DNA from: Lacisediminihabitans profunda
Lineage (GTDB): Bacteria; Actinomycetota; Actinomycetes; Actinomycetales; Microbacteriaceae
Reading direction: 5' to 3'
Assembly (NCBI RefSeq): GCF_008040105.1
Contig: NZ_VRMG01000004.1
Location: forward strand, 1-64,000
DNA length: 64,000 nt
Within the stretch, counting starts at the first letter, position 1. Every line of letters starts with the position of its first letter. Shown piece by piece: positions 1 through 64,000 of this stretch. The position numbers and the translations under genes were made by a program. Under the pieces are notes generated by a model. It was not told the origin of the DNA. It saw nothing but the letters and a program-made list of their open reading frames with translations, and did not search any database.

Positions 1-79
1 CAATCGAACCCGCGTGATCGAAAACGATCGCCCGGGTACTCGTCGTGCCCTGATCAATCGACAAAATGTAATCCGTCAT
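1..79 (-). CDS. glpK: glycerol kinase, N-terminal part only (cut by window edge)
   Basis: The reverse strand reads ATG at 79 and continues to the window edge as MTDYILSIDQGTTSTRAIVF, the hallmark N-terminus of glycerol kinases: the DQGTTSTR phosphate-binding loop of the FGGY family. The enzyme phosphorylates glycerol to glycerol-3-phosphate in the cytoplasm. A GGAG ribosome site lies about 7 nt upstream of the ATG. It follows glpF on the same strand with an 82-bp gap, so the two are probably co-transcribed as uptake plus trapping of glycerol. Only about 26 residues are visible; the rest lies left of the window. Confidence 0.93.
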   Translation of the reverse strand, partial: MTDYILSIDQGTTSTRAIVFDHAGSI

Positions 80-161
80 GATTATTCTCCATTGAACTAA
101 AACAAACGTGGTGACGCTGATGTAGGAGTCGACCCGAACGGATCCGGGCCGACCGCAGGGA

Positions 162-920
162 CTATTTGGTGATGAGGGGCAGGAGCGGGTGCGCGACCAG
201 TCCGGCGATCGCACCGCCGACGAGCGGCCCGACCACGGGTACCCAGGAGTACGCCCAGTCGCTCGACCCCTTGCCCTTGATCGGCAGAACGAAGTGGGCG
301 ATGCGCGGACCGAGGTCACGGGTCGGGTTGATGGCGTATCCGGTCGGGCCACCGAGGGAGGCACCGATCCCGACGACCAGCAGGGCCACAGGAATGGCGC
401 CGAGGGCAGCGAGTCCCGCGGGCGTTGCCGCGTCGGCGCTTCCGCCTCGGCCGAAGGCGATCACGACGAAGACCAGCACGAACGTGCCGAGGATCTCCGT
501 GATCAGGTTCCAGCCGTAGCTGCGGATGGCCGGTCCGGTAGAGAACACCCCGAGCTTATTCGCCGGGTTCGGCTCGTCATCGAAATGCTGCTTGTACGCG
601 AGCCAGGTGCCGACGGCACCGAGGAAGGCACCGATCAACTGTCCGGCGATGTACACGAGCACCTTGCCGATGGGATAGCTGCCGGGGTCGTTGACCGCGA
701 GCCCGACGGTGACCGCCGGGTTGAGGTGTGCACCCGACGAGTACGCCGCCGTCACACCGGCGAAGACCGCGAGGCCCCATCCGAAGTTGACGAGCAGGAA
801 CCCGCCGCCGTTGCCCTTGGTCTTTGCCAGAGCGACGTTTGCGACGACACCTGTTCCGAGGAGAAGCAGGAGGAACGTGCCCACTATCTCCGAGAGAAAT
901 ATGGTTCCGAGATTGTCCAC
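162..920 (-). CDS. glpF: glycerol uptake facilitator / aquaglyceroporin (MIP family)
   Basis: This 252-residue protein has the six-helix, two-half-helix layout of MIP channels and fits the usual family length. The first NPA box is seen at residues 67-69 (AHLNPAVT). The second is altered to NPT at 198-200 (YAINPTRD), keeping the selectivity-filter arginine at 201 and the GPR that follows. The long linker and the position upstream of glpK favour glycerol over water transport. The start is a GTG at 920 preceded by GGAAGG. It would passively admit glycerol, which GlpK then phosphorylates. The NPA to NPT change is directly visible; its effect is not known to me. Confidence 0.93.
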   Translation of the reverse strand: MDNLGTIFLSEIVGTFLLLLLGTGVVANVALAKTKGNGGGFLLVNFGWGLAVFAGVTAAYSSGAHLNPAVTVGLAVNDPGSYPIGKVLVYIAGQLIGAFLGAVGTWLAYKQHFDDEPNPANKLGVFSTGPAIRSYGWNLITEILGTFVLVFVVIAFGRGGSADAATPAGLAALGAIPVALLVVGIGASLGGPTGYAINPTRDLGPRIAHFVLPIKGKGSSDWAYSWVPVVGPLVGGAIAGLVAHPLLPLITK

Positions 921-1081
921 ATTGACCTTCCAAGATTGCTCGACATCTGCGAAAAGCAGCGGGCCGCGGGTGCGTCCGATTCCAACGATAACGGTTGGGT
1001 CTCGATTCTCGCTCGCGTATTTCGCGAGGCGGGGAATCGGGCGAGAAATTATCGATAGTTCGTAATCGCGTTGCTTTTTAT

Positions 1082-1091
1082 GCTACGTAGC
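1082..1091. promoter_or_regulatory. palindrome between glpF and the DhaM-like gene, possible operator
   Basis: A perfect 10-bp palindrome, GCTACGTAGC, sits in the roughly 250-bp gap between the divergent glpF (starts at 920) and the DhaM-like gene (starts at 1171). Flanking TAT/GATA bases extend it imperfectly. It is a plausible site for a regulator of glycerol/dihydroxyacetone genes, but no regulator gene is adjacent and the assignment is inference from position only. Confidence 0.25.
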
Positions 1092-1170
1092 GATACAAAA
1101 CCGGCCACGAGCGCGTGCTCCGGGCGGCGTCGCGCTTCTCGATCGGAGCGTGGCCGGCGTAGCCTGAGGC

Positions 1171-1872
1171 ATGGCCAAAGTCGGAATAGTCGTCGTCTCT
1201 CACAGCGACAAGATCGCAACCGGACTCGTGGAATTGGCGGGCCAGATGGCCGCGACAACCACCATTCGCGGGGCGGGGGGCACGGACTACGGCGGCATCG
1301 GAACCAGCTTCGACAAGGTGACCGAAGCGATCGCGTCGGCGGATTCCGGGGCCGGCGTCGTGATCCTGTGCGACCTCGGTTCGGCCGTGCTCACGGCCGA
1401 GACCGCGCTCGAATTCCTCGACGACGAGGTGAGGTCGCGGGTGCGAATCGCCGATGCCCCCCTCGTGGAGGGAGCGGTGGCCGCCGCCGTGGCGGCGGAA
1501 TCCGGGGAGTCGCTCGCCGCGGTGTTCGCAGCGGCGGAATCGGCGAACTCCGCGCACGAGCCGCGGTCCGCTCCCTCGGCGCCCGCGTCATCCGAGCCGC
1601 CGGCCGCCGGGGCCGACGCTCCGGTCTCGGCGCATGCCGTGCTGGTGAACAAGGACGGACTCCATGCGCGGCCCGCCGCCGAGTTCGTGAAGCTCGCCAG
1701 CACCTTCGATGCGCGGGTGACGGTGAACGGGGTCGATGCCAAGAGCCTCCTGCGCATCATGTCGCTCGGGCTCGCGATGGGCAGCGAGGTGACGATCGAG
1801 GCCACCGGCACCGACGCCCGGAAGGCCGTGGACGGGCTGAACGCCCTCGTGCTCTCCGGTTTCGGGGAATAG
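1171..1872 (+). CDS. dhaM: DhaM-like PTS phosphotransfer protein (EIIA-Man domain fused to HPr)
   Basis: The 233-residue protein has two domains. Residues 1-125 are an EIIA-mannose type domain (GIVVVSHS with active His at 11, and the GGTDYGGIGTSF segment). Residues 153-233 are an HPr domain with the phosphorylatable His at 165 (KDGLHARPAAE) and the KSLLRIMSLG loop. An Ala/Pro/Ser-rich linker joins them. This matches DhaM, which passes phosphate from PEP via EI and HPr to the ADP bound in DhaL for dihydroxyacetone phosphorylation. Long DhaM forms also carry an EI-like domain, which is absent here. No dhaK or dhaL is in the window, although the divergent glpF/glpK supports a role in C3-polyol metabolism. 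Confidence 0.85.
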   Translation: MAKVGIVVVSHSDKIATGLVELAGQMAATTTIRGAGGTDYGGIGTSFDKVTEAIASADSGAGVVILCDLGSAVLTAETALEFLDDEVRSRVRIADAPLVEGAVAAAVAAESGESLAAVFAAAESANSAHEPRSAPSAPASSEPPAAGADAPVSAHAVLVNKDGLHARPAAEFVKLASTFDARVTVNGVDAKSLLRIMSLGLAMGSEVTIEATGTDARKAVDGLNALVLSGFGE

Positions 1873-1882
1873 CGCGGACACC

Positions 1883-2263
1883 GTGGTGCCCGCGCGCGGA
1901 TTGTCGGGGAACGAGCTCTCCCGCCAGCGAGCCGCGCTGTGGGCGGAACTCGAGGATCTGCGCCGCCAGCTGGATTCGGCGGCGGGGGAGTTGGCTGCCG
2001 TACGGGTGGCGAGAGGCGACTCCTCGGCGGACGACGAACACGATCCGGACGGCTCGACCCTGTCATCCGACTGGTCGCGGATCTCGGGTTTGGCGGCCGC
2101 GTTGGGCGAACGGCGAGCGGGGGTCGAGCGCGCGCTCGAGCGCATCGACTCGGGGACCTACGGCGCATGTGCACGATGTGGCAGACCCATCGGACGGGCG
2201 CGTCTCGGCGCCAGACCCGCCGCCGACCTCTGCATCGAGTGCGCGCGCGAGATGTCTCGCTAG
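1883..2263 (+). CDS. TraR/DksA-type zinc-finger protein
   Basis: This 126-residue protein has an N-terminal helical/coiled-coil segment (residues 10-90) and a C-terminal four-cysteine zinc finger: C96, C99, C117 and C120 in the pattern CxxC-x17-CxxC (YGACARCG ... DLCIEC). This is the DksA/TraR C4 finger. DksA proteins bind RNA polymerase through the secondary channel. Small actinobacterial members are often of unproven function and may be general stress proteins. The GTG start lies 10 nt after the stop of the DhaM-like gene, so the two are probably co-transcribed. The acidic tip residues of true DksA are not obvious, so I give the family rather than the gene. Confidence 0.8.
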   Translation: MVPARGLSGNELSRQRAALWAELEDLRRQLDSAAGELAAVRVARGDSSADDEHDPDGSTLSSDWSRISGLAAALGERRAGVERALERIDSGTYGACARCGRPIGRARLGARPAADLCIECAREMSR

Positions 2264-2273
2264 TGCTGGCGGG

Positions 2274-2681
2274 TCAGAGCGCGTCGAGGTAGTACCAGCG
2301 CCCGCCTTCGCGCACGAAACGGCTCGACTCGTGCTGGTCTCCTGCCCCGTCCGGCGAGCGGAACCAGGCCCGGAACTCGACGATGCCCTCGGTGTCGAGC
2401 ATCGACCCTCGGACGGTTCCGAGAATGTCGAGCCTGGTCCAGCGGCGAGCCGGATCGAGTTCCAGCTCACCCGGTGCGGTGGACGGATGCCACGTGCGCA
2501 GCAGGTACTCGGCGTCGCCCACCGCAAAAGCGGAGAACCTGGACCGCATCAGGCGCTCGGCGGTGGGTGCTGCGGAGTCCCCGCGGTGGAACGGCGCGCA
2601 GCACGCGCCGAAGGTCTCGCCGCTCAGGCACGGGCAGCGGCCGGCCGGGCTCAGGGTGGCACGTCGATCGGGTGGAGTCAC
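2274..2681 (-). CDS. YchJ-like / UPF0225 family protein with SEC-C motif
   Basis: The 135-residue protein carries near its N-terminus the SEC-C zinc motif (CPCLSGETFGACC, residues 16-28), followed by an NTF2-like fold with MRSRFSAFAVGDAEYLLRTW, typical of the YchJ/UPF0225 family. The length matches the family. Function is unknown; SEC-C motifs bind zinc and often mediate protein contacts. The start is GTG at 2681. It converges on the DksA-type gene, leaving only 10 bp between their stops. Confidence 0.85.
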   Translation of the reverse strand: MTPPDRRATLSPAGRCPCLSGETFGACCAPFHRGDSAAPTAERLMRSRFSAFAVGDAEYLLRTWHPSTAPGELELDPARRWTRLDILGTVRGSMLDTEGIVEFRAWFRSPDGAGDQHESSRFVREGGRWYYLDAL

Positions 2682-2768
2682 CCGTCAATTATCTTCCCCA
2701 CCTGCCTGGGCAGGGATTCGCCGCCTGGGCCCGATGAGTCTGACGATGGAGGTCGGTGACTACTCGAC

Positions 2769-2785
2769 TGCAACTAAAGGGTTGC
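2769..2785. promoter_or_regulatory. second half-site copy of the SRPBCC/ArsR operator
   Basis: TGCAACTA at 2769-2776 repeats the left arm of the palindrome at 2803-2820 and is followed by AAGGGTTGC, which forms a weaker opposing arm. Its spacing of 34 bp from the main palindrome, about three helical turns, suggests a second ArsR binding site in the promoter of the SRPBCC/ArsR pair. This is inference from repeat structure. Confidence 0.4.
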
Positions 2786-2802
2786 TTTAAACGGTCAGTT
2801 AA

Positions 2803-2820
2803 TGCAACTATTTAGTTGCA
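2803..2820. promoter_or_regulatory. predicted ArsR-family operator
   Basis: A perfect 8-bp inverted repeat, TGCAACTA-TT-TAGTTGCA, lies 26 bp upstream of the SRPBCC start codon. ArsR-type repressors paired with SRPBCC genes generally bind AT-rich palindromes of this kind in their own promoter. The downstream gene pair makes autoregulation the simplest reading. Confidence 0.6.
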
Positions 2821-2845
2821 CTAATCGACCGAAAGGAACAAGATA

Positions 2846-3313
2846 ATGACCATGACATCCAATGAACCGTCCGTCGTCGACAGCGGCGACTTCAGCGTGC
2901 GACGCACCATCACGATCGCCGCACCGCCCGAGAAGGTCTGGGCCGCGATCACCGAACCCGAGCACATCGTGGGGTGGTTCGGCCAAGGCGCGACGCTCGA
3001 GGCGGTGGCCGTCGGCGCAGATGGAGTCTTCTCCTTCGACGGGTGGGGCGACTTCCCGGTGCGGATCGAGGAGCTTGACGCGCCGCGGATGATCGCCTAC
3101 CGCTGGGGAAACCAGAGCGGCTCCGCGCTCGACCGCGACCACTCGACGGTCTTCCGCTTCACCCTCGAACCCCAGGGGGAGGGAACTCGGCTCACGGTAG
3201 TCGAGTCGGGTTTCAACACGCTCGCCGATCCGGCTGCCAGCATGGAGAGCAACCGCGGTGGCTGGGACTCCGAGCTCGACGAGCTTGTGGCCTACCTCGA
3301 GGGCGGCTCGTGA
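2846..3313 (+). CDS. SRPBCC (AHSA1-like) domain protein
   Basis: The 155-residue protein is an AHSA1-type START/Bet v 1 fold: VRRTITIAAPPEKVWAAIT at residues 18-36, then a WFGQG segment and a C-terminal helix (GGWDSELDELVAYLEG). These proteins form a hydrophobic pocket, but the ligand is seldom known. The ATG at 2846 has AAGGA 8 nt upstream. Its stop overlaps the GTG of the next gene (GTGA), so it is translationally coupled to the ArsR regulator. This two-gene layout is common and usually autoregulated. Confidence 0.88.
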   Translation: MTMTSNEPSVVDSGDFSVRRTITIAAPPEKVWAAITEPEHIVGWFGQGATLEAVAVGADGVFSFDGWGDFPVRIEELDAPRMIAYRWGNQSGSALDRDHSTVFRFTLEPQGEGTRLTVVESGFNTLADPAASMESNRGGWDSELDELVAYLEGGS

Positions 3314-3627
3314 CCGCGAACACTCTCGTGCCGGTGTTCGCCGCGCTCGGCGACGAGACCCGGTGGAGCATCCTGGTGGCCCTCGGCGGGGGCGACGCGT
3401 CGGCGTCCGCCCTCGCCGGGCGGCTCCCGGTCACCCGCCAGGCCATCGCGAAGCACCTCGCGGTGCTGCAGCAGGCCGGTCTCGTCGAGCCGGTGCGGGT
3501 GGGGCGCGAGCTGCGCTACCGAGTTCTCGGGGCGCAGCTCACCGAGACCGCCCGACGCCTGGATCAGATCGGTGTGGAGTGGGAGCGCCGACTGGCGGCG
3601 ATCAAGCGGATCGCGGAGGGGCTCTAG
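3310..3627 (+). CDS. ArsR-family winged-helix transcriptional regulator
   Basis: The 105-residue protein is a compact ArsR/HTH_20 winged helix: FAALGDETRWSILVALGGG at the N-terminus, recognition region LPVTRQAIAKHLAVLQQAGLVE around residues 40-62, and the wing VRVGRELRYRVL. It lacks metal-binding cysteines, as expected for the non-metal SdpR/PadR-like group paired with SRPBCC proteins. Its GTG start overlaps the upstream stop by 4 bp. It probably represses its own operon through the palindrome at 2803-2820. Confidence 0.9.
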   Translation: MTANTLVPVFAALGDETRWSILVALGGGDASASALAGRLPVTRQAIAKHLAVLQQAGLVEPVRVGRELRYRVLGAQLTETARRLDQIGVEWERRLAAIKRIAEGL

Positions 3628-3669
3628 CGGGTGGGGGAGTGCGGCTCTGTCGGTTCCATCGCATCCAGG

Positions 3670-3852
3670 TCAGGCAGATGTCGAGCAGACCCCCGCATCC
3701 TGCCGGTTGAGAAACTCCAACTGGAGGATGAGATGCGGTGGGCCTCGTCCGAACCACACCGCGCGCACTGGCTCGTTGACCACGAACGCAGTAGCATGCT
3801 CGGCGAACGTGACACGATTCGAGGAGGTGAGCCCGATGCACACACCGTCCAT
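3670..3852 (-). CDS. hypothetical small protein (60 aa)
   Basis: An open frame in the roughly 310-bp gap between the ArsR gene and the patatin gene, on the opposite strand. ATG at 3852 is preceded by AAGGAG with 8-nt spacing, and about three quarters of its codons end in G or C. The protein (MDGVCIGLTSSNRV... to GVCSTSA) is not one I recognise and has no clear motif. A strong ribosome site on the other strand (see 3836-3889) competes with this reading. It may be real, or a chance ORF. Confidence 0.3.
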   Translation of the reverse strand: MDGVCIGLTSSNRVTFAEHATAFVVNEPVRAVWFGRGPPHLILQLEFLNRQDAGVCSTSA

Positions 3853-3889
3853 TCCGGGCGCTCCTTCGAGTTCACGATCGCGCGACTGA
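3836..3889 (+). CDS. possible 17-residue leader peptide with near-perfect Shine-Dalgarno
   Basis: AGGAGGTGA at 3822-3830, an almost full anti-16S match, stands 5 nt before an ATG that opens an 18-codon frame (MHTPSIPGAPSSSRSRD, stop TGA). The patatin-like gene starts 48 bp further on. This could be a translated leader or the remnant of a gene. The ribosome site is seen; the function is unknown. Confidence 0.25.
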   Translation: MHTPSIPGAPSSSRSRD

Positions 3890-3937
3890 CGTAGCCGTCG
3901 CGGGGAGCGCTGCACACACTCTCAGAAAGCTACGACC

Positions 3938-4864
3938 ATGAATGATTCACTTCAGTTCGCCCCGAAGACCCCTATGCACGTCTCGGAAGTTCACTCGCGC
4001 ACCGCCCTTGTTCTCGGGGGCGGGGGAGCGGCGGGCAATGCCTGGGAACTCGGACTCATCGCCGGCCTGTCTTGGGCCGGGTTGGACGTGACCGGCGCCG
4101 ACCTGATCATCGGGACATCGGCAGGATCGACGGTGGCTGCCCAGATCACCGGTGGCCCAGGGCCGGCCGAGTTGTATTCCGCCATCCTGGGCGCCGCGCC
4201 CCAACCTCGTCCCGCTCCCGGTGGATCCGTCGGTGCGCGCGTGGGCGTGGCGCCGGTGGCTGACCACATGGAAAGAACGAGCCGGATCATCGCTGCCGCC
4301 GCAGATGCCGCAGACATGCGGCGCAGGATGGGCGCCGCCGCGCTCGAGATGGGGACTTCAACCGGCACGCGCTGGCGCGACACCGTCGCGGCTCGTCTTC
4401 CCAGCCACCACTGGCCGCATCAGACCATGCTCATCACGGCGGTCGATGCCTACACCGGCGAGCAGGTCGTGTTCGACCGCCACAGCGGAGTCGACCTCGT
4501 GGATGCCGTCGCTGCCAGCACCTCCAGCGGCGCGGCGTACGCCATCGGCGCGGGCCGCTACATCGACGGCGGATATCGAAGAAACGAGAACGCCGATCTG
4601 GCGGCCGGATACTCGCGGGTGCTGGTGCTGTCACCGTTCGGCGGCAGGTCGCGGCATCCGCTGGACTGGGGGATGCACCTGGAGTCGCAGCTCGACGAGC
4701 TACGGGCCGGCGGCAGCCTGGTGGAAACGATCTTTCCGGACAGCAATGCCCTCGACGCCTTTGGAGACAACATGATGGACCTGTCGACGCGCCCACCGGC
4801 CGCTCGAGCCGGCTACGACCACGGCGCATCCCTGGCCGAGCGGCTCATCGAATTCTGGCGGTGA
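3938..4864 (+). CDS. patatin-like phospholipase family protein
   Basis: This 308-residue protein has the patatin signature in order: oxyanion loop GGGGAAG at 27-33, nucleophile elbow GTSAG at 59-63 with Ser 61, and DGG with catalytic Asp near 210 (YIDGGYRRNENADLA). The dyad Ser-Asp acyl hydrolase acts on phospholipids or other acyl esters. There is no signal peptide, so it is cytoplasmic or membrane-associated. The length fits the bacterial RssA/YchK-like group. It converges on the UPF0303 gene, with the dif-like region between them. The substrate cannot be told from the sequence. Confidence 0.9.
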   Translation: MNDSLQFAPKTPMHVSEVHSRTALVLGGGGAAGNAWELGLIAGLSWAGLDVTGADLIIGTSAGSTVAAQITGGPGPAELYSAILGAAPQPRPAPGGSVGARVGVAPVADHMERTSRIIAAAADAADMRRRMGAAALEMGTSTGTRWRDTVAARLPSHHWPHQTMLITAVDAYTGEQVVFDRHSGVDLVDAVAASTSSGAAYAIGAGRYIDGGYRRNENADLAAGYSRVLVLSPFGGRSRHPLDWGMHLESQLDELRAGGSLVETIFPDSNALDAFGDNMMDLSTRPPAARAGYDHGASLAERLIEFWR

Positions 4865-4927
4865 CGCGAACGGAACGCGTCGCCGGAGTACTTCGAGACG
4901 GAGTCACTACGTCACCCTGAGCCCGCT

Positions 4928-4955
4928 ACTTGACATAATGGGCATTATCAGCGCC
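4928..4955. other. dif: dif-like XerC/XerD recombination site
   Basis: On the reverse strand the 28 bp read as a left arm containing GATAAT, a 2-3 nt centre, and the right arm CATTATGTCAAGT. From memory, the actinobacterial dif consensus has exactly this form: GATAAT, about two variable bases, then ACATTATGTCAAGT. Here the whole right (XerD) arm except one central base matches, and GATAAT is intact at the right distance. It lies in the gap between the convergent patatin and UPF0303 genes, a usual place for dif. The nearby helY-tat-paf-mshC-uppP genes are terminus-proximal in Mycobacterium, which agrees. Alternatively it could be a secondary Xer site left by a mobile element. Confidence 0.68.
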
Positions 4956-5048
4956 CGACTATGCCGGGCGACGCAGGCCAGGCGGATCTGTCCGGGCGCG
5001 CCTCGGTTGGCCGCGGCATCCGTCCTCACGGCCCGATCCGGCGGCATT

Positions 5049-5139
5049 CCCTTCCGAAATCCATGCATTCCTGACCGACACGCCGCCCTGAGACGTCGAC
5101 ACGCCGCGACGGCAGAGAAATGCATGGATTTCGGAAGGG
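5049..5139. repeat. perfect 21-bp inverted repeat with 49-bp spacer
   Basis: The arm at 5049-5069 (beginning CCCTTCCGAAATCC) is the exact reverse complement of 5119-5139 (ending TTTCGGAAGGG). Each arm contains the palindrome ATGCAT. The spacer is GC-rich. It stands between the dif-like site and the second half-site, and between two convergent genes, so it may end transcription from either side, or be part of a small mobile element. Confidence 0.8.
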
Positions 5140-5154
5140 GAGAACGGGCGCATT

Positions 5155-5167
5155 ACTTGACATAATG
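5155..5167. repeat. second copy of the dif right-arm sequence (half-site)
   Basis: ACTTGACATAATG here repeats 4928-4940 exactly and in the same orientation, 227 bp further on. The partner (XerC-side) arm is degenerate: CGATGCTATT instead of GGCATTATC. It ends 5 bp before the stop codon of the UPF0303 gene. A full site plus a half-matching site flanking a short segment is what Xer-mediated integration leaves behind, but a simple duplication would look the same. Confidence 0.6.
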
Positions 5168-5172
5168 CGATG

Positions 5173-5655
5173 CTATTGCCCCTCGGTGAGCCCCAGGAAG
5201 ATCTCGATGGCCTCGACGACGAGGGCGTGATCGGCGGCCTGGGCCAGTCCGGACACCGTGACCGTGCCGATCGGGCCTGCGTCGCGGATGGCGATGGGGA
5301 ACGATCCGCCGTGGGCCGCGTATACGGTGAGATCGTTCCAGGCGCGCTCCTCGAACGGGGTGCCGGTGGCCCGGTGCCGCAGTCCGACCAGGAACGAACT
5401 GTTGCCGAACCGGCGGACGGTGCGCACCTTGCGCGCCACCCACTGGTCATTGTCGGCCGCCGTGCCGGCCAGGGCGGCGTGGAAGAGCTGCTGGTCGCCC
5501 CGGGTGATGTCTATCGTCACCGGGAGGGATCGCTCGCTCGCGATCGAGACGAGCAGGCTTCCCAGCTCCCAGGCGTCGTCGTGGGTGAAGCGCGTGAAGA
5601 GCAGTCGCGCCTCCTGGGCTTCGATCTCGGCGATCTGGTCGGTGGTCTCGGTCAT
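5173..5655 (-). CDS. UPF0303 family (heme-degrading-domain-like) protein
   Basis: This 160-residue protein has the length and features of the UPF0303/YBR137w family: a leading helical segment, then FTHDDAWELGSLLVSIASERSLPVTIDI, a GTAADNDQWVARKVRTVRRFG block and the C-terminal AAHGGSFPIAI-VTVSGLAQAADHALVVEAI. The fold resembles the HbpS/GlcG heme-binding domain. The biochemical role in bacteria is unsettled. Its stop codon almost touches the half dif site at 5155-5167. It is followed upstream by a NUDIX gene on the same strand, 22 bp away, probably in one transcript. Confidence 0.85.
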   Translation of the reverse strand: MTETTDQIAEIEAQEARLLFTRFTHDDAWELGSLLVSIASERSLPVTIDITRGDQQLFHAALAGTAADNDQWVARKVRTVRRFGNSSFLVGLRHRATGTPFEERAWNDLTVYAAHGGSFPIAIRDAGPIGTVTVSGLAQAADHALVVEAIEIFLGLTEGQ

Positions 5656-5677
5656 GACGGTGCCTTTCGGGTGCGAT

Positions 5678-6130
5678 TCAGCGGGAGGGAAGCTGGCTGC
5701 GGATGAGCTCGACCAGCTGGTGGGGTTCGTACGGTTCGGTCGTGCTGAGGAGTTCGTCGACCGTCCACCAGCGGTGCTCGAGCACGTCGACGTGCTCCTC
5801 CGGCGTCCAGTTCGCCCGCGATGGCTCGAACGCCAGGGTGCGCGTCACGTAGTACTCGGCGTGCCCCGTGTCGTGGTCGCCGCCCTCGAAGTCGACGGTG
5901 AAGTCGAGGGCCCAGACCGGGTCGCCGAGATCGGCCAGGTCGAGACCGGTCTCCTCGTACAGCTCGCGACGGGCGCCGTCGGCGTGGCTCTCCCCCGGCT
6001 CGACTCCCCCGCCGGGGGTGATCCAGCGCGTCGGTTGCGCCGGAGCGGACCCCCTGGTGAGAAAGAGCAGAATGCGGTCTCGCTCGTCGAACACGAGGAT
6101 GCGCGAGGTGAGCCGGTGGCGATCGATCAC
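5678..6130 (-). CDS. NUDIX hydrolase
   Basis: The 150-residue protein contains the complete NUDIX box GX5EX7REUXEEXGU at residues 41-63 (GGVEPGES ... RRELYEETGL) within a typical alpha/beta/alpha domain. Such enzymes hydrolyse nucleoside diphosphates linked to another group, in the cytoplasm. The substrate is not evident. The start is GTG at 6130, only 9 bp after the stop of the S9 peptidase gene, so it is likely downstream in the same leftward operon. Confidence 0.9.
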   Translation of the reverse strand: MIDRHRLTSRILVFDERDRILLFLTRGSAPAQPTRWITPGGGVEPGESHADGARRELYEETGLDLADLGDPVWALDFTVDFEGGDHDTGHAEYYVTRTLAFEPSRANWTPEEHVDVLEHRWWTVDELLSTTEPYEPHQLVELIRSQLPSR

Positions 6131-6139
6131 GCGTCCACT

Positions 6140-8161
6140 CTATTCGGGCGGACCGGTCTGGTTGCGAGGATTGGCGGTCGACGGGAGGTGCTTCGCCCAC
6201 CAGTCGAGAATCGCCTCGAACCGCTGCAGCCGATGCCTCGGGCGCCCGCTGCGGCTCAGCTCGTGGTTCTCGCCCGGGAACACGAGCAGCTCCGCCTCCA
6301 CCCCGTTCCTGGCGAGCTCGGCGTAGTAGCGCTCTCCCTGCGGCAGCGGGCAACGGAGGTCGTCGGCCGAGTGGATCACGAGCGTGGGCGTGGTCACCTG
6401 CCGCACGACGGCCTGGGGGCTCTGCGCGCGGATGCGGTCCGGGTCCAGACCGGTGTACTCGTCGCTGAAGAACGAGCCGATGTCCGAGGTGCCGATGAAC
6501 TGTTCGGGGTCGAGGTAGCCACGCTCCACGATCGCCGCCGCGAAGCGGTGGTCGTGGGCGATAGTCCACGCGGTCAGGTAGCCGCCGTATGAACCGCCCA
6601 TGATGCCGACCCGGTCGGGGTCGAGGCCGGGCGTCCGTGCGATCGCGCCATCCAGGAAGTCGATCACGTCGGTGTAGTCCAGGGTGCCCATCTGCTGTCG
6701 GATCGCCCGGCCGTGCTCCTCGCCGTAGCCGGCGGAACCGCGCGGGTTGCAGAGAACGACCGCGTAGCCCGCATCCGCATAGACCTGGGACTCGTCGAGG
6801 AAGGAGCTCTCGTATTGGGCGAAGGGTCCGCCGTGGATGGTGAGCAGCACCGGATGCGGCCCCTCCCCCGCAGGCTTCAGCACCCAGCCGTGCACCGGGT
6901 AACCGTCCCGGGCCGGGACGGTGATCTCGTGGGCACCGATGACGCCCGTCTCGCGGAGTCCGGACGAGAAGTCGGTGATCGCCGCCAGCTCTCCCCCGGC
7001 CACCAGACCGAGATCGCCCTGGGTGGCCGGGCCGCGGAAGCTCACGAGGGTGCGCTCCCCCACGGCGTCGTGTCCGGTGATCTCGAGGTCACCGCTCGTC
7101 AGAAGAGTTGATGTTCCATCGCGTTCAACCTCGAGCAGGTGAACGCGGCCGCGGGTGCGCAGCCGCACGAGAGCCGAGTCGCCGGCGACGGTGATCTCCG
7201 TGCCCGCCTCGCCGAGGTCGAGGGTCTCGTCGGTGAGGCGCCGCGCGGTGCCCGACGGGTCGAGAAGGTAGAGCGAGACCGGTCGTCCGATGAAGTCGCG
7301 ACCGGATTCGCCGAGTTCGCCGGCGAGGAAGTAGAGCGACCCGTCGGCGGCGAACGCGAGCGACCTTACGTCGAGGTTCGCGCCCTCGGGGGAAATGCGC
7401 ACGGGGTCGCCCGGGGCATCCGTGTCGAGCGCGATGGCGAAGATCTCCGAGACGAGATCGAGGTCGCGGTTCGCGTGCCAGGCGGAAACGACGGCCAGGC
7501 GCGACCCGTCCGGGGAGAAGGCGATCGCGCCGTGCTCGAAGTCGCCGCTGGTGAGTTGCCTGGCCTTCGGGGCGGCGGCGGGCGCCTCGGGCGACGGCTG
7601 GGCGACGGATGGCGCGGCCGGGTAGTCCGGCTCGCCGGCCGGCGCCGGCACCGGCACGAGGAACACCTGCGACCGACGGTCGATGGTGTAGCCGACCCCG
7701 TTGGACCGGAACTTGAGGGTCGTGATGCGCCGCGCCGGCTCCGCGGAGGGGCCGAGCAGCTTGACCGTGCCGTACCGGCCGGCCTCGGGCACCCGCGAGA
7801 CGAAGGCGAGGCAGGCGGAGTCCGGCGACCACTGGTAGCCGGCGACGCCGAGCGGCTGGTCGGTGACCTGCACCGGCTCGCCGCCGGCGGCATCCATCAC
7901 GAAGACCTGGGCCGGCGCATCACCGACCACGCGAAGGAAGGCGAGCTGCGCCCCGTCCGGCGAGAACCGCGGGCTCGAGTCGTTGAGGCCCCGGCTGGCG
8001 CGGCGGGGGGCTCCGCCGTCGAACGGCACACTCCAGAGTTGGCCGACGTAGCGGTCGGCGGCGAGGTCGGGCCGTGACACCGCGATCACGGCCCGTGAGC
8101 CATCCGGATGAACGGTGGGTCGGGAAACGCTGGACAGCAGGGGCAGGTCGGTGGCTTTCAT
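6140..8161 (-). CDS. S9 family prolyl-oligopeptidase-like serine peptidase
   Basis: The 673-residue protein has an N-terminal beta-propeller built of TolB/WD-like repeats (PRFSPDGAQLAFL, YQWSPDSACLAFV, IAFSPDGSRLAVV) and a C-terminal alpha/beta hydrolase. The catalytic elements are visible: nucleophile GGSYGG with Ser near 524, Asp near 602 (HSADDLRCP) and His near 633 (GENHELSR). This is the acylaminoacyl-peptidase/dipeptidyl-peptidase arrangement. There is no signal peptide, so it is likely a cytoplasmic oligopeptidase. The length fits the family. Confidence 0.93.
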   Translation of the reverse strand: MKATDLPLLSSVSRPTVHPDGSRAVIAVSRPDLAADRYVGQLWSVPFDGGAPRRASRGLNDSSPRFSPDGAQLAFLRVVGDAPAQVFVMDAAGGEPVQVTDQPLGVAGYQWSPDSACLAFVSRVPEAGRYGTVKLLGPSAEPARRITTLKFRSNGVGYTIDRRSQVFLVPVPAPAGEPDYPAAPSVAQPSPEAPAAAPKARQLTSGDFEHGAIAFSPDGSRLAVVSAWHANRDLDLVSEIFAIALDTDAPGDPVRISPEGANLDVRSLAFAADGSLYFLAGELGESGRDFIGRPVSLYLLDPSGTARRLTDETLDLGEAGTEITVAGDSALVRLRTRGRVHLLEVERDGTSTLLTSGDLEITGHDAVGERTLVSFRGPATQGDLGLVAGGELAAITDFSSGLRETGVIGAHEITVPARDGYPVHGWVLKPAGEGPHPVLLTIHGGPFAQYESSFLDESQVYADAGYAVVLCNPRGSAGYGEEHGRAIRQQMGTLDYTDVIDFLDGAIARTPGLDPDRVGIMGGSYGGYLTAWTIAHDHRFAAAIVERGYLDPEQFIGTSDIGSFFSDEYTGLDPDRIRAQSPQAVVRQVTTPTLVIHSADDLRCPLPQGERYYAELARNGVEAELLVFPGENHELSRSGRPRHRLQRFEAILDWWAKHLPSTANPRNQTGPPE

Positions 8162-8229
8162 CCCTTACGAGTGTACGGACCGGCCGCCGCGGGCGGTCGC
8201 GGCCGGGCGTCCCGTGCGGGAACGACGGC

Positions 8230-8994
8230 TCAGGCGCCGACGAAGCCGCTCACGTCGCCGACGAGCCGCGTGTGGTCGGCCGGGATCGGATCGACCACCG
8301 CGAGGGCGATCTCCGCGGCGAACTCGCTCACGTTGTACAGCTTGCCCGCCGAATCCTTGCGGGCGCTGATGGCGCCCGGGTTGGCTCGCTCGAGCAGGGT
8401 GGCAGTGATGGTGCCCTCGATCATGTCGCCGGACACGACGACGAATTCGATGCCCGCCTCGTCCAGGATCGGGATCATGGCGCGCAGCGCGTCCTCGCCC
8501 GCCCGCTTGCTCAGGGCGACCGGGAGGTACTCCGGCATGGTCGGCGTTGTGGCGATGAAATGCGCCTGGTGGCTGGTGATAAAGACCACGCGAGAGCCGG
8601 GGGCGAGCAGCGGCAGGGCGGCATTCAGGAGCGCCACCTGGGCGTCCCGGTTGAGCTGCATGGCGTAGTCGGCGGCCATGCCGGACTCCATGCCTCCGCT
8701 GGCGTTCAGCACGAGGATGTCGAGGCCGCCCCACTCGCTCTGGATGGTGTCGAAGAGCGTCGCGACGGAGGCCGGATCGGTGAGGTCCGCGCCGATGGCG
8801 ATCGCCGAACCGCCGGCCGCGACGATCTTGTCCACCAGCTTGAGGGCGCGGGCCTCCTTGTTGCGGAAGTTGATCACGACGCTCGCGCCGGCCTCGGCGA
8901 GGTAGGTGGCGGTGTCGGCGCCGATTCCGCGGGACGAGCCGGTGACGAGGGCGCGAAGTCCGTCGAGGGAACCGGCGGCTAGGGGGTTGGTCAC
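8230..8994 (-). CDS. SDR family oxidoreductase with atypical active site
   Basis: The 254-residue protein has the SDR Rossmann fold: cofactor loop TGSSRGIG near residues 18-25, D-L-T after beta-3, and NASGG for the NAG motif. The active-site segment reads PEYLPVALSKRAGE. Aligned on the conserved SK, the position of the usual catalytic Tyr holds Val, and a Tyr lies four residues earlier, just after Glu. An SDR subgroup in actinobacteria with YxPVxxSKxAGE seems to share this shift. It may be a reductase with a displaced Tyr or a non-classical member. The start is GTG at 8994. Confidence 0.85.
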   Translation of the reverse strand: MTNPLAAGSLDGLRALVTGSSRGIGADTATYLAEAGASVVINFRNKEARALKLVDKIVAAGGSAIAIGADLTDPASVATLFDTIQSEWGGLDILVLNASGGMESGMAADYAMQLNRDAQVALLNAALPLLAPGSRVVFITSHQAHFIATTPTMPEYLPVALSKRAGEDALRAMIPILDEAGIEFVVVSGDMIEGTITATLLERANPGAISARKDSAGKLYNVSEFAAEIALAVVDPIPADHTRLVGDVSGFVGA

Positions 8995-9127
8995 GGGAGA
9001 GCTCCTGATGTCGTGGGCGGCCGCGCGACGTGCCGGCTTCGGCTCATGAGAATACCAATAACCCGCAAGTGGAGGTTCTCTCGTGGTGATAGTTTCGGTA
9101 CAACACGATGCTCAAGGGGTGCCCGCG

Positions 9128-9604
9128 ATGGCCACTGACTTTCTCAACACCTACGCCTGGATCTTCTGGCTGGGCCTGATCCTCATCTTTGTGATCATCG
9201 AAGTGTCGACCGTCGACTTCACCTTCCTCATGATCGCGATCGGAAGCGTCGGCGGACTCGTCTCCGGGCTCTTCGGTCTGCCGTGGTGGGCGCAGATCGT
9301 CGTCGCCGGTCCGCTCTCGCTGATTCTCCTCTTTCTTGTTCGACCGCCCCTCCAGCGGGCCCTGCGCCGAGGGTCCGACCGAACTCCCACCAACGTCGAG
9401 GCCCTTCTCGGCCTCAGCGGCACGGTGCTGAAGGACTTCGTCGAGGGGCACGGTCAGGTGCGGCTCGCCAACGGCGAGATCTGGACGGCCAGGCTCTCCC
9501 TGACCACCGACAATCACCCGGTCGAGTCCGGCGAACGCGTCGTCGTGACGGCAATCGAGGGGGCGACCGCCCTGGTCGTGCCCGCTGAAAGGAATGCATT
9601 GTGA
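9128..9604 (+). CDS. NfeD-like membrane protein
   Basis: Short NfeD: two or three membrane segments (about residues 8-75 from the ATG at 9128: YAWIFWLGLILIFVIIEVS, then FTFLMIAIGSVGGLVSGLFGL and IVVAGPLSLILLFLV), followed by the C-terminal OB-fold (LIGLSGTVL-type segment LLGLSGTVLKDF, GEIWTARL, VVVTAIEGATALV). I chose the ATG at 9128, which has AAGGGG 8 nt upstream, over a longer GTG frame from 9083. NfeD proteins work with SPFH proteins in membrane microdomains. Here the stop overlaps the start of the SPFH gene (GTGA). Confidence 0.92.
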   Translation: MATDFLNTYAWIFWLGLILIFVIIEVSTVDFTFLMIAIGSVGGLVSGLFGLPWWAQIVVAGPLSLILLFLVRPPLQRALRRGSDRTPTNVEALLGLSGTVLKDFVEGHGQVRLANGEIWTARLSLTTDNHPVESGERVVVTAIEGATALVVPAERNAL

Positions 9605-10518
9605 CTACCGCTGAACTGGTCGGCCAGATCGTTCTGGTGATCGTGCTGGTGATCATCGCGATCTTCGTCCTGGTGATCCTGTTCCGGGCGGTGAAGATCA
9701 TCCCGCAGGCCAGAGCGGGTGTGGTCGAGCGTCTCGGAAAATATCACAAGACGCTGATGCCCGGCCTCAACATCCTCGTGCCCTTCATCGACCGGGTTCG
9801 GCCGCTCATCGACATGCGCGAGCAGGTCGTCTCGTTTCCGCCGCAGCCCGTGATCACCGAGGACAACCTCGTGGTGTCCATCGACACCGTCGTCTACTTC
9901 CAGGTCACCGACGCGCGCGCCGCGACCTACGAGATCGCCAACTATCTGGGCGCGGTCGAGCAGCTCACCACCACCACACTGCGAAACGTCGTCGGCGGGT
10001 TGAACCTCGAGGAAGCGCTCACCAGCCGCGACAACATCAACGGCCAGCTGCGCATCGTGCTGGACGAGGCGACCGGCAAGTGGGGCATCCGGGTGGGCCG
10101 GGTCGAGCTCAAGGCGATCGACCCGCCCCTCTCGATCCAGGACTCGATGGAGAAGCAGATGCGCGCCGAGCGCGACCGCCGGGCGCAGATCCTCACCGCC
10201 GAGGGCACCAAGCAGGCCGCCATCCTGCAGGCCGAGGGCTCCCGCCAGGCCGCGATCCTCGAGGCGGAGGGCTGGGCCAAGGCGCAGGTGCTGCGGGCCG
10301 AGGGCGAGGCGCAGGCCATCACCACCGTCTTCGGAGCCATCCACAAGGGCGACCCGGACAGCAAGCTGCTCGCCTACCAGTACCTGCAGATGCTGCCGAA
10401 GATCGCGCAGGGTGACTCGAACAAGCTCTGGATCATCCCGTCCGAGTTCACCGAGGCCGTCAAGAGCATCAGCGCGGGATTCCTAGGAAACCAGGGTGGC
10501 ACGCCGCCCACCGCGTAG
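9601..10518 (+). CDS. SPFH/Band 7 (stomatin-like, QmcA-type) membrane protein
   Basis: The 305-residue protein has an N-terminal membrane segment (LVGQIVLVIVLVIIAIFVLVIL), then the Band 7 domain starting VKIIPQARAGVVERLGKYHK and including DMREQVVSFPPQPVITEDN. A long helical coiled coil rich in Ala/Glu/Gln follows (QMRAERDRRAQILTAEG and EAEGWAKAQVLRAEGE), typical of stomatin/prohibitin oligomers. It starts with GTG overlapping the NfeD stop by 4 bp. Together they probably form a membrane-organising scaffold; no specific client can be inferred here. Confidence 0.93.
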   Translation: MTTAELVGQIVLVIVLVIIAIFVLVILFRAVKIIPQARAGVVERLGKYHKTLMPGLNILVPFIDRVRPLIDMREQVVSFPPQPVITEDNLVVSIDTVVYFQVTDARAATYEIANYLGAVEQLTTTTLRNVVGGLNLEEALTSRDNINGQLRIVLDEATGKWGIRVGRVELKAIDPPLSIQDSMEKQMRAERDRRAQILTAEGTKQAAILQAEGSRQAAILEAEGWAKAQVLRAEGEAQAITTVFGAIHKGDPDSKLLAYQYLQMLPKIAQGDSNKLWIIPSEFTEAVKSISAGFLGNQGGTPPTA

Positions 10519-11308
10519 GAGTCGCGGAGACGGCGGGGCCGCCACCAGCGAGTACTTCGCATCGGCGCCTCCACGGATTCTCGCGCACCGCGGTCTGGCG
10601 TTGGCGGCACCGGAGAACACTCTGCTCGCGTTCCTCTCGGCGCTGGCTCTCGGCCTGACCCATCTCGAGACCGACGTGCAGGTCTCCAGGGACGGGGTCG
10701 CCGTGCTGGCCCACGACGTGGACCTGGCCAGGCTCGTCGGGCGAGCGAGTCGAATCTCGGACCTCACCGTGGCCGAACTGAAGCTCATCGACCTCGGCGC
10801 CGGGCAGACGTTTGCGACGCTTGCCGAGGCACTGGACACGTTCCCCGAGGCGTGTTTCAACATCGATCTGAAGGCGCCCGGATCGGTGGGTCCGGCGGTG
10901 GCGGCGATCCTGGCGGCCGACGCCACGCCCAGGGTGCTCGTCACCTCGTTCAGCGAATCCCGGCGTCGCGCCGCGATTCGGGAGCTTCCCGGAGTGGCGA
11001 CGTCCGCATCCGCCGCGACGATGATCCTGGCCCTCGCCGCCGCGAAGCTGGGTGTTCGACCGCTGGTGCGCCGTGCGCTCGCCGCGGTGCATGCCGTGCA
11101 GGTGCCCGAGGCGATGCTCGGGATTCGGGTCGTGACGCCGCGCACGATCCGGGCGTTTCACGACGCCGGCGTCGAGGTCCACGTCTGGACGGTCAACGAG
11201 GCGAGCGATATCGAGCGTCTTCTCGATCTGGGTGTCGATGGGATCGTCACCGACAGGTCGGATCTCGCCCTGCAAATAGTCAAAAAACGCTTAATAATCC
11301 GCGAATAA
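10496..11308 (+). CDS. glycerophosphodiester phosphodiesterase
   Basis: The 270-residue protein has the GDPD signature: HRG at 31-33, EN at 40-41, the metal-binding pair ETD at 58-60 (LETDVQVSRDG), and catalytic HD at 73-74. The C-terminal VHVWTVN and GVDGIVTDR motifs complete the TIM-barrel. It cleaves glycerophosphodiesters to glycerol-3-phosphate and an alcohol. No signal peptide is seen, suggesting a cytoplasmic enzyme. The GTG at 10496 overlaps the SPFH gene by 23 bp and has AGGAAA upstream, so the three genes 9128-11308 look like one operon. Confidence 0.92.
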   Translation: MARRPPRRSRGDGGAATSEYFASAPPRILAHRGLALAAPENTLLAFLSALALGLTHLETDVQVSRDGVAVLAHDVDLARLVGRASRISDLTVAELKLIDLGAGQTFATLAEALDTFPEACFNIDLKAPGSVGPAVAAILAADATPRVLVTSFSESRRRAAIRELPGVATSASAATMILALAAAKLGVRPLVRRALAAVHAVQVPEAMLGIRVVTPRTIRAFHDAGVEVHVWTVNEASDIERLLDLGVDGIVTDRSDLALQIVKKRLIIRE

Positions 11309-11401
11309 CCTGAGAAACAGCTGGGAAGACTCGGCGATGGAAAGGATACGTCCAGCTTCGGGGTTTATAACTGGGAATGCATCGCGAGAGAGGACCACAC
11401 A

Positions 11402-11767
11402 ATGGCGGATCGCAGTTTGCGCGGAATGAGGCTCGGATCCCAGAGTCTTCAGAGTGAAGAAGGCGTTACCTTCTCCCCGCGAAAGAAGAGCACGTACCAA
11501 GCCGCTGACGGGTCGACCTTCGAGGTGACGTTCTCGGCGGATGCCGAAGTTCCCACCGTGTGGGAGTCGCCGAAGAGCGGTCAAGAGGGTCGCTTGCTCG
11601 ACGCAGCCGGAGTGCAGGTCGAGCCGGAGCCGTCAGACGCGAAGATTCCCCGTACCCACTGGGACATGCTGCTCGAGAGGCGCACCCGCCCGGAGCTCGA
11701 GGAGTTGCTCCAAGAGCGCCTCGACTTCCTTCGGGCGCGCAAGGGCCAGCACAAGATCGGCGCCTGA
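11402..11767 (+). CDS. rbpA: RNA polymerase-binding protein RbpA
   Basis: The 121-residue protein matches RbpA along its whole length: MADRSLRGMRLGSQSLQSEEGV at the start, basic linker FSPRKKSTYQAADGSTFEVTFSADAEVP, and the sigma-interaction domain THWDMLLERRTRPELEELLQERLDFLR at the C-terminus. This actinobacteria-specific factor contacts principal sigma and promoter DNA to stabilise the open complex. The central domain has no cysteines, so it is a zinc-free type. AT-rich GTTTATAACT at 11363-11372 is a possible -10 region. Confidence 0.96.
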   Translation: MADRSLRGMRLGSQSLQSEEGVTFSPRKKSTYQAADGSTFEVTFSADAEVPTVWESPKSGQEGRLLDAAGVQVEPEPSDAKIPRTHWDMLLERRTRPELEELLQERLDFLRARKGQHKIGA

Positions 11768-11790
11768 CCTCGGTCGGTCGCCCGCGTGTG

Positions 11791-11824
11791 AACGCGTCGC
11801 AGCTTCGGTTGCGGCGCGTTTGTC
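11791..11824. terminator. bidirectional intrinsic terminator between rbpA and ppm1
   Basis: AACGCGTCGCA at 11791-11801 pairs with TGCGGCGCGTT at 11810-11820 (10 of 11 pairs) around an 8-nt loop containing TTCG, followed by TGTCGTTT. It lies between the convergent rbpA and ppm1 genes. Confidence 0.6.
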
Positions 11825-11833
11825 GTTTAACGG

Positions 11834-12559
11834 TCAGGACCTTCGGCGCGCCCCGCGGGCGGTGATCCCCCACACCGTCACCCGCAACAGCGCCTCGACC
11901 ACGATTCCGAGATGCATCTTGGACCGGCCGGCGGCGCGCTCGACGAAGGTGATGGGGTGCTCGACCACCACTCCCCCGGACCTTTCGAGTCGCCACGCCA
12001 GTTCCACCTGGAAGCAGTAGCCCTGCGACGACACGGCGGAGAGGTCGAGGCAGCGCAGGGCGTCCGCCCGGAACACCCGGAATCCGGCGGTGATGTCCCG
12101 GATGTCGGACCGGAGCACCGCGCGCGCATAGGCGTTGCCGAGGCGGGAGATGGCCTGCCGAAGCCACGGCCAGTTGCGCACCGACCCGCCGGCAACCCAA
12201 CGCGAGCCGATCACGAGATCCGCGCCGTGCCGCGCGAGTTCGAGCATGGCCGGCAGTTCGGCCGGGTCGTGCGATCCGTCCGCGTCGATCTCCACGACAT
12301 AGAGGTAGTCGCGCTCGAGGGCCCGGCGGAAGCCGGCGAGGTAGGCGCGACCCAGGCCATCCTTCGCAGCCCGGTGTAGCACGGAGAGACCGGGGTCTCC
12401 CGCGGCGAGCGTCTCCGCCAACTCCCCGGTGCCATCCGGGCTCGAGTCGTCAACGACCAGGACGTCGGCGAGGGGCAGCGACTGCCTGATGCGCCCGATC
12501 ACCGAGGCGAGGCTCTCGATCTCGTTGTAGGTGGGAAGGATCACGAGAGTCTCAGCCAC
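11834..12559 (-). CDS. ppm1: polyprenol monophosphomannose synthase
   Basis: The 241-residue protein is a GT2 glycosyltransferase of the DPM1 type: ILPTYNE near residue 8, VVDDSSPDGTGELA (first Asp motif), EIDADGSHDP (metal/nucleotide site), and the C-terminal GRSKMHLGIVVEALLRV. It transfers mannose from GDP-mannose to polyprenyl phosphate, the donor for mannosylated lipoproteins and glycolipids in the actinobacterial envelope. It overlaps lnt by 8 bp on the same strand. In mycobacteria Lnt and Ppm1 are fused, which supports both calls. It has no C-terminal membrane domain. Confidence 0.93.
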   Translation of the reverse strand: MAETLVILPTYNEIESLASVIGRIRQSLPLADVLVVDDSSPDGTGELAETLAAGDPGLSVLHRAAKDGLGRAYLAGFRRALERDYLYVVEIDADGSHDPAELPAMLELARHGADLVIGSRWVAGGSVRNWPWLRQAISRLGNAYARAVLRSDIRDITAGFRVFRADALRCLDLSAVSSQGYCFQVELAWRLERSGGVVVEHPITFVERAAGRSKMHLGIVVEALLRVTVWGITARGARRRS

Positions 12560-14099
12560 GGGCTTCCTTCCGGGGGGCGCGACGTGCGAGCGGGGTGAAG
12601 ATCATGGCGAGCGCCAGGATTGCGATGCCGAGGCCCGAGACGAGCCATTCGATGCCGCGGCCGATGAGCGTCGCCGGCGTCGTGGTATGGCTGAGCGGCA
12701 CGTCCTCGACCATCGATCCGGCCTCGAAGGTCGGCAGCTGGGAGATGACGCGGCCGTCGGGCGCGAACATCGCGCTCACGCCGACGGTGGAGGCGTTGAC
12801 GACGCTGCGGCCGGTCTCGATCGCTCTGAGCCGGGCGATGCCGACCTGCTGGGCGCTCTCGTCCGTGTGGCCGAAGTCGGCATTGTTGGTCGGGGCGATG
12901 ATGAAGTCAGCACCGTCGCGCAGCATCTGGCTGATGAGTTCGTCGTCGACGATGTCGAAGCAGATGGCGAGCCCCGCCACGGCGCCCTTGATCGAGAAGA
13001 CGTTGTCGCGGGTGCCGAACGAATAGTCCCTCGGAACCAGGTCGAACAGGCTCGGGGCGAGGGGGTACCAGAACGCGCGATCCGGGAGGTATTCGGCGAA
13101 GGGCACCGGATGGATCTTGTCGTACTGGTCCACCGCTCCCTTGCCGTGCTCCCAGAGCAGGAGGCTGTTGAAGGTGCGCCCTTCCGAGTCCTCGGTGATG
13201 GTGCCGGTGACGAGCGGCGCCTTCATCGCTCCCGTCACGTAGTCGAGGGTCTGGGCGGCCCGTTTGTTCTCGAGCGGGTTAAGGTCCGAGGCGTTCTCGG
13301 GCCAGACCACGACATCCACGCTCTGCCCGATGAGGGGAAGGGTCGCCTGCAGGTGGTCGTTGAGGCTGTCGCCCGGCTGGATCTGGGCGAAGAGCCCGGA
13401 GTTGGAATTGCCCTGCACCGCCGCCACTCTGATCGAGCCGGTGGAGATCACGGGCCAGGCGGGGATGGCGGCGGCCAGCAGGAAGGCGAATCCCGCGACC
13501 GTGCCGCGCACCGTCCAGGGCACGCTCACCTCGAGGAACGCCTGCACCAGCACCGCGCTGAGGAAGGCGATCGTGAAGCTCAGGCCGGAGATGCCGACCC
13601 ACGCCACGAGCGGGGCGAACGGGCTGTCGGACTGGGAGAAGGCGAGCCGGCCCCAGGAGAAGCCGCCGTATGGCCAGACGCTGGTGAAGGCCTCGCGCGC
13701 CACCCAGAGCCCGGCGAGTGCCAGGGGCAGGCCGAGCAGGCGGCCGCTCAGGCCCGGCCAGTAGTGCGGCACGAAGCGCCAGGCGAGTGCGAGGAGGGAG
13801 GCGCCGAACGCGAAGAACACCGATTCGAGACCCGCGAGAGCGAGCCACGGAATCGGGCCGAGGTACACCGTGAGCCAGAGGATGTGGTTGCCGAAGAACG
13901 CGAAGCCGCCCGCCAGCCCGACGAGCACAGACGGCCAGAACCGCCGTCTGCGAAGCGACAGGAGAAGCATCGCGGTGCCGACGAAGACGAGCGGCCACCA
14001 GCCGCGCCCGGGAAAGGCGAACGAGTTGACGAAACCGGAGAGGGCGGCGAGCACGACGGCGGCCCAGAGGGGCAGCGGTCTCAGGGGCCTCGGTCGCAC
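12552..14099 (-). CDS. lnt: apolipoprotein N-acyltransferase
   Basis: The 515-residue protein has about six N-terminal transmembrane helices (residues 10-200), a periplasmic nitrilase-type domain, and a final helix (GLGIAILALAMIFTPLARR). The catalytic Glu-Lys-Cys set of Lnt is visible: WPENASD, YDKIHPVPFAEYLPDR and LAICFDIVDDEL. It adds the third acyl chain to lipoproteins such as the FKBP lipoprotein encoded at 20131-21078. The start is GTG at 14099. Coupling to ppm1 by an 8-bp overlap mirrors the fused Lnt-Ppm1 of mycobacteria. Confidence 0.94.
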   Translation of the reverse strand: MRPRPLRPLPLWAAVVLAALSGFVNSFAFPGRGWWPLVFVGTAMLLLSLRRRRFWPSVLVGLAGGFAFFGNHILWLTVYLGPIPWLALAGLESVFFAFGASLLALAWRFVPHYWPGLSGRLLGLPLALAGLWVAREAFTSVWPYGGFSWGRLAFSQSDSPFAPLVAWVGISGLSFTIAFLSAVLVQAFLEVSVPWTVRGTVAGFAFLLAAAIPAWPVISTGSIRVAAVQGNSNSGLFAQIQPGDSLNDHLQATLPLIGQSVDVVVWPENASDLNPLENKRAAQTLDYVTGAMKAPLVTGTITEDSEGRTFNSLLLWEHGKGAVDQYDKIHPVPFAEYLPDRAFWYPLAPSLFDLVPRDYSFGTRDNVFSIKGAVAGLAICFDIVDDELISQMLRDGADFIIAPTNNADFGHTDESAQQVGIARLRAIETGRSVVNASTVGVSAMFAPDGRVISQLPTFEAGSMVEDVPLSHTTTPATLIGRGIEWLVSGLGIAILALAMIFTPLARRAPRKEARG

Positions 14100-14171
14100 T
14101 GGATAAGCCTAGATTGCCGCGAACACGCTGACTGACAGCGATCTCACGCGCCGAGCGTCGGGCACCGAGCC

Positions 14172-16607
14172 TCAGGCGACCGAGGAGTACGCGACGATGC
14201 CGCGGCGGATCGCGTCGAGTGCCGTGCGCGCCGTGCGCCCGACCTGGCCGTCCGCCACGACCGAGAGCTGGTCGAGCAGGTCGATCGTCTGCTTGGTCAT
14301 CCGCACGAAGTCGCCGGCCGCCAGGTCCGCCTCGCTCAGCACCGCGTCGAGCGACACCCCCTGCGCCCAGCGGTTCATGGCGAGGGACAGCCCGGTGGAG
14401 AGCGGATTGCTACCCGGCAGCTTGTGGTCGCGCTCTATGTCGTCGAGCCGCGCCCACAGGTCGGTGGTCTTGTCGAAGGCGGGCCGGAAGGCACCCTTCG
14501 GAAGGTAGCGGTCCGAGGCCTGCCCCTCGTCCCGGCGGGGCTCGTAGACCAGCGCGGCGGCCATCGCGGCGAGCCCGGCCGGGTCGAGGTCCTTCCAGAC
14601 GCCGCGCCTCAGGCACTCGGCGACGAGCAGGTCGCGTTCGCCGTAGATGCGGCGCAGGGTGCGACCGTGCACGGTCGCGGTGACGACACCGCGGTCAGAC
14701 CGCTCCAGGTAGCCGAGCTCGAGCAGCACGTCGGAGACGCGATCGAAGATCCTCGCGACGGCACCGGTGCGGCTCCGGATCTGCTGGCTCAGCTCATCCG
14801 TCTGCTTCTTGAGGCGCCACCACCGCTCGGCCCAGCGCGCGTGCGCCTCGCGGTCGTTGCAGGAGTTGCACGGGTGCTGCTTGAGCTTTCGGCGAAGCGC
14901 GGTGAGCTGGTGTTGGCGCTTCTCCCGTTCGGCCCGGCTCTGGGTGTCCGCCCGGGCGGCGCCCTTGCGTTCGACGTCTGTCAGTTCGCGTCGGATGCCG
15001 GAATACTCGCGGAAGTCGCCGAGGTGGCACCGCATCGCCTCCTCGTAGCCCGCGAGCGACTCCTCCTGGCTGCGCACCTTGCGGGCGAGGTCCACGACGG
15101 CGCGGTCCGCCTGGAACTGCGCGAACGAGGACTCGAGAATGTCGCGGGTGCGTTCGCGACCGAACTGCTCGATGAGGTTCACCGCCATGTTGTAGGTGGG
15201 CGAGAAGCTCGAGTTGAGCGGATAGGTGCGCCGGGAGGCGAGGGAGGCGACCGCCTGCGGGTCGAGACCGTCCTGCCACTGGATCACGGAGTGACCCTCC
15301 ACGTCGATGCCGCGACGTCCGGCGCGGCCGGTCAACTGGGTGTACTCCCCCGGCGTGATCGGCACCCTGGCCTCGCCGTTGAACTTCTCGAGCTTCTCCA
15401 GCACGACCGTACGCGCGGGCATGTTGATGCCGAGCGCGAGGGTCTCGGTGGCGAAGACCGCCTTCACGAGCTTCTTTTGGAAGAGTTCCTCCACCACCTC
15501 CTTGAAGGCGGGGAGCATCCCGGCGTGGTGGGCGGCCACGCCACGTTGCAGGCCCTCGAGCCACTCCCAGTAGCCGAGCACCGCGAGGTCCTCGTCGAGG
15601 ATGGTGCGGCAGCGTTCCTCCACGATCGCCCGGATCTCGTCGCGCTCCGGCGCGGTCGTCAGACGCACGCCGGCGCGAAGCACCTGCTTCACTGCCTGGT
15701 CGCAGCCGAGACGGCTGAAGATGAAGAAGATCGCCGGCAGCAGGTTGCGTTCGCCGAGCATCTTCACCACCGCGGCTCGGTCCATCTTGAGCTGCTCCGG
15801 CCGGCCGCCGCGCGAATGGTAGCGCCCCACATCCTTCATCTGGCGGGAGTTGATCGTGCGTCCGCCGTAGCGGGCCATCTGCACGAGCTCCGGATTGACC
15901 CGGTTCGTCGCCGCGAGCCCGGACGAGTCGAACAGGTCGATGAGCTTGGTGCGCATGATCACGTGCTGGTCGAGGGGAACCGGGCGCTCCTCGGAAACGA
16001 TCACCGCGGTCTCGCCGCGCACAGCCTGCAGCCAGTCGCCGAACTCCTCGGCGTTCGACACCGTCGCACTCAACGACACCAGCCGCACGTTCTGCGGGAG
16101 GTGGATGATGACCTCTTCCCAGACGGCTCCGCGGAAGCGGTCGGCGAGGTAGTGCACCTCGTCCATGATCACGAACGAGAGGTCGGTGAGCAGGTCGGAC
16201 TCGGCATAGAGCATGTTGCGCAGCACCTCGGTCGTCATCACGACGACCCGGGCACCCGAGTTGATGTTGGTGTCGCCGGTGAGCAGTCCCACATCCTGAG
16301 CACCGTACTCGGCGACGAACTCCTGGAACTTCTGATTGCTCAGGGCCTTCATCGGGGCCGTGTAGAACACCTTGGCCCGGGGATCCTGCATCGCCAGGAA
16401 GACCGCGAACTCGGCGACGATCGTCTTGCCGGCCCCGGTGGGCGCGGCGACGAGAACGCTGTCGCCGTTCTCGAGCGCAACGCAGGACGCGATCTGGAAC
16501 GGGTCGAGGTCGAAGGCGAGGTTCGCCCGAAATCGTTCGAGCCTCGGGGAGCCCTGGCGGGACCTGGATGCGGCGAAACGTTCGGCGGGAGAGAGCTGGT
16601 CGGTCAT
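14172..16607 (-). CDS. helY: DEAD/DEAH-box RNA helicase, Ski2/Mtr4-like
   Basis: This 811-residue superfamily 2 helicase shows DPFQIASC before Walker A, APTGAGKT (motif I), APMKALSNQKF (Ia), MDEVHYLAD (DEVH, motif II), SLSATVSN (SAT, III), and the C-terminal motifs ATETLALGINMPARTVV and QLTGRAGRRGID. The long C-terminal region with CNSCND resembles the HelY/Mtr4 group of actinobacteria. It probably unwinds structured RNA with a 3'-5' polarity. Its ATG overlaps the TatC stop (ATGA), as in the conserved pafB-pafC-tatA-tatC-helY order. Confidence 0.93.
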   Translation of the reverse strand: MTDQLSPAERFAASRSRQGSPRLERFRANLAFDLDPFQIASCVALENGDSVLVAAPTGAGKTIVAEFAVFLAMQDPRAKVFYTAPMKALSNQKFQEFVAEYGAQDVGLLTGDTNINSGARVVVMTTEVLRNMLYAESDLLTDLSFVIMDEVHYLADRFRGAVWEEVIIHLPQNVRLVSLSATVSNAEEFGDWLQAVRGETAVIVSEERPVPLDQHVIMRTKLIDLFDSSGLAATNRVNPELVQMARYGGRTINSRQMKDVGRYHSRGGRPEQLKMDRAAVVKMLGERNLLPAIFFIFSRLGCDQAVKQVLRAGVRLTTAPERDEIRAIVEERCRTILDEDLAVLGYWEWLEGLQRGVAAHHAGMLPAFKEVVEELFQKKLVKAVFATETLALGINMPARTVVLEKLEKFNGEARVPITPGEYTQLTGRAGRRGIDVEGHSVIQWQDGLDPQAVASLASRRTYPLNSSFSPTYNMAVNLIEQFGRERTRDILESSFAQFQADRAVVDLARKVRSQEESLAGYEEAMRCHLGDFREYSGIRRELTDVERKGAARADTQSRAEREKRQHQLTALRRKLKQHPCNSCNDREAHARWAERWWRLKKQTDELSQQIRSRTGAVARIFDRVSDVLLELGYLERSDRGVVTATVHGRTLRRIYGERDLLVAECLRRGVWKDLDPAGLAAMAAALVYEPRRDEGQASDRYLPKGAFRPAFDKTTDLWARLDDIERDHKLPGSNPLSTGLSLAMNRWAQGVSLDAVLSEADLAAGDFVRMTKQTIDLLDQLSVVADGQVGRTARTALDAIRRGIVAYSSVA

Positions 16608-17404
16608 ACGGTTGCCGGGCCACCGAGCTCGGCGGTCAGGGCGTCCGCCCGCTTGGCCACCACGCGGTCATGCCACCAGGCGATCGCCGCGGCAACCAGG
16701 TAGAGCAGGATCATCGGGACCGCGAGGAGGAACATGGAGCCGACATCGGCAGACGGCGTCGCGATCGCGCAGAACACGAAGATGAGGAGGATGGCGACCC
16801 GCCAGCTCTTGATGATGGCGCGGGCCGAGATCACCCCGATGAAGTTGAGCAGCACGAGGAAGACCGGAAGCACGAAGGCGACACCGACGGCGAGCACGAG
16901 CTTGAGCACGAAGCTGAGGTAGTCCTTGGCCTCGATGAAACTCGCGTCCTCCTTCGGCACAAACGAGGTGAGGATCACCACGATGTGGGGCAACACGAAC
17001 CAGCCGGCGGCGCAGCCGGCCAGGAACAGCGGAATCGCGGAGAAGAAGAACCCGAAGGTGTAGCGCTTCTCCTTCTTCGTGAGCCCGGGCACGAGGAACG
17101 CGAAGACCTGGTACAGCCAGACCGGACTCGACACCACGATGCCCACGGTCACCGCGATCTGCAGGCGCAGGTCGAACGCGGAGGTCAGCCCCGAGTAGTT
17201 GATGATCGCGTTGTGGGCCTTCGCGATGGTCGAGATCGGCAGGCGAAGACCGTCCCAGACGAAGTCGGAGACGAACCAGCCGCCGATTCCGCCCACCACG
17301 ATCGCGATCGCGGAAATGAAGAGTCGCTTGCGAAGTTCGATGAGGTGCTGGCCGAGCGACATCCGGCCTTCGTTGTTCGCGCCTCGCCTTGTGCGCGTTG
17401 CCAT
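16604..17404 (-). CDS. tatC: Sec-independent translocase subunit TatC
   Basis: The 266-residue protein has six transmembrane helices and the TatC signatures: MSLGQHLIELRKRLF at the N-terminus (the twin-arginine signal docking region), PVWLYQVFAFLVPGLTKKEKR and the FGLAFVLPVF-type segment VGVAFVLPVFLVLLNF. With TatA it exports folded proteins that bear twin-arginine signals. It lies 19 bp after tatA and overlaps helY by 4 bp. No tatB is seen; actinobacteria may encode it elsewhere. Confidence 0.96.
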   Translation of the reverse strand: MATRTRRGANNEGRMSLGQHLIELRKRLFISAIAIVVGGIGGWFVSDFVWDGLRLPISTIAKAHNAIINYSGLTSAFDLRLQIAVTVGIVVSSPVWLYQVFAFLVPGLTKKEKRYTFGFFFSAIPLFLAGCAAGWFVLPHIVVILTSFVPKEDASFIEAKDYLSFVLKLVLAVGVAFVLPVFLVLLNFIGVISARAIIKSWRVAILLIFVFCAIATPSADVGSMFLLAVPMILLYLVAAAIAWWHDRVVAKRADALTAELGGPATV

Positions 17405-17423
17405 CGGAACGTCGACGGTCGGG

Positions 17424-17660
17424 CTACGGCTTGCTGTCGGACTTGGTGGCGTCCGTCGTCTGCTGCACCTCGGGCGAAGTCTGGTTCAGCTGCGGTCCGT
17501 CGAGCGGCTTCGCAGGGTCCTCGCTCTTGACCTCGTTCTTGAAGATCTTCATCGACTGTCCGACGCTCTTGGCGAGGCCGGGAAGCTTGGTGGCTCCGAA
17601 GAGGAGAACGATGATGACCAGCAGGATGAGTGCGTGCCAGCCGGTGAATCCTTGGAACAT
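17424..17660 (-). CDS. tatA: Sec-independent translocase subunit TatA
   Basis: A 78-residue TatA: short N-terminus MFQGFTGWHA, one transmembrane helix (LILLVIIVLLFGATKLP), the hinge glycine and amphipathic helix LAKSVGQSMKIFKNEVKS, and a polar tail. I chose the ATG at 17660, which has AAGGA 8 nt upstream and gives the family's usual start; an in-frame ATG at 17669 would add three residues. TatA forms the export pore with TatC. Confidence 0.95.
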   Translation of the reverse strand: MFQGFTGWHALILLVIIVLLFGATKLPGLAKSVGQSMKIFKNEVKSEDPAKPLDGPQLNQTSPEVQQTTDATKSDSKP

Positions 17661-17727
17661 GGGCGACATCCTTACGAGTCGAAATTGCCGTGACGATCAG
17701 TTTACCGCCCCGGAGGCCGAATACCTC

Positions 17728-18075
17728 TCAGTTGTCTTCGAACCAGCGGCGAGTGTTCGCATCGACCGCCGTGATCCGGCGGGCGCGGTCGAGCCGGGCA
17801 TCGTGCCGGGCCTGGCGGCGGTCCGCCGCCTGTTGCCGAACCCGGTCCCGGCGCGCGACGACTTCGGACCTCTTCTGCAGCAGCGCGAGGGTGGCGTGCT
17901 GCTCGTCGAGCGTCTCGCCCGCCGACTCGAGAAGCTCCGTCTTGGCGGCGAGTGCCTCGAGCGCCCCGAAGACGGCCAGCACCTTGCGGAACAACTGCCA
18001 GCCGAAGAGCCCGAGCATTACGAGCAGGGCAAGCCCGAGCACCACCCAGATGATGAGCCACGACCACCAGGGCAT
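17728..18075 (-). CDS. small membrane-anchored coiled-coil protein, conserved position upstream of tatA
   Basis: This 115-residue protein begins at an ATG that shares one base with the pafC stop (TGATG), indicating translational coupling. One N-terminal helix, WSWLIIWVVLGLALLVMLGLF, anchors it. Residues 40-105 are highly charged helix (LEALAAKTELLESAGETLDEQHATLALLQKRSEVV) suggesting a coiled coil facing the cytoplasm. No known domain is recognised. The position between pafC and tatA is seen in other actinobacteria, so it is probably a real but unnamed member of this operon. Confidence 0.75.
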   Translation of the reverse strand: MPWWSWLIIWVVLGLALLVMLGLFGWQLFRKVLAVFGALEALAAKTELLESAGETLDEQHATLALLQKRSEVVARRDRVRQQAADRRQARHDARLDRARRITAVDANTRRWFEDN

Positions 18076-19055
18076 CAGTCGGCCTCGTAGCGCGCGGCGC
18101 CGGCCGCGGCCCACTCGGCGACCGCTCGCCTGGCCTCCGGCGGGCCGACGACCGTGACGACCCCGGGCATCCCGGCGACGAGCCGTTTGAGCCCGTGGTA
18201 GTGCGACACCCGCACCGCCGTGCGGAGGCGTCCGTTCACCTCGGTGGACACGGCGTCGTCCGGGATGTAGTCGGCGAGCAGCGGCGCGGCCGCCGGGGCG
18301 ACGTCGAGCGTCACGATGAGGTCGTCGGCCGACCCCTCGAAGAGCACATCGGGGAGCAACACGTCGGCGGGGTGGAAGGCTATCGGCGCGGTCGTGATCT
18401 GGGGATTGCCGATGCGGTCGAGCCGGAACGTGCGCACCGCCTCGCGCAGGTGGCACCAGCCGCGCAGGTACCAGTCCGCATCGACGGACTCGACTCGAAG
18501 CGGGTCCACCCGGCGGCGCTCGTGTTCGCCCCGCGCATTGAGGTAGTCGAATTCCAGCTGGACTCCGGTGGCCACCGACTCGCGGATGAGAGCGAGGGTG
18601 GCGTCGGACTCCGAAGCCTCGACCGCGACCTGGCTCGGCACCCCGGAGGCACCCCGGGAGAGTTTGGTCATGAGCGTCGCGATCGCGCCGCGGTCGGCGT
18701 TCTCCGGCAGGGCGGAGAGGTACTGGAGCCCGGCGATCAGCGCGGCGGCCTCCCGGCCGGAGAACCGTGGGGCGTCATCGATCGCGACGAGGTTGGTGAG
18801 CACGATCTGGTCGTTCTCTTCGAAGTCGTCCCAGGCCAGGTCGAACAGGTCGCCGTGCTGGTACTGGCCGGTCTCGCCCGGGATGCCGGACACCGCGATG
18901 AGCTTCACGGCCTCCCTGATCTGCTGTGCCGGAACACCGAAGTGCTCGGCGGCCTGCTGCACGCTGATGCGTTCGTGTTCCATGAGGAACGGCACGAGCG
19001 AGAGCAGGAAGGCGAGTTTGTCCTGCGCGTGGAGTGGAGCCTGGCGTTCAGCCAC
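18075..19055 (-). CDS. pafC: WYL-domain transcriptional regulator PafC
   Basis: The 326-residue protein has an N-terminal winged-helix region (KLAFLLSLVPFLMEHERISVQQAAEHFGVPAQQIREAVKLI) and a central WYL domain (VQLEFDYLNARGEHERRRVDPLRVESVDADWYLRGWCHLREAVRTFRLDRI), followed by a WCX-type C-terminus. PafB and PafC form a heterodimer that activates DNA-damage genes independently of LexA/RecA in actinobacteria. It overlaps pafB by 8 bp at its start. The order pafB-pafC-tatA-tatC is conserved. Confidence 0.92.
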   Translation of the reverse strand: MAERQAPLHAQDKLAFLLSLVPFLMEHERISVQQAAEHFGVPAQQIREAVKLIAVSGIPGETGQYQHGDLFDLAWDDFEENDQIVLTNLVAIDDAPRFSGREAAALIAGLQYLSALPENADRGAIATLMTKLSRGASGVPSQVAVEASESDATLALIRESVATGVQLEFDYLNARGEHERRRVDPLRVESVDADWYLRGWCHLREAVRTFRLDRIGNPQITTAPIAFHPADVLLPDVLFEGSADDLIVTLDVAPAAAPLLADYIPDDAVSTEVNGRLRTAVRVSHYHGLKRLVAGMPGVVTVVGPPEARRAVAEWAAAGAARYEAD

Positions 19056-20067
19056 GATCGGCTCCCTCGTCGGCGTCGGAGTGTTCGGCTGCCGTCCTCA
19101 GCAGCCGGGTGTGCACGGCAGCCCGCAACACCGGCGGTGACAGGACGAGCACCTCCGGCCCGTAGCCGGCGAGCTCGTCCGCGAAGATGTTGGCGTCGGA
19201 GTAGTGGAGTCGCAGCACGCCATTCGCGAGGGTCTCGGTGCCGCGGCGCTTGTGCAGGCGAGTCGCCGCATCCGAGTCCGGCACCACCTCGATCTCGGCG
19301 GTGTGCGACTCCCACACCTGCTCCAGCTCGCTCAGCGCGGCCTTCGTCTGGTCGACCAGGGGCGCCGGGAAGGTGGCGCCGGTCGTCGTCACCTGGCTCA
19401 CGATCCGGCGCAGCAGGAACGTCTTGGTGCGCTGGGTGTCCGGTTCCAGCGCGTGCAGATGCCAGCGGCCCTGGTGCTGCACGAGGGCGAGCGGTGCCAC
19501 CGTGCGCACCCGCGCCTGCTCCTCCCCGGGCTTGAGGTAGGCGAATCGAACGACGGCGTTGCGCTCGAGCGCGGCGCGCAGCGGCTCGAACGCCGCATCC
19601 CGCACCCGCAGGCGCGGGGCGTAGCCGAGCACAGGCTCGTCGGAGACCAGCCCGAGACCCTTGAGCTTCATCACGGCGCGACGCGATTCGCCCGAGAGGG
19701 AGCCCTCCCGCCACACCATGGCGGCGAGGTTGAGCAGCGTCGTCTCCTCGGCCGAGAAGGTGATGTCGCTCGGGAGCTCGTAGGCACCGCGCGGGATTCG
19801 GTAGCGCAGGTTCTGGTTGTTGCCGGGCTGGCCGGGCGATTCCACCGTCTCGAGCGGCACGCCGAGGTCGCGGATGTCGTCCTTGTCGCGCTCGAACTGC
19901 CGCTCGAGGTTGGCGTTGTCTCCCCCGGCTCTGAACCGCTGGCGATAGCCCTGCACGGTGGACAGCACTTCGTTCTTCGTGAGCCCCGTCTCGGTCGCGA
20001 GTAAGGCGAGAACGAGGCTGAAGAGACGCTCTTCGACCGGGACCTTCTGGGTGCTGGATGCTGACAC
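19048..20067 (-). CDS. pafB: WYL-domain transcriptional regulator PafB
   Basis: This protein, 339 residues from the chosen start, begins with a winged helix (VEERLFSLVLALLATETGLTKNEVLSTV and FERDKDDIRDLGVPLE) and carries a WYL domain (NAVVRFAYLKPGEEQARVRTVAPLALVQHQGRWHLHALEPDT). I placed the start at the GTG 20067, which has AGGG 8 nt upstream and matches the usual N-terminus; a longer frame from 20103 adds 12 unlikely residues. With PafC it is the mitomycin-type DNA-damage response activator of actinobacteria. Confidence 0.92.
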   Translation of the reverse strand: MSASSTQKVPVEERLFSLVLALLATETGLTKNEVLSTVQGYRQRFRAGGDNANLERQFERDKDDIRDLGVPLETVESPGQPGNNQNLRYRIPRGAYELPSDITFSAEETTLLNLAAMVWREGSLSGESRRAVMKLKGLGLVSDEPVLGYAPRLRVRDAAFEPLRAALERNAVVRFAYLKPGEEQARVRTVAPLALVQHQGRWHLHALEPDTQRTKTFLLRRIVSQVTTTGATFPAPLVDQTKAALSELEQVWESHTAEIEVVPDSDAATRLHKRRGTETLANGVLRLHYSDANIFADELAGYGPEVLVLSPPVLRAAVHTRLLRTAAEHSDADEGADRG

Positions 20068-20130
20068 GAGAGAAACCCTAGTTTGGAATGAACTTGGAGA
20101 CACTCGGCCTGTGTCTGCGGAGTGGGTGGA

Positions 20131-21078
20131 CTACTTCGCTACACCCAGAATATCCACGACGTAGACGAGTGTCGCGTCGGTGGGCACCGTGGCGCTGGTG
20201 TCCGAGCCGTCGCTCGTCGCGAGCTTCGGCGGAACGACGATCAGCACCTGGGAGCCGACGCGTTGGCCGATGAGGCCCTTGGAGAGTCCGGCGACCACGC
20301 TCGAGGCGCCGACGCCGATCGCGGAGGCCTGGCCGGTCTTCCAGCTCGAGGTGAACACGGAGTTGTCCGCCCAGTTGATTCCCGTGTCCTTGATGATCAC
20401 GAAGTCGCCGTTCGCGACCTTCGCGCCGTCGCCCTTCTTGAGCAGGGTGGCGCTGAAGTCCTTGGGCGGTGTCGTGTGCGGCAACGTGATGCCCGGGGCG
20501 CCGTTCGGGGCCAGCACCACCGCGGGCAGGCCGTTGATCGGGAGCTGGTCCGCGCCATCCGCCCGAGCGGGGAACGCGTTCTTCACGTCGATCACGTAGA
20601 CGACGGCGTCGTCCTTCGCGAGGCCGGAGGAGGCCTGGCCGCCGTGGCTGTCCTTCGGCGAGCCGACGATCGCCACGCGGGAGCCGACCGTGGCGCACTG
20701 CAGTCCCTTGCTCACCGCGGGCAGGCTGGACTTGCCGATCGTGATGACGCTGCCGCCGCTCTTGGCGTAGCTCGTCTTCTGCAGAACGCTGCCGTCCGTG
20801 CCGTTGAGCACGGTCACGTCGACGATCACCGGTTGGCCGTCCTGGATGGGCGCGCCCTTGCCGGCGATGATCTGGGAACTCTGGGTCGTCTTCGTGCGCA
20901 GCGGCAGCGGGAAGTCCACGGTGGGGGCCGTGCCGAAGTCACCGGGAGCCGAGACCGCCGATGACGCGTCACCGGACGACACGAGGGGGTCACAGCCGTT
21001 CGAGCCGGCACCGCCCGCACACGCCGTGAGGCTGGCCAGGATGCCGAAGGCAGCGATCAGCGCTGTGGTCTTGCGCAC
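20131..21078 (-). CDS. FKBP-type peptidyl-prolyl isomerase lipoprotein
   Basis: The 315-residue protein has a lipoprotein signal with the lipobox LTAC ending at Cys 20, followed by two FKBP-like domains. The second (KKGDGAKVANGDFVIIKDTGINW ... GLIGQRVGSQVLIVVPP) is the better preserved, while the first (residues 60-170) is more divergent. FKBPs catalyse cis-trans isomerisation at proline, here on the outer face of the membrane during protein folding. The lipidated Cys would be a substrate of Lgt, LspA and the Lnt encoded nearby. It lies 63 bp upstream of pafB and 55 bp downstream of trmI on the same strand. Confidence 0.9.
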   Translation of the reverse strand: MRKTTALIAAFGILASLTACAGGAGSNGCDPLVSSGDASSAVSAPGDFGTAPTVDFPLPLRTKTTQSSQIIAGKGAPIQDGQPVIVDVTVLNGTDGSVLQKTSYAKSGGSVITIGKSSLPAVSKGLQCATVGSRVAIVGSPKDSHGGQASSGLAKDDAVVYVIDVKNAFPARADGADQLPINGLPAVVLAPNGAPGITLPHTTPPKDFSATLLKKGDGAKVANGDFVIIKDTGINWADNSVFTSSWKTGQASAIGVGASSVVAGLSKGLIGQRVGSQVLIVVPPKLATSDGSDTSATVPTDATLVYVVDILGVAK

Positions 21079-21133
21079 GAATCCTCATTTCGATCGAGCT
21101 CGTGGGATGTCACAATTCTAGGGTCACGCCCGG

Positions 21134-22126
21134 TCACGGGTTGTCCGAGGCCGCGACGGCGTGCTCGGCCGTGGCCTGGGCGGCCCGCGCGGTCTTGCGC
21201 AGGCGCTTGTCGGTGACCACCCGCTCGCCGAGGGCGCCGGGGGTCCAGGCCTCGACGTCCTCGTCGCTGAAGTCCGTCTTCGACGGCCGGCGCTTGAGCT
21301 GCGGGAGGATCGTGTTCGGAGCCAGCCGACGCGCGGTGAGCAGGAAGCCGGTGTGCGCCACCATGCGGTGGTCTGGGCGCACCGCGAGGCCCTCGACGTG
21401 CCAGCCTCGGATCATCGTCTCCGACGAGTCGGGGTCGGTGAACAGGCCGGTGCCGCGGATCGCCTCGGCGACTCGGGAGAGCTGGGTGACGGTGGCGATG
21501 TAGCAGAGCAGCACTCCCCCGGGCGTGAGCGCGTCGGCAACGACGTCGAGGCACTCCCACGGCGCGAGCATGTCGAGAACGACCCGGTCGACCGAGCCGT
21601 TCTCGACCGCGGTCGGCAACGACTCGACGAGGTCGCCGACCTTCACCGTCCAGTTGGTCGGCTCGGCGCCGAGGAAGCTCACGACGTTGCCCCGCGCCAC
21701 CTGGGCGAACTCGTCCCGCCGCTCGAAGGAGGTGAGGGAGCCGGTGGGCCCGATCCCGCGCAGCAGCCACAGGCTCAGCGCGCCGGAACCGACGCCGGCT
21801 TCCACGACCTTCGCACCGGGGAAGATATCGCCGAGGCTCAGGATCTGCGCCGCATCCTTGGGGTAGATGATCGCGGCGCCCCGCGGCATCGACATGACGA
21901 AGTCGCTGAGGAGGGGACGGAGGGCGAGGTACTCGTCACCGTTGGATGCGGTGATCACCGAGGCATCCGGCAGGCCGATGAGCGAGTCGTGCTCCACCAT
22001 TCCGCGGTGGGTGTGGAACACCTTGCCCGCCTCGAGGGTGATCGTGTTGAGACGACCCTTCGGCCCGGTGAGCTGCACTCGGTCGCCGGCGCGGAACGGC
22101 CCGCTCTGCCGGCGTTCGCCGCTCAC
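21134..22126 (-). CDS. trmI: tRNA (adenine-58-N1)-methyltransferase TrmI
   Basis: From the GTG at 22126 the protein has 330 residues: an N-terminal beta domain (SGPFRAGDRVQLTGPKGRLNTITLEAGKVFHTHRG) and a class I SAM methyltransferase (GAKVVEAGVGSGALSLWLLRGIGPTG with the GxGxG loop; FERRDEFAQVARGN; VVLDMLAPWE). This is the TrmI/Gcd14 family that makes m1A58 in tRNA. A disordered basic tail ends the protein. The start overlaps the HAD gene stop as GTGA. In mycobacteria the same gene sits in this neighbourhood. Confidence 0.93.
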   Translation of the reverse strand: MSGERRQSGPFRAGDRVQLTGPKGRLNTITLEAGKVFHTHRGMVEHDSLIGLPDASVITASNGDEYLALRPLLSDFVMSMPRGAAIIYPKDAAQILSLGDIFPGAKVVEAGVGSGALSLWLLRGIGPTGSLTSFERRDEFAQVARGNVVSFLGAEPTNWTVKVGDLVESLPTAVENGSVDRVVLDMLAPWECLDVVADALTPGGVLLCYIATVTQLSRVAEAIRGTGLFTDPDSSETMIRGWHVEGLAVRPDHRMVAHTGFLLTARRLAPNTILPQLKRRPSKTDFSDEDVEAWTPGALGERVVTDKRLRKTARAAQATAEHAVAASDNP

Positions 22127-22797
22127 GCGACGCTCGTCTGGAGGAGGCGGAAGACGGTGGTGAGGTCGGCGAAGGTCTTGCCTTCGAGGCTGGGCCAGAT
22201 CGTGTAGCCGAGGCCGTGCTCGAGCGCCGAGTGCAGCGGCACGCCGATGGACACCGCGCCGGAGGCGACGGCGGACGCGAGTCCCGTCGTCGAGTCCTCG
22301 ATCGCCATGCACATCGCCGGGTCAACGCCGATGAGCTCGGCACCGCGCAGGTACGGCTCGGGATGCGGTTTGCTGTGGGTGACGTCATCACCCGCCACGA
22401 TGTGGTCGAACGCGTCGAACGGAATCGTGGAGACCACATGCTCCGCCATCCGCCGGATGGACATGGTCACGAGTGCGGTGGGGATGCCGGCCTCGCGCAC
22501 GGCGGCGAGGAGCTCCTGCGCGCCGGGGCGCCACGGCACACTCACGCGAATCTGGTCGAGCACGCGGTCGGTGAGATGCTGCACGATCTCGTCCGCGCTG
22601 AGTTCCACTCCCCTGCCCTGAAGCACGGCGGCGGAGTGCCAGAGGCCGGACCCGACGAGGGTGAGGCCGTCCTCCTGGGTCCAGTTTCCGCCGAAAGACG
22701 CGACGAGATCCGCCTCCGCGCTCAACCAGTACGGCTCGGTGTCGACGAGGGTGCCGTCCATGTCCCAGAGGACGGCGGCGGGGAGGAGTTCAGTCAC
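22123..22797 (-). CDS. HAD-superfamily hydrolase, subfamily IA (phosphatase-like)
   Basis: From the GTG at 22797 the protein has 224 residues and the HAD motifs DMDGTLVDTEP (motif I with the nucleophile Asp), TALVTMS (motif II), K in HSKPHPEPYL (III) and AIEDSTTGLASAVASG (IV). A helical cap lies between I and II. Such enzymes act on phosphorylated sugars or phosphoglycolate. A longer in-frame start at 22857 would run into the divergent PAC2 promoter, so I prefer 22797. It is the first gene of the leftward block leading to trmI and the paf/tat genes. Confidence 0.9.
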   Translation of the reverse strand: MTELLPAAVLWDMDGTLVDTEPYWLSAEADLVASFGGNWTQEDGLTLVGSGLWHSAAVLQGRGVELSADEIVQHLTDRVLDQIRVSVPWRPGAQELLAAVREAGIPTALVTMSIRRMAEHVVSTIPFDAFDHIVAGDDVTHSKPHPEPYLRGAELIGVDPAMCMAIEDSTTGLASAVASGAVSIGVPLHSALEHGLGYTIWPSLEGKTFADLTTVFRLLQTSVA

Positions 22798-22883
22798 GGA
22801 ATCCGAGTTTAGCCGCGGGAGCGTCCTATCCTTGACTCTAAGGAAGTCGGCCAACACCAGTGCCGACCCAGTGAAGGTAGCGA

Positions 22884-23843
22884 TTGTCTGACGCGGGAAT
22901 GCTGAAAGGGCGGCTTCTGGTCGTCGCGTTCGAGGGCTGGAACGACGCCGGGGAGGCCGCGAGCGGTGCCGTGCGCACGCTCAAGGACCTCCTCGACCTG
23001 TACCCGATCGCCGAGATCGACGCGGAGCGGTTCTTCGACTACCAGTTCAACCGGCCGACCGTGGCGCAGGACGACGAGGGCAACCGCGCCCTGGTCTGGC
23101 CGAGCGTCGTCACCTACGGCCCGAGATCCGTGCTCGCGCAGCGCCTCCCCGTGGAGGGCCTCGCCGACGACGCCGAGCTGCGCGTGAGCGCCAACAACGG
23201 CTCGAACATCTACGTGCTGCTCGGCACAGAGCCGTCGCGCAACTGGAAGAGCTTCACCGCGCAGATCATGGACACGATCTCGCAGAACGAGATCTCCGGG
23301 GTGGTGTTGCTCGGCGCGATGCTCGCCGACGTTCCGCACACCCGACCGATCTCGGTCTTCGTGAGCAGCGAGAACGCGGATGTCCGGCGCGAGCTGGGCA
23401 TCGAGCGCAGCACATACGAGGGGCCGGTCGGCATCCTCTCCGTGCTCAGCGAGGCCGCGGAGAAGGCGGGGATCCCCACCGTCTCGATCTGGGCCTCCGT
23501 GCCGCACTACGTGCACAACGCCCCGTCGCCCAAGGCGACCCTCTCGATCATCGACAAGCTCGAGGAGATCATCGACGTGGTCATCCCGCGCGGCGACCTC
23601 GTCGACGAGTCCGCGGCGTGGGAGAGCGGCATCGACGCGCTCGCGAGCGAGGACGAGGAGATGGCCTCCTACATCTCGCAGCTCGAGCAGGCTCGCGACA
23701 CGGTCGATTCGCCGGAGGCGAGCGGGGAGGCGATCGCGCAGGAGTTCGAACGTTACCTGCGCCGCCGCGACGGCAAGGGCGATTCCCGCGGGCCGGCCGG
23801 ATCCGGCCCCAACGGCCCGGACGACCGCCGCCCCAAGGACTGA
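22884..23843 (+). CDS. PAC2 family protein
   Basis: The 319-residue protein carries the PAC2 domain: LVVAFEGWNDAGEAASGAVRTL at the N-terminus, RPTVAQDDEGNRALVWPSV, and LLGTEPSRNWKSFTAQIMD. PAC2 proteins include archaeal and eukaryotic proteasome assembly chaperones; the actinobacterial members are found near proteasome, trmI and mshC genes, but their role is not proven. The TTG start at 22884 has GAAGG 6 nt upstream; an ATG 15 nt later is the alternative. The acidic, disordered C-terminus ends in RRPKD. Confidence 0.9.
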   Translation: MSDAGMLKGRLLVVAFEGWNDAGEAASGAVRTLKDLLDLYPIAEIDAERFFDYQFNRPTVAQDDEGNRALVWPSVVTYGPRSVLAQRLPVEGLADDAELRVSANNGSNIYVLLGTEPSRNWKSFTAQIMDTISQNEISGVVLLGAMLADVPHTRPISVFVSSENADVRRELGIERSTYEGPVGILSVLSEAAEKAGIPTVSIWASVPHYVHNAPSPKATLSIIDKLEEIIDVVIPRGDLVDESAAWESGIDALASEDEEMASYISQLEQARDTVDSPEASGEAIAQEFERYLRRRDGKGDSRGPAGSGPNGPDDRRPKD

Positions 23844-23864
23844 CCCGGCCCGGCGCCCCTCCGC

Positions 23865-24158
23865 ATGCCCTCGTTCCGGGTCACCATGTCGATCGGCGCG
23901 CTTGCCGCCGGCACCGCGCCACCGACCGTCGTTCCGGCGGCCGCGGCGGCCGTGGCCGAGCTCGCGACGGTGGAGGCCCAGGATCTCGCGGTCGTGAGCG
24001 GTAGCGCGCGGGTCACCGTGCGTTTCACCGGCGAGGATGATGCGCAGGCGCTGCGGATCGGCCGGCATGCCGTCGAGCGCACCCGGGAGCGGGCCGAGGT
24101 GGTGTCCTGGCGGGTCACCCGGCGCGTCGGCGGTCGCTGGTACCCGGTCACGCCCTGA
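23865..24158 (+). CDS. conserved hypothetical protein (97 aa), downstream of PAC2 gene
   Basis: This 97-residue frame starts with ATG 21 bp after the PAC2 stop and shows strong GC bias in third positions. It has a regular alternating pattern with AQDLAVVSGSARVTVRFTGEDDAQALRIGRHAVERTRE and a C-terminal SWRVTRRVGGRWYPVTP. I recognise no named domain. The length, coding bias and operon-like spacing support a real gene of unknown function. Confidence 0.7.
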   Translation: MPSFRVTMSIGALAAGTAPPTVVPAAAAAVAELATVEAQDLAVVSGSARVTVRFTGEDDAQALRIGRHAVERTRERAEVVSWRVTRRVGGRWYPVTP

Positions 24159-24180
24159 CGCGGCCGCACCCGTCCCGATC

Positions 24181-24342
24181 CCTCGCGGCGGGGAAATGTA
24201 GTGGCGGAGGGAGGCGCGACTCCCGCCGCGAGCACATTTCCCCGCCGCGGGGGGTCACGACTCCCGCCGCGAGCACGTTACCCCGCCGCGAGGCGTCACG
24301 ACTCCCGCCGCGAGGCGTCACGAGTCCCGCCGCGAGGGGTCG
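24181..24342. repeat. GC-rich tandem and inverted repeat cluster
   Basis: Two 41-bp units (24217-24257 and 24258-24298), each beginning CGACTCCCGCCGCGAGCAC, are followed by two shortened 22-bp units (24299-24320 and 24321-24342) that keep only CGA(C/G)TCCCGCCGCGAG plus a GTC end. In addition 24181-24199 (CCTCGCGGCGGGGAAATGT) is an inverted copy of 24234-24252 with one or two mismatches. The cluster fills the gap between two convergent genes, so it may terminate both transcripts. It lacks the spacer structure of a CRISPR array. Confidence 0.8.
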
Positions 24343-24372
24343 GGCGGATTCCGGCGGGATCGGCCGGGCGGA

Positions 24373-25662
24373 TCAGTCGGCGGGCAGGGACCGCAGCCGG
24401 ATGCCCAGCAGGGCGTGAATCGCGGTGACGAGCGTCACCGTGCAGTGCGCTCCGCTCGCGATCCGGGCGTCGATGGCCCGGAGGGCGGACGGCGAGTCGA
24501 GGTCGTCGGCGAGCAGTTCGCGGAGCTCGGTCGTTCCCTCGTCCACGGTGCCGCTCTCGGCCTGGTCGGTACCGGCGCTGGCTGCCCAGTCGTCCCAGGC
24601 GGCGAGGCGGGCCTCGGCCGTGCTGAGGTGCGCATCCGTCCACTCCCAGTCCGAGCGGTAGTGGTCGGAGAGCAGCGCGAGGCGGATCGCGCGCGGATCG
24701 GTTCCCTCGGCGACGAGCTTCGACACCAGCACCAGGTTGCCGAGAGACTTGCTCATCTTCTCGCCGCGATAGGCCACGAGCCCCGCGTGCGAGTAGATCT
24801 GCGCGAGGGCGTGACCGGTGAGGGCCGCGACGTGACCCGCGCTGAACTCATGGTGCGGAAAGATCAGGTCGGATCCGCCGCCGTTGACGGTGATGGGTGT
24901 CGGCAGGTACTTCGCGGCGATCACGGCGCATTCGATGTGCCAGCCGGGGCGCCCGCGGCCGAGCACGGTGTCCCAGTGTGGCTCGCCCGGCCGTCTGGAG
25001 CGCCAGAGAATCGGGTCCAGGGCGTCGTGCTTGCCCGGGCGCTGCGGGTCTCCCCCGCGTTGGGCGCTCAGCTCGAGCATCGTGGCCCGGTCGAGGTTGC
25101 TTTCCGCACCGAGGTGCCACGGCGGGGGAACTCCGGGCTGATGGGCACCGGCGGCCTCGGCCGCCGCGCTGTCGAAGTAGAGGTCGGGGGCGGCATCCGG
25201 ACTGTCGACCGGGTAAGCGATTCCGCGGTCGAGAAGCTCTCGCACCGCCTCGGCGACCTCGGTCACGACCTCGGTGACTGCGACGTAGTGGTCCGGCGGA
25301 ATGATCTGCAGCCGCTCCATATCGGCACGGAACAGGTCGGTCTGGCCGGCGGCAAGCTCGCGCCAGTCCACCCCATCCCGGGCGGCGCGTTCGAGGAGCG
25401 GGTCATCCACGTCCGTGGTGTTCTGCACGAAGTCGACCGGATAGCCGGCGTCGAGCCACACCCTGATCAGGGTGTCGTAGGCGAGGTAAGTCGCCGCGTG
25501 ACCCAGATGAGTCGTGTCGTACGGGGTGATGCCGCACACGTAGATTGCCGCGCGGCCGTCTGGTCGAGCGGTCACGAGGGAGCGGGATGCCGAGTCGTAG
25601 AGTCGGGGGGCGGAGCCGGTGCCGGGCAGCCGCGGCACCTCGGGTCGGGTCCAGGCTCTCAC
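24373..25662 (-). CDS. mshC: mycothiol ligase: cysteine:GlcN-Ins ligase MshC
   Basis: The 429-residue protein resembles cysteinyl-tRNA synthetase but shows MshC features: the VCGITPYDTTHLGHAATY segment (zinc Cys 43, HIGH-like HLGH 52-55), and GEKMSKSLGNL near 303 (KMSKS). It ends soon after the catalytic domain, without the tRNA-binding anticodon region of CysRS. It joins cysteine to glucosaminyl-inositol in mycothiol synthesis. Gene neighbours PAC2 and uppP match the mycobacterial mshC locus. The start is at 25662, just after AGTGAGAGCC. Confidence 0.95.
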   Translation of the reverse strand: MRAWTRPEVPRLPGTGSAPRLYDSASRSLVTARPDGRAAIYVCGITPYDTTHLGHAATYLAYDTLIRVWLDAGYPVDFVQNTTDVDDPLLERAARDGVDWRELAAGQTDLFRADMERLQIIPPDHYVAVTEVVTEVAEAVRELLDRGIAYPVDSPDAAPDLYFDSAAAEAAGAHQPGVPPPWHLGAESNLDRATMLELSAQRGGDPQRPGKHDALDPILWRSRRPGEPHWDTVLGRGRPGWHIECAVIAAKYLPTPITVNGGGSDLIFPHHEFSAGHVAALTGHALAQIYSHAGLVAYRGEKMSKSLGNLVLVSKLVAEGTDPRAIRLALLSDHYRSDWEWTDAHLSTAEARLAAWDDWAASAGTDQAESGTVDEGTTELRELLADDLDSPSALRAIDARIASGAHCTVTLVTAIHALLGIRLRSLPAD

Positions 25663-25716
25663 TTCAGCAGTCTAGGCGAGAGCCGGGCCGCCGTCGAAGT
25701 CGAGCGCCGTTGAGCG

Positions 25717-26430
25717 CTACGGGGACACCGTCCTCGCGACGACCCTTGCCGCGACGTCGTGCAGGTTGAGGTTGTTGCTACGCGCGTAGGCACGAAGAAG
25801 GCGGAATGCCTGGTCCATGTCGACGCTGCGGGTCTGGGCGATCACGCCCTTGGCCTGCTCGATCACCACGCGGCTGTCGAGGGCATGCTGCAGCTGCTCC
25901 TTGGCCACGCTGTTCTCGCGGAGCGTGCGCTCGTGCAGGATGCCGATGGTCGCGACGTCGGCGAGACCCTGGGCCACGGATGCATCCTCGGGAGTCAGGA
26001 GCCCCGGCTCGTTGCGGAAGAGATTGAGGGTGCCGATCACGGATCCGCGCAGACGGAGCGGAATCGCGTGCACGGATCGGAAGCCCTGAGAGAGCGCCTC
26101 CTCGCGGAACTCCGGCCAGCGATTGCGCTGCGCCACGAGGTCGTCCACCTCGACAACCACACCGGTGGTGAACGCCTCGACGCACGGGCCGTGCCCCGAC
26201 CTGAGCTGCATGATTTCCACAAGGCGGCTGCGCTCGCTCGTCGAGGCGACCACGGCGAGATTGCCGCCGTCGTCGGCGAGCATGAGGCCGGCGGCCGACG
26301 CGTCGAGCAGATCGGCGCACGCCTCTACCAGCGTCTGCAATAGATCGACGACGTCGTATCCTGCGACGAGTGTGTCTGCGAGGGTGACAAAGGTGTCAAC
26401 GAGTCGCCTCTCGCGTGTCTCGGCCACCAT
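25717..26430 (-). CDS. GAF-ANTAR transcription antitermination regulator
   Basis: The 237-residue protein has a GAF domain (residues 20-160: LLQTLVEACADLLDASAAGLMLADDGGNLAVVAST and GPCVEAFTTGVVVEVDDL) and a C-terminal ANTAR domain (LQHALDSRVVIEQAKGVIAQTRSVDMDQAFRLLRAYARSNN). ANTAR proteins bind paired hexaloop RNA hairpins and block termination. The GAF domain may sense a small molecule or redox state. It lies 30 bp downstream of a second GAF-ANTAR gene on the same strand; their targets are not visible here. Confidence 0.92.
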   Translation of the reverse strand: MVAETRERRLVDTFVTLADTLVAGYDVVDLLQTLVEACADLLDASAAGLMLADDGGNLAVVASTSERSRLVEIMQLRSGHGPCVEAFTTGVVVEVDDLVAQRNRWPEFREEALSQGFRSVHAIPLRLRGSVIGTLNLFRNEPGLLTPEDASVAQGLADVATIGILHERTLRENSVAKEQLQHALDSRVVIEQAKGVIAQTRSVDMDQAFRLLRAYARSNNLNLHDVAARVVARTVSP

Positions 26431-26460
26431 CAGATCAGTTTACCTCCGCGTCGAGGCGAA

Positions 26461-27156
26461 TCACTGCGAAGCACCCGTGGAAAAATCGAGCCGTCTCTCG
26501 ACGACGTCGTTCGAGATCTCCCGCACCGAACGTCCGCTCGAAAAGGCGTGCGCGCGCAGAAGAAGTGACGCCTCTTCGGCGTTGATGCCGAGTTGGGCGA
26601 GCACCATGCCGGTGGCCTGGTGCACCTCGCGGCGAGAGTGGCTCGAGCCCTCCTCGTCATCGGGATTCTGGTTGAGGAGGCGCCGCAGAACCTGCCAGCC
26701 GGTGAGTTGGGCGAGAGCCGAGGCGTCTGCCACCTGCTCGGCGGTGAGGCCGCCCACGCTCGACGAGTAGAGATCGACCGCGCCGATGTCGAGAGATCCG
26801 ACCACGAGGGGAAAGGCGAACATGCCGTGCACGTCACTGCCGCGGACGGCGTTGGCGAAGGCGGGCCAGGTCGACTGGTCCTCCCCCTGCACGTCCGAGT
26901 GGAGGGCCGGCCGCCGCGAGGAAAGTGCCTCCCAGCAGGGTCCCTCGCCGAGGTCGAACTGCAACTCGTCGAGATGGGATGCGGTGGCATTGCTCGAACA
27001 GATCGTCGCCTGCGTCGCGCGGGTCACCAGCACCGACACGCTGACACCCGTGACGGGAACGACCGAGAGGAAGGGAGCGCACAGGCTGGTATCGCGATCG
27101 AGTGAATAGATGATCGCCCGCTTCGCCTCTTCAAAAGTCTCGCGTGTCACCGCCAC
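26461..27156 (-). CDS. GAF-ANTAR transcription antitermination regulator
   Basis: From the GTG at 27156, with GAGG 7 nt upstream, the protein has 231 residues. The GAF part contains LDELQFDLGEGPCWEALSSRRPALHSDV and FPLVVGSLDIGAVDLYS; the ANTAR end is REVHQATGMVLAQLGINAEEASLLLRAHAFSSGRSVREISNDVV. It is a paralogue, in architecture, of the next gene at 25717. Longer upstream frames are shadow sequence. The two probably form one transcript and may respond to related signals. Confidence 0.9.
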   Translation of the reverse strand: MAVTRETFEEAKRAIIYSLDRDTSLCAPFLSVVPVTGVSVSVLVTRATQATICSSNATASHLDELQFDLGEGPCWEALSSRRPALHSDVQGEDQSTWPAFANAVRGSDVHGMFAFPLVVGSLDIGAVDLYSSSVGGLTAEQVADASALAQLTGWQVLRRLLNQNPDDEEGSSHSRREVHQATGMVLAQLGINAEEASLLLRAHAFSSGRSVREISNDVVERRLDFSTGASQ

Positions 27157-27262
27157 GATTGAACCTCGCGCACCATCATGCCTCGCTCTCGTCTGCGGAG
27201 CTCGAGCGCTAGAGCGAGTCGCTCGCCCCAGTCTACCGCCGTGCGCCACCGCAATGCAGGTT

Positions 27263-28096
27263 CTACACAGGCTGCAGCACACCCGTCACCAACAACACGA
27301 TGAGCACTGCGCCGAGCAGCAGACGGTAAATGACGAAGGGCAGGAACGATCGCTTCGAGATGTAGTTCATGAAGAACACGATCACGAGCAGGCCCACCAC
27401 GAAGGCGATTCCCGTCGACAACGCGGTCTCGGCCGGGCCGAAAACCTCCTTCGTCGGATCCTTGATGCTCTTGTAGAGCTCGTAGAAGCCGCTCCCGAGC
27501 ACCGCGGGAATCGCGAGCAGGAACGAATAGCGTGCGGCGGCGCGCCGCTCGTAGCCCAGGAAGAGGCCGGCAGTGATGGTGCCGCCGGAGCGCGAGACGC
27601 CGGGGATCAGGGCGAGAGCCTGCGCCCCACCGTAGATGGCGGCGTGCGGCACGGTGAGGTCCTTGAGCCGGCGCTTCTTCTCGCCGACGCGGTCCGCGAC
27701 GCCGAGCAGGATGCCGAACACGATGAGCGAGATCGCGATCACCCACAGGGAGCGCAGCGTGGTTTCGATCGCGGTCTGGAAGATCACGCCGAGAATCACG
27801 ATCGGCAGCGAGCCGAGGATGATGAACCAGCCCATCTTCGCGTCAGGATCGTTGCGCGGAATCCGCCCGAACAGGGCAAGGAACCAGCGCGAGATGATGC
27901 GCCAGAGATCCGCGGCGAAGTAGACCACCACGGCGGCCTCTGTGCCGAGCTGGATGATCGCGGTGAACCTCGCACCCGGGTCCGCGCCGATGCCGATGAG
28001 TTCGCCCACGATGCGCACGTGGGCGTTCGAGGAGATCGGCAGGAACTCGGTGAGGCCCTGCACGATTCCCAGGATGATCGCGTTGATGAAGCTCAC
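27263..28096 (-). CDS. uppP: undecaprenyl-diphosphatase UppP (BacA)
   Basis: The 277-residue integral membrane protein has the BacA signatures [17 protein letters not shown] near the N-terminus (catalytic Glu) and [19 protein letters not shown] (catalytic Arg/Ser), among about eight helices. It recycles undecaprenyl diphosphate to the monophosphate carrier for cell wall synthesis, on the outer face of the membrane. The GTG start is at 28096. Its position near mshC matches the mycobacterial order. Confidence 0.96.
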
Positions 28097-28118
28097 GGGG
28101 GTCGATCCAATCGCCTGG

Positions 28119-29432
28119 TCAGTAGTTCAACAGCAGGTCGCTGAGGACTCGCCTGCCAAACACTAACGCGTCGAGCGGCACGCGCTCGTCAACGCCATGG
28201 AACATCGCCGCGAAATCCAATTCGGGCGGGAGCTTGAGCGGCGCGAAGCCGTAGCCCTTGATGCCGAGCGTGGCGAGCGCCTTGTTGTCTGTGCCACCGG
28301 ACAGCAGGTACGGCAGCACCGGGGCACCGGGGTCGTGCCGGGCGAGGGTTCCGGTGATGGCATCCACGAGAGGGCCGGCGAACTCCGTCTCGAGCCCGAT
28401 GTCGCGGTGCATCACCACGATCTCGATGTCCGGCCCCACGATCTCCGCCAGCTCGGCGAGCACGGCATCCTCTTCGCCCGGAAGGGATCGGATGTCGATG
28501 AGCGCCTCCGCCCTGTCGGGGATCACGTTGTGCTTGTAGCCGGCGGTGAGAGCGGTGGGGTTGGTGGTGGTGCGCAGCGAGGCCTGGATGAAGCGGCTCG
28601 CCGAGCCCGTGGCGAGGGCGAGCTCGTCCGGGCCGACGGTGAGCGGGTCGACGTCGAGGATGCGGGCCAGTTCGCCGAGCAGTTCCGTGGTGGTGTTGGT
28701 GAGGCGGATCGGCCACTCGCGGCGCCCGACCTTCGCCACCGCCTCGGCGAGCTTGGTGACGGCGTTGTCGCGCATCACGTGTGAGCCGTGCGCCGCGGTT
28801 CCGCGGGCGATGAGCTTGACCCAGACGAGAGACTTCTCCCCGGTCTGCAAGAGGTAGGCGCGGCTGCCGTTGAGGGTGATCGAATAGCCGCCCACCTCGC
28901 TGATCGCCTCGGTAGCGCCGGCGAAGAGCTCCGGGTGGGTCTCGACAAGGTAGTGGGAGCCGAGCACTCCCCCGGCCTCCTCGTCCGCGAAGAATGCGAT
29001 CACGAGATCCCGGGCCGGTCGCATGCCCGCCCCCAGGATGTCGTCGAGCGCGGTGAGCATCATCGCGTCCATGTTCTTCATGTCGACCGCCCCGCGGCCC
29101 CACAGCATCCCGTCCCTGATCTCACCGCCGAACGGATCGACCGACCAGTTGTCCGGCTGGGCGGGAACCACGTCGGTGTGCCCGTGCACGACGAGGGCGG
29201 GCTTGCTGCGATCGGTGCCCTCGACCCGGGCGACGACGCTCACCCGACCCGGCTCGGATTCGAACATCTGGGCGTCGAGGCCGAGCCTCGTGAGGTGCGC
29301 GGCGACGTACTCCGCGGCATCCGTCTCGCCGTTCGAGCGCCCCTCCCCATAATTGCTGGTGTCGAATCGGATGAGGTCCCGCGCGATGCGGGCGGTGTCG
29401 TCGAGTAACGCGTCGGAGGCGTGGCCGGTCAT
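28119..29432 (-). CDS. M20 family metallopeptidase / amidohydrolase
   Basis: The 437-residue protein has M20 features: [41 protein letters not shown] carries the first zinc His and the bridging Asp, [14 protein letters not shown] holds the catalytic Glu-Glu, and a dimerisation lid domain follows. It probably removes an amino acid from a dipeptide or an acyl group from an amino acid, in the cytoplasm. The ArgE/DapE-like exact substrate is not clear. The stop lies 22 bp before the uppP start on the same strand. Confidence 0.9.
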
Positions 29433-29540
29433 GGGTCAACGCTAGCGGCGATCGACGGCGGCCAATCGCGCGAGGCGCTCGCCGCGGCCAGCCCGATGTG
29501 GTTAGTTGGCCATATCGCAAGCACCCAGCCGAGGAGACCG

Positions 29541-30017
29541 ATGCCCCACCAGCTCACCCCAGACGAGGTCACCCACCTCGACCACGCGATCGACCTCGCC
29601 GCCGAGTCGCGGGCGCGAGGCGATCATCCGTTCGGGGCGATCCTCGTGGCCGAGGGAGTCGTGGTGGAGGGGTGGAACACCGTTCTCACCGAGAACGACC
29701 CGACCGGCCACGCCGAGACGAACCTCGTGCGTCGCGCGTCGGCGCGACTCACGCCGGCCCAGCTCCGCTCCAGCACCCTCTACACGAGCACCGAGCCGTG
29801 TGCCATGTGCGCCGGGGCGATCTACTGGGCGGGCGTCTCGCGCATCGTTTTCGCGCTCGCGGAGAGCGCGCTCGCCGAGTTCACCTCGGGCGGCGACGAG
29901 CCGACGCTGGACCTCCCCTGCCGGGAGGTATTCGCGCGCGGCGGTCGGGTGATCGAGGTCATCGGGCCGATCCCGAGCGCGCACGCCGCCGAGGTGCACG
30001 CCGGATTCTGGTCCTGA
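29541..30017 (+). CDS. nucleoside/cytosine deaminase family protein (CDA zinc enzyme)
   Basis: From the ATG at 29541, with GAGGAG just upstream, the protein has 158 residues and the CDA zinc motifs TGHAETNLV (HAE) and TEPCAMCAGAIYWAGVSRIVF (PCxxC). The pattern and length fit guanine/nucleoside deaminases rather than tRNA adenosine deaminase TadA, but the two are not easily told apart without alignment. It hydrolytically deaminates a nucleobase or nucleoside. A longer upstream frame exists without a good ribosome site. Confidence 0.88.
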   Translation: MPHQLTPDEVTHLDHAIDLAAESRARGDHPFGAILVAEGVVVEGWNTVLTENDPTGHAETNLVRRASARLTPAQLRSSTLYTSTEPCAMCAGAIYWAGVSRIVFALAESALAEFTSGGDEPTLDLPCREVFARGGRVIEVIGPIPSAHAAEVHAGFWS

Positions 30018-30103
30018 CGCCCCGACTCCGGGGTCGGCGCAACGGGGTGCTTCGCGCGTGCTATTCTCGTGTGTCGGAGGTTCTGCAAGGGACTTTCGGA
30101 TGC

Positions 30104-30188
30104 GCGCGGATGGCGGAAATGGCAGACGCGCTAGCTTGAGGTGCTAGTGCCCGTATAGGGCGTGGGGGTTCAAGTCCCCCTTCGCGCA
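30104..30188 (+). tRNA. tRNA-Leu (anticodon GAG)
   Basis: An 85-nt cloverleaf with a long variable arm. The acceptor is GCGCGGA pairing with TTCGCGC (one G-U), with discriminator A at 30188. The anticodon arm CTAGC-TTGAGGT-GCTAG gives anticodon GAG, reading CUC codons. The T arm is GGGGGTTCAAGTCCCCC. The CCA end is not encoded. An intrinsic terminator follows at 30228-30273. Confidence 0.96.
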
Positions 30189-30227
30189 CAGAGGGGTGGT
30201 TCGGTCTTTTAGGCCGTGCCAGTTCGG

Positions 30228-30273
30228 AAAATGGGTCGCGACAACCGGTCAACGGTTGTCCGGCCCATTTTTT
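30228..30273 (+). terminator. intrinsic terminator after tRNA-Leu
   Basis: Outer stem AAAATGGG (30228-30235) with CCCATTTT (30264-30271), inner stem GACAACCG (30240-30247) with CGGTTGTC (30253-30260), loop GTCAA, and a run of six T at the 3' side. It ends the tRNA transcript. Confidence 0.85.
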
Positions 30274-30335
30274 GTGCTCCCGAGGGTCTGATTTTGGCGG
30301 TCGGGCTCGCGGCACTCCCTGGCTTAGCGCATGAT

Positions 30336-30365
30336 CGGCCCGCCAGAGTGTTTTCTGGCAGGCCG
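30336..30365. repeat. strong hairpin, imperfect inverted repeat
   Basis: CGGCC-C-GCCAGA pairs with TCTGGC-A-GGCCG (11 pairs and one mismatch) around a 6-nt GTGTTT loop. It is followed by AATTG, not a T run, so a plain terminator is doubtful. It lies 72 bp before the small ORF at 30438. Confidence 0.6.
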
Positions 30366-30437
30366 AATTGTTCGGTCGAACGTAATTGGGAGTTGGGTGA
30401 TGCGGGCGAGACCTAGCCTGGGGGTTGGGTCGTCCGG

Positions 30438-30584
30438 ATGTACGGGAAAAGGACCTCCGATCGTGTCTCCACGCCAAGGAACATCCTGTGGGGGGCATGG
30501 CCCTTCGTCATCATGACGCCGTTCGGCGCAGCCTTGGCGATCTATCAGATCGCTCATGCGATCGTTACTGGGGCAGGTAGTTAG
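30438..30584 (+). CDS. possible small membrane protein (48 aa)
   Basis: An ATG frame of 48 codons with a basic N-terminus (MYGKRTSDRVSTPRN) and one predicted transmembrane helix (ILWGAWPFVIMTPFGAALAI), ending IVTGAGS. The layout of a positively charged head and one helix is typical of small membrane proteins. There is no strong ribosome site and no known family comes to mind. It could be a real small protein or a chance frame. Confidence 0.35.
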   Translation: MYGKRTSDRVSTPRNILWGAWPFVIMTPFGAALAIYQIAHAIVTGAGS

Positions 30585-30758
30585 GGCGTATCTCCCAACC
30601 GCTTTGGATCAGGCCAGAGCTATCTCACCCAAATCGTATGACCCGCTTGAGGTCCGGCGATTGGGCGCAAAGATATCCCGAAGGTGTCGATCACACTGGG
30701 GGTTAGTCGTCATGTTTGTACACCCCGTATTTGGGGAGCACGACGAAGGAGAACGCTC

Positions 30759-31133
30759 ATGTCGACCATCACTCAGATCAACGGTGTCCGCTCTGTCAGC
30801 ATCCCTGTCGAGAACCAGGACGCCGCGTTGCAGTTCTACCTGGGCACTCTCGGGTTCGCCCTGCTGCGAGACGTGCCTATACCCAATGGCGGCCGGTGGA
30901 TCGAGATTGCCCCGACAGCGAGCATTATCCTCACGCTCGAACCCGCTGCGCCGAACATCGCGCGGGGCAGCATCGGCATCCGCTTCACCACGGACAATAT
31001 CGATGCCGCCCACTCTGCCCTGCTTGAGAGGGATGTCGACACCGACGACATCCTGCGCTGGCCGGGAATTCCCGCCATGTTTGCCTTCCGCGACCCGGAC
31101 GGCAACGCCTTCTCGATCACGGCAACCGCGTGA
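30759..31133 (+). CDS. VOC (glyoxalase/bleomycin-resistance/dioxygenase-fold) family protein
   Basis: From the ATG at 30759, with GAAGGAG 7 nt upstream, the protein has 124 residues and one VOC domain: VRSVSIPVENQDAALQFYLGTLGFALL, then FTTDNIDAAHSALLERDVD and the end motif FAFRDPDGNAFSI. The metal ligands of glyoxalase I are only partly present. The substrate is unknown. It lies in the accessory stretch after the tRNA. Confidence 0.9.
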   Translation: MSTITQINGVRSVSIPVENQDAALQFYLGTLGFALLRDVPIPNGGRWIEIAPTASIILTLEPAAPNIARGSIGIRFTTDNIDAAHSALLERDVDTDDILRWPGIPAMFAFRDPDGNAFSITATA

Positions 31134-31362
31134 ACATAAGATTCGCGTCCAGTCTTGGGCGTGCAGTCAGGGTTCGGTTTATGGGCGGTCGGTCAAGAGA
31201 TCATCGCCAGCCGCAGCAGCTTAGGGCCGGATACGTCTCGGGGAGCGGTTCTACGCGGAGGGCTCTGCCGCCGTTTCATGGCGGGTCGCTGGGCGCGGAT
31301 GCCGAGGGGTCGGGGCCTTCCTCGCAACCCGCCCACCAGGCGGCCCTTACTAGAATTTCCTT

Positions 31363-31785
31363 GTGAACGCAGCAGAGGAGTCAGGCCCGTTTTACCACGG
31401 CACCACCGCAGATGTTCGGGCCGGGGATTTCCTCTCCCCGGGGTTCCGATCCAATTACCGGCCCGACATCGTCATGAACCACATCTACTTCACCGCGCTG
31501 CGGGATGGTGCCGGCCTCGCGGCAGAACTTGCCGCAGAGCTGGCGCCAGATGTCCGCGAGCCACGGGTCTATCTCGTAGAGCCGACGGGCGGCTTCGAGG
31601 ACGACCCGAACGTCACGGACAAGAAGTTCCCGGGCAACCCCACCCGCTCTTACCGCAGCGCTGAGCCCCTTCGTGTGGTTGCCGAGGTCACCGACTGGAC
31701 CAGGCTCACATCCGAAGCGCTGCAGCTGTGGCGCGACCGACTCACCGGTGTCCCGCCGGAGGAGCGTGGCGAGATCATCAACTGA
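31363..31785 (+). CDS. arr: NAD(+)-rifampin ADP-ribosyltransferase
   Basis: The 140-residue protein matches Arr enzymes over its whole length: PFYHGTTADVRAGDFLSPGF, SNYRPDIVMNHIYFTAL with the aromatic/His active-site residues, and EDDPNVTDKKFPGNPTRSYR. Arr transfers ADP-ribose from NAD+ to the C23 hydroxyl of rifamycins and so inactivates them. The length is that of chromosomal Arr. The start is GTG at 31363. No mobile element or integron site is visible beside it; it is probably an intrinsic gene, though the segment looks accessory. Confidence 0.95.
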   Translation: MNAAEESGPFYHGTTADVRAGDFLSPGFRSNYRPDIVMNHIYFTALRDGAGLAAELAAELAPDVREPRVYLVEPTGGFEDDPNVTDKKFPGNPTRSYRSAEPLRVVAEVTDWTRLTSEALQLWRDRLTGVPPEERGEIIN

Positions 31786-31922
31786 ACCACGAAGACGTCG
31801 TCTTCGTGACGGAGCGTGCCGCTCGTGGCGAGACGGCTGGCCATCGCCCGGTAGCCGGGCCCTCCCCTCTGCGCGCAAGAACCCAAGGTTCCGCTAACGG
31901 GCAGCGCTGGGAGAGCGTCGGC

Positions 31923-32672
31923 TTACTTCGGAGAGACGCCCCTATCAGCCAGGACTTGTGTTCGTTGGTCCATCCGGTCAAGGGTCTCTTGCAGTTTGGT
32001 GACTTGGTGCTCAAGCGCCCTGATCTCGCCGCGTGTGGCGGCTTGGGCGTCTTCTTCTTTGATCGCGACGCGTTCCACGATCCATGAGGCAATGGTTGCG
32101 GTTACGACACCGAGGAGGGCGATGCCGCCGAGCATCAGGGCGCCGGCAATCAGTCTGCCCATGACTGTGAGGGGTGTGAAGTCTCCGTATCCGACGGTCG
32201 TGATGGTGACAAAGGCCCACCAGAGGGCATCTTCGAACGTCACGATACTTGACCCGGGATTTGCTTGTTCGACATCCAGGACGGCCAGCGCGGCGACGAA
32301 GATGAGAAGGATTGATGCTCCCGCAGCGTAGAGAATGACGCGCCCTCGAAACGCAGTGCCCGCAGTTCGTTGGAGGATGTTCAGTAGCGTGACTAGCCGG
32401 AGGAGGCGCAGCGGACGCAGCAGAGGCAGGACCACGATCAGCAGGTCGAGGATGTGCCTGCTGAACCATTGCCACCGTTCGGGTGCCAGCACCAAGTTCG
32501 CGACGTAGTCGACAAGGAAGACAGTCCAGGTCGCGGCCATGATTACTTCGGCGAGTGCTGAACTGGGCCCGGCAAGGTTTCCGATCACTTCCCACGCGTA
32601 GGCGGCAAGGAACAGGACGGCGGCGAGGGTGAGCGGCCATTCGGAGATTCGTTGCCAGCGTTGCTGAGTCAT
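31923..32672 (-). CDS. voltage-gated-type potassium channel family protein
   Basis: The 249-residue protein has six predicted helices. The selectivity filter TVGYGD is in FVTITTVGYGDFTPLTVMGR, and an S4-like charged helix PLLRPLRLLRLVTLLNIL is seen near residue 85. The pore helix pair S5-S6 and a C-terminal coiled coil (ALEHQVTKLQETLDRMDQRTQ) follow. It is probably a tetrameric K+ channel at the cell membrane. No ligand-binding RCK domain is present. Confidence 0.92.
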   Translation of the reverse strand: MTQQRWQRISEWPLTLAAVLFLAAYAWEVIGNLAGPSSALAEVIMAATWTVFLVDYVANLVLAPERWQWFSRHILDLLIVVLPLLRPLRLLRLVTLLNILQRTAGTAFRGRVILYAAGASILLIFVAALAVLDVEQANPGSSIVTFEDALWWAFVTITTVGYGDFTPLTVMGRLIAGALMLGGIALLGVVTATIASWIVERVAIKEEDAQAATRGEIRALEHQVTKLQETLDRMDQRTQVLADRGVSPK

Positions 32673-32791
32673 GCCCGAATTCTAGGAGCAGAGAAGAACG
32701 TTCGATACGTCAGAATCGCGTCGATCCCGTGTCTTCGTGAGATTCGTTCGGAAACAAGTAGGGTGAGTGCGACCCCGGATCATGCGGGCTT

Positions 32792-33190
32792 GTGAACGAG
32801 GATGCCATGGCCCTGTTAGCCACATTTTTCAAGGGTTTGCTCTATGCGTTCGTCGGCGGTGCAAAGCTTGTGGCGAGGGCGATTGGTGCTGCGGTTGGCG
32901 CTACCAAGCGGTTGCACGCAAGATCCCTGACGATGTCGAAGCCTCGGTCGTATTTTTGGCTCAGGTTCGGTCCGATCGCCAGCGCATTTCTGCTGGTACT
33001 GCTGCTCCCTTTTGCGTTCTCGAATCACCCGCAGGCTCCCTCGGTCGAGGGGACCTCCAGCAGTTCTGCAACTGACACCGTTCAGGCCCCGCAGCGCCCG
33101 TCGGTATCCGCTGGCGCGACGCCGAGCGTGACGCCTACGACGAGCCCACCCCAGACGCTCCCCCTGTTTCCGGCTCGACAGGCGAGGTAG
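32792..33190 (+). CDS. N-terminal part of a frameshifted membrane-anchored protein (part 1 of 2)
   Basis: A 132-residue frame from GTG 32792: a short helical N-terminus, one transmembrane segment (FGPIASAFLLVLLLPFAF, residues 58-75) and a long Ser/Thr/Pro-rich linker ending at TAG 33188-33190. No domain follows in this frame. The next frame over continues with a matching linker (PPVSGSTGEVVSAAGVVLPD) leading into the nuclease-like domain at 33205. Adding one base near the C5 run at 33162-33166 would join the two. I read this as one gene broken by a one-base loss (or a sequencing error). Confidence 0.55.
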   Translation: MNEDAMALLATFFKGLLYAFVGGAKLVARAIGAAVGATKRLHARSLTMSKPRSYFWLRFGPIASAFLLVLLLPFAFSNHPQAPSVEGTSSSSATDTVQAPQRPSVSAGATPSVTPTTSPPQTLPLFPARQAR

Positions 33191-33204
33191 TTTCTGCCGC
33201 GGGT

Positions 33205-33777
33205 GTGGTGCTACCAGATCGCGGCAGGACGCCCGGGGCAGTGAATCCGTCCGTGACACAGGCCACGATTTCGCAGACGATTTGCGTTTCAGGCTGGACA
33301 TCAACGATGCGGCCATCCTCCTCGGTCACCACGGCGCTCAAAGTGCGTCAACTGTCCACGGGGTACTCGTACAACGGCGATACCTCAACCGCGGACTATG
33401 AGGAAGACCACCTGATCAGCCTTGAGCTCGGCGGTGCAGCATCGGCCGAAGCTAACCTGTGGCCCGAACCCTACAATGTGGCGGAAGGGGCACGTGTGAA
33501 GGACCAGGTCGAGAACAAGCTTCACGCGATGATTTGCTCGGGCTCGATCTCTCTGGCTGCAGCGCAGACCGCGATCGCAACCGACTGGTGGAGCGCTTAC
33601 CAGCTGTATGTCACGGGAACCACCGGGACTGCACCTGCACCAGTGCCAGTGCCAGTGCCAGGTACTGGAGCCCCGGCCGTCGCGCTCGCTCTTTGCAAAG
33701 ACGGCAGCTATTCCTTTGCCGCCCATCATCAAGGAGCCTGTTCGAGTCACGGTGGTGTGGCCGTCTTCTACCGTTGA
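33205..33777 (+). CDS. nuclease-like (HNH-type EDH) domain plus DUF3761, C-terminal part of the frameshifted gene (part 2 of 2)
   Basis: The 190-residue frame contains a domain seen in secreted actinobacterial proteins: ISQTICVSGWTST, then DYEEDHLISLELGGAASAEANLWPEPYN (an HNH-like Glu-Asp-His core) and VKDQVENKLHAMICSG. The C-terminus CKDGSYSFAAHHQGACSSHGGVA is the DUF3761 motif. A PVPVPVPG-type linker separates the two. No signal or membrane segment is present in this frame; those are supplied by the preceding frame at 32792. Whether the domain is an active nuclease is unknown. Confidence 0.7.
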   Translation: MVLPDRGRTPGAVNPSVTQATISQTICVSGWTSTMRPSSSVTTALKVRQLSTGYSYNGDTSTADYEEDHLISLELGGAASAEANLWPEPYNVAEGARVKDQVENKLHAMICSGSISLAAAQTAIATDWWSAYQLYVTGTTGTAPAPVPVPVPGTGAPAVALALCKDGSYSFAAHHQGACSSHGGVAVFYR

Positions 33778-33970
33778 GTATCAAGGCCAGGGAAACGTGG
33801 GCGTATTTCCTGTGCGCAGTGGAGCCGCACTGGTACTCTCACGGCACCCGGTGTGTGCAGCCGCTGCACCGCACAATCGACCTGGCGTGCCAACGCGAGA
33901 AGATCGAGATCCTCGACCCCGCCCTTGTCCGGGCTTCCCAAAGCACTAGCCACTGCCCGATTGCCGGAGG

Positions 33971-35281
33971 TCAGGCGATGATGGTCCCCGGATTCTCGAT
34001 CAGTCGGGTGAGCGTCTGCAGGAACTGCGCGGCCAGTGCCCCGTCGATGATTCGGTGGTCTGCCGAGAGCGTAAAGCGCATGCGGTAGCGGGGAACGATC
34101 TCATCGCCAACCACGACCGGCTCGCGCGTGGTGCCCCCAACCGCGAGAATCGCCCCTTCGGGCGGGTTGATGATCGCGGTGAAGTGTTCGACCCCGAACA
34201 TGCCCAGGTTGCTGATCGTGAACGTGCCGCCGGACATCTGCTCGCTCGTGAGCTTCTTCGCATTGGCGAGGGCCACCAGGGTTCTGCTCTCCAAGCCGAG
34301 TTGGCTGACGGATTTCTGGTCGGCGTTCTCGATCACAGGAACGACGAGGCCGTTCTCAGAGGCGACAGCAACGCCGACGTTGATCCGGTGGTGCAGGAGC
34401 ATGGTCGTGCTTGCGTCGTCCACATAGGACACGTTGACGAGCGGATTCTCGCGAAGCGCGAGCGCGCTCGCCCGGATGAGCAGGTCGTTGATGCTCACCT
34501 TCGTCCGCCCGGCCGCCGTGAGTTGCTCGTTGAGCTCGGTGCGCAGCCCCACGAGCGCTTCGGCGTCCGCGACCGCGGTGACGTAGAAGTGCGGGATGCT
34601 GCGGGCACTCTCGCCCAGTCGCCGCGCAATGACCCGGCGCGTATTGCTGATCGAAACCGCCTCGGATCCGCGCTTCTCGTCTCCCTGTTGGGTGGCTCGA
34701 TTCGCGGGGCTTGCCACCGCGCTCGGCGGCGGAACGGCCGCGGGAGCTTCCGCGGCCGACGGACCTGTTTCGGCGGAATGCGGGAGCACCTCGTCCAGGT
34801 CGGCACGGATGATTCGTCCGCCGGGGCCCGTGCCACGAATCCCGCCCAGGTCGAGGTGATTCTCCCGGGCGAGTTTGCGAACGAACGGTGACGCGAACAG
34901 CCGATCGCCGCTGGGGACCTCGAGATCTGCCTCGGACCCTCGGCCGGGCGCTTCGGGAGTGGCAGCGGCCGCCTCGGCCGGCTCCGCGACGGAATCCACG
35001 GCGAGGGCGAGTGGCGCGGCGATTGGCGTGGTCGAGTCGCCCGGCTTGCCATCGTCCAGCAAGGCAATCGGGGTGCCGATCGGTACGAGTTCGCCCTCTG
35101 GCACGAGGATCTTCGAGAGAGTGCCCGCCTCGTAGGCCTCCAACTCCATGTTGGCCTTGTCGGTCTCGATCTCGACGAGCACGTCGCCGATGTCGACACG
35201 GTCCCCCGGCTTCTTGAGCCAGGTCGTGATCGCGCCTTCCTCCATCGTGTCGGACAGACGCGGCATGGTGATTTCGATCAT
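33971..35281 (-). CDS. dihydrolipoamide acyltransferase (E2) of a 2-oxoacid dehydrogenase complex
   Basis: The 436-residue protein has a lipoyl domain with the modified Lys 42 (EIETDKANMELEAYEAG), a Pro/Ala linker, a peripheral subunit-binding domain (ASPFVRKLARENHLDLGGIRGTGPGGRIIRADL), and the catalytic domain ending in SADHRIIDGALAAQFL with His near 409 and Asp near 413. It moves the acyl group from E1 to CoA. E3 is not in the window. With the E1alpha and E1beta genes upstream it forms one operon; pyruvate or acetoin is the likely substrate. Confidence 0.95.
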   Translation of the reverse strand: MIEITMPRLSDTMEEGAITTWLKKPGDRVDIGDVLVEIETDKANMELEAYEAGTLSKILVPEGELVPIGTPIALLDDGKPGDSTTPIAAPLALAVDSVAEPAEAAAATPEAPGRGSEADLEVPSGDRLFASPFVRKLARENHLDLGGIRGTGPGGRIIRADLDEVLPHSAETGPSAAEAPAAVPPPSAVASPANRATQQGDEKRGSEAVSISNTRRVIARRLGESARSIPHFYVTAVADAEALVGLRTELNEQLTAAGRTKVSINDLLIRASALALRENPLVNVSYVDDASTTMLLHHRINVGVAVASENGLVVPVIENADQKSVSQLGLESRTLVALANAKKLTSEQMSGGTFTISNLGMFGVEHFTAIINPPEGAILAVGGTTREPVVVGDEIVPRYRMRFTLSADHRIIDGALAAQFLQTLTRLIENPGTIIA

Positions 35282-35298
35282 GAATCTTCGCCCCTCGT

Positions 35299-36297
35299 TT
35301 AACGGCGGCGGTGGCCGACGGCGTCGAGGGTCTGGCGGATGGCGCCGATGACGTCATCCGCCGACGGCAGCGCAGCGGTCTCCAGTGGTTTCGAATATGG
35401 CAGCGGCACTTCGGCCATCGCCACGCGTCGTACAGGTGCATCCAGGTAATCGAATGCGCCGTCGGAAATGGTCGCGGCTATTTCGGCGCCGATTCCATAG
35501 GTCAGCCAATCGTCCTCGAGGACAACGGCCGCGTGCGTCTTCTTCACGGACTCGATCAGCGTCCCGCGGTCCAGCGGCCTCAGGCTTCGCAGGTCGATGA
35601 CCTCGATGTCGAGGCCGTCGGAGGCCGCGAGCTGTTCCGCGACCTGCGACGCGACGTGGGCCATCCGGGAGTAGCCGATGAGCGTGATGTCGCGGCCTTC
35701 GCGCGTGACCGCGGCCTTTCCGATCTCGGCGGGGGTATCGTCATCCGGGACTTCGCCCTTGGTGTTGTAGAGGGACAGGTTCTCCAGGAACAGCACGGGG
35801 TCGTCGTCTCTGATCGCCGCGAGCAGGAGCGCCTTGGCATCCGCCGGGGTGCTCGGGGCGACGACCTTCATCCCCGGGACGAACGCGTAGTACAGCTCGA
35901 TGTTCTGCGAATGTGTCGCACCGAGTTGCTGGCCGCCTCCGCCCGGAGTCCGGATGACCAGGGGAACTTTGGCCTGGCCGCCGAACATTCCATAGATCTT
36001 GGCCGCGTGATTGACGATCTGGTCGAGCGCCAGCAGGGAGAAGTTGATCGTCATGATCTCGACCACAGGGCGCAGTCCGAGCATCGCCGCGCCGATGGCC
36101 GCGCCGGTGAACCCTTCCTCGGCGATCGGGGTGTCCCGTACGCGTTTCTCGCCGAACTCCGCGAGAAGACCGGCCGTGATCTTGTACGAGCCGTCGAATA
36201 CCCCGATCTCTTCGCCCATCAGGAAGACGTTCTGATCCCGCAGCATCTCGGCTCTCAGCGTGTCGTGCAGCGCCTGCCGGTAGGTCATGATGCTCAT
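35299..36297 (-). CDS. 2-oxoacid dehydrogenase E1 component, beta subunit
   Basis: From ATG 36297 the protein has 332 residues: SIMTYRQALHDTLRAEMLRDQNVFLMGEEIGVFDGSYKIT at the N-terminus, RVRDTPIAEEGFTGAAIGAAMLGLRPVVEIMT, and GATHSQNIELYYAFVPGMKVVAPSTPADAKALL. This is the PdhB/AcoB type of beta subunit. It overlaps the alpha subunit gene by ATGA and lies 17 bp from E2. Main actinobacterial pyruvate dehydrogenase uses the homodimeric AceE, so this alpha2beta2 type is probably a second complex, for pyruvate, acetoin or a related substrate. Confidence 0.95.
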   Translation of the reverse strand: MSIMTYRQALHDTLRAEMLRDQNVFLMGEEIGVFDGSYKITAGLLAEFGEKRVRDTPIAEEGFTGAAIGAAMLGLRPVVEIMTINFSLLALDQIVNHAAKIYGMFGGQAKVPLVIRTPGGGGQQLGATHSQNIELYYAFVPGMKVVAPSTPADAKALLLAAIRDDDPVLFLENLSLYNTKGEVPDDDTPAEIGKAAVTREGRDITLIGYSRMAHVASQVAEQLAASDGLDIEVIDLRSLRPLDRGTLIESVKKTHAAVVLEDDWLTYGIGAEIAATISDGAFDYLDAPVRRVAMAEVPLPYSKPLETAALPSADDVIGAIRQTLDAVGHRRR

Positions 36298-37412
36298 CGC
36301 GCCGCTCCCTGCTCTGGAATCGGTGCCGGCTCGAAGAGCGGCTGGCCGGGCAATCGACGGGAGTCGTTGGGCACCGGCGTCGCGTAGGTGTAGTCGAAGA
36401 GCGTCGATACGTCGGGGAAGGCGCTGGCTTCCGCGAAGGCGGCGGCCTCCGCGACCCGTGCCGTGGCTTGCTCGTCGATCTTCGCGAGGGAGTCGGCGTC
36501 GAGCAGGCCTTCGTCGACCAGGCGCGCGCCAAAGGTCTGGACCGGATCGTTCTCCTTGAGCTCGGCGACTTCTTCTGCCGAACGGTATTTGGCCGGATCG
36601 ACGACGGAGTGTCCGCGCAGTCGCTCGGTCACGACCTCGAGCAGGAACGGTTTGCCGCTGCGCGCCGAGTCGATCGCCCGCCCCGCCGCCTCGGCGACCG
36701 CGACCGGATCGAGTCCGTCGACGCGCTCGGACGCCATCCGATACGCGGATCCGCGCTTGTAGAGCTCCGGTTCCGCCGATGACTTCTCCACGGTCGTGCC
36801 CATCCCCAGCCCGTTGTTGATGATGACGTACACGATGGGCAGGTTCCAGAGTGCCGCGATGTTCAGCGATTCGTGGAACGCCCCGATGTTCGTCGTTCCG
36901 TCGCCCATCGTGCACAGGACGACCTCGTGTCCGCCGCGGTAATCGATCGCGAGCGCGACCCCCGTCGCGAGCGGAATCTGCCCGCCGACGATGCCGTAGC
37001 CGCCGAGCATCCGCTTGTCGATGTCGAACATGTGCATCGAGCCACCCCACCCCTTCGAGACCCCGTCGACCCGGCCGTATAACTCGGCCATCACGCGATT
37101 CGGGTCAATGCCGCGGGTGATCGCGTAGCCGTGCTCGCGATAGTTCGTGAACAGGTAGTCGGTTGGCTGCAATGCCGACAGCAGGCCGACGACCGCGGCC
37201 TCCTCGCCGAGGTTCAAGTGGCAGTAGCCACCGATGAGTGCTTGCGTGTATCCGCGCGCCGCGCGTTCTTCGAACCGGCGGATGAGCACCATCCGGCGGT
37301 AGAAGTCGATCAGCCGCTCGCCGTCTTCGACGGTGCGACCAGCCGCCGTCACTGGCGAGATGCGAGCGGCGGCGTTCTGCTTCTTCCGCGGCGTCCGCGT
37401 CTGAGCGGTCAT
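36294..37412 (-). CDS. 2-oxoacid dehydrogenase E1 component, alpha subunit (pyruvate/acetoin type)
   Basis: From ATG 37412, with AAGGGAG upstream, the protein has 372 residues. It has the E1-alpha signatures GYCHLNLGEEAAVVGL, YREHGYAITRGIDP, GGSMHMFD and the TPP motif CTMGDGTTNIGAFHESLNIAALWNLPIVYVIINN. It decarboxylates the oxoacid on thiamine diphosphate with the beta subunit. A TetR-family regulator is transcribed divergently and a palindrome lies in between. The ORF extends upstream to 37490, but those extra residues are not conserved in the family. Confidence 0.95.
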   Translation of the reverse strand: MTAQTRTPRKKQNAAARISPVTAAGRTVEDGERLIDFYRRMVLIRRFEERAARGYTQALIGGYCHLNLGEEAAVVGLLSALQPTDYLFTNYREHGYAITRGIDPNRVMAELYGRVDGVSKGWGGSMHMFDIDKRMLGGYGIVGGQIPLATGVALAIDYRGGHEVVLCTMGDGTTNIGAFHESLNIAALWNLPIVYVIINNGLGMGTTVEKSSAEPELYKRGSAYRMASERVDGLDPVAVAEAAGRAIDSARSGKPFLLEVVTERLRGHSVVDPAKYRSAEEVAELKENDPVQTFGARLVDEGLLDADSLAKIDEQATARVAEAAAFAEASAFPDVSTLFDYTYATPVPNDSRRLPGQPLFEPAPIPEQGAAR

Positions 37413-37469
37413 CGGGGAACTCCCTTCGTCGGCCCTTCTGGGGCCGGACGTCGTCCGTATGTGGTTATG

Positions 37470-37491
37470 AATGACACTAACAAGTATCATT
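37470..37491. promoter_or_regulatory. predicted TetR operator between pdh-type operon and tetR
   Basis: AATGACACT-AACA-AGTATCATT is an inverted repeat with 8 of 9 pairs matching. It lies in the 131-bp divergent promoter region between the E1alpha gene (starts 37412, minus) and the TetR gene (starts 37544, plus), the usual place for a TetR operator that controls both. Confidence 0.55.
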
Positions 37492-37543
37492 ATATCCCTG
37501 AGGGTGCGGTGCGCGCATCATTTCTTCATTAGGAGAGGAACGG

Positions 37544-38176
37544 ATGACCGCCCACGATCCGGCCCACCGGGTGCGCAAGCGCGGTCGGCCCACTGCAAGC
37601 GAACGGGTTGAGCGCCGCGCGCAGATCCTCGAGGCCGCCCTGCCCATCTTCCTCGAGCACGGCTACGGGAATGTCACCTTCGACCAGCTCGCGACAGCTG
37701 CCCGGGTGACCAAACGCACCATCTACAGCTACTTCGATGACAAGGCGGGCGTCTTCACCGCGATGGTCCGCAGCCTCGCCACGACCGTCAGCAGCGACGC
37801 TCCGGATCAGGACACGCTCGAATCGCTTTGCACGCGAATTGTCTACCGGTTGAACTCCGCAGACTTGATCGGGCTGCACCGGCTGGTGATCGCCGAGTCC
37901 ACGCGGTTTCCCGAACTCGCCCAGACGCTCCATGACAACGGCGACGCGAGGCATATCGCGCGACTCGCGGACCATATTCGTGCAGAATTCGGCCAGGTCG
38001 CGGTCCCTCGAGCCCAGCCGTTGTTTACGTTGTTGCTTGGCGAGGAGCACCGGAAACGGCTGCTGGGGCTGCTGCCCCCGGTGAGCCTGGCCGAGGCGGA
38101 GGACCACGCGCGCCGGGCGCTTGCCCTGCTGGGGTTGCAGTCTTCCAAGACAACAGTTCCGACCCAGGCCGAGTAG
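37544..38176 (+). CDS. TetR family transcriptional regulator
   Basis: The 210-residue protein has a TetR N-terminal HTH: RRAQILEAALPIFLEHGYGNVTFDQLATAARVTKRTIYSYFDDKAGVF (residues 25-70). The C-terminal ligand domain is unlike any I can name. It starts with ATG after AGGAGAGGAACGG and diverges from the 2-oxoacid dehydrogenase operon. It probably represses that operon and itself through the palindrome at 37470-37491; the effector is unknown. A hairpin follows its stop at 38220-38239. Confidence 0.92.
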   Translation: MTAHDPAHRVRKRGRPTASERVERRAQILEAALPIFLEHGYGNVTFDQLATAARVTKRTIYSYFDDKAGVFTAMVRSLATTVSSDAPDQDTLESLCTRIVYRLNSADLIGLHRLVIAESTRFPELAQTLHDNGDARHIARLADHIRAEFGQVAVPRAQPLFTLLLGEEHRKRLLGLLPPVSLAEAEDHARRALALLGLQSSKTTVPTQAE

Positions 38177-38219
38177 CCGAAGCGCGAGGAGCCTTCGTTC
38201 ATGCTGCGCCGTTGAGGCC

Positions 38220-38239
38220 GTGTCGAGTTTGCTCGACAC
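38220..38239. terminator. hairpin after the TetR gene
   Basis: GTGTCGAG-TTTG-CTCGACAC, a perfect 8-bp stem with a 4-nt loop, lies 43 bp after the TetR stop. There is no T run after it, so it would be an I-shaped terminator. Confidence 0.45.
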
Positions 38240-38333
38240 TGGGGTGCTCCAGGGTTGCTTTTGTCACAAAGGTCGGGCGCGGAAAGTTATTTGAGCACGC
38301 CTGGTATTCGCCGTTGCACGGTTGGAGATACCT

Positions 38334-39092
38334 GTGAGCACAATCAGGACGGACCTGTCGGACGAAAAGGACTCAGTCTCGACGTTTACGGCGACTCTGA
38401 TCATCCGCCGGTTCGATCCGGAAATGGATGATGAGCCGCATTGGCAGGATTTTGATGTCGAGATGTATCCGACGGATCGCGTCCTGGATGCGCTGCACAA
38501 GATCAAGTGGGAACAAGACGGATCACTGACCTTCCGCCGCTCCTGCGCGCACGGGGTGTGCGGTTCGGATGCGATGCGCATCAACGGCCGCAACCGTCTG
38601 GTCTGCAAGACTCTGATCAAAGACCTCGACATCTCCAAGCCGATCTACATCGAAGCGCTGAAAGCCCTGCCGTTGGAGAAGGACCTCATCGTGGACATGG
38701 AGCCGTTCTTCGACAGTTATCGTGCAATCCAACCGTTTGTCACACCGGCACCGACTCCTTCCGATGGCAGGGAGTACCTACAGTCACCGCAGCAACGGGA
38801 ACGTTTCGATGACACCACCAAATGCATCCTCTGTGCGGCCTGCACCGCATCGTGTCCGGTGTTTTGGACGGACGGGCAATATTTTGGTCCTGCTGCGATC
38901 GTCAATGCGCATCGGTTTATTTTCGATTCGCGCGACACCGGCGCCCAGGTGCATATGGACATCCTGAATGACAAAGAAGGAGTGTGGCGTTGCCGCACGG
39001 TCTTCAATTGCACCGAAGCGTGCCCGCGGGGCATCCAAGTCACCCATGCGATCTCAGAAGTGAAACAAGCGATCATGCGCGGCAAACCGTAA
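38334..39092 (+). CDS. isolated succinate dehydrogenase/fumarate reductase iron-sulfur subunit-like protein
   Basis: From GTG 38334, with GGAG 6 nt upstream, the protein has 252 residues and the complete SdhB motifs: the [2Fe-2S] ferredoxin domain (RRSCAHGVCGSDAMRING ... LVC), the [4Fe-4S]/[3Fe-4S] region (CILCAACTASCP and CRTVFNCTEACPRGI). It carries electrons between the flavoprotein and quinone in complex II. No sdhA, sdhC or sdhD is next to it, and codon use is less GC-biased than its neighbours. It may be a duplicate, a transferred copy, or a separated subunit. A longer TTG start at 38322 is possible. Confidence 0.9.
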   Translation: MSTIRTDLSDEKDSVSTFTATLIIRRFDPEMDDEPHWQDFDVEMYPTDRVLDALHKIKWEQDGSLTFRRSCAHGVCGSDAMRINGRNRLVCKTLIKDLDISKPIYIEALKALPLEKDLIVDMEPFFDSYRAIQPFVTPAPTPSDGREYLQSPQQRERFDDTTKCILCAACTASCPVFWTDGQYFGPAAIVNAHRFIFDSRDTGAQVHMDILNDKEGVWRCRTVFNCTEACPRGIQVTHAISEVKQAIMRGKP

Positions 39093-39140
39093 CAGGTCAG
39101 GGCGCTGCCATCAACGCTGTCCTGCTGCCAGAAGACAGGC

Positions 39141-39719
39141 TCACACGATCGCGTCGGCGACCGCGGCTCTCAGTGCGGGCACCAAGTCGGTCTCGAACCA
39201 TGGATTGCGCGCTTGCCAACGAAAGTTAAGCGGCGACGGGTGCACCACGGGAAACACGTCGGGTAAGTACTCGCGGAAGGCCCGAACGGTCTCGGTGAGG
39301 TTGCTCCTGGTACTGGCGACCAGATAGTGATCTTGCGCGTACTTGCCGACAAGCAACGTCAAACGAATCCCCGAGAGTTGGCCCAGGATGGGCGGATGCC
39401 ATCGTGGCGCAAAGTCCCTTCGCGGGGGCAGGTCTCCGCTGGTCCCTTTGCCCGGGTAATAGAAGTCCATGGGGAGGATCGCGAACAGAGAGGGGTCTCG
39501 GAACTGATCCTCCGTCACGCCAAGCCACAGCATGAGTTTCGCGCCGCTTGCATCGTCCCAGGGGATTCCGGAGGCTTGCGCCTTCTGTCCGGGAGCCTGA
39601 CCGATGATCGCGATCCGAGCGGCAGGATCCGCAACAAACAAGGGTCCCTCGCCTCGCTTCGCCCAGGCCGCGTTCGCGGGATCAGCGTCGATGGCCTTCC
39701 GGATCGCGTCAATGGTCAC
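39141..39719 (-). CDS. uracil-DNA glycosylase family protein
   Basis: The 192-residue protein has the UDG-superfamily motifs: AAIGQAPGQKA-type motif I (AIIGQAPGQKAQASG, residues 37-51) and motif II VVHPSPLNFRW. The Fe-S cysteines of family 4 are not seen; it belongs to one of the small UDG-like groups found in many bacteria. It probably excises uracil or a related base. It begins with GTG and its start overlaps the end of a 93-codon frame (39716-39997) by GTGA. Confidence 0.85.
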   Translation of the reverse strand: MTIDAIRKAIDADPANAAWAKRGEGPLFVADPAARIAIIGQAPGQKAQASGIPWDDASGAKLMLWLGVTEDQFRDPSLFAILPMDFYYPGKGTSGDLPPRRDFAPRWHPPILGQLSGIRLTLLVGKYAQDHYLVASTRSNLTETVRAFREYLPDVFPVVHPSPLNFRWQARNPWFETDLVPALRAAVADAIV

Positions 39720-39997
39720 GTGTCACCCCGGACTCGACTGGCCGGTCTCAAGGACGATTGCAGCATTCCGCAGACAATAACAGGAGACGAGCAGGGTCCG
39801 CTGATGACATAGTCGCCGGCCCTGGTCCCCGTCGTGGTCGCGCCGCGCGACAGGCTTCCGGCGGCGCGGGCGCTCTCGAATCGCTTCACTCCCGTCCGGA
39901 GCGCATCCAACAACTCGAAGAAGAGGACCATCGACCCTGTCGGATGTCGCGGCGGTGCCTGAAAGGTGAGACGAAGCTCATCCGGCGTGGGATTCAC
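39716..39997 (-). CDS. hypothetical protein (93 aa), possibly coupled to the UDG gene
   Basis: A 93-residue frame starting GTG (MNPTPDELRLTFQAPPRHPTG) whose stop TGA overlaps the GTG of the UDG gene (GTGA). Third-position GC is about three quarters, like its neighbour. No domain is recognised and no ribosome site is clear. The 4-bp overlap is the main argument for it being real. Confidence 0.3.
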   Translation of the reverse strand: MNPTPDELRLTFQAPPRHPTGSMVLFFELLDALRTGVKRFESARAAGSLSRGATTTGTRAGDYVISGPCSSPVIVCGMLQSSLRPASRVRGDT

Positions 39998-40043
39998 CGG
40001 CGCTCAACATCGTGAATGCGCAACGAGCCACGAGGAGGCAGTG
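39720..40043. other. 324-bp gap between UDG-like and PrsW genes
   Basis: This gap holds no recognised gene. The only candidate is the 93-aa reverse frame just described. The PrsW gene begins at 40044 on the forward strand with a good GAGGAGG site. No clear promoter or terminator was seen. Confidence 0.4.
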
Positions 40044-41069
40044 ATGAACGAGCACCTGAGAACCGAAATACCCGTGGCAATCGGCGACCGTGCAGTCTCC
40101 TCTCCGCAGTCCACCGCGGCACTCCACACCCATGAGGCCGAGGCGAAACAGCACCCTCATCACCACCACGGCTGGTGGTGGAAGACACTCCTCGCCGGAC
40201 TTGCACTCTGGGTCGTCACGATCGTGGTCACGGTGGTCACCCAGAACACGAACCTCGTTCCGACCCTGATCTTGCTCGGGAGCTTCCTCGTCCCGTTCGC
40301 GGTCGTGCTCTTCGTGATCGAACGCGTGACCGGGTCGATCAGCAGTCTCCAGCTGATCCTCGCCTTCTTCTTCGGCGGCATTCTCGGAGTACTCGGCGCT
40401 TCCCTCCTTGAGGCCGACCTCACCGCCAACTGGTGGTCTTACGCCCTCGTCGGCCTCATCGAGGAGGCCGTCAAGGGCATTCTCCTCGTCATCATCGGGT
40501 GGCGGGTGGTACCGAAAACCGCGAGTCAAGGCGCGTTGCTCGGAGCGACGATCGGAGCCGGGTTCGCGGCCTTCGAATCGGCCGGCTACGCGTTCAACGC
40601 TGCCATCACAAACCAGGGCATCGACATCATCTCTCTGGTGCAGACCGAGGTGATTCGTGCGATCCTCGCACCTGTCGATCACGTGCTCTGGACCGCACTC
40701 CTCGGTGCCGTGCTCTTCGGCTCGGCCCGCGTGCGCTCGCGCTACCGCTGGTCGTGGTGGATACCGGCCGCACTCCTGACGGCCGCCTTGCTGCACAGTC
40801 TCTGGGACGCATCGGGCATGCTCGCAACGTACGCTGCGCTTCTCCTGACCGGGCAGGGAAATACCGTGGTCAGTTCCCCCTATCAAATGAGTGCCGTCCT
40901 CAGCTCCATCTCGGCGCTGTCGACGACACTGTACGTCGTCGCCCTCACGGTGTCCTCGACGCTGGGAGTGCTGGCCCTCTGGCTCACGCTGCGGCACTTC
41001 CGCAGAACCCAATCGATCATCGAGTCGGAGACCCTCATGGTTCCACGACCGCTCCCTGAAATTCGCTAG
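40044..41069 (+). CDS. PrsW family intramembrane metalloprotease
   Basis: From ATG 40044, with GAGGAGG 5 nt upstream, the protein has 341 residues, about eight transmembrane helices, and the PrsW motifs GLIEEAVKG (the EExxK motif) and HVLWTALLG plus HSLWDASG for the metal-binding His set. The N-terminus has a His-rich stretch (QHPHHHHGWW). PrsW in Bacillus cleaves anti-sigma factor RsiW; the substrate here is unknown. Its function in actinobacteria has not been shown. Confidence 0.9.
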   Translation: MNEHLRTEIPVAIGDRAVSSPQSTAALHTHEAEAKQHPHHHHGWWWKTLLAGLALWVVTIVVTVVTQNTNLVPTLILLGSFLVPFAVVLFVIERVTGSISSLQLILAFFFGGILGVLGASLLEADLTANWWSYALVGLIEEAVKGILLVIIGWRVVPKTASQGALLGATIGAGFAAFESAGYAFNAAITNQGIDIISLVQTEVIRAILAPVDHVLWTALLGAVLFGSARVRSRYRWSWWIPAALLTAALLHSLWDASGMLATYAALLLTGQGNTVVSSPYQMSAVLSSISALSTTLYVVALTVSSTLGVLALWLTLRHFRRTQSIIESETLMVPRPLPEIR

Positions 41070-41138
41070 CGACGCGCAACGTTCACGGGCGACGCGCGTG
41101 CCAGACGAATCAGCCGCTGAGTTTGGTGGAGTGAGTGT

Positions 41139-41156
41139 CGGCCGCAAGTGCGGCCG
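41139..41156. repeat. short hairpin in the promoter region of the sugar ABC genes
   Basis: CGGCCGC-AAGT-GCGGCCG is a perfect 7-bp stem with a 4-nt loop, 70 bp after the PrsW stop. It could end PrsW transcription or be a regulator site for the ABC genes. Confidence 0.4.
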
Positions 41157-41265
41157 CCGACAATACCACATCGTTAGCGGTTTCGGGACCTTGGACCCTG
41201 CCTGACTTGAGCGATGGTCGATGAAGCTGGTGCGGGGAACCAAGGGAAGGTTACAGGTGGTCAAG

Positions 41266-42489
41266 ATGTCTAAAGTCGGACGAATGACACGGCGAGGTGG
41301 CGGTCTCACCTTCGTGGTCGCGATGACAATCACGGCGCTTGCTGCGTGCTCGAACACGGGCGGCACGACGACGCCAACCAGTACCAGTTCGGGCGGAGCC
41401 GTCCCGACGGTCTCCGCTTCGGACTTCACAGCCGATTTCTCGGTCATGGCCAAGCTCAAGTCTCTCGCGTCGCAGGGAAAGGGTCTCATCGGTGTGCTTT
41501 TGCCCGACACCACGACGTCGGCGCGCTATGTGACCTTCGATGCACCGTACCTGGCGAAGGCATTCCAGGCCGCGGGACTCAGCTCGTCACAGTTCAAGGT
41601 CGACAATGCCCAGGGCAGCGCGAGCACCATGCAAACCCAGGCAGAGGCTGACATCACCGCCGGCGCATCGGTGCTTCTCGTTGATGCCCTCGACTCCGGC
41701 TCTGGGGCGGCGATCGAGGCGACTGCGACGGCACGAGGCGTGAAGGTGATCGACTACGACCGGCTCGTCAAGGGCGGCGCGGCGGGTCGCGTGTACGTCA
41801 GCTTCGACAACGTGAAGGTCGGCACACTGATCGGCAACGGCGAAGTGAGTTGCATCGCCGACTGGAAGGTCAGCAAGCCCAACATCCTGATCATGGATGG
41901 CGACCCGACGGACAACAACGCGAAACTGTTCGCGCAGGGCTATAACGCGGTGCTGAAGCCCCACTTCGACAGTGGAGAGTATGTGAATGTCGGCGAACCG
42001 GCCGGCACCTGGACGCCTTCGGTGGCGCAAACCACCTTCGCCCAGCAGCTCACCGCGCATCCGAACATCAACGCGGTCGTCACGCCGAACGATGACAATG
42101 CCAACGCGGTGATTGCCTATCTGCAGAGCAAGCAGATCCCGGCGAAGACCTTCCCGACGACAGGTCAGGATGCGTCGCTGTCCGGCCTGCAGAACATCCT
42201 GAAGGGCTACCAGTGCGGGACGGTGTATAAGCCGATCTACTTCGAGGCTCAGGCCGCTGCCGCAGTGGCGATCTACCTGCGGGCTGGCAAGACGGTGCCT
42301 GCCGCTCTGGTCAACGGCAAGACGCACGACGATACGGCGGGGACCGATGTCGACTCGAGCCTCCTGACGCCGCTGTGGGTCACCACAAAGAACATGGCGG
42401 CGACAGTCGTCAAGGATGGTGCCGTGACGGTTGCCAACCTGTGCGTCACGCAGGTGAAGGACGCGTGCACGGCAGCTGGAATCGGCTAG
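41266..42489 (+). CDS. sugar ABC transporter substrate-binding lipoprotein (xylose-type)
   Basis: From ATG 41266 the protein has 407 residues with a lipoprotein signal (GLTFVVAMTITALAAC, lipidated Cys 28), then a periplasmic-binding-protein type 1 fold of the D-xylose XylF group: GKGLIGVLLPDTTTSARYVTFDAP, ASVLLVDALDSGSGAAIEATATARGVKVIDYDRLV and NPNDDNANAVIAYLQSK-type DDNANAVIAYLQSKQ. It binds the sugar outside the cell. The ATG at 41266 has AGGTGG 6 nt upstream; a longer ATG at 41221 is less likely. Xylose is the best guess for the ligand. Confidence 0.9.
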   Translation: MSKVGRMTRRGGGLTFVVAMTITALAACSNTGGTTTPTSTSSGGAVPTVSASDFTADFSVMAKLKSLASQGKGLIGVLLPDTTTSARYVTFDAPYLAKAFQAAGLSSSQFKVDNAQGSASTMQTQAEADITAGASVLLVDALDSGSGAAIEATATARGVKVIDYDRLVKGGAAGRVYVSFDNVKVGTLIGNGEVSCIADWKVSKPNILIMDGDPTDNNAKLFAQGYNAVLKPHFDSGEYVNVGEPAGTWTPSVAQTTFAQQLTAHPNINAVVTPNDDNANAVIAYLQSKQIPAKTFPTTGQDASLSGLQNILKGYQCGTVYKPIYFEAQAAAAVAIYLRAGKTVPAALVNGKTHDDTAGTDVDSSLLTPLWVTTKNMAATVVKDGAVTVANLCVTQVKDACTAAGIG

Positions 42490-42502
42490 GCCTCACCTGG
42501 TG

Positions 42503-42536
42503 TCCCGGACCGTGCCTGACAGGGCACGGTCCGGGA
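42503..42536. promoter_or_regulatory. intercistronic hairpin between binding protein and permease genes
   Basis: A perfect 14-bp stem (TCCCGGACCGTGCC with GGCACGGTCCGGGA, loop TGACAG) lies in the 79 bp between the two genes. Such a structure between the binding protein and transporter genes often gives more binding protein than permease, by partial termination or RNA stability. Confidence 0.75.
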
Positions 42537-42568
42537 TTCGGTCGTCTCAACGTCCCTAAGGAAGAATC

Positions 42569-44704
42569 GTGAACCCGGCCCCTCAACCAGCGCAGAGTGA
42601 TTCCGCAGAGCCCGGAAGCTCGAGCCCGGTGCTGTTGCGTCTGTTCGACATCGACAAGAACTTCGGGCCGGTGCAGTCGCTCGTCGATGTCACCCTCGAG
42701 GTGCCAGCAGGGCAGGTCACGGCCCTCGCTGGAGACAACGGCGCGGGAAAGTCGGTGCTCATCAAGTGCATCGCGGGAATCTACACGCCGGATGACGGAC
42801 AGCTGTACTGGGAGGGCGAACCCGTACGGTTGCACTCCCCCCACGAGGCCGCCGCCCTCGGCATCGAAACCGTCTATCAGGACCTTGCCCTGTGCGACAA
42901 CCTCGATATCGTGCAGAACATGTTTCTCGGCCGGGAACGCTCGCGGCGGTTCATCCTCGACGAAGAGAGCATGGAGATCGCGGCCCGCGAGACACTGCGC
43001 AGCCTGGCGGTGACGAGCGTGCGTTCGATCCGGCAGCCCGTCGCGTCGCTCTCCGGCGGGCAGCGCCAATCCGTGGCCATCGCCAAGTCGGTGCTGTGGA
43101 ACTCGAGACTCGTGATCATGGATGAGCCGACCGCCGCCCTCGGCGTCGCGCAGACCGAGGTGGTGCTCAACCTGATCCGCCAACTCGTCGAGCGGGGGGT
43201 GGCCGTGATCGTCATCTCGCACAACATGAACGACGTGTTCCAAGTCGCCGACCGCATCGCTGTTCTCAGGCTCGGCCGGCTCGTCGAAGTGCGCCCGGCC
43301 GCCGAACTCGACCGGCAGATCGTAGTGGACCTGATGACCACCGGTGTCTCCGACCGGGTCAGGCCGGAACCTAGTGAATCGGAGCACAGACAGCCCCAGG
43401 TTCGTGCCGCCGGACCCCTTCCGCCCGCCATGGTCGAAGCCGGCGAGGAGCCGATCACCGAGGCTGCAGCGAGCAAGGCTGCCCTCGCCATGAACCCCGC
43501 GATCGTCGCCACCTCCCTTCGCGAATATCTACGCGCCGCACTGGCCCGAATTCGGGGCGGCGAAAGCGGCGTGCTGCCGGTGATCGGTGGCCTCATCCTG
43601 ATCTCGGTGCTGTTCGAGTCGTTGAATCAGTACTTCCTGACCCCCGGCAACCTGGTCAACCTGCTGGTGCAGGGCTCGGTGTTCATGCTGCTCGCCATGG
43701 GCGAGGTGTTCGTGTTGCTGCTCGGCGAAATCGATCTCTCGATTGGCTACGTGGGGGGCATCGGCGGCGTGGTGATGGCCGAGTTCGTGCAGCAGTCGAC
43801 CGGGTGGCCGTGGTGGGCGGCCATCGCCATCGCGCTGGCCAGCTGCGCCGTCATCGGAGTACTTCAGGGCACGATCATCACCCGCATCGGGCTGCCGTCC
43901 TTCGTCGTCACACTGGGCGGGCAGCTCGGCTGGCTCGGCGTGATGCTGATCATCCTCGGCAACGGCGGTGTGGTTCCGATCAACGACCCCGTGATCAACA
44001 ACATCGCGAGCGGCAACCTCAGCCCCCTCGCGAGCTGGATCGTCATGGTGGTGATCGCCGGCGCGTTCAGCGCCATGACGTGGCTGCGGGACTCCCGACG
44101 TCGTCGGAGCGGGTTGGTGGCCCCTCCGGCGAGCCTGAGCGCCGTGAAGATCGCCGGGGTGTTCGCGGCGGGTATCGGCGTGGTGTTGCTCTGCAACGCG
44201 AACCGCGGCTCGTTGATTGAGATCAGCGGCGTTCCTTGGGTGCTGCTGATTGTTCTCGGCGTGCTCGCCGCGTGGACCGTTCTGCTCGGCCGCACGAAGT
44301 TCGGCCGCTACGTCTACGCGATCGGCGGAAACGCCGAAGCCGCGCGCCGGGGTGGTGTGAGCCTCTCGCGGATCCGCACGCTCGCCTTCATGCTCGCGTC
44401 ATTCACCGCGGGTATCGGCGGTATCGTCTACGCCTCTCGGCTGCGTTCCGTTTCCACATCTTTCGACGGCGGGACTCTTGTGCTGTATGCGATCGCGGCC
44501 GCCGTGATCGGCGGCACCAGTCTGTTCGGTGGTCGCGGGAAGGCGCTGCATGCCGTGCTCGGCGGACTCGTGATCGCGGCGATCGACAACGGCATGGGCC
44601 TGCAGGGGTACAGCGCGCCGGCGAAATACGTGGTTACCGCGCTGGTACTCGTCGCCGCTGTCACGATCGACGCAGTGGCGCACCGAGGACGAGCCCGAAC
44701 CTGA
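42569..44704 (+). CDS. sugar ABC transporter: single ATPase domain fused to permease (XylG-XylH type)
   Basis: The 711-residue protein joins an ATP-binding domain to a membrane domain. Residues 25-260 have Walker A GDNGAGKS at 55-62, the signature LSGGQRQS at 161-168, Walker B IMDEP at 183-187 and the switch His 218. A Pro/Ala-rich linker follows, then a permease with about eight to ten helices from residue 320 (GGLILISVLFESLNQYFLTPGN and LLGEIDLSIGYVGGIGGVVMAEF, the GEIDLS motif of sugar ABC permeases). Usual XylG has two ATPase domains and is a separate protein; here there is one and it is fused. Start is GTG after AAGGAAG. Confidence 0.9.
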   Translation: MNPAPQPAQSDSAEPGSSSPVLLRLFDIDKNFGPVQSLVDVTLEVPAGQVTALAGDNGAGKSVLIKCIAGIYTPDDGQLYWEGEPVRLHSPHEAAALGIETVYQDLALCDNLDIVQNMFLGRERSRRFILDEESMEIAARETLRSLAVTSVRSIRQPVASLSGGQRQSVAIAKSVLWNSRLVIMDEPTAALGVAQTEVVLNLIRQLVERGVAVIVISHNMNDVFQVADRIAVLRLGRLVEVRPAAELDRQIVVDLMTTGVSDRVRPEPSESEHRQPQVRAAGPLPPAMVEAGEEPITEAAASKAALAMNPAIVATSLREYLRAALARIRGGESGVLPVIGGLILISVLFESLNQYFLTPGNLVNLLVQGSVFMLLAMGEVFVLLLGEIDLSIGYVGGIGGVVMAEFVQQSTGWPWWAAIAIALASCAVIGVLQGTIITRIGLPSFVVTLGGQLGWLGVMLIILGNGGVVPINDPVINNIASGNLSPLASWIVMVVIAGAFSAMTWLRDSRRRRSGLVAPPASLSAVKIAGVFAAGIGVVLLCNANRGSLIEISGVPWVLLIVLGVLAAWTVLLGRTKFGRYVYAIGGNAEAARRGGVSLSRIRTLAFMLASFTAGIGGIVYASRLRSVSTSFDGGTLVLYAIAAAVIGGTSLFGGRGKALHAVLGGLVIAAIDNGMGLQGYSAPAKYVVTALVLVAAVTIDAVAHRGRART

Positions 44705-44776
44705 CCAGCCCGGTCGCCGTCTAAAGCGGTAGATGGTGGGGGCTCGGCGCGTCGCGGCCGGCATTACTGTGAGCAT

Positions 44777-46714
44777 GTGGACTCTTCGCGGACGAGGCGG
44801 TTTCGGGCCTGGATGCTCCTGGGCCTTGTCGATCAGAGCGGTGAGCACGTGGGGCCGTATGCGAAAACGGTCGAGAAGACGCATTCGTGGTGGCGGGTGA
44901 TGTGTTTGACCGGGATGGACTACTTCTCCACCCTCGGGTACCAGCCGGCGATCGCGGCGCTGGCTGCCGGCCTGCTGTCCCCCATTGCCACGGTCGTGTT
45001 GGTCGTGCTGACCCTCGCCGGGGTCCTTCCCGTGTATCGCCGGGTCGCCGAGGAGAGTTCCCACGGATCAGGTTCCATCCACATGCTCGAACGGTTGCTG
45101 CCATGGTGGAGCGGCAAACTGTTCGTGTTGGTGCTGCTCGGGTTCGCGGCCACCGATTTCATCATCACCATCACCCTGTCGGCCGCGGATGCCGCGGCGC
45201 ACGCGGTCGAGAACCCCTTGGTCCCCGCGTGGCTGCACGGGAACGAGCTTCTCGTCACACTCCTGCTTGTCGCGTTGCTGGGGGTGGTGTTCCTGCGGGG
45301 CTTCAAGGAAGCCATCGGGATCGCCGTGATCCTCGTTGGCACCTACCTGGGGATGAACCTCGTCGTGGTCATCGTCGCGGTCGCCCGTATCGCCGGGCAC
45401 GTGGCGGTCATCACCGATTGGTGGGGTGCGCTCACCGCCCAACACGGCAATCCTCTGATCATGGTCGGTATCGCGCTTCTCGTCTTCCCCAAGCTTGCCC
45501 TGGGCCTCTCGGGGTTCGAGACAGGCGTCGCCGTGATGCCGCAAGTCACCGGCCGCCCGGAGGACACCGAGGAGAACCCGGCGGGTCGCATCCACGGGAC
45601 AAAGCGACTGCTGACGACCGCGGCAGTCATCATGAGCTGCTTCCTCATCGCCACCAGCACGGTGACCACCCTGCTCATCCCCCAGAAAGCGTTTCAGGCG
45701 GGAGGGCCCGCCAACGGTCGCGCACTCGCCTATCTCGCCCACGAATACCTCGGGCCCGCCTTCGGCACCGTGTATGACATCAGTACGATCTGCATCCTTT
45801 GGTTTGCCGGCGCTTCGGCGATGGCGGGCCTGTTGAACCTGGTCCCGCGGTACCTCCCCCGCTACGGCATGGCGCCCCAGTGGACCAGGGCGGTCCGTCC
45901 GCTCGTGCTCGTCTTCACGGGAATCGCGTTTCTCATCACGATCGTCTTCGACGCCAGCGTCGACGCGCAAGGCGGCGCGTACGCCACGGGCGTGCTGGTT
46001 CTGATGACGTCCGCCGCCATCGCCGTTACACTTTCGGCCCGTCGCAAGCGGCAAATCTGGCACGCCATCGGGTTCGCAGTGATCTCACTCATCCTCCTCT
46101 ACACGACGGTAGTGAACGTGATCGAACGACCAGACGGAGTTCGCATCGCCGGGTTGTTCATCCTCGGCATCCTGATCGTGTCGATCATCTCCCGTGTGCG
46201 CCGCTCGTTCCAACTTCGCGCAACCTCCGTCGTCCTTGACGAGAACGCACTCGATTTCGTCAGTCAGGATGCCGAAGAACACGCCGCCATCCGGATCATC
46301 TCCCACGAGCCGGACGGCGATACCGACGACGAATACCAGAAGAAGAGCCGCTCTATGCGGGTCTACGACCACATCCCCGAACGCTCCCCCATCATCTTTC
46401 TGGAGGTGCATCCGGCAGACTCCTCCGACTTCGAAGAGGACCTGGTCGTGCACGGGGTCGCCAGACACGGATACCGTGTGCTCGAAGTCGTCAGCGCGAA
46501 CGTGCCGAATACCATTGCGGCGGTGCTTCTGGAAATCCGGGATCAAACCGGAATTGTGCCCGAAATCTATTTCCAGTGGACGGAAGGCAACCCTCTCTCG
46601 AACATGTTCCGATTCCTGATCGTCGGCGTCGGCGAAGTCGGGCCCGTGACGCGCGAAGTGCTCCGCACCACCGAGCGCAATCCCAAACGCCGCCCCGCAG
46701 TGCACGTGAGCTGA
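44777..46714 (+). CDS. APC superfamily permease with large cytoplasmic C-terminal domain (K+ or amino acid transporter)
   Basis: The 645-residue protein begins with a charged segment and [22 protein letters not shown], then about twelve helices and a soluble C-terminal part from about residue 490 ([20 protein letters not shown] ... [27 protein letters not shown]). The overall shape recalls KUP/KimA-type potassium transporters or related APC permeases. The substrate cannot be told from the sequence. The start is GTG at 44777. No c-di-AMP riboswitch is evident upstream. Confidence 0.75.
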
Positions 46715-46733
46715 GCAACTCGAGTTCGGCAGC

Positions 46734-47348
46734 TCATCCGAGGGGCGTTGCATCCCTCCACATCGTGAAGATCGTGGGCCCGTCGCCGGGTAATTCGAAC
46801 GAACCAATCACGTCGAATCCGTATCGTGCGTACAACGCGACGTTCGCCGGGTTGCTGGCCTCCAGATAGGCCGGCATCCCGAGTTCGTCGATCCGGCGCA
46901 GGTTCGCCGCCAGGAGGGCGAGGCCGTGTCCTCTCCCCCGGTGCTCCACTCTGGTGCCCAAGAGACTCAGGAAGAAGTGCGGCACATCTCGGGGGTGGGC
47001 CCGCTCGAACAACCCCAGTGCCTCGAGCACGGGAGCCGCATCCGCGCCCAGCATCTCGACGATGCTCGGCTCCAGTGTCGCCTCCTGTTCGTGCGACAGG
47101 TCTGTTCCGTCCGGCGGGATCCACACCGACGCTGCGGTGTCGCCCTGGCCGAGCCACACCCACGGGTAGCGCAAGGCGCCGTCCACGAACAACCCCCACA
47201 GCCGGGCGTGCTGCTCGGACCTCAGGGCCGGATTCGGAAACGCCCAGCTCCACGTCGGGTCGTCGTAGAACGCGCTGACAAGGATCGCGACGACAACATC
47301 CCGGTCCTGCGGGGTCGCGACACGGGGACCGGCGACTTCTGCGGGCAT
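46734..47348 (-). CDS. GNAT family N-acetyltransferase
   Basis: From ATG 47348, with GGAG 7 nt upstream, the protein has 204 residues. It has the GNAT acetyl-CoA loop (VEHRGRGHGLALLAANLRRIDE, with RGRGHG) and the later LEASNPANVALYARYGFDVIGS, which is typical of this family. The acceptor is unknown. A longer frame upstream, to 47510, is not supported. Confidence 0.9.
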   Translation of the reverse strand: MPAEVAGPRVATPQDRDVVVAILVSAFYDDPTWSWAFPNPALRSEQHARLWGLFVDGALRYPWVWLGQGDTAASVWIPPDGTDLSHEQEATLEPSIVEMLGADAAPVLEALGLFERAHPRDVPHFFLSLLGTRVEHRGRGHGLALLAANLRRIDELGMPAYLEASNPANVALYARYGFDVIGSFELPGDGPTIFTMWRDATPLG

Positions 47349-47568
47349 GCACTGACTCCAACCCTGGGTGCCATTTCGGCCAGCGTACAGCTCCGCGGTC
47401 AGGGGAGCCGGTTTCCGGCCGAGTCGAGAACGTCGTCTTTCCGACAGCGGGTTGGCGGAAAACCGGCGTTCCCGCCCCACTGCTCCGGTCCTATCGTCGA
47501 TTCTGGGCACGGCAGGAGCCCCACCTCCCGGCTGGGAAGTGATCGGTCAAGACAGGAGATACAGTGTC

Positions 47569-48099
47569 ATGAGCCTCATCGACGAGGCGCTGAGCGCCAA
47601 TGCGACCATCGCCAACGACTACGATTCCGGCCTCGGAGGGCCGCCCGCGCCTCGAATCGCGATCGTCACCTGTGCGGATCCCCGGCTCTCCGGCATCGTG
47701 CGGATGCTGGGGCTGAGCGATGCCGACGTGGACATGATCAGGAACGTCGGTTCCGTGATCGATGACGACTCGGTGCGGTCCCTCGTCATCTCCACACGGG
47801 TGCTGGGCACCCGGGAAATCATGATCATCAACCACAACGACTGCGGGATGCTCCGGTTCACCGACGGTGAGCTGGAGGATCGGCTTCGCCGCGAGACGGG
47901 GATGTCACCGATTGCCCCGGCCAGGTTCTACAGCTTCACCGACACCGAGCAGAACACGCGGGAGCAGGTGCAGAAGGTTCGGTCACATCCCTGGATCTCC
48001 CCCGACGTTCCGGTCAGGGGATTCGTCTACGACCTGGACACCGGCCGGCTGAGCGAGGTGGTGCCGCAGGAAGCGACGCTCGCCGGCCACTCGCGTTAG
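47569..48099 (+). CDS. beta-carbonic anhydrase
   Basis: From ATG 47569, after AGGAGAT, the protein has 176 residues. Zinc ligands are visible: Cys 35, Asp 37 and Arg 39 of CADPR, then His 89 and Cys 92 of HNDCGM. This is the beta class, small actinobacterial type. It interconverts CO2 and bicarbonate in the cytoplasm. The gene diverges from the GNAT gene, leaving about 220 bp between starts. Confidence 0.93.
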   Translation: MSLIDEALSANATIANDYDSGLGGPPAPRIAIVTCADPRLSGIVRMLGLSDADVDMIRNVGSVIDDDSVRSLVISTRVLGTREIMIINHNDCGMLRFTDGELEDRLRRETGMSPIAPARFYSFTDTEQNTREQVQKVRSHPWISPDVPVRGFVYDLDTGRLSEVVPQEATLAGHSR

Positions 48100-48112
48100 C
48101 GGAGAGGCCCTG

Positions 48113-49015
48113 ATGCCGAGCCAGGCGATGCGGCGTCTGATGGAGGAATTGACGCGGCGGCAGAGCGCCGCCGCCGACGTGGCTCAGCCGACGCTGGCGG
48201 AGGCTCGCACCGCCTTCGCCCCGGCCGGACCCGTTCACCCGATGCCCGACGACGTGCTGGTTCGCGAGGTGACGGCCGGCGGTGTGAGGTCGCACTGGCT
48301 CGATGCCCCGGGGGTGGACAGCGAGAAGGTTCTTCTCTTTCTGCACGGCGGCGGCTATCAACTCGGGTCCCTGCTCAGCGACGGCGAGCTGGCCGCCAGG
48401 CTCGGCCGGGCCGGCGGGATGCGGGTGCTGTTCCCCGAGTATCGGCTGGCCCCCGAGCATCCGTTTCCTGCAGCCATCGACGACGTGCGGGGGGTGTGGC
48501 GGTGGCTGCGAACCGACCAGCAACTGGACGCGCACTCGCTGGCCGTCGCCGGCGATTCGGCGGGAGGCGGTCTCGCCGTCGCCCTGCTCGTGGCCACGCG
48601 GGATGCCGGTGAGGCACTGCCCGCGGCCGCCGTCTTAATGTCCCCGACGGTGGATCTCACCAGCTCGGGCGCGTCCATGATCGAGCGGGTGGACCAGGAT
48701 CCGATCTCCACACCGGCCCTGCTGCGCCAGTTGGCCTCCGACTACCTGGCCGGCGCCGACCCCAGGACGCCCCTGGCGTCGCCGCTGTTCGCCTCACTGT
48801 CCGGTCTCCCGCCGCTACTCGTGCAGGTGGGAACGGCCGACCTCCTCCTCAGCGATTCGGAACGTCTCGCCCAGGCCGCGACCAAGGCGGGGGTCGAGGT
48901 GCGGCTGGAGGTCGGCGATGGACTCCCCCACGTCTACCAGTTGATGCTCGGAACCCCCGAGGCGGCCGAGGCGACCGAGCGGATCGGGACGTTCCTCAGG
49001 GAACGGGTGCACTGA
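48113..49015 (+). CDS. alpha/beta hydrolase, hormone-sensitive-lipase family esterase
   Basis: The 300-residue protein has the HSL oxyanion HGGGYQLGS, the nucleophile GDSAGGGLA, and acid and His near GTADLLLSDSERL and GLPHVYQLM. It is likely an esterase of short-chain esters, in the cytoplasm. The start lies 13 bp after the carbonic anhydrase stop, so it may be co-transcribed. Confidence 0.92.
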   Translation: MPSQAMRRLMEELTRRQSAAADVAQPTLAEARTAFAPAGPVHPMPDDVLVREVTAGGVRSHWLDAPGVDSEKVLLFLHGGGYQLGSLLSDGELAARLGRAGGMRVLFPEYRLAPEHPFPAAIDDVRGVWRWLRTDQQLDAHSLAVAGDSAGGGLAVALLVATRDAGEALPAAAVLMSPTVDLTSSGASMIERVDQDPISTPALLRQLASDYLAGADPRTPLASPLFASLSGLPPLLVQVGTADLLLSDSERLAQAATKAGVEVRLEVGDGLPHVYQLMLGTPEAAEATERIGTFLRERVH

Positions 49016-49055
49016 CTCCCCCGGCAGGTGCCGCGAACGAGACCCGCCGGTGCCC

Positions 49056-50144
49056 TCACGGTGATGCGACGGGCGCCCATCGAGTTCTCAGCGGGGTCTC
49101 GACGAATCGCCAGGACAGGTACGCGACGCCGATGAGCACCGCGAACCAGGCGATGCCCCACCAACTGTGGATGGGGCTGTGGTGCACGATGGACGCGAGA
49201 ACGAAGATGGTGAGCAGGTTCCAGAGGTAGATGCCATAGGACAGCTTTCCGACCAGGACGACCGGGGGCCAGGAGAGGATGGCCCCCACGCGGCCCGCCG
49301 GAGACGTGGCCATCCAGAGAACGAGCGCCGCGGAGGCAAGGGCCGCCTGGCCGAACGCCCCCTTGTCGATGTGGACCATGGCGTCGCCGGAATACGGCCA
49401 GACGAGGGCGACGAGAGCGAGCAGACCGAGGGGCCCGGCGATGCGACCGGCGAGACGCAAGGCCCGACTTCGCGGCCAACGGAGGAGCACGAGGGCCAGG
49501 AGTGCGCCCAGGAGGAGGGCGTCGGCGTTGGTGTCTGGGGCGAAGTAGAAGCGATTGTGGCTCATCCCGTCTGAGATCAGGAACGCCCGCAGGGCCCAGC
49601 AGCCCACCACTCCCGCGACGAGGACTGTCACGGCCGCCGCGAAGCGGTGCCACCTGGCCAACAGGATCAAGGACATCGGCCAGACGAGGTAGAAGAGTTC
49701 CTCGACTCCGAGCGACCAGGACCATTGGAAGTAATGGCCAACGCTGCCGTTGCCGAAGAATGGCTGGATGAGATCCGTGGTGAAGGTGAGGCTGCCGAGG
49801 ATGCCGCCCCAATACGACGCGATCGGCTCCCTCGTGACGACCAGCCAGAGGCAGGTCGCGGCAACCACGACGATGAGTGCGGGCGCGAGGCGTGCGAACC
49901 GGCGACCGTAGAAGCGGGCAAGCCGGATGCCGCCGCTCCTGTCGTGCTCCTTCAGCAGAAGACCCGTGATCAGATAGCCGCTGATCACGAAGAACAGTGT
50001 CACCCCGTGGTAGCCGTCGAGACCGGGAATCCCGGCGTGCTGAGCGACAACGGCAAGGATCGCTACGGCCCGCAGGCCGTCCAGGGCCGGGTTGTATGCG
50101 TGCCCGACCGGCTCATTCGCGGCTTCGACCCGGGGAGGAGACAT
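49056..50144 (-). CDS. acyltransferase 3 (AT3) family membrane protein
   Basis: The 362-residue protein has about ten transmembrane helices and the AT3 N-terminal pattern YNPALDGLRAVAILAVVAQHAGIPGLDGYHGVTLFFVISGYLITGLLL, with the conserved His of RAVAILAVVAQH. AT3 enzymes acylate sugars or cell envelope glycans. No sugar genes are next to it. It converges on the esterase gene. Confidence 0.92.
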   Translation of the reverse strand: MSPPRVEAANEPVGHAYNPALDGLRAVAILAVVAQHAGIPGLDGYHGVTLFFVISGYLITGLLLKEHDRSGGIRLARFYGRRFARLAPALIVVVAATCLWLVVTREPIASYWGGILGSLTFTTDLIQPFFGNGSVGHYFQWSWSLGVEELFYLVWPMSLILLARWHRFAAAVTVLVAGVVGCWALRAFLISDGMSHNRFYFAPDTNADALLLGALLALVLLRWPRSRALRLAGRIAGPLGLLALVALVWPYSGDAMVHIDKGAFGQAALASAALVLWMATSPAGRVGAILSWPPVVLVGKLSYGIYLWNLLTIFVLASIVHHSPIHSWWGIAWFAVLIGVAYLSWRFVETPLRTRWAPVASP

Positions 50145-50195
50145 TCGCCGACGTTAGCCGAGGCACCTGAGGCGCACCTCCGTGCCGAGCAGGTT

Positions 50196-50780
50196 CTACG
50201 AGGAACCGCTCCAGGCCGCCGGAACGATGGTCCAGATGATTTCCGTGACGCCATCCGTGACGTTGTCCCAGGAGTGCGGCTCGCGGCCGGCGAGTGTCAT
50301 GGTGTCCCCCGTCGCGAGCTCGACGATTCCGGTGACCAGTCGCACGTGCAGCGAGCCGCTGAGCACGTGCACGATCTCGACGTCGCAATTGATCGTGTAG
50401 AGCTCGAGACCACCGGTCGCGCCCGGCTCGAGCCGGGAGCGGAGCACCTGCACCCGAGACTCCGCGCGCGGTGTCAACAGCCGCTCGATCGCGTTGCTGC
50501 CTCCCATGTTGATGAGGGGCGCATCGGCGAGGGCGATCACCTCGTTCTCCGGCGCCTCGAACAGCGTGCCGAGGGGCAGCGAGAGCACCTGGCAGAGGGT
50601 CACGAGGGACGTGACACTCGGCGAGGTCTCGTCGCGTTCCACCCGGCTGATGAATCCCGTGCTGAGACCGGTCGCCGTTGCGATGTCGGCGATGGTCAGC
50701 GACTGCGCCAGCCGGGTGGACCGGAGCTTAGCCCCGATCGCCAGGGGGGTTCCCGAAGGAGTCGGGTGTACGGCTCGCAT
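50196..50780 (-). CDS. XRE-family regulator with C-terminal cupin domain
   Basis: From ATG 50780, after GAGGGA, the protein has 194 residues. The HTH is LRSTRLAQSLTIADIATATGLSTGFISRVERDETSPSVTSLVTLCQVLSLP (residues 20-70). The C-terminal cupin has LEPGATGGLELYTINCDVEIVHVLSGSLHV and GDTMTLAGREPHSWDNVTD. Such regulators sense polyamine- or amine-like ligands in the cupin. It lies next to the ureohydrolase gene, which suggests it controls that cluster. Confidence 0.92.
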   Translation of the reverse strand: MRAVHPTPSGTPLAIGAKLRSTRLAQSLTIADIATATGLSTGFISRVERDETSPSVTSLVTLCQVLSLPLGTLFEAPENEVIALADAPLINMGGSNAIERLLTPRAESRVQVLRSRLEPGATGGLELYTINCDVEIVHVLSGSLHVRLVTGIVELATGDTMTLAGREPHSWDNVTDGVTEIIWTIVPAAWSGSS

Positions 50781-50894
50781 GCTTCCCTCTTTGTCGGTGC
50801 GACCAGGTGTGTTCTGACGGCGCGATGCCGCCCTGCCAGTATCCGGCACGAGTGCTCGACAGGCGCGCAGGACGGTGCCCGCGCTGGCGGATTC

Positions 50895-51857
50895 CTAACT
50901 GCTCGGCGCGGGCGCTGGTCGCGGAGTCATGGCGGACAGGATCTCGTAAGCGACGTGCGAGGCGGCGACGGCGGTGACCTGGGCGTGGTCGTAGGCCGGA
51001 GCGACCTCCACCACATCCGCGCCCACGATGGTGACGGCGGCGAGTGCGCGGATGATGGCGAGCAGCTCCCGGCTGGTCAGGCCGCCGGCCTCCGGTGTGC
51101 CGGTGCCCGGGGCGTGGGACGGGTCCAGCACATCGATGTCGACGGAGACGTAGACCGGACGATCGCCGAGTCGCGCGAGCATCCGTTCGATCACGCGGGC
51201 GAGCCCATCCGTTTCGAACTCGTGAGCGGCGATCACCGCGAACCCGAGACGGGCGTCGTCCTTCAGGTCCTGGCGGCTGTAGAGCGGGCCGCGGATGCCG
51301 ATGTGCAGGCTCGCGTCGAGATTGATGAGCCCCTCCTCCGACGCGCGTCGGAACGGGGTGCCGTGGGTGACTGGGGCACCGAAGTAGGTGTCCCAAGTGT
51401 CGAGGTGAGCGTCGAAGTGCAGCACGGCGACCGGCCCGGTGCGCCTGGTGACGGCACGGAGCAGCGGCAACGCGATCGTGTGGTCGCCGCCGATCGTGAG
51501 GAGTCGGGTGCCGTCCGCCCCGAGCGCGGTCGCGGCGGTCTCGATCTGCTGCACGGCCTCATCGATGCTGAACGGGTTGGCGGCGATGTCCCCGGCGTCC
51601 ACGATCTGCTGTGCGTTGAACGGTTCGACATCCTGGACCGGGTTGTATGGGCGCAGCAGCCGGGACGCCTCGCGCACGTGGGCCGGACCGAACCGGGCGC
51701 CCGGCCGGTAGCTGACTCCGCTGTCGAACGGCACGCCGACGACGGCGATGTCGGCCTTCGGCACGTCCTCGATGCGGGGAAGCCGGGCGAAGGTGGCGAT
51801 GCCCGCGTACCGCGGGGAGATGCTCGCGTCGGATGGACCGATGAAGGGTGAGGTCAT
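50895..51857 (-). CDS. agmatinase/ureohydrolase family protein
   Basis: The 320-residue protein has the arginase-fold metal motifs [16 protein letters not shown] and [23 protein letters not shown]. It fits the agmatinase/guanidinobutyrase group of ureohydrolases, which hydrolyse guanidino compounds to urea and an amine. The N-terminal [13 protein letters not shown] also fits that group. It is next to a cyclase-family gene and an NCS1 permease, suggesting guanidino- or N-containing compound catabolism. Confidence 0.93.
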
Positions 51858-51903
51858 GGGGATGCTTTCGGTCTGGAGGTCTGGAGGTCTGGTCGGGCGG
51901 ACG

Positions 51904-52572
51904 TCAGGGGATCAGCTGCAACGCCACGGCGCGCACCGGTGCACCGTCGGCCGCCTCGAAGGCGAGCGGGAGGAGGGAGATGAACGGGTCCGCGAACCGG
52001 ATGGATTCGAGGTTGGTCAGGTTCTCGCTGATGACCCCCGCCGCGTCGGCGACGAGGTGATGCACGGGGAATCCCTCGCCCGGGTGATCACCATCCGGGG
52101 TCTCGTCAATGTTGAGCGCATCGATGCCGAACGTGCGGATGCCGCGCGAGATCAGCTGGGCGCACGCCCCGGCGTCCAGGAACGGGTTCTCGAAGTACCG
52201 GGGTGTTCCGTAATGAGCGCTCCACCCGGTGTGCAGCAGCACGATGGCGCCCGGAACGAGCGACTTCTCGACGGATTCGAAGTAGTCCCAGGTGATGCGC
52301 CCCCGCTGGCCGGCCGCTCGCGCATCGACGACGACACCGGTGCCGACGAATCGCTCGAGGGGCAGTTCGTCGAGTTTCGGGGCGGAGTCGTCGAAGTGGA
52401 AGGGCGCGTCGACGTGCGTGCCAGTCTGGGATCCCATGCTCACGGACATCAGATTGAATCCATCCCGCGAGATGGTGCTGTGGCGCTCGAATCGCGGTGT
52501 CGGGTCCCCGGTGTAGGTCTGGGTGTCCCCGTTGACCACAACCGAGAGGTCCACGATGGCTTGTATCCTCAT
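51904..52572 (-). CDS. cyclase family protein (kynurenine-formamidase-like)
   Basis: From ATG 52572 the protein has 222 residues of the cyclase fold: [36 protein letters not shown] (the metal-binding HVDAPxHF motif) and [13 protein letters not shown]. Family members hydrolyse N-formylkynurenine, isatin or similar amides. The substrate is not evident. It is 46 bp upstream of the ureohydrolase gene and in the same direction, so one transcript is likely. Confidence 0.9.
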
Positions 52573-52600
52573 AGTCAACAACTATTGCATGCAGGTCACT

Positions 52601-52623
52601 ATTTGCACTAGTGTCTTGCAAAT
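52601..52623. promoter_or_regulatory. inverted repeat in the divergent promoter of the cyclase and NCS1 genes
   Basis: ATTTGCA (52601-52607) and TGCAAAT (52617-52623) form a 7-bp inverted repeat around a 9-nt spacer. It lies in the 90-bp gap between the divergent cyclase and permease genes. A regulator, perhaps the XRE-cupin protein at 50196, may bind here. Confidence 0.45.
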
Positions 52624-52661
52624 CCGAAGTGGGTGAGCCACGTCCGACCGAGAGCGAATCA

Positions 52662-54230
52662 ATGTCACACAACAGAGCCGTTGCTGATGAACCCGTGACC
52701 GTCAACGCACGACCGAAGATCACCGAAATCGAGGCCCACGGGGTCGACACCATTCCGGACGCCGACCGAACCTCGAACTGGCTGGATCTGCTGCGCATCC
52801 AATTCGGCGGAGCAAACACCTTCGCCACCGTGCTGCTTGGGACCTTTCCGATCGTGCTCGGGCTCTCGTTCTGGCAAGCGGTGCTCGCCACCATCTCGGG
52901 AGTACTGATCGGCACGATCTTCCTCATGCCGATGGGCCTGTTCGGTCCGAAGACCGGAACCAACAACGCCGTCTCGTCCGCCGCCTTCTTCGGGGTGCGC
53001 GGCCGCATCGTCGGATCCTTCCTCTCGCTCCTCACCGCCATTGCGTTCTACTCGATCTCCGTCTGGGTCAGCGGTGACGCGCTGGTGGGAGCACTCACCA
53101 GGCTCGGCGGCATCCCAGACTCCCTCGGCCTGCGCACTCTCGTCTACGGCGTGATCGGCGTGATCGTCATCGTCGTCGTGGTCTTCGGCTTCCAGTTCAT
53201 GCTCCTCGTGAACAAGACAGCGGTGATCGCCAACACGATCCTGATCCTGCTCGCCATCGTCGCCTTCAGCGGCACTTTTGACGCCTCGTACGATCCAGGA
53301 CCGAAGGGCTTCGCGCTCGGAGGGTTCTGGGCCACGTTCGTCGCCGCCGCCCTCATCGTCGCCTCGAACCCGATCTCCTTCGGGGCCTTCCTCGGCGACT
53401 GGGCCCGGTACATCCCGCGCAACACGCCGCCGCGCAAGCTCCTCGCCGCGACCCTGTTCGGGCAGCTGCTCACCCTCATCCCGTTCCTCTTCGGCGTGGC
53501 GACCGCCACGATCGTCGCAGGCAAGAGCGACTACGTGGTGGCGCTGATCCAGGCCTCACCGATCTGGTACGCGGTGCTGCTCATGGTCGTCGCCTTCATC
53601 GGCGGCCTCTCCACCGGCACCACCTCGCTCTACGGCACCGGCCTCGACTTCTCCTCGGTGTTCCCCAAGTTCAGCCGGGTGCAGGCCACCATCGGCATCG
53701 GTGTCGTGGCGTTCCTGTTCATTCTCACCGGGCGTATCTTCTTCGACCTGCTCGGCGCCGTGAACGCCTTCGTCGGCGCCATCATCGTGACGACGACACC
53801 GTGGATGGTGATCATGGCGATCGGCTACATCGTGCGTCGCGGAAGCTTCCGTCCGCGCGACCTGCAGGTGTTCAACCGCGGTGAGATCGGCGGAACCTAC
53901 TGGTTCCGCAACGGTGTCAACTGGCGTGGGATGGTCGCGTGGCTCGGTGCCGCCGCCCTCGGCCTGCTCTTCGCGAACTACCCACCGATCATCATCGGAC
54001 CGTTCATCAACGTCGGCGGCGGCATCGACCTGAGCCTCGCGGTGGCCGTGGTTGCCGGCGCAGTGCTGTACCTCGGCGCCCTCTGGTTGTTCCCCGAGCC
54101 TCGCTACGTCTTCGGCGACGAGGGGCCGCGCGGAGTGCCTAGCCGACCGGGCGAACCCCGGCCGATCGAGACCGACCACTCCTCCACCGCCGCCCGGGTC
54201 GCGGCCCGTCGAGCCGGCGCCACCTCATGA
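52662..54230 (+). CDS. NCS1 family nucleobase/cation symporter (purine-cytosine permease type)
   Basis: From ATG 52662 the protein has 522 residues and about twelve helices. It shows the NCS1 traits: RTSNWLDLLRIQFGGANTFATVLLGTFPIVLGLSFWQAVLATI and GPKTGTNNAVSSAAFFGVRGRI, then GDWARYIPRNTPPRKLL. NCS1 proteins take up purines, pyrimidines, hydantoins or thiamine. Its pairing with a ureohydrolase and a cyclase suggests a nitrogen compound. The NTF2-like gene overlaps its stop by 4 bp. Confidence 0.92.
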   Translation: MSHNRAVADEPVTVNARPKITEIEAHGVDTIPDADRTSNWLDLLRIQFGGANTFATVLLGTFPIVLGLSFWQAVLATISGVLIGTIFLMPMGLFGPKTGTNNAVSSAAFFGVRGRIVGSFLSLLTAIAFYSISVWVSGDALVGALTRLGGIPDSLGLRTLVYGVIGVIVIVVVVFGFQFMLLVNKTAVIANTILILLAIVAFSGTFDASYDPGPKGFALGGFWATFVAAALIVASNPISFGAFLGDWARYIPRNTPPRKLLAATLFGQLLTLIPFLFGVATATIVAGKSDYVVALIQASPIWYAVLLMVVAFIGGLSTGTTSLYGTGLDFSSVFPKFSRVQATIGIGVVAFLFILTGRIFFDLLGAVNAFVGAIIVTTTPWMVIMAIGYIVRRGSFRPRDLQVFNRGEIGGTYWFRNGVNWRGMVAWLGAAALGLLFANYPPIIIGPFINVGGGIDLSLAVAVVAGAVLYLGALWLFPEPRYVFGDEGPRGVPSRPGEPRPIETDHSSTAARVAARRAGATS

Positions 54231-54625
54231 CCGGGCTCGGCGCAGCGACCGAGGCGAGTGCCCTCGCCGCCGCGGCCCGCATCATCGACGACTTCGGCAA
54301 TCACCGCCGAGACGCCTACTTCGCTGGCTTCTCTCCGGATGCCACATTCCTGTTTCACAACGTCGATCACCGGCTCGAGTCCCGCGCCGCCTACGAACGG
54401 CTCTGGGCAGAGTGGGAAGACCAGGGTTTCCGGGTTCACCGTTGCCTCTCGCAGAACCGTCGCGTACAGCTCTTTGGTGACATGGCGGTCTTCAGCCACG
54501 ACGTCGAGACCGAGGCCGAGCTCGGGGGCGTCACCGCAGTCACGCACGAGCGCGAAACGATCGTGCTCGTGCAGACCGCCGGCCTCTGGCTCGGCGTGCA
54601 CGAACACCTGTCGGTGATGGACTGA
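54227..54625 (+). CDS. NTF2-like (SnoaL/DUF4440-type) domain protein
   Basis: The 132-residue protein starts with ATG overlapping the permease stop (ATGA). It has the NTF2-like pattern: IIDDFGNHRRDAYFAGFSPDATFLFHNVDHRLESRAAYERLWAEWEDQGFRVHR and TAVTHERETIVLVQTAGLWLGVHEHLSVM. No catalytic residues can be assigned with confidence. It probably binds or turns over the compound handled by the same cluster. Confidence 0.85.
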   Translation: MTGLGAATEASALAAAARIIDDFGNHRRDAYFAGFSPDATFLFHNVDHRLESRAAYERLWAEWEDQGFRVHRCLSQNRRVQLFGDMAVFSHDVETEAELGGVTAVTHERETIVLVQTAGLWLGVHEHLSVMD

Positions 54626-54835
54626 TCTTAACTGATCGCACCGCGATATCGCCGGGTGTCTGCGCCCGTTCACGGCAGACGTTGCGGTCGGCGGCACATA
54701 ATAATTGTCACCGGCGCTCAGGCCTGTGGGAGTGGCGCCCGACATCTCCGTCCGCGGAATTGACGGCTTGCGCGAAGAGCCGCTGACCGAACCGGCCGGG
54801 AGCGTCGCCACTTGTCTCGGGAAGGCGGAACCACG

Positions 54836-56176
54836 TTGAGTTCGATACTTGCGCTCAACATCGTCGACGGCACGGTGATCATCATCTGCAGTGCCCTGAG
54901 CGTGGCCGTTCTGGGCTATCTCCTGGTCCGTCGACCCTCGCGGCGGCAGAACGCGCACCGGGCCGTGCGGCATCCGAGCCGACGGTGGGTGGTGACCGTG
55001 CTCGCCGGGGCCGGAGCGGGCGCGGTGCTGGCCGTCGTGACCCTGATCCTGTGCGAAGTGGTCTTCAACGTCTTCGGTCTGCCACTGGACCCCGACACTC
55101 GAGCCTGGGTGATTGGCGCATTCGCGGCCGTCGGCGTCGCGGTCGTCAATCTGTGGAACTCGCGGTGGTGGCGCAAGGCGATTGCCGCGGTTGCGATTCT
55201 GCTCTTCGCCGCCACCGCCACCCTCGGCATCAACGCCGGCTACGGGCTCAACCTGACGCTCGGCTCACTGCTCAACCTCAACACCGGGCAGGCCCTGGCG
55301 GTCCCTCGCCCGGCGAACACCCCGACGTCGAGCCCGTCGACGCCACCTCAGCCGTTGTGGCAGACCTGGAAGCCGCCGGCGGGAATGCCGGCGAGTGGAC
55401 AACTGGGAACCGTGAAGATCCCCAACACGGCATCCGGCTTCGCGGCACGACCCGCCTATCTGTACCTGCCCCCTGCCGCTCTCGTGCCCAACCCGCCCGC
55501 TCTGCCGGTGCTTGTCATGATGATGGGACAGCCGGGCGGCCCCGAAAGCAGCGCACTTTTCGTGCCTACCCTCAACGCGATGGCGGCCGCCAACAAGGGC
55601 CTAGGACCGATCGTGCTCACGATCGACCAGATCGGCAGTCCGACGAAGAATCCTTTGTGCATCGATTCCCCGGCGGGCAGAGTGCACACCTACGTGATGA
55701 CCGACGTCGTCAATTTCATCCGCACGAACCTGCACGTCGCAACCGAGCGGCGGTACTGGGCAGTGGGCGGCTACTCGAACGGCGGTGAGTGCGCCCTGTC
55801 CTTCGGGGCGAAACACCCGGACGTCTTCGGATCTATTCTGGACATCTCCGGTGAGATCGGTCCATCACTAGGGTCACCAAGCGCGACGCTCAGGCTCGGT
55901 TTCGGCGGCAACAAGGCGGCATACGACGCCGAGCAACCACTCACCATCATGATGGCCACCCACTACACCGACATGCTCGCGATCTTCACGAGCGGCTCGA
56001 AGGACACCGTCTACACGCCCCAGGGGGCTGCGGCCGAGGCGGCGGCCAAGGCGGCGGGGATGACTACCGCGCGATTCATCGGACCGGGCGTCGGACACCG
56101 GGCGGACGCCATTCTGTTCGGCCTCCCCAAGGGACTTCCCCTTCTCTACCCGCGATGGGATCTCCAGGCGCCGTGA
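54836..56176 (+). CDS. membrane-anchored esterase-family (alpha/beta hydrolase) protein, paralogue 1
   Basis: From TTG 54836, the protein has 446 residues. Four transmembrane helices lie in the first 140 residues (GTVIIICSALSVAVLGYLLV, then three more ending GINAGYGLNLT). A Pro/Thr-rich linker leads to an esterase-D-like domain with nucleophile GGYSNGGECALSFG, and IDQIGSPTKNPLCIDSPAG in between. This stretch is identical in the paralogue at 60586. The catalytic domain would face the outside. The TTG start is supported by GAAGG upstream and by the paralogue's N-terminus. Substrate unknown. Confidence 0.85.
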   Translation: MSSILALNIVDGTVIIICSALSVAVLGYLLVRRPSRRQNAHRAVRHPSRRWVVTVLAGAGAGAVLAVVTLILCEVVFNVFGLPLDPDTRAWVIGAFAAVGVAVVNLWNSRWWRKAIAAVAILLFAATATLGINAGYGLNLTLGSLLNLNTGQALAVPRPANTPTSSPSTPPQPLWQTWKPPAGMPASGQLGTVKIPNTASGFAARPAYLYLPPAALVPNPPALPVLVMMMGQPGGPESSALFVPTLNAMAAANKGLGPIVLTIDQIGSPTKNPLCIDSPAGRVHTYVMTDVVNFIRTNLHVATERRYWAVGGYSNGGECALSFGAKHPDVFGSILDISGEIGPSLGSPSATLRLGFGGNKAAYDAEQPLTIMMATHYTDMLAIFTSGSKDTVYTPQGAAAEAAAKAAGMTTARFIGPGVGHRADAILFGLPKGLPLLYPRWDLQAP

Positions 56177-56222
56177 GCACCGATCACGGCCTCCTCGAGG
56201 GGCAGGGGCATGCGGCTGCTAA

Positions 56223-56250
56223 ACCGGCTGAGCCTGCTACCGGCTGAGCC
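56223..56250. repeat. short direct repeat after the esterase gene
   Basis: ACCGGCTGAGCC occurs at 56223-56234 and again at 56239-56250, 16 bp apart. It stands in the 210-bp gap before the flavin monooxygenase gene. No function is evident. Confidence 0.5.
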
Positions 56251-56386
56251 GTTCGCGGGTGCGCCGGTCGTCAACCGATGGCGATTGAATGGCAGTCCTG
56301 TCCAGCCCTGTTGCGAATTGAGTCGGTGGTTTACCGAATGTGACCCGTGGCGAGCATCGCGACTGCCCGGTGTCTACGGTCGGAGG

Positions 56387-57841
56387 ATGAGTCAGAGTGA
56401 CAGCAGAAGGGATGCTCCGGTACGTCGTGCAACCATGGTCGTCGGGGCCACGGTGCGCACCCTCGGGGCGTGGCCCTCGGGCTGGCGGCATCCGGACGCG
56501 CACCGGGATCCGGCGGGCGATCCGCGCGTGCTCCGTTCCCTGGCGCTGACCGCCGAGTCGGCCGGGCTCCACTTTCTCTACTTCGGTGACTGGCTCGCGA
56601 CCGGGCCGGAATTCGAACTGACGGATCCGTATCTGCTCGCACGGATCGAGCCGCTGGCGGCCATCAGCTACCTTTCCGCGGTCACGGAACGGATCGGACT
56701 GATCGCGACCGTGACGTCGGCACACTCCGAGCCGTATTCGACGGCTCGGGCATCCGCGTCGATCGACCTCCTCAGCGGCGGGCGTGCCGGACTCTCGCTG
56801 TCCAGCGGCGCCGAGCCGCGCTCGGCGGCGAACTTCGGCCGGACGAACGTGCATCCGGACGAGGACCGCATCGAGGCCGCCGGCGAATTCATCGAGATTC
56901 TTCGCGGTCTCTGGGACAGTTGGGACGACGACGCATTCGTCGCGGATGCCGCCACCGGCCGGCTGATCGACCACGAGGGCGTGCGCCAGCTCGGCTATGT
57001 CGGGCGGCACTTCTCCTCCGCGGGCCCGCTGAACGTCGCGCGGCCGCCGCAGGGTCACCCGATCGTCTCGGTGGTCGGCAGTGCGCCCGGCGCCCGTGCC
57101 CTCGCCGCGCGTCAGGCCGACATCTCCTTCCTCGCGCCGAACTCCCTGGCCGAGGCGATCGACGTCTATCGGGCCACCAAGGAGCAGGCGCGGTATCTCG
57201 GGCGCGACCCCGCCCACTTCCTCCTGATTACACCGATTCTGCCCATCGTGGCCGAGACGCGGGAGGAGGCCTGGAAGATCTACGACGACCTGGTGGGCCT
57301 GGTACCGGTCGAGACGGCCGCGGGCGTGGACGCGGGAGTTGCCCTCCCCGCGAATCGCACGATCCGCCGCCTCGCCGGCGTGCTCGGAGTGTCCCTCAAC
57401 GGGGTGATCATCGACGAGGCCGTGCCTGCCACAATCGCGGCGAGGTTCAGCCCGCTCGGCGCCGAACTCGTCGCGCTCGTCAACTCGCGCTCCGGTCGCA
57501 CCATCGGAGGGTATCGCCCGGTGACCTACCGGCACCTCCTCGTGGCGCACGCCGTCGCCGCGCCCGTGCTGGTCGGATCGGGCATCGACGTCGCGGACTA
57601 CCTGGAATCCTGGTTCCTCGCCTCGGCAACCGACGGATTCACGGTCCTCTCCGCCTACCTCGGCGGCCAATTCGAGGCCTTCACCGCGCTCGTCATCCCC
57701 GAACTCAAACGCCGCGGCGTCTTCCCCGAGAACTATGCTGGGGCGACGCTCAGGGAAAATCTCGGCCTTCCTCGCCCCGCCAACACCCTGAGGTCGGCCG
57801 CGTTCGGGAGTGAGCGCTCGCCGTTACTCCGCAAACGCTAG
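56387..57841 (+). CDS. NtaA/SnaA/DszA-family FMN-dependent monooxygenase (LLM class)
   Basis: From ATG 56387 the protein has 484 residues of the bacterial luciferase-like fold: GWRHPDAHRDPAGDPRVLRSLALTAESAGLHFLYFGDWLA, NFGRTNVHPDEDRIEAAGEFIEILRGLWDSWDDDAFV and HPIVSVVGSAPGARALAARQADISFLA. Such enzymes use reduced FMN from a partner reductase to oxidise chelators, sulfur or nitrogen compounds. No flavin reductase is next to it. The ATG at 56387 has GGAGG touching it; an in-frame ATG at 56435 is the alternative. Confidence 0.9.
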   Translation: MSQSDSRRDAPVRRATMVVGATVRTLGAWPSGWRHPDAHRDPAGDPRVLRSLALTAESAGLHFLYFGDWLATGPEFELTDPYLLARIEPLAAISYLSAVTERIGLIATVTSAHSEPYSTARASASIDLLSGGRAGLSLSSGAEPRSAANFGRTNVHPDEDRIEAAGEFIEILRGLWDSWDDDAFVADAATGRLIDHEGVRQLGYVGRHFSSAGPLNVARPPQGHPIVSVVGSAPGARALAARQADISFLAPNSLAEAIDVYRATKEQARYLGRDPAHFLLITPILPIVAETREEAWKIYDDLVGLVPVETAAGVDAGVALPANRTIRRLAGVLGVSLNGVIIDEAVPATIAARFSPLGAELVALVNSRSGRTIGGYRPVTYRHLLVAHAVAAPVLVGSGIDVADYLESWFLASATDGFTVLSAYLGGQFEAFTALVIPELKRRGVFPENYAGATLRENLGLPRPANTLRSAAFGSERSPLLRKR

Positions 57842-57866
57842 GTTTCGCCCACCACGAAAGGCCGCG

Positions 57867-57920
57867 ATGTCCGCCGACTCCCCCATCACCGCCACCGCGC
57901 GCGCGGCACGGCAGGCCTGA
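57867..57920 (+). CDS. possible 17-residue leader peptide before the oxidase gene
   Basis: ATG at 57867, with GAAAGG 6 nt upstream, opens an 18-codon frame (MSADSPITATARAARQA, stop TGA). The stop ends 3 nt before the GTG of the next gene, so translation of the leader could couple to it. It may also be a chance frame. Confidence 0.3.
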   Translation: MSADSPITATARAARQA

Positions 57921-57923
57921 CGA

Positions 57924-59060
57924 GTGCCATACCCCGCGGATGTCGTGGTCGTCGGCGGCGGCGCCATGGGCTCCGCCACCGCCCGAGAGCTTGCCCGCCG
58001 CGGCCGGCAGGTCACGCTCCTCGAGCGCTTTTCGCCGGGTCACCTGAACGGAGCCTCGCACGGGGCATCCCGCAACTTCAACGTCTCCTATGCCGACCCC
58101 ACGTATGTCGCCATGCTCGCCGAGGCCCTGCCCGCCTGGCGAGAGCTGGAGACGGAGACCGGCGACGACCTGCTCGATCTCGTCGGAATCGTCAACCACG
58201 GCGCGAATCCGGCATTCGCCGAGGTGAAGCGGGCGCTCGACGGCGCTGGCATCCCCGCGGAGTTCCTGCCGCCCGGGGAGGCCGGGCGACGCTGGCCGGG
58301 AATTCGATTCGACCGCGAGGTGCTGTTCACCCCGCAGGCGGGTCGGCTGCACGCCGAGCGCTCGGTCGCCGCCCTGCAGCGGTCAGCGGTCGATCACAGC
58401 GCCGAGGTGCTGCACGGCCGCCGGGTGCTGGAGCTCACGGTGCTGGGTGACGACGAGGTCCGTCTCCGCGTGGAGGACACCGTCAGCGGTGCGGTCGAAA
58501 CCATCACCGCGCGCCGGGTCGTCGTCACCGTCGGCGCCTGGACCACGAAGCTGCTTACCGGCATCCTTCCCCTCCCCCGGCTCGTGGTCACCCAGGAGCA
58601 ACCTGCACACTTCCGCGTACTGGACGACACCCTCGACTGGCCCGGCTTCAACCACTCACCCGATCCCGAGGACGCCGACTACGCCTTCTGGCCGTCGCCG
58701 ATCTACGGCATGTTCACACCAGGACAGGGGGTGAAGGCCGGCTGGCACGGGGTCGGCCCGCAAACCGACCCGGATTCCCGCACCTTCTCGCCCGAGCCGG
58801 TGCAGCTCGCCGCCCTGCAGCGCTACGCGCAGGAGTGGCTCCCGGGCGTTGATCCGCACGATCTCGTGCCCATCAGCTGCACCTACACGACGAGCCTCGA
58901 CTCGAACTTCGTGCTGGATGCCGTCGGCCCCGTCGTCGTCGGAGCGGGCTTCTCCGGTCACGGGTTCAAGTTCACGCCGACAGTCGGCCGGATCCTCGCC
59001 GACCTTGCCGATGGTGTCTCCTCGGCACCCAGACCCTTCGCCCTCGACGCGCGGCGCTGA
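57924..59060 (+). CDS. FAD-dependent sarcosine-oxidase/N-methyltryptophan-oxidase-like enzyme
   Basis: The 378-residue protein has the FAD loop VVVGGGAMGSATARELARRG at residues 8-27, then LLERFSPGHLNGASHGASRNFNVSY, as in monomeric sarcosine oxidase (the MSOX/MTOX group). The Cys for covalent FAD is present near 319 (ISCTYTTS). It oxidises an N-methyl amino acid or similar amine, making H2O2. It lies after the monooxygenase gene with a possible leader peptide in between. Confidence 0.9.
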   Translation: MPYPADVVVVGGGAMGSATARELARRGRQVTLLERFSPGHLNGASHGASRNFNVSYADPTYVAMLAEALPAWRELETETGDDLLDLVGIVNHGANPAFAEVKRALDGAGIPAEFLPPGEAGRRWPGIRFDREVLFTPQAGRLHAERSVAALQRSAVDHSAEVLHGRRVLELTVLGDDEVRLRVEDTVSGAVETITARRVVVTVGAWTTKLLTGILPLPRLVVTQEQPAHFRVLDDTLDWPGFNHSPDPEDADYAFWPSPIYGMFTPGQGVKAGWHGVGPQTDPDSRTFSPEPVQLAALQRYAQEWLPGVDPHDLVPISCTYTTSLDSNFVLDAVGPVVVGAGFSGHGFKFTPTVGRILADLADGVSSAPRPFALDARR

Positions 59061-59122
59061 CTCACCGATCTGGGTCGTTTGCGCCGCAGCGCCCGACGGG
59101 TAGTCGCGACCGCTGGGCTTTT

Positions 59123-59168
59123 CAGTTAATGCTTGCTAACCTGTGCATTACAGTTAACGCTTCCTAAC
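59123..59168. promoter_or_regulatory. direct-repeat operator upstream of the acyl-CoA dehydrogenase gene
   Basis: CAGTTAATGCTTGCTAAC (59123-59140) and CAGTTAACGCTTCCTAAC (59151-59168) match at 16 of 18 positions and are 28 bp apart. Each half has GTTA/TAAC symmetry. They sit just before the acyl-CoA dehydrogenase ATG at 59207 and look like a pair of regulator sites, possibly for a TetR-type regulator encoded elsewhere. Confidence 0.6.
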
Positions 59169-59206
59169 TGAAGTCTCACGAGAAACACATCCATGAGAGG
59201 TCAACG

Positions 59207-60370
59207 ATGACCGAAGGCCTGACGACGGGGAATCTCCCCGACGAGTACCAGCAACTTATCGACAGCGTCGCGGACTTCGCGAGGACCGTGGTCGCGCCCG
59301 TCGCAGCGCAGCACGACGAGGAGCACAGCTTCCCCTACGAGGTTGTCGCCGGAATGGCCGAGATGGGCCTCTTCGGGCTGCCATTCCCGGAGGAGTTCGG
59401 CGGAATGGACGGCGACTACTTTGCGCTGTGCCTCGCGCTCGAGGAACTCGCCAAGATCGACCAGAGCGTGGCGATCACCCTCGAGGCAGGCGTGTCGCTC
59501 GGCGCGATGCCCATCTTCCGATTCGGCAACGCCGAGCAGAAGGAAGAGTGGCTGCCGCAGCTCACCAGTGGCGAGGCCCTCGCGGCCTTCGGCCTCACCG
59601 AGCCCGACGCGGGGAGCGATGCCGGCGGCACGCGGACCCGCGCGGAGCTGGCGGGCGGCGATTGGGTGATCAACGGCAACAAGCAGTTCATCACCAACTC
59701 GGGAACCACGATTTCGAAACTCGTGACCGTGACCGCCGTCACGGGGGTGGACGCCCGAGGCAAGAAGGAAATCTCCACGCTCCTCGTGCCGACGTCGACC
59801 CCGGGATTCACGGCCGAGCCGGCATACAACAAGCTGGGCTGGAATGCGTCCGACACCCATCCCCTCAGCTTCGTCGACGCGAGAGTGCCGGAGGCGAACC
59901 TGCTCGGTGAACGCGGCCGCGGCTATGCCAACTTCCTGCAGATTCTCGACGAGGGACGAATCGCGATCGCCGCGCTGAGCGTCGGGGCCGCGCAGGGTTG
60001 CGTCGATGAGAGCGTCAGGTATGCCAAGGAGCGCGAAGCGTTCGGTCGTCCCATCGGGGCCAACCAGGGCATCGCCTTCAAGATCGCGAGGATGGAGGCG
60101 CGCGCGCACGTCGCCAGAACGGCTTACTACGACGCGGCCGCGCTCATGCTCGCCGGAAAACCCTTCAAGAAGCAGGCGTCGATCGCGAAGCTCGTCGGCT
60201 CGGAGGCCGCGATGGACAACGCGCGGGATGCCACCCAGATCCACGGCGGCTACGGCTTCATGAACGACTACCTCGTGGCCCGACACTACCGGGACAGCAA
60301 GATCCTCGAGATCGGCGAGGGCACCACGGAGGTGCAGCTCATGCTCATCGCCCGGGACCTCGGGTTGTAA
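59207..60370 (+). CDS. acyl-CoA dehydrogenase
   Basis: The 387-residue protein has the ACAD fold: LIDSVADFARTVVAPVAAQHDEEHSFPYEVVAGMAEMGLFGLPFPEEFGGM, FGLTEPDAGSDAGGTRTRAEL (the FAD/substrate motif), YAKEREAFGRPIGANQGIAFKIARM and IHGGYGFMNDY. The catalytic Glu is in the GEGTTEVQ segment. It oxidises an acyl-CoA to the 2-enoyl-CoA with an electron-transfer flavoprotein. No other beta-oxidation genes are next to it, so it may serve a specific acyl-CoA. The two operator-like repeats upstream suggest regulation. Confidence 0.93.
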   Translation: MTEGLTTGNLPDEYQQLIDSVADFARTVVAPVAAQHDEEHSFPYEVVAGMAEMGLFGLPFPEEFGGMDGDYFALCLALEELAKIDQSVAITLEAGVSLGAMPIFRFGNAEQKEEWLPQLTSGEALAAFGLTEPDAGSDAGGTRTRAELAGGDWVINGNKQFITNSGTTISKLVTVTAVTGVDARGKKEISTLLVPTSTPGFTAEPAYNKLGWNASDTHPLSFVDARVPEANLLGERGRGYANFLQILDEGRIAIAALSVGAAQGCVDESVRYAKEREAFGRPIGANQGIAFKIARMEARAHVARTAYYDAAALMLAGKPFKKQASIAKLVGSEAAMDNARDATQIHGGYGFMNDYLVARHYRDSKILEIGEGTTEVQLMLIARDLGL

Positions 60371-60585
60371 AGCACGACCAGTCGGGCCCCGCTCGGCCGG
60401 TCGGCCTCGCGAGCGCAATGGGCCGAGGCGCGCCCCGCGTCCCGAACGGGCACGCGGTTCCGGGCGCGCAATGGGAGCCGCTGAGAAAAAGCTGTGCGGC
60501 AGCGGGTCGATTCTCGTGCGCTCGCCTCGGGGACGGATAATTCAACGCTGAATCTCCGTGGCCGAACGAAGGGCAATTCTCTCGA

Positions 60586-61956
60586 ATGGGTTCGTTTCTC
60601 GATACCAACATCATCGACGGACCGGTCGTCGTCTCCTTCGTCGTCGCGAGCGTGCTCGCACTCGGGTATCTGGTGTTCCGCCGAGTGTCGCGGGCGATTC
60701 CCCTCGGCCAGCGGATGCCGCGGGCCCACCCCGTGCGTCGCTGGGCCATCATCGTGGCCATCGGAACGGCCAGCGGCGCGGCGGTCGGGATCATTGTTCT
60801 CGTTCTCACCGAGGTCGTTTTCAACGTCTTCGGACTGCCGCTCGACCCCGACACGCGGGCCTGGGTGGTCGGGGCCTTCGCCGGGATCGGCGTCGCGGTC
60901 GTCAACTTCGGCAGGGGGCGATGGTGGCGGAAGGTGATCGCGGGCTGCTCCATCGCCCTGTTCATGGTGACCGCCGCCGTGGGGATCAACGCGGGTTACG
61001 GGCTCAACCCGACGCTCGCATCCCTGCTCGGGGTGCAGACGGCACCCGCCCTCGCGGTGCCCAGTTCTGCGCCGACGCCTCGGGCATCCGTGACGCCCGG
61101 TCCACCGAAATTCCTGTGGCAGATCTGGCGGGCGCCGGCCGACATGCCGGCCGTCGGCAAGATGGGCACAGTGGTGATTCCGGCCACTGCCTCCGGATTC
61201 GTCGCCCGCCCGGCCTACCTCTACCTGCCGCCCGCGGCGCTCGTCGCCAATCCCCCGCCGCTTCCCGTACTCATCCTGATGATGGGGCAACCAGGCGGCC
61301 CGGACAGCAGCACCCGCTATCTCCCGACCCTCAACCAGTTCGCCGCCGCCCACCACGGACTCGGCCCGATCGTTCTCACCATCGACCAGATCGGCAGTCC
61401 CACCAAGAATCCGTTGTGCATCGACTCTCCGGCGGGAAAGGTGCACACCTACGTCATGACCGACGTGGTGGACTACGTTCGCTCAACCCTCCACGTGGCG
61501 AGCGGCCGAGTCAATTGGGCGGTCGGCGGCTACTCCAACGGAGGCGAGTGTGCTCTCTCTTTCGGGGCGAAGCATCCCGACGTCTTCGGATCCATCGTCG
61601 ATATCTCCGGTGAGATCGGCCCATCGCTCGGCGGAGTGGCCACGACGATCCGCCTGGGCTTCGGCGGCGATGCGGCGGCGTACACCGCTGAACAACCGCT
61701 CACCATCATGAAGGCGAACCACTACACAGACACTCTCGCCGTATTCACCGACGGGTCGGCCGACTCCTACTACGGGCCGGAGGGCGCGACGGCCGAAGCG
61801 GCGGCGAAGACGGCCGGGATGACGACAGCACGTTTCGTCGGACAGGGGATCGGCCACCGGTCGGATGCCATCATCTATGGCCTGCCGATGGCGTTGCCGC
61901 TGCTCTACCCGCGATGGGGGCTCGAACCGGTGGTGGTCCCGCCTCAGACCCAGTGA
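60586..61956 (+). CDS. membrane-anchored esterase-family (alpha/beta hydrolase) protein, paralogue 2
   Basis: The 456-residue protein closely matches the one at 54836: N-terminus MGSFLDTNIIDGPVVVSFVV, four helices, then GYGLNPTLASLLGVQT, a Pro-rich linker and the esterase domain with GGYSNGGECALSFG and IDQIGSPTKNPLCIDSPAG. The overall order of motifs is the same. The active-site residues are conserved, so it is probably not a decayed copy. It starts with ATG. It is separated from its paralogue by the monooxygenase, oxidase and ACAD genes. Confidence 0.88.
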   Translation: MGSFLDTNIIDGPVVVSFVVASVLALGYLVFRRVSRAIPLGQRMPRAHPVRRWAIIVAIGTASGAAVGIIVLVLTEVVFNVFGLPLDPDTRAWVVGAFAGIGVAVVNFGRGRWWRKVIAGCSIALFMVTAAVGINAGYGLNPTLASLLGVQTAPALAVPSSAPTPRASVTPGPPKFLWQIWRAPADMPAVGKMGTVVIPATASGFVARPAYLYLPPAALVANPPPLPVLILMMGQPGGPDSSTRYLPTLNQFAAAHHGLGPIVLTIDQIGSPTKNPLCIDSPAGKVHTYVMTDVVDYVRSTLHVASGRVNWAVGGYSNGGECALSFGAKHPDVFGSIVDISGEIGPSLGGVATTIRLGFGGDAAAYTAEQPLTIMKANHYTDTLAVFTDGSADSYYGPEGATAEAAAKTAGMTTARFVGQGIGHRSDAIIYGLPMALPLLYPRWGLEPVVVPPQTQ

Positions 61957-62106
61957 ATGCTGGGCCTTCTTCCCAAACCCGGCGCCTTTCTGAGAGCCCT
62001 CACAGGCTTGCTTTTTTGGAGGTCGAACGTCCCCGTCGGTGCGCATTAGGCCTGATATCGTCTCCTCACGATGGATCTCAATCCCGACGACGTGACGGAG
62101 AATCAC

Positions 62107-63582
62107 ATGACGAAGAACAGCCCCACTGAGGTGGCCGAACCGGAGCACACCCCGGAGCACACCCTTCTGGCCGACGGAGTTTCCGCAGCCGGTTCAATTG
62201 TGATGGCAGTCGCGGGGAGTGCCCCGGCGTACTCCATCGCGGCGACCACCGCCGCCCTTGTGGCGGCGGCCGGTCTTGCGAGTCCGGCCGCGCTGCTGTG
62301 GTGCGGACTGCCAATGCTCGGCATCGCCTGGGCGTTCGCCTATCTGGGCAGGGCGGACGTGCACGCCGGCGCGGCGTATTCGTGGGTTGGTCGTGCACTG
62401 CACCCGATTCTCGGCTTTCTTTCCGGCTGGGCGGTCGTGGTATCAGCGACGATCTTCATGGTGGCGGGCGCCCTGCCCGCCGGTGCGGCGACAGTCTCCC
62501 TGTTCAGCCCGGAGAGCACCAGCAATGTGCCCCTGGTCACCGGGGTGGGCGCGATCTGGTTCCTCATCATGGCCGCGTGCGTGCTCGTAGGGGTGCGGAT
62601 CACAGCCAGGGCCCAGTGGATCATGTCGACCGTGGAGGTGGCGATTCTCGCGATCTTCGCCGTGGTCGCGATCGTGCACGCCGCCACCGGCTCGCATGCC
62701 GGTCCCTCCTTCTCCTGGAGCTGGCTCGGATTCGGCCACTTCCAGGGCACGGGGGCCTTCGTGGCGGCCGCCCTGATCGCGGCGTTCTATTACTGGGGCT
62801 GGGACGTGAGCTCCAACCTGGGTGAGGAAACGAAGAACGGCCACAAGAGTTCTGGCGTCGGCGGCATCGTCGGCGTGATCATCGTCTTCCTGCTCTTCGA
62901 GGTCTTCACCGTCGCGATCCTCGAGGTGCTCCCGGCGAAGACGATCCAGGCCAACAGCGGCAACGTGCTCGGCGTGCTCGGGGACGAGATCTGGCCGGGC
63001 ATCGGGGGCAAACTCCTCATCCTCGCGGTCATGCTGTCGACCATTGCGACGCTGGAGACGACGCTCATCCAGGTCACCCGCACCCTGTTCGCGATGGGCC
63101 GCGACCACACGATCCCGAAGGCATTCGGCCGGTCCCACAAGACCTGGCGCACCCCGGCGTTCGCCACTGTCGTGGTGACGGGGGTGTCGCTCATCCTGTT
63201 CATCGGCTCGAACTTCCTCGGCAGCATCGGCACGATCCTCAGCGACGCGATCAGCTCCATCGGGCTGCAGATCGCCTTCTACTACGCCCTGGCCGGAATC
63301 GCGGTCGTGGTCGCCTACCGCAACGTGATCTTCAAGTCGGTGAAGAACTTCATCTTCATCGGACTGTGGCCCGCGATCGGTGCCCTCTTCATGGCCTGGA
63401 TCTTCGGGGTCTCGATTCCCTCCTTGCCCACGATCGTCATCGTCATCGGTCTCGGCGCTCTCGCCCTGGGCATCGTGCCCATCATCGTGTTCTGGCGCAA
63501 GGGCAGCCGGTACTTCAGCCGACGGCCTCTCGAACTGCCGGACGAACTGACCGGCAGCATCCCCGTGGTGGAGGGCGACTAG
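62107..63582 (+). CDS. APC family amino acid/polyamine permease
   Basis: From ATG 62107, with ACGGAG 7 nt upstream, the protein has 491 residues and about twelve helices. Features are SAAGSIVMAVAGSAPAYSIAATTAALVAAAG (helix 1 unwound Gly-rich motif), FYYWGWDVSSNLGEETKNGHKSSG and TLETTLIQVTRTLFAMGRDHTIPKAFGRSHKTWRTPAFA. It is a secondary transporter for an amino acid or amine. The substrate is not evident; nearby oxidases suggest an N-containing compound. Confidence 0.9.
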   Translation: MTKNSPTEVAEPEHTPEHTLLADGVSAAGSIVMAVAGSAPAYSIAATTAALVAAAGLASPAALLWCGLPMLGIAWAFAYLGRADVHAGAAYSWVGRALHPILGFLSGWAVVVSATIFMVAGALPAGAATVSLFSPESTSNVPLVTGVGAIWFLIMAACVLVGVRITARAQWIMSTVEVAILAIFAVVAIVHAATGSHAGPSFSWSWLGFGHFQGTGAFVAAALIAAFYYWGWDVSSNLGEETKNGHKSSGVGGIVGVIIVFLLFEVFTVAILEVLPAKTIQANSGNVLGVLGDEIWPGIGGKLLILAVMLSTIATLETTLIQVTRTLFAMGRDHTIPKAFGRSHKTWRTPAFATVVVTGVSLILFIGSNFLGSIGTILSDAISSIGLQIAFYYALAGIAVVVAYRNVIFKSVKNFIFIGLWPAIGALFMAWIFGVSIPSLPTIVIVIGLGALALGIVPIIVFWRKGSRYFSRRPLELPDELTGSIPVVEGD

Positions 63583-63717
63583 GCCCGGTCGGGCGACTCG
63601 CTCGCGCCACCCGGCGGGGACTTTCGGCACTGGGCAGCCAGCGCCGCGCGCTCGTAACCTAGCGGCATCGGGCGTCGCTCAGGGGATCCCGCCGCGGCCG
63701 GCGTGAGGGGATGAGAG

Positions 63718-64000
63718 ATGATTCGAGTCGAGAACGTCTCGAAGATCTATACCCTCGGCACGGTGAAGGTGACCGCCCTGCGAGACGTCTCGTTCGCCGT
63801 GGACGACGGCGAGATGGTGTGCATCAGCGGTCGGAGCGGGTCGGGCAAGAGCACGCTCCTGCGCCAACTCAGCCTGATCGACAAGCCGACCGCCGGTCGC
63901 GTGATCTTCGACGGTCTTGATGTGGTGTCGCTCTCCGAGTCGCGACGATCCGCGCTTCGTCTCGACCGCCTCGGCTACGTGTTCCAGGAGTACGCCCTCA
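63718..64000 (+). CDS. ABC transporter ATP-binding protein, N-terminal part (cut by window edge)
   Basis: The reading from ATG 63718 gives IRVENVSKIYTLGTVKVTALRDVSF, then Walker A GRSGSGKSTLLR and the Q-loop YVFQEYAL at the edge, without signature or Walker B. The opening resembles MacB/LolD-type ATPases. GAGGGGATGAGAG stands upstream. The partner permease is expected right of the window. Confidence 0.9.
   Translation, partial: MIRVENVSKIYTLGTVKVTALRDVSFAVDDGEMVCISGRSGSGKSTLLRQLSLIDKPTAGRVIFDGLDVVSLSESRRSALRLDRLGYVFQEYAL

Follow-up and report, generated by a model that had tools for sequence, protein, structure and literature searches.

A candidate XerD-only half-site beside the dif site of Lacisediminihabitans profunda and some of its actinobacterial relatives

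The stretch of Lacisediminihabitans profunda DNA analysed here (the window, 64,000 nucleotides, the first 64 kb of a 419,255-base contig) very probably carries, judged by sequence and context, the chromosomal dif site at 4928–4955, and a further copy of the XerD arm of that site lies at a distance of 227 bp, on the XerC flank and on the same strand. The dif itself is ordinary; the half-site hints at an unrecognised control element at the chromosome end. The account judged probable here is that dif would be operated through XerC, XerD, FtsK and the word GGGGGAG, with the half-site serving as a roadblock or unloader formed by XerD, which would act on SMC-ScpAB more likely than on FtsK.

The dif site and its surroundings

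The features around the site are as follows.

3938–4864, plus strand: patatin-like phospholipase gene (PF01734), convergent neighbour on the XerD side
4928–4955, minus strand: dif, reading GGCGCTGATAA-TGCCCA-TTATGTCAAGT
4928–4938, minus strand: XerD arm of dif, TTATGTCAAGT
4939–4944, minus strand: central region of dif, TGCCCA
4945–4955, minus strand: XerC arm of dif, GGCGCTGATAA
4956–5154, no strand: interval from half-site to dif, with 0 GGGGGAG
5049–5139, no strand: a palindromic repeat with 24-nt arms and a 43-nt spacer, dispersed in the genome and present once inside that interval
5155–5165, minus strand: putative XerD-only half-site, TTATGTCAAGT, the only genomic copy of the XerD arm apart from that in dif
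5173–5655, minus strand: heme-degrading domain gene (NF002696, over the cut-off), neighbour on the XerC side

The site consists of 28 bp, in which two 11-bp arms flank 6 bp, and it fits the actinobacterial consensus, with the layout GATAATnnnCATTATGTCAAGT; the match to this layout that the earlier note had claimed is present at 4928–4955 as described. The dif of Frankia alni, quoted in PMC3025954, served as the actinobacterial reference, and the window dif resembles it in its length of 28 bp, the GATAA in the XerC arm, the 6-bp centre, the XerD arm TTATGTCAAGT, and in being noncoding and single, with no difference in the layout of the 28-mer. The text of PMC3025954, as far as it was available, makes no mention of a flanking half-site beside the Frankia site. 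When the whole genome of L. profunda (a draft of 4,016,580 bases in 171 contigs, 98.97% complete) was scanned with the full dif pattern at up to two mismatches, a single match was obtained, at the window site, and the draft held neither a better dif elsewhere nor many copies. The XerD arm has two exact copies in the same 4,016,580 bases, both inside the window and on one strand (4928–4938 and 5155–5165), and because the arm occurs twice and the full pattern once in a genome of this size, dif is not a chance match. The 13-mer CATTATGTCAAGT is present in 9 of 13 genomes of the genus, the present one included, and the other eight carriers (8 of 12) have it once each, after GC[TC]GATAAT and three bases.

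The dif site is located in the stretch 4865–5172 that separates the patatin-like gene on the plus strand from the heme-degrading domain gene on the minus strand, which bears out the position between two convergent genes proposed earlier; just 4.9 kb of the contig lie to the left of dif. Among the genes that the earlier note had named in the neighbourhood, helY is retained as an assignment consistent with the Hel308-like helicase encoded at 14172–16607, which scores below every family cut-off, paf corresponds to PafC/WYL regulators at 18075–20103, and mshC is consistent with a class I tRNA-synthetase domain protein at 24373–25662. The genes in the first 25 kb rightward are mostly directed at dif by a rough count of open reading frames, again as had been claimed.

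The half-site was an addition to the earlier note, which had described dif alone. Its extended form is CATTATGTCAAGTAA (5153–5167), and the XerC arm is absent at 5155–5165, the end of the neighbouring gene lying on that side instead: the stop codon of the heme-degrading domain gene stands 7 bp from the half-site core. The interval between the half-site and dif holds no recognised gene and only the host repeat, whose arms CTTCCGAAATCCATGC...GCATGGATTTCGGAAG, with a variable middle, give 41 forward and 43 reverse matches in the genome at up to one mismatch. The repeat was not found in the 12 other genomes of the genus when 16 exact bases were searched for, and it is therefore probably not part of the dif system; it resembles a recently spread REP- or MITE-like element. 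A reading of the 227-bp interval as a single mobile unit was rejected, since its palindrome is dispersed in this genome and absent from those 12.

Half-sites in related genomes and covariation with dif

The 13-mer was searched for in 398 genomes of the family, of which 86 were carriers, and in 4 of these 86 it occurs exactly twice, less than 3 kb apart and on one strand, with the half-site on the XerC side. Some dif loci of the family set are the same in sequence as those of Frondihabitans sucicola, Salinibacterium soli and a Glaciihabitans MAG, which makes Microbacteriaceae the probable family. The word TATGTCAA, counted within 1.5 kb of 88 family difs, was found 24 times on the XerC side and on the same strand, 2 times inverted on the XerC side and 0 times on the XerD side, as compared with about 0.4 per class for shuffled 8-mers; loci L123 and L124, which have no GATAAT arm, were set aside from this count and entered the largest one below, with their true dif located. 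When all 7- and 8-mers were ranked over 163 loci (5 duplicates having been dropped), the half-site motif came first on the XerC side. A phylum-wide set of 80 loci, taken from 119 and including 5 duplicates of family loci, gave 10 matches in 9 loci on the XerC side and the same strand, 1 inverted and 1 on the XerD side, with 2 of the 10 lying in Jiangella coding sequence more than 1 kb from dif, and 45 previously unused loci (5 duplicates dropped) gave 5, 1 and 0. Finally, TTATGTC was counted within 1 kb of dif at 258 loci, some of them short of the full 1-kb flank; 49 matches lay on the XerC side and were oriented like dif, and each of the three other classes held 4. The 49 oriented matches sit in 47 of the 258 loci, so that about four fifths of the loci are without a half-site by TTATGTC; the half-site of G062 (L075), 2.96 kb from its dif, is beyond the 1-kb limit and outside this count. 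The loci surveyed are related by descent, and the counts are thus not independent.

Half-sites occur in 11 of the 27 genera of the family set defined by the exact arm (3-kb limit), at 7 of 9 difs in the genus of the window, and, outside the family, in Pseudarthrobacter, Arthrobacter, Trueperella and a few others. Since most of the surveyed difs have none, including the remaining 2 of 9 in the same genus, the half-site cannot be essential to dif function. The spacing between half-site and dif ranges from 167 to 757 bp and shows no helical phasing (Rayleigh p 0.11 at 10.5 bp), and in an alignment of 26 half-sites the columns −16 to −9 are unconserved, i.e., there is no conserved XerC arm. The three other classes account for 12 of the 61 TTATGTC matches; the exceptions that match TTATGTCAA are L126, L128 and L220 (inverted, XerC side) and L197 (same strand, XerD side), and L287 carries TTATGTC once on either side of dif. 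A position-weight scan of the loci without an exact half-site added few more, the counts of 21, 15, 10 and 7 at scores above 6 being weakly biased towards one side and showing little preference of strand. A predicted open reading frame contains the half-site in 10 of 33 loci, two of which (Jiangella) have it more than 1 kb from dif.

Other elements on the same flank were considered. Five words taken from the XerC arm are somewhat over-represented on the XerC flank (GATAATG 17 versus 4), but half-sites of the XerC arm were rejected because the five words lack strand bias. A conserved hairpin around the half-site was likewise rejected, as few copies pair well beyond TTA/TAA, and the further upstream words TGGATAA, GACTGGAT and TTTTGGAT proved to be scattered. 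The word GACTGGAT with its surroundings resembles the terminal part of a UvrA-like gene, which may often stand next to dif (on the XerC side at L053, L105, L106, L121, L075, L156, L178 and L206).

The end of the XerD arm varies, and a search of 110 family genomes at two mismatches found a match in 75. At arm position 9, the 44 matches beside a dif with A comprised 43 half-sites with A and 1 with G, and where the dif has G the half-site has G as well in 4 of 4 cases, from three genera; the table of 43/1 versus 0/4 gives a Fisher p of 2.6e-5 with kinship ignored, and one match, at L258 (TTATGTCC, with no A at position 8), falls outside it. Position 10 shows no covariation: in loci L123 and L124 of genus g2 the dif has changed to TTATGTCAACT and the half-site is still TTATGTCAAGT, and L043, L054 and L071 present the reverse case. 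The simplest reading of these sequences is that XerD would bind both dif and the half-site.

Chromosome position and the word GGGGGAG

The placement of dif on the chromosome was approached through relatives. In all 21 that were measured (20 single-contig assemblies and G002, with two contigs), the distance from dif to dnaA was 0.375–0.493 of the contig, with a median of 0.43; 12 of 33 relatives had been left out, 11 as their assemblies are split over several contigs and G189 as its exact 13-mer is the half-site. For L. profunda, a draft of 171 contigs, the position relative to oriC is read from these 21 relatives only. GC skew was too weak and noisy in the sampled stretches of its contig and of relative G002, and the polarity of GGGGGAG was therefore used in its place. 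The genome encodes XerD, at 330 bits a narrow margin over the NCBIfam cut-off of 329.6, and a second recombinase for which XerC is the best fit (296 bits, below the cut-off of 335); downstream of xerD are a parA-like gene and then scpA and scpB. The identity of dif is thus supported by its single copy, its actinobacterial layout, the presence of xerD and an xerC-like gene, the position of the relatives' homologues roughly opposite dnaA, and a switch in the polarity of a KOPS-like word.

This word emerged from a comparison of words around difs, in which G-rich words were directed at dif and GGGGGAG was the strongest. Its copies in the window are distributed as follows.

1984–4028, plus strand: four copies of GGGGGAG (starts 1984, 3175, 3633 and 4022), all pointing right, at dif
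5990–58578, minus strand: 22 copies of GGGGGAG (lowest coordinates from 5990 for the first to 58572 for the last), all pointing left, at dif

The direction of the word therefore flips at dif, with 4 of 4 copies on the plus strand to the left and 22 of 22 on the minus strand to the right, so that 26 of 26 point towards the site. Rightward of dif in the same genome, about 219 kb of sampled sequence (window included) contain 65 copies towards and 1 away. Around the difs of 87 relatives, up to 3 kb, the count was 303 towards and 1 away, although GGGGGAG had been chosen as the strongest word on much the same loci; 45 further loci gave 146 towards and 4 away. The word resembles the KOPS of E. coli, GGGNAGGG, in being G-rich, in pointing at dif from both arms and in having fewer copies close by on the XerC side, and it differs in its sequence, GGGGGAG. 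We infer, from these sequence patterns, that GGGGGAG would be the KOPS of these bacteria, used by FtsK. The surveyed literature on KOPS and skewed words, mostly from open-access journals and in the portions available, makes no mention of GGGGGAG.

The approach to dif is asymmetric. GGGGGA or GGGGAG pointing at dif from 14–100 bp away was counted 89 times on the XerD side and 2 times on the XerC side (258 loci, 22 kb on each side), and GGGGGAG is absent from the intervals between half-site and dif in relatives (0 in 13.1 kb), versus 8 copies in XerD-side stretches of matched length. The KOPS-poor zone next to the XerC arm is equally poor at loci that have no half-site, so that the zone and the half-site run in parallel rather than being causally linked, and the half-site as the cause of a KOPS-free zone was rejected on this ground. 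To control for base composition, AGGGGG and GAGGGG, the same words reversed, were counted at 20–200 bp and were also commoner on the XerD side (60 versus 8), and part of the asymmetry may therefore be general G-richness and not KOPS. C-rich words, equivalent to KOPS-like GGGGAG or GGGGGA towards dif and including plain CCCCC, were seen just past the XerD arm, in its first 32 bases, at 38 of 163 loci.

Possible roles of the half-site

The possibility that the half-site is the scar of a mobile element, a phage or an Xer-dependent module that had integrated at dif so that half-site and dif would be attachment junctions, is considered quite improbable. In 4 of 4 exact 13-mer doublets of the family the copies lie near each other and share one orientation, one doublet having 2.96 kb between them, and both Xer-dependent elements and insertion sequences near dif are known, as far as the available text of PMC9765430 and PMC10132070 goes. 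Dif-like sites were also found in 42 viral contigs of GC at least 0.55, and extra contigs of G019, G094, G110 and G134 may hold others. However, an element lacking the XerC arm should, by our own reasoning, leave the XerC side with the full site and the XerD side with the half-site, and this order is reversed in the window and, on the same strand, in 49 cases versus 4 in the expected order among the 258 loci. None of the 42 viral contigs has TTATGTCA within 1.5 kb of its dif-like site, in a set where several contigs are near-copies, some flanks are short and chance matches are possible; moreover, the half-site follows the position-9 variant of the dif in its own genome, and the interval here holds the host repeat and no recognised gene. 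The dif-like sequence CCGATAATCTCCATTATGTCATATGC and its near variants recur in viral contigs L344, L346, L357, L367, L374–L377, L391, L405 and L413, and its recurrence among viral contigs rich in GC points to a family of phages that may use Xer. In the bacterial assemblies, dif-like sites at one or two mismatches lie on G019:C2, G094:C13 and C48, G110:C2, and G134:C10 and C12, and are possibly borne by plasmids or phages.

That the motif serves another protein, or else contributes to a promoter directed away from dif or to a terminator-like palindrome after the upstream gene, is very unlikely. The reverse strand of the half-site does contain TTGACA, the −35 consensus, in 11 of 33 loci the half-site lies 8–34 bp downstream of a predicted gene that is directed towards dif, and short perfect palindromes surround a few copies (5149–5169 in the window, L034 and L120). 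Pairing beyond TTA/TAA is nevertheless near chance (6 to 11 of 26 copies per position), what is conserved is the XerD arm and thus more than TTGACA, and a promoter agrees poorly with the side and strand bias of the motif and with the missing −10-like column within 16 bp; nor would a promoter be expected to covary with position 9 of the dif arm. A role in Xer recombination itself, as at cer and psi, in which XerD at the half-site would wrap with dif into a synapse that permits resolution only, has also been weighed and seems unlikely. In both situations there is extra DNA beside the core site, and the half-site is mostly in the orientation of dif. The accessory DNA of cer adjoins the XerC side, the side on which the half-site lies. 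According to the available text of PMC5357621, this accessory DNA is ~180 bp long and binds PepA and ArgR, so that cer relies on other proteins, whereas the extra element here repeats the XerD arm, at a distance that varies. The spread of spacings without helical phase, and the many surveyed difs that have no half-site, also argue against an accessory function.

The preferred account is the one in which XerD acts on a motor protein. XerC and XerD would resolve chromosome dimers at dif once FtsK arrives, steered by the KOPS-like GGGGGAG aimed at dif from both sides, and XerD would in addition occupy 5155–5165 as a putative accessory XerD-only site. Without an XerC arm the half-site should not serve as a recombination site, and since no recombination is expected without the XerC partner, docking of XerD would be a natural role for it. 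The bound XerD may then be a roadblock or an unloader for a motor coming from the XerC side. The XDS sites that Karaboja et al. are said to have described in 2021 are XerD sites near the B. subtilis terminus which reportedly unload SMC without an XerC arm. The putative XerD-only site is like them in matching the XerD arm of dif, in having no XerC arm and in lying near the terminus. It is unlike them in that a single site is concerned, no farther than about 1 kb from dif, which in most cases is found on the XerC side and shares the orientation of dif. By analogy with the unloading of SMC by XerD at the B. subtilis terminus, as given in the available portions of PMC10945525, PMC8357415, PMC12322038 and PMC11898615, the likelier target would be SMC-ScpAB; alternatively, FtsK may be stopped before it reaches the XerC face of dif. 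A possible link to SMC is also seen in this genome, where scpA and scpB come after xerD and the parA-like gene. Both the occupancy by XerD and the choice of motor are what we infer by this comparison. Such a half-site finds no mention in the literature on Xer, dif and half-sites that was surveyed, which was mostly from open-access journals and available in part.

A wider proposal is tentative, and somewhat less likely to hold than to fail: in part of the Micrococcales and some other actinobacteria, an oriented XerD-only site on the XerC flank, no more than about 1 kb from dif, may clear SMC (or halt FtsK) from that side, while KOPS-like words approach the XerD arm. If true, dif would lie in an asymmetric landing zone, where one recombinase both resolves dimers and removes motors. 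The analysis also suggests GGGGGAG as a candidate KOPS word for these bacteria. The half-site would bear on whether the actinobacterial dif needs one-sided clearing, and an XerD-only partner site beside dif would offer a specific DNA target for testing the unloading of SMC by XerD outside Bacillus.
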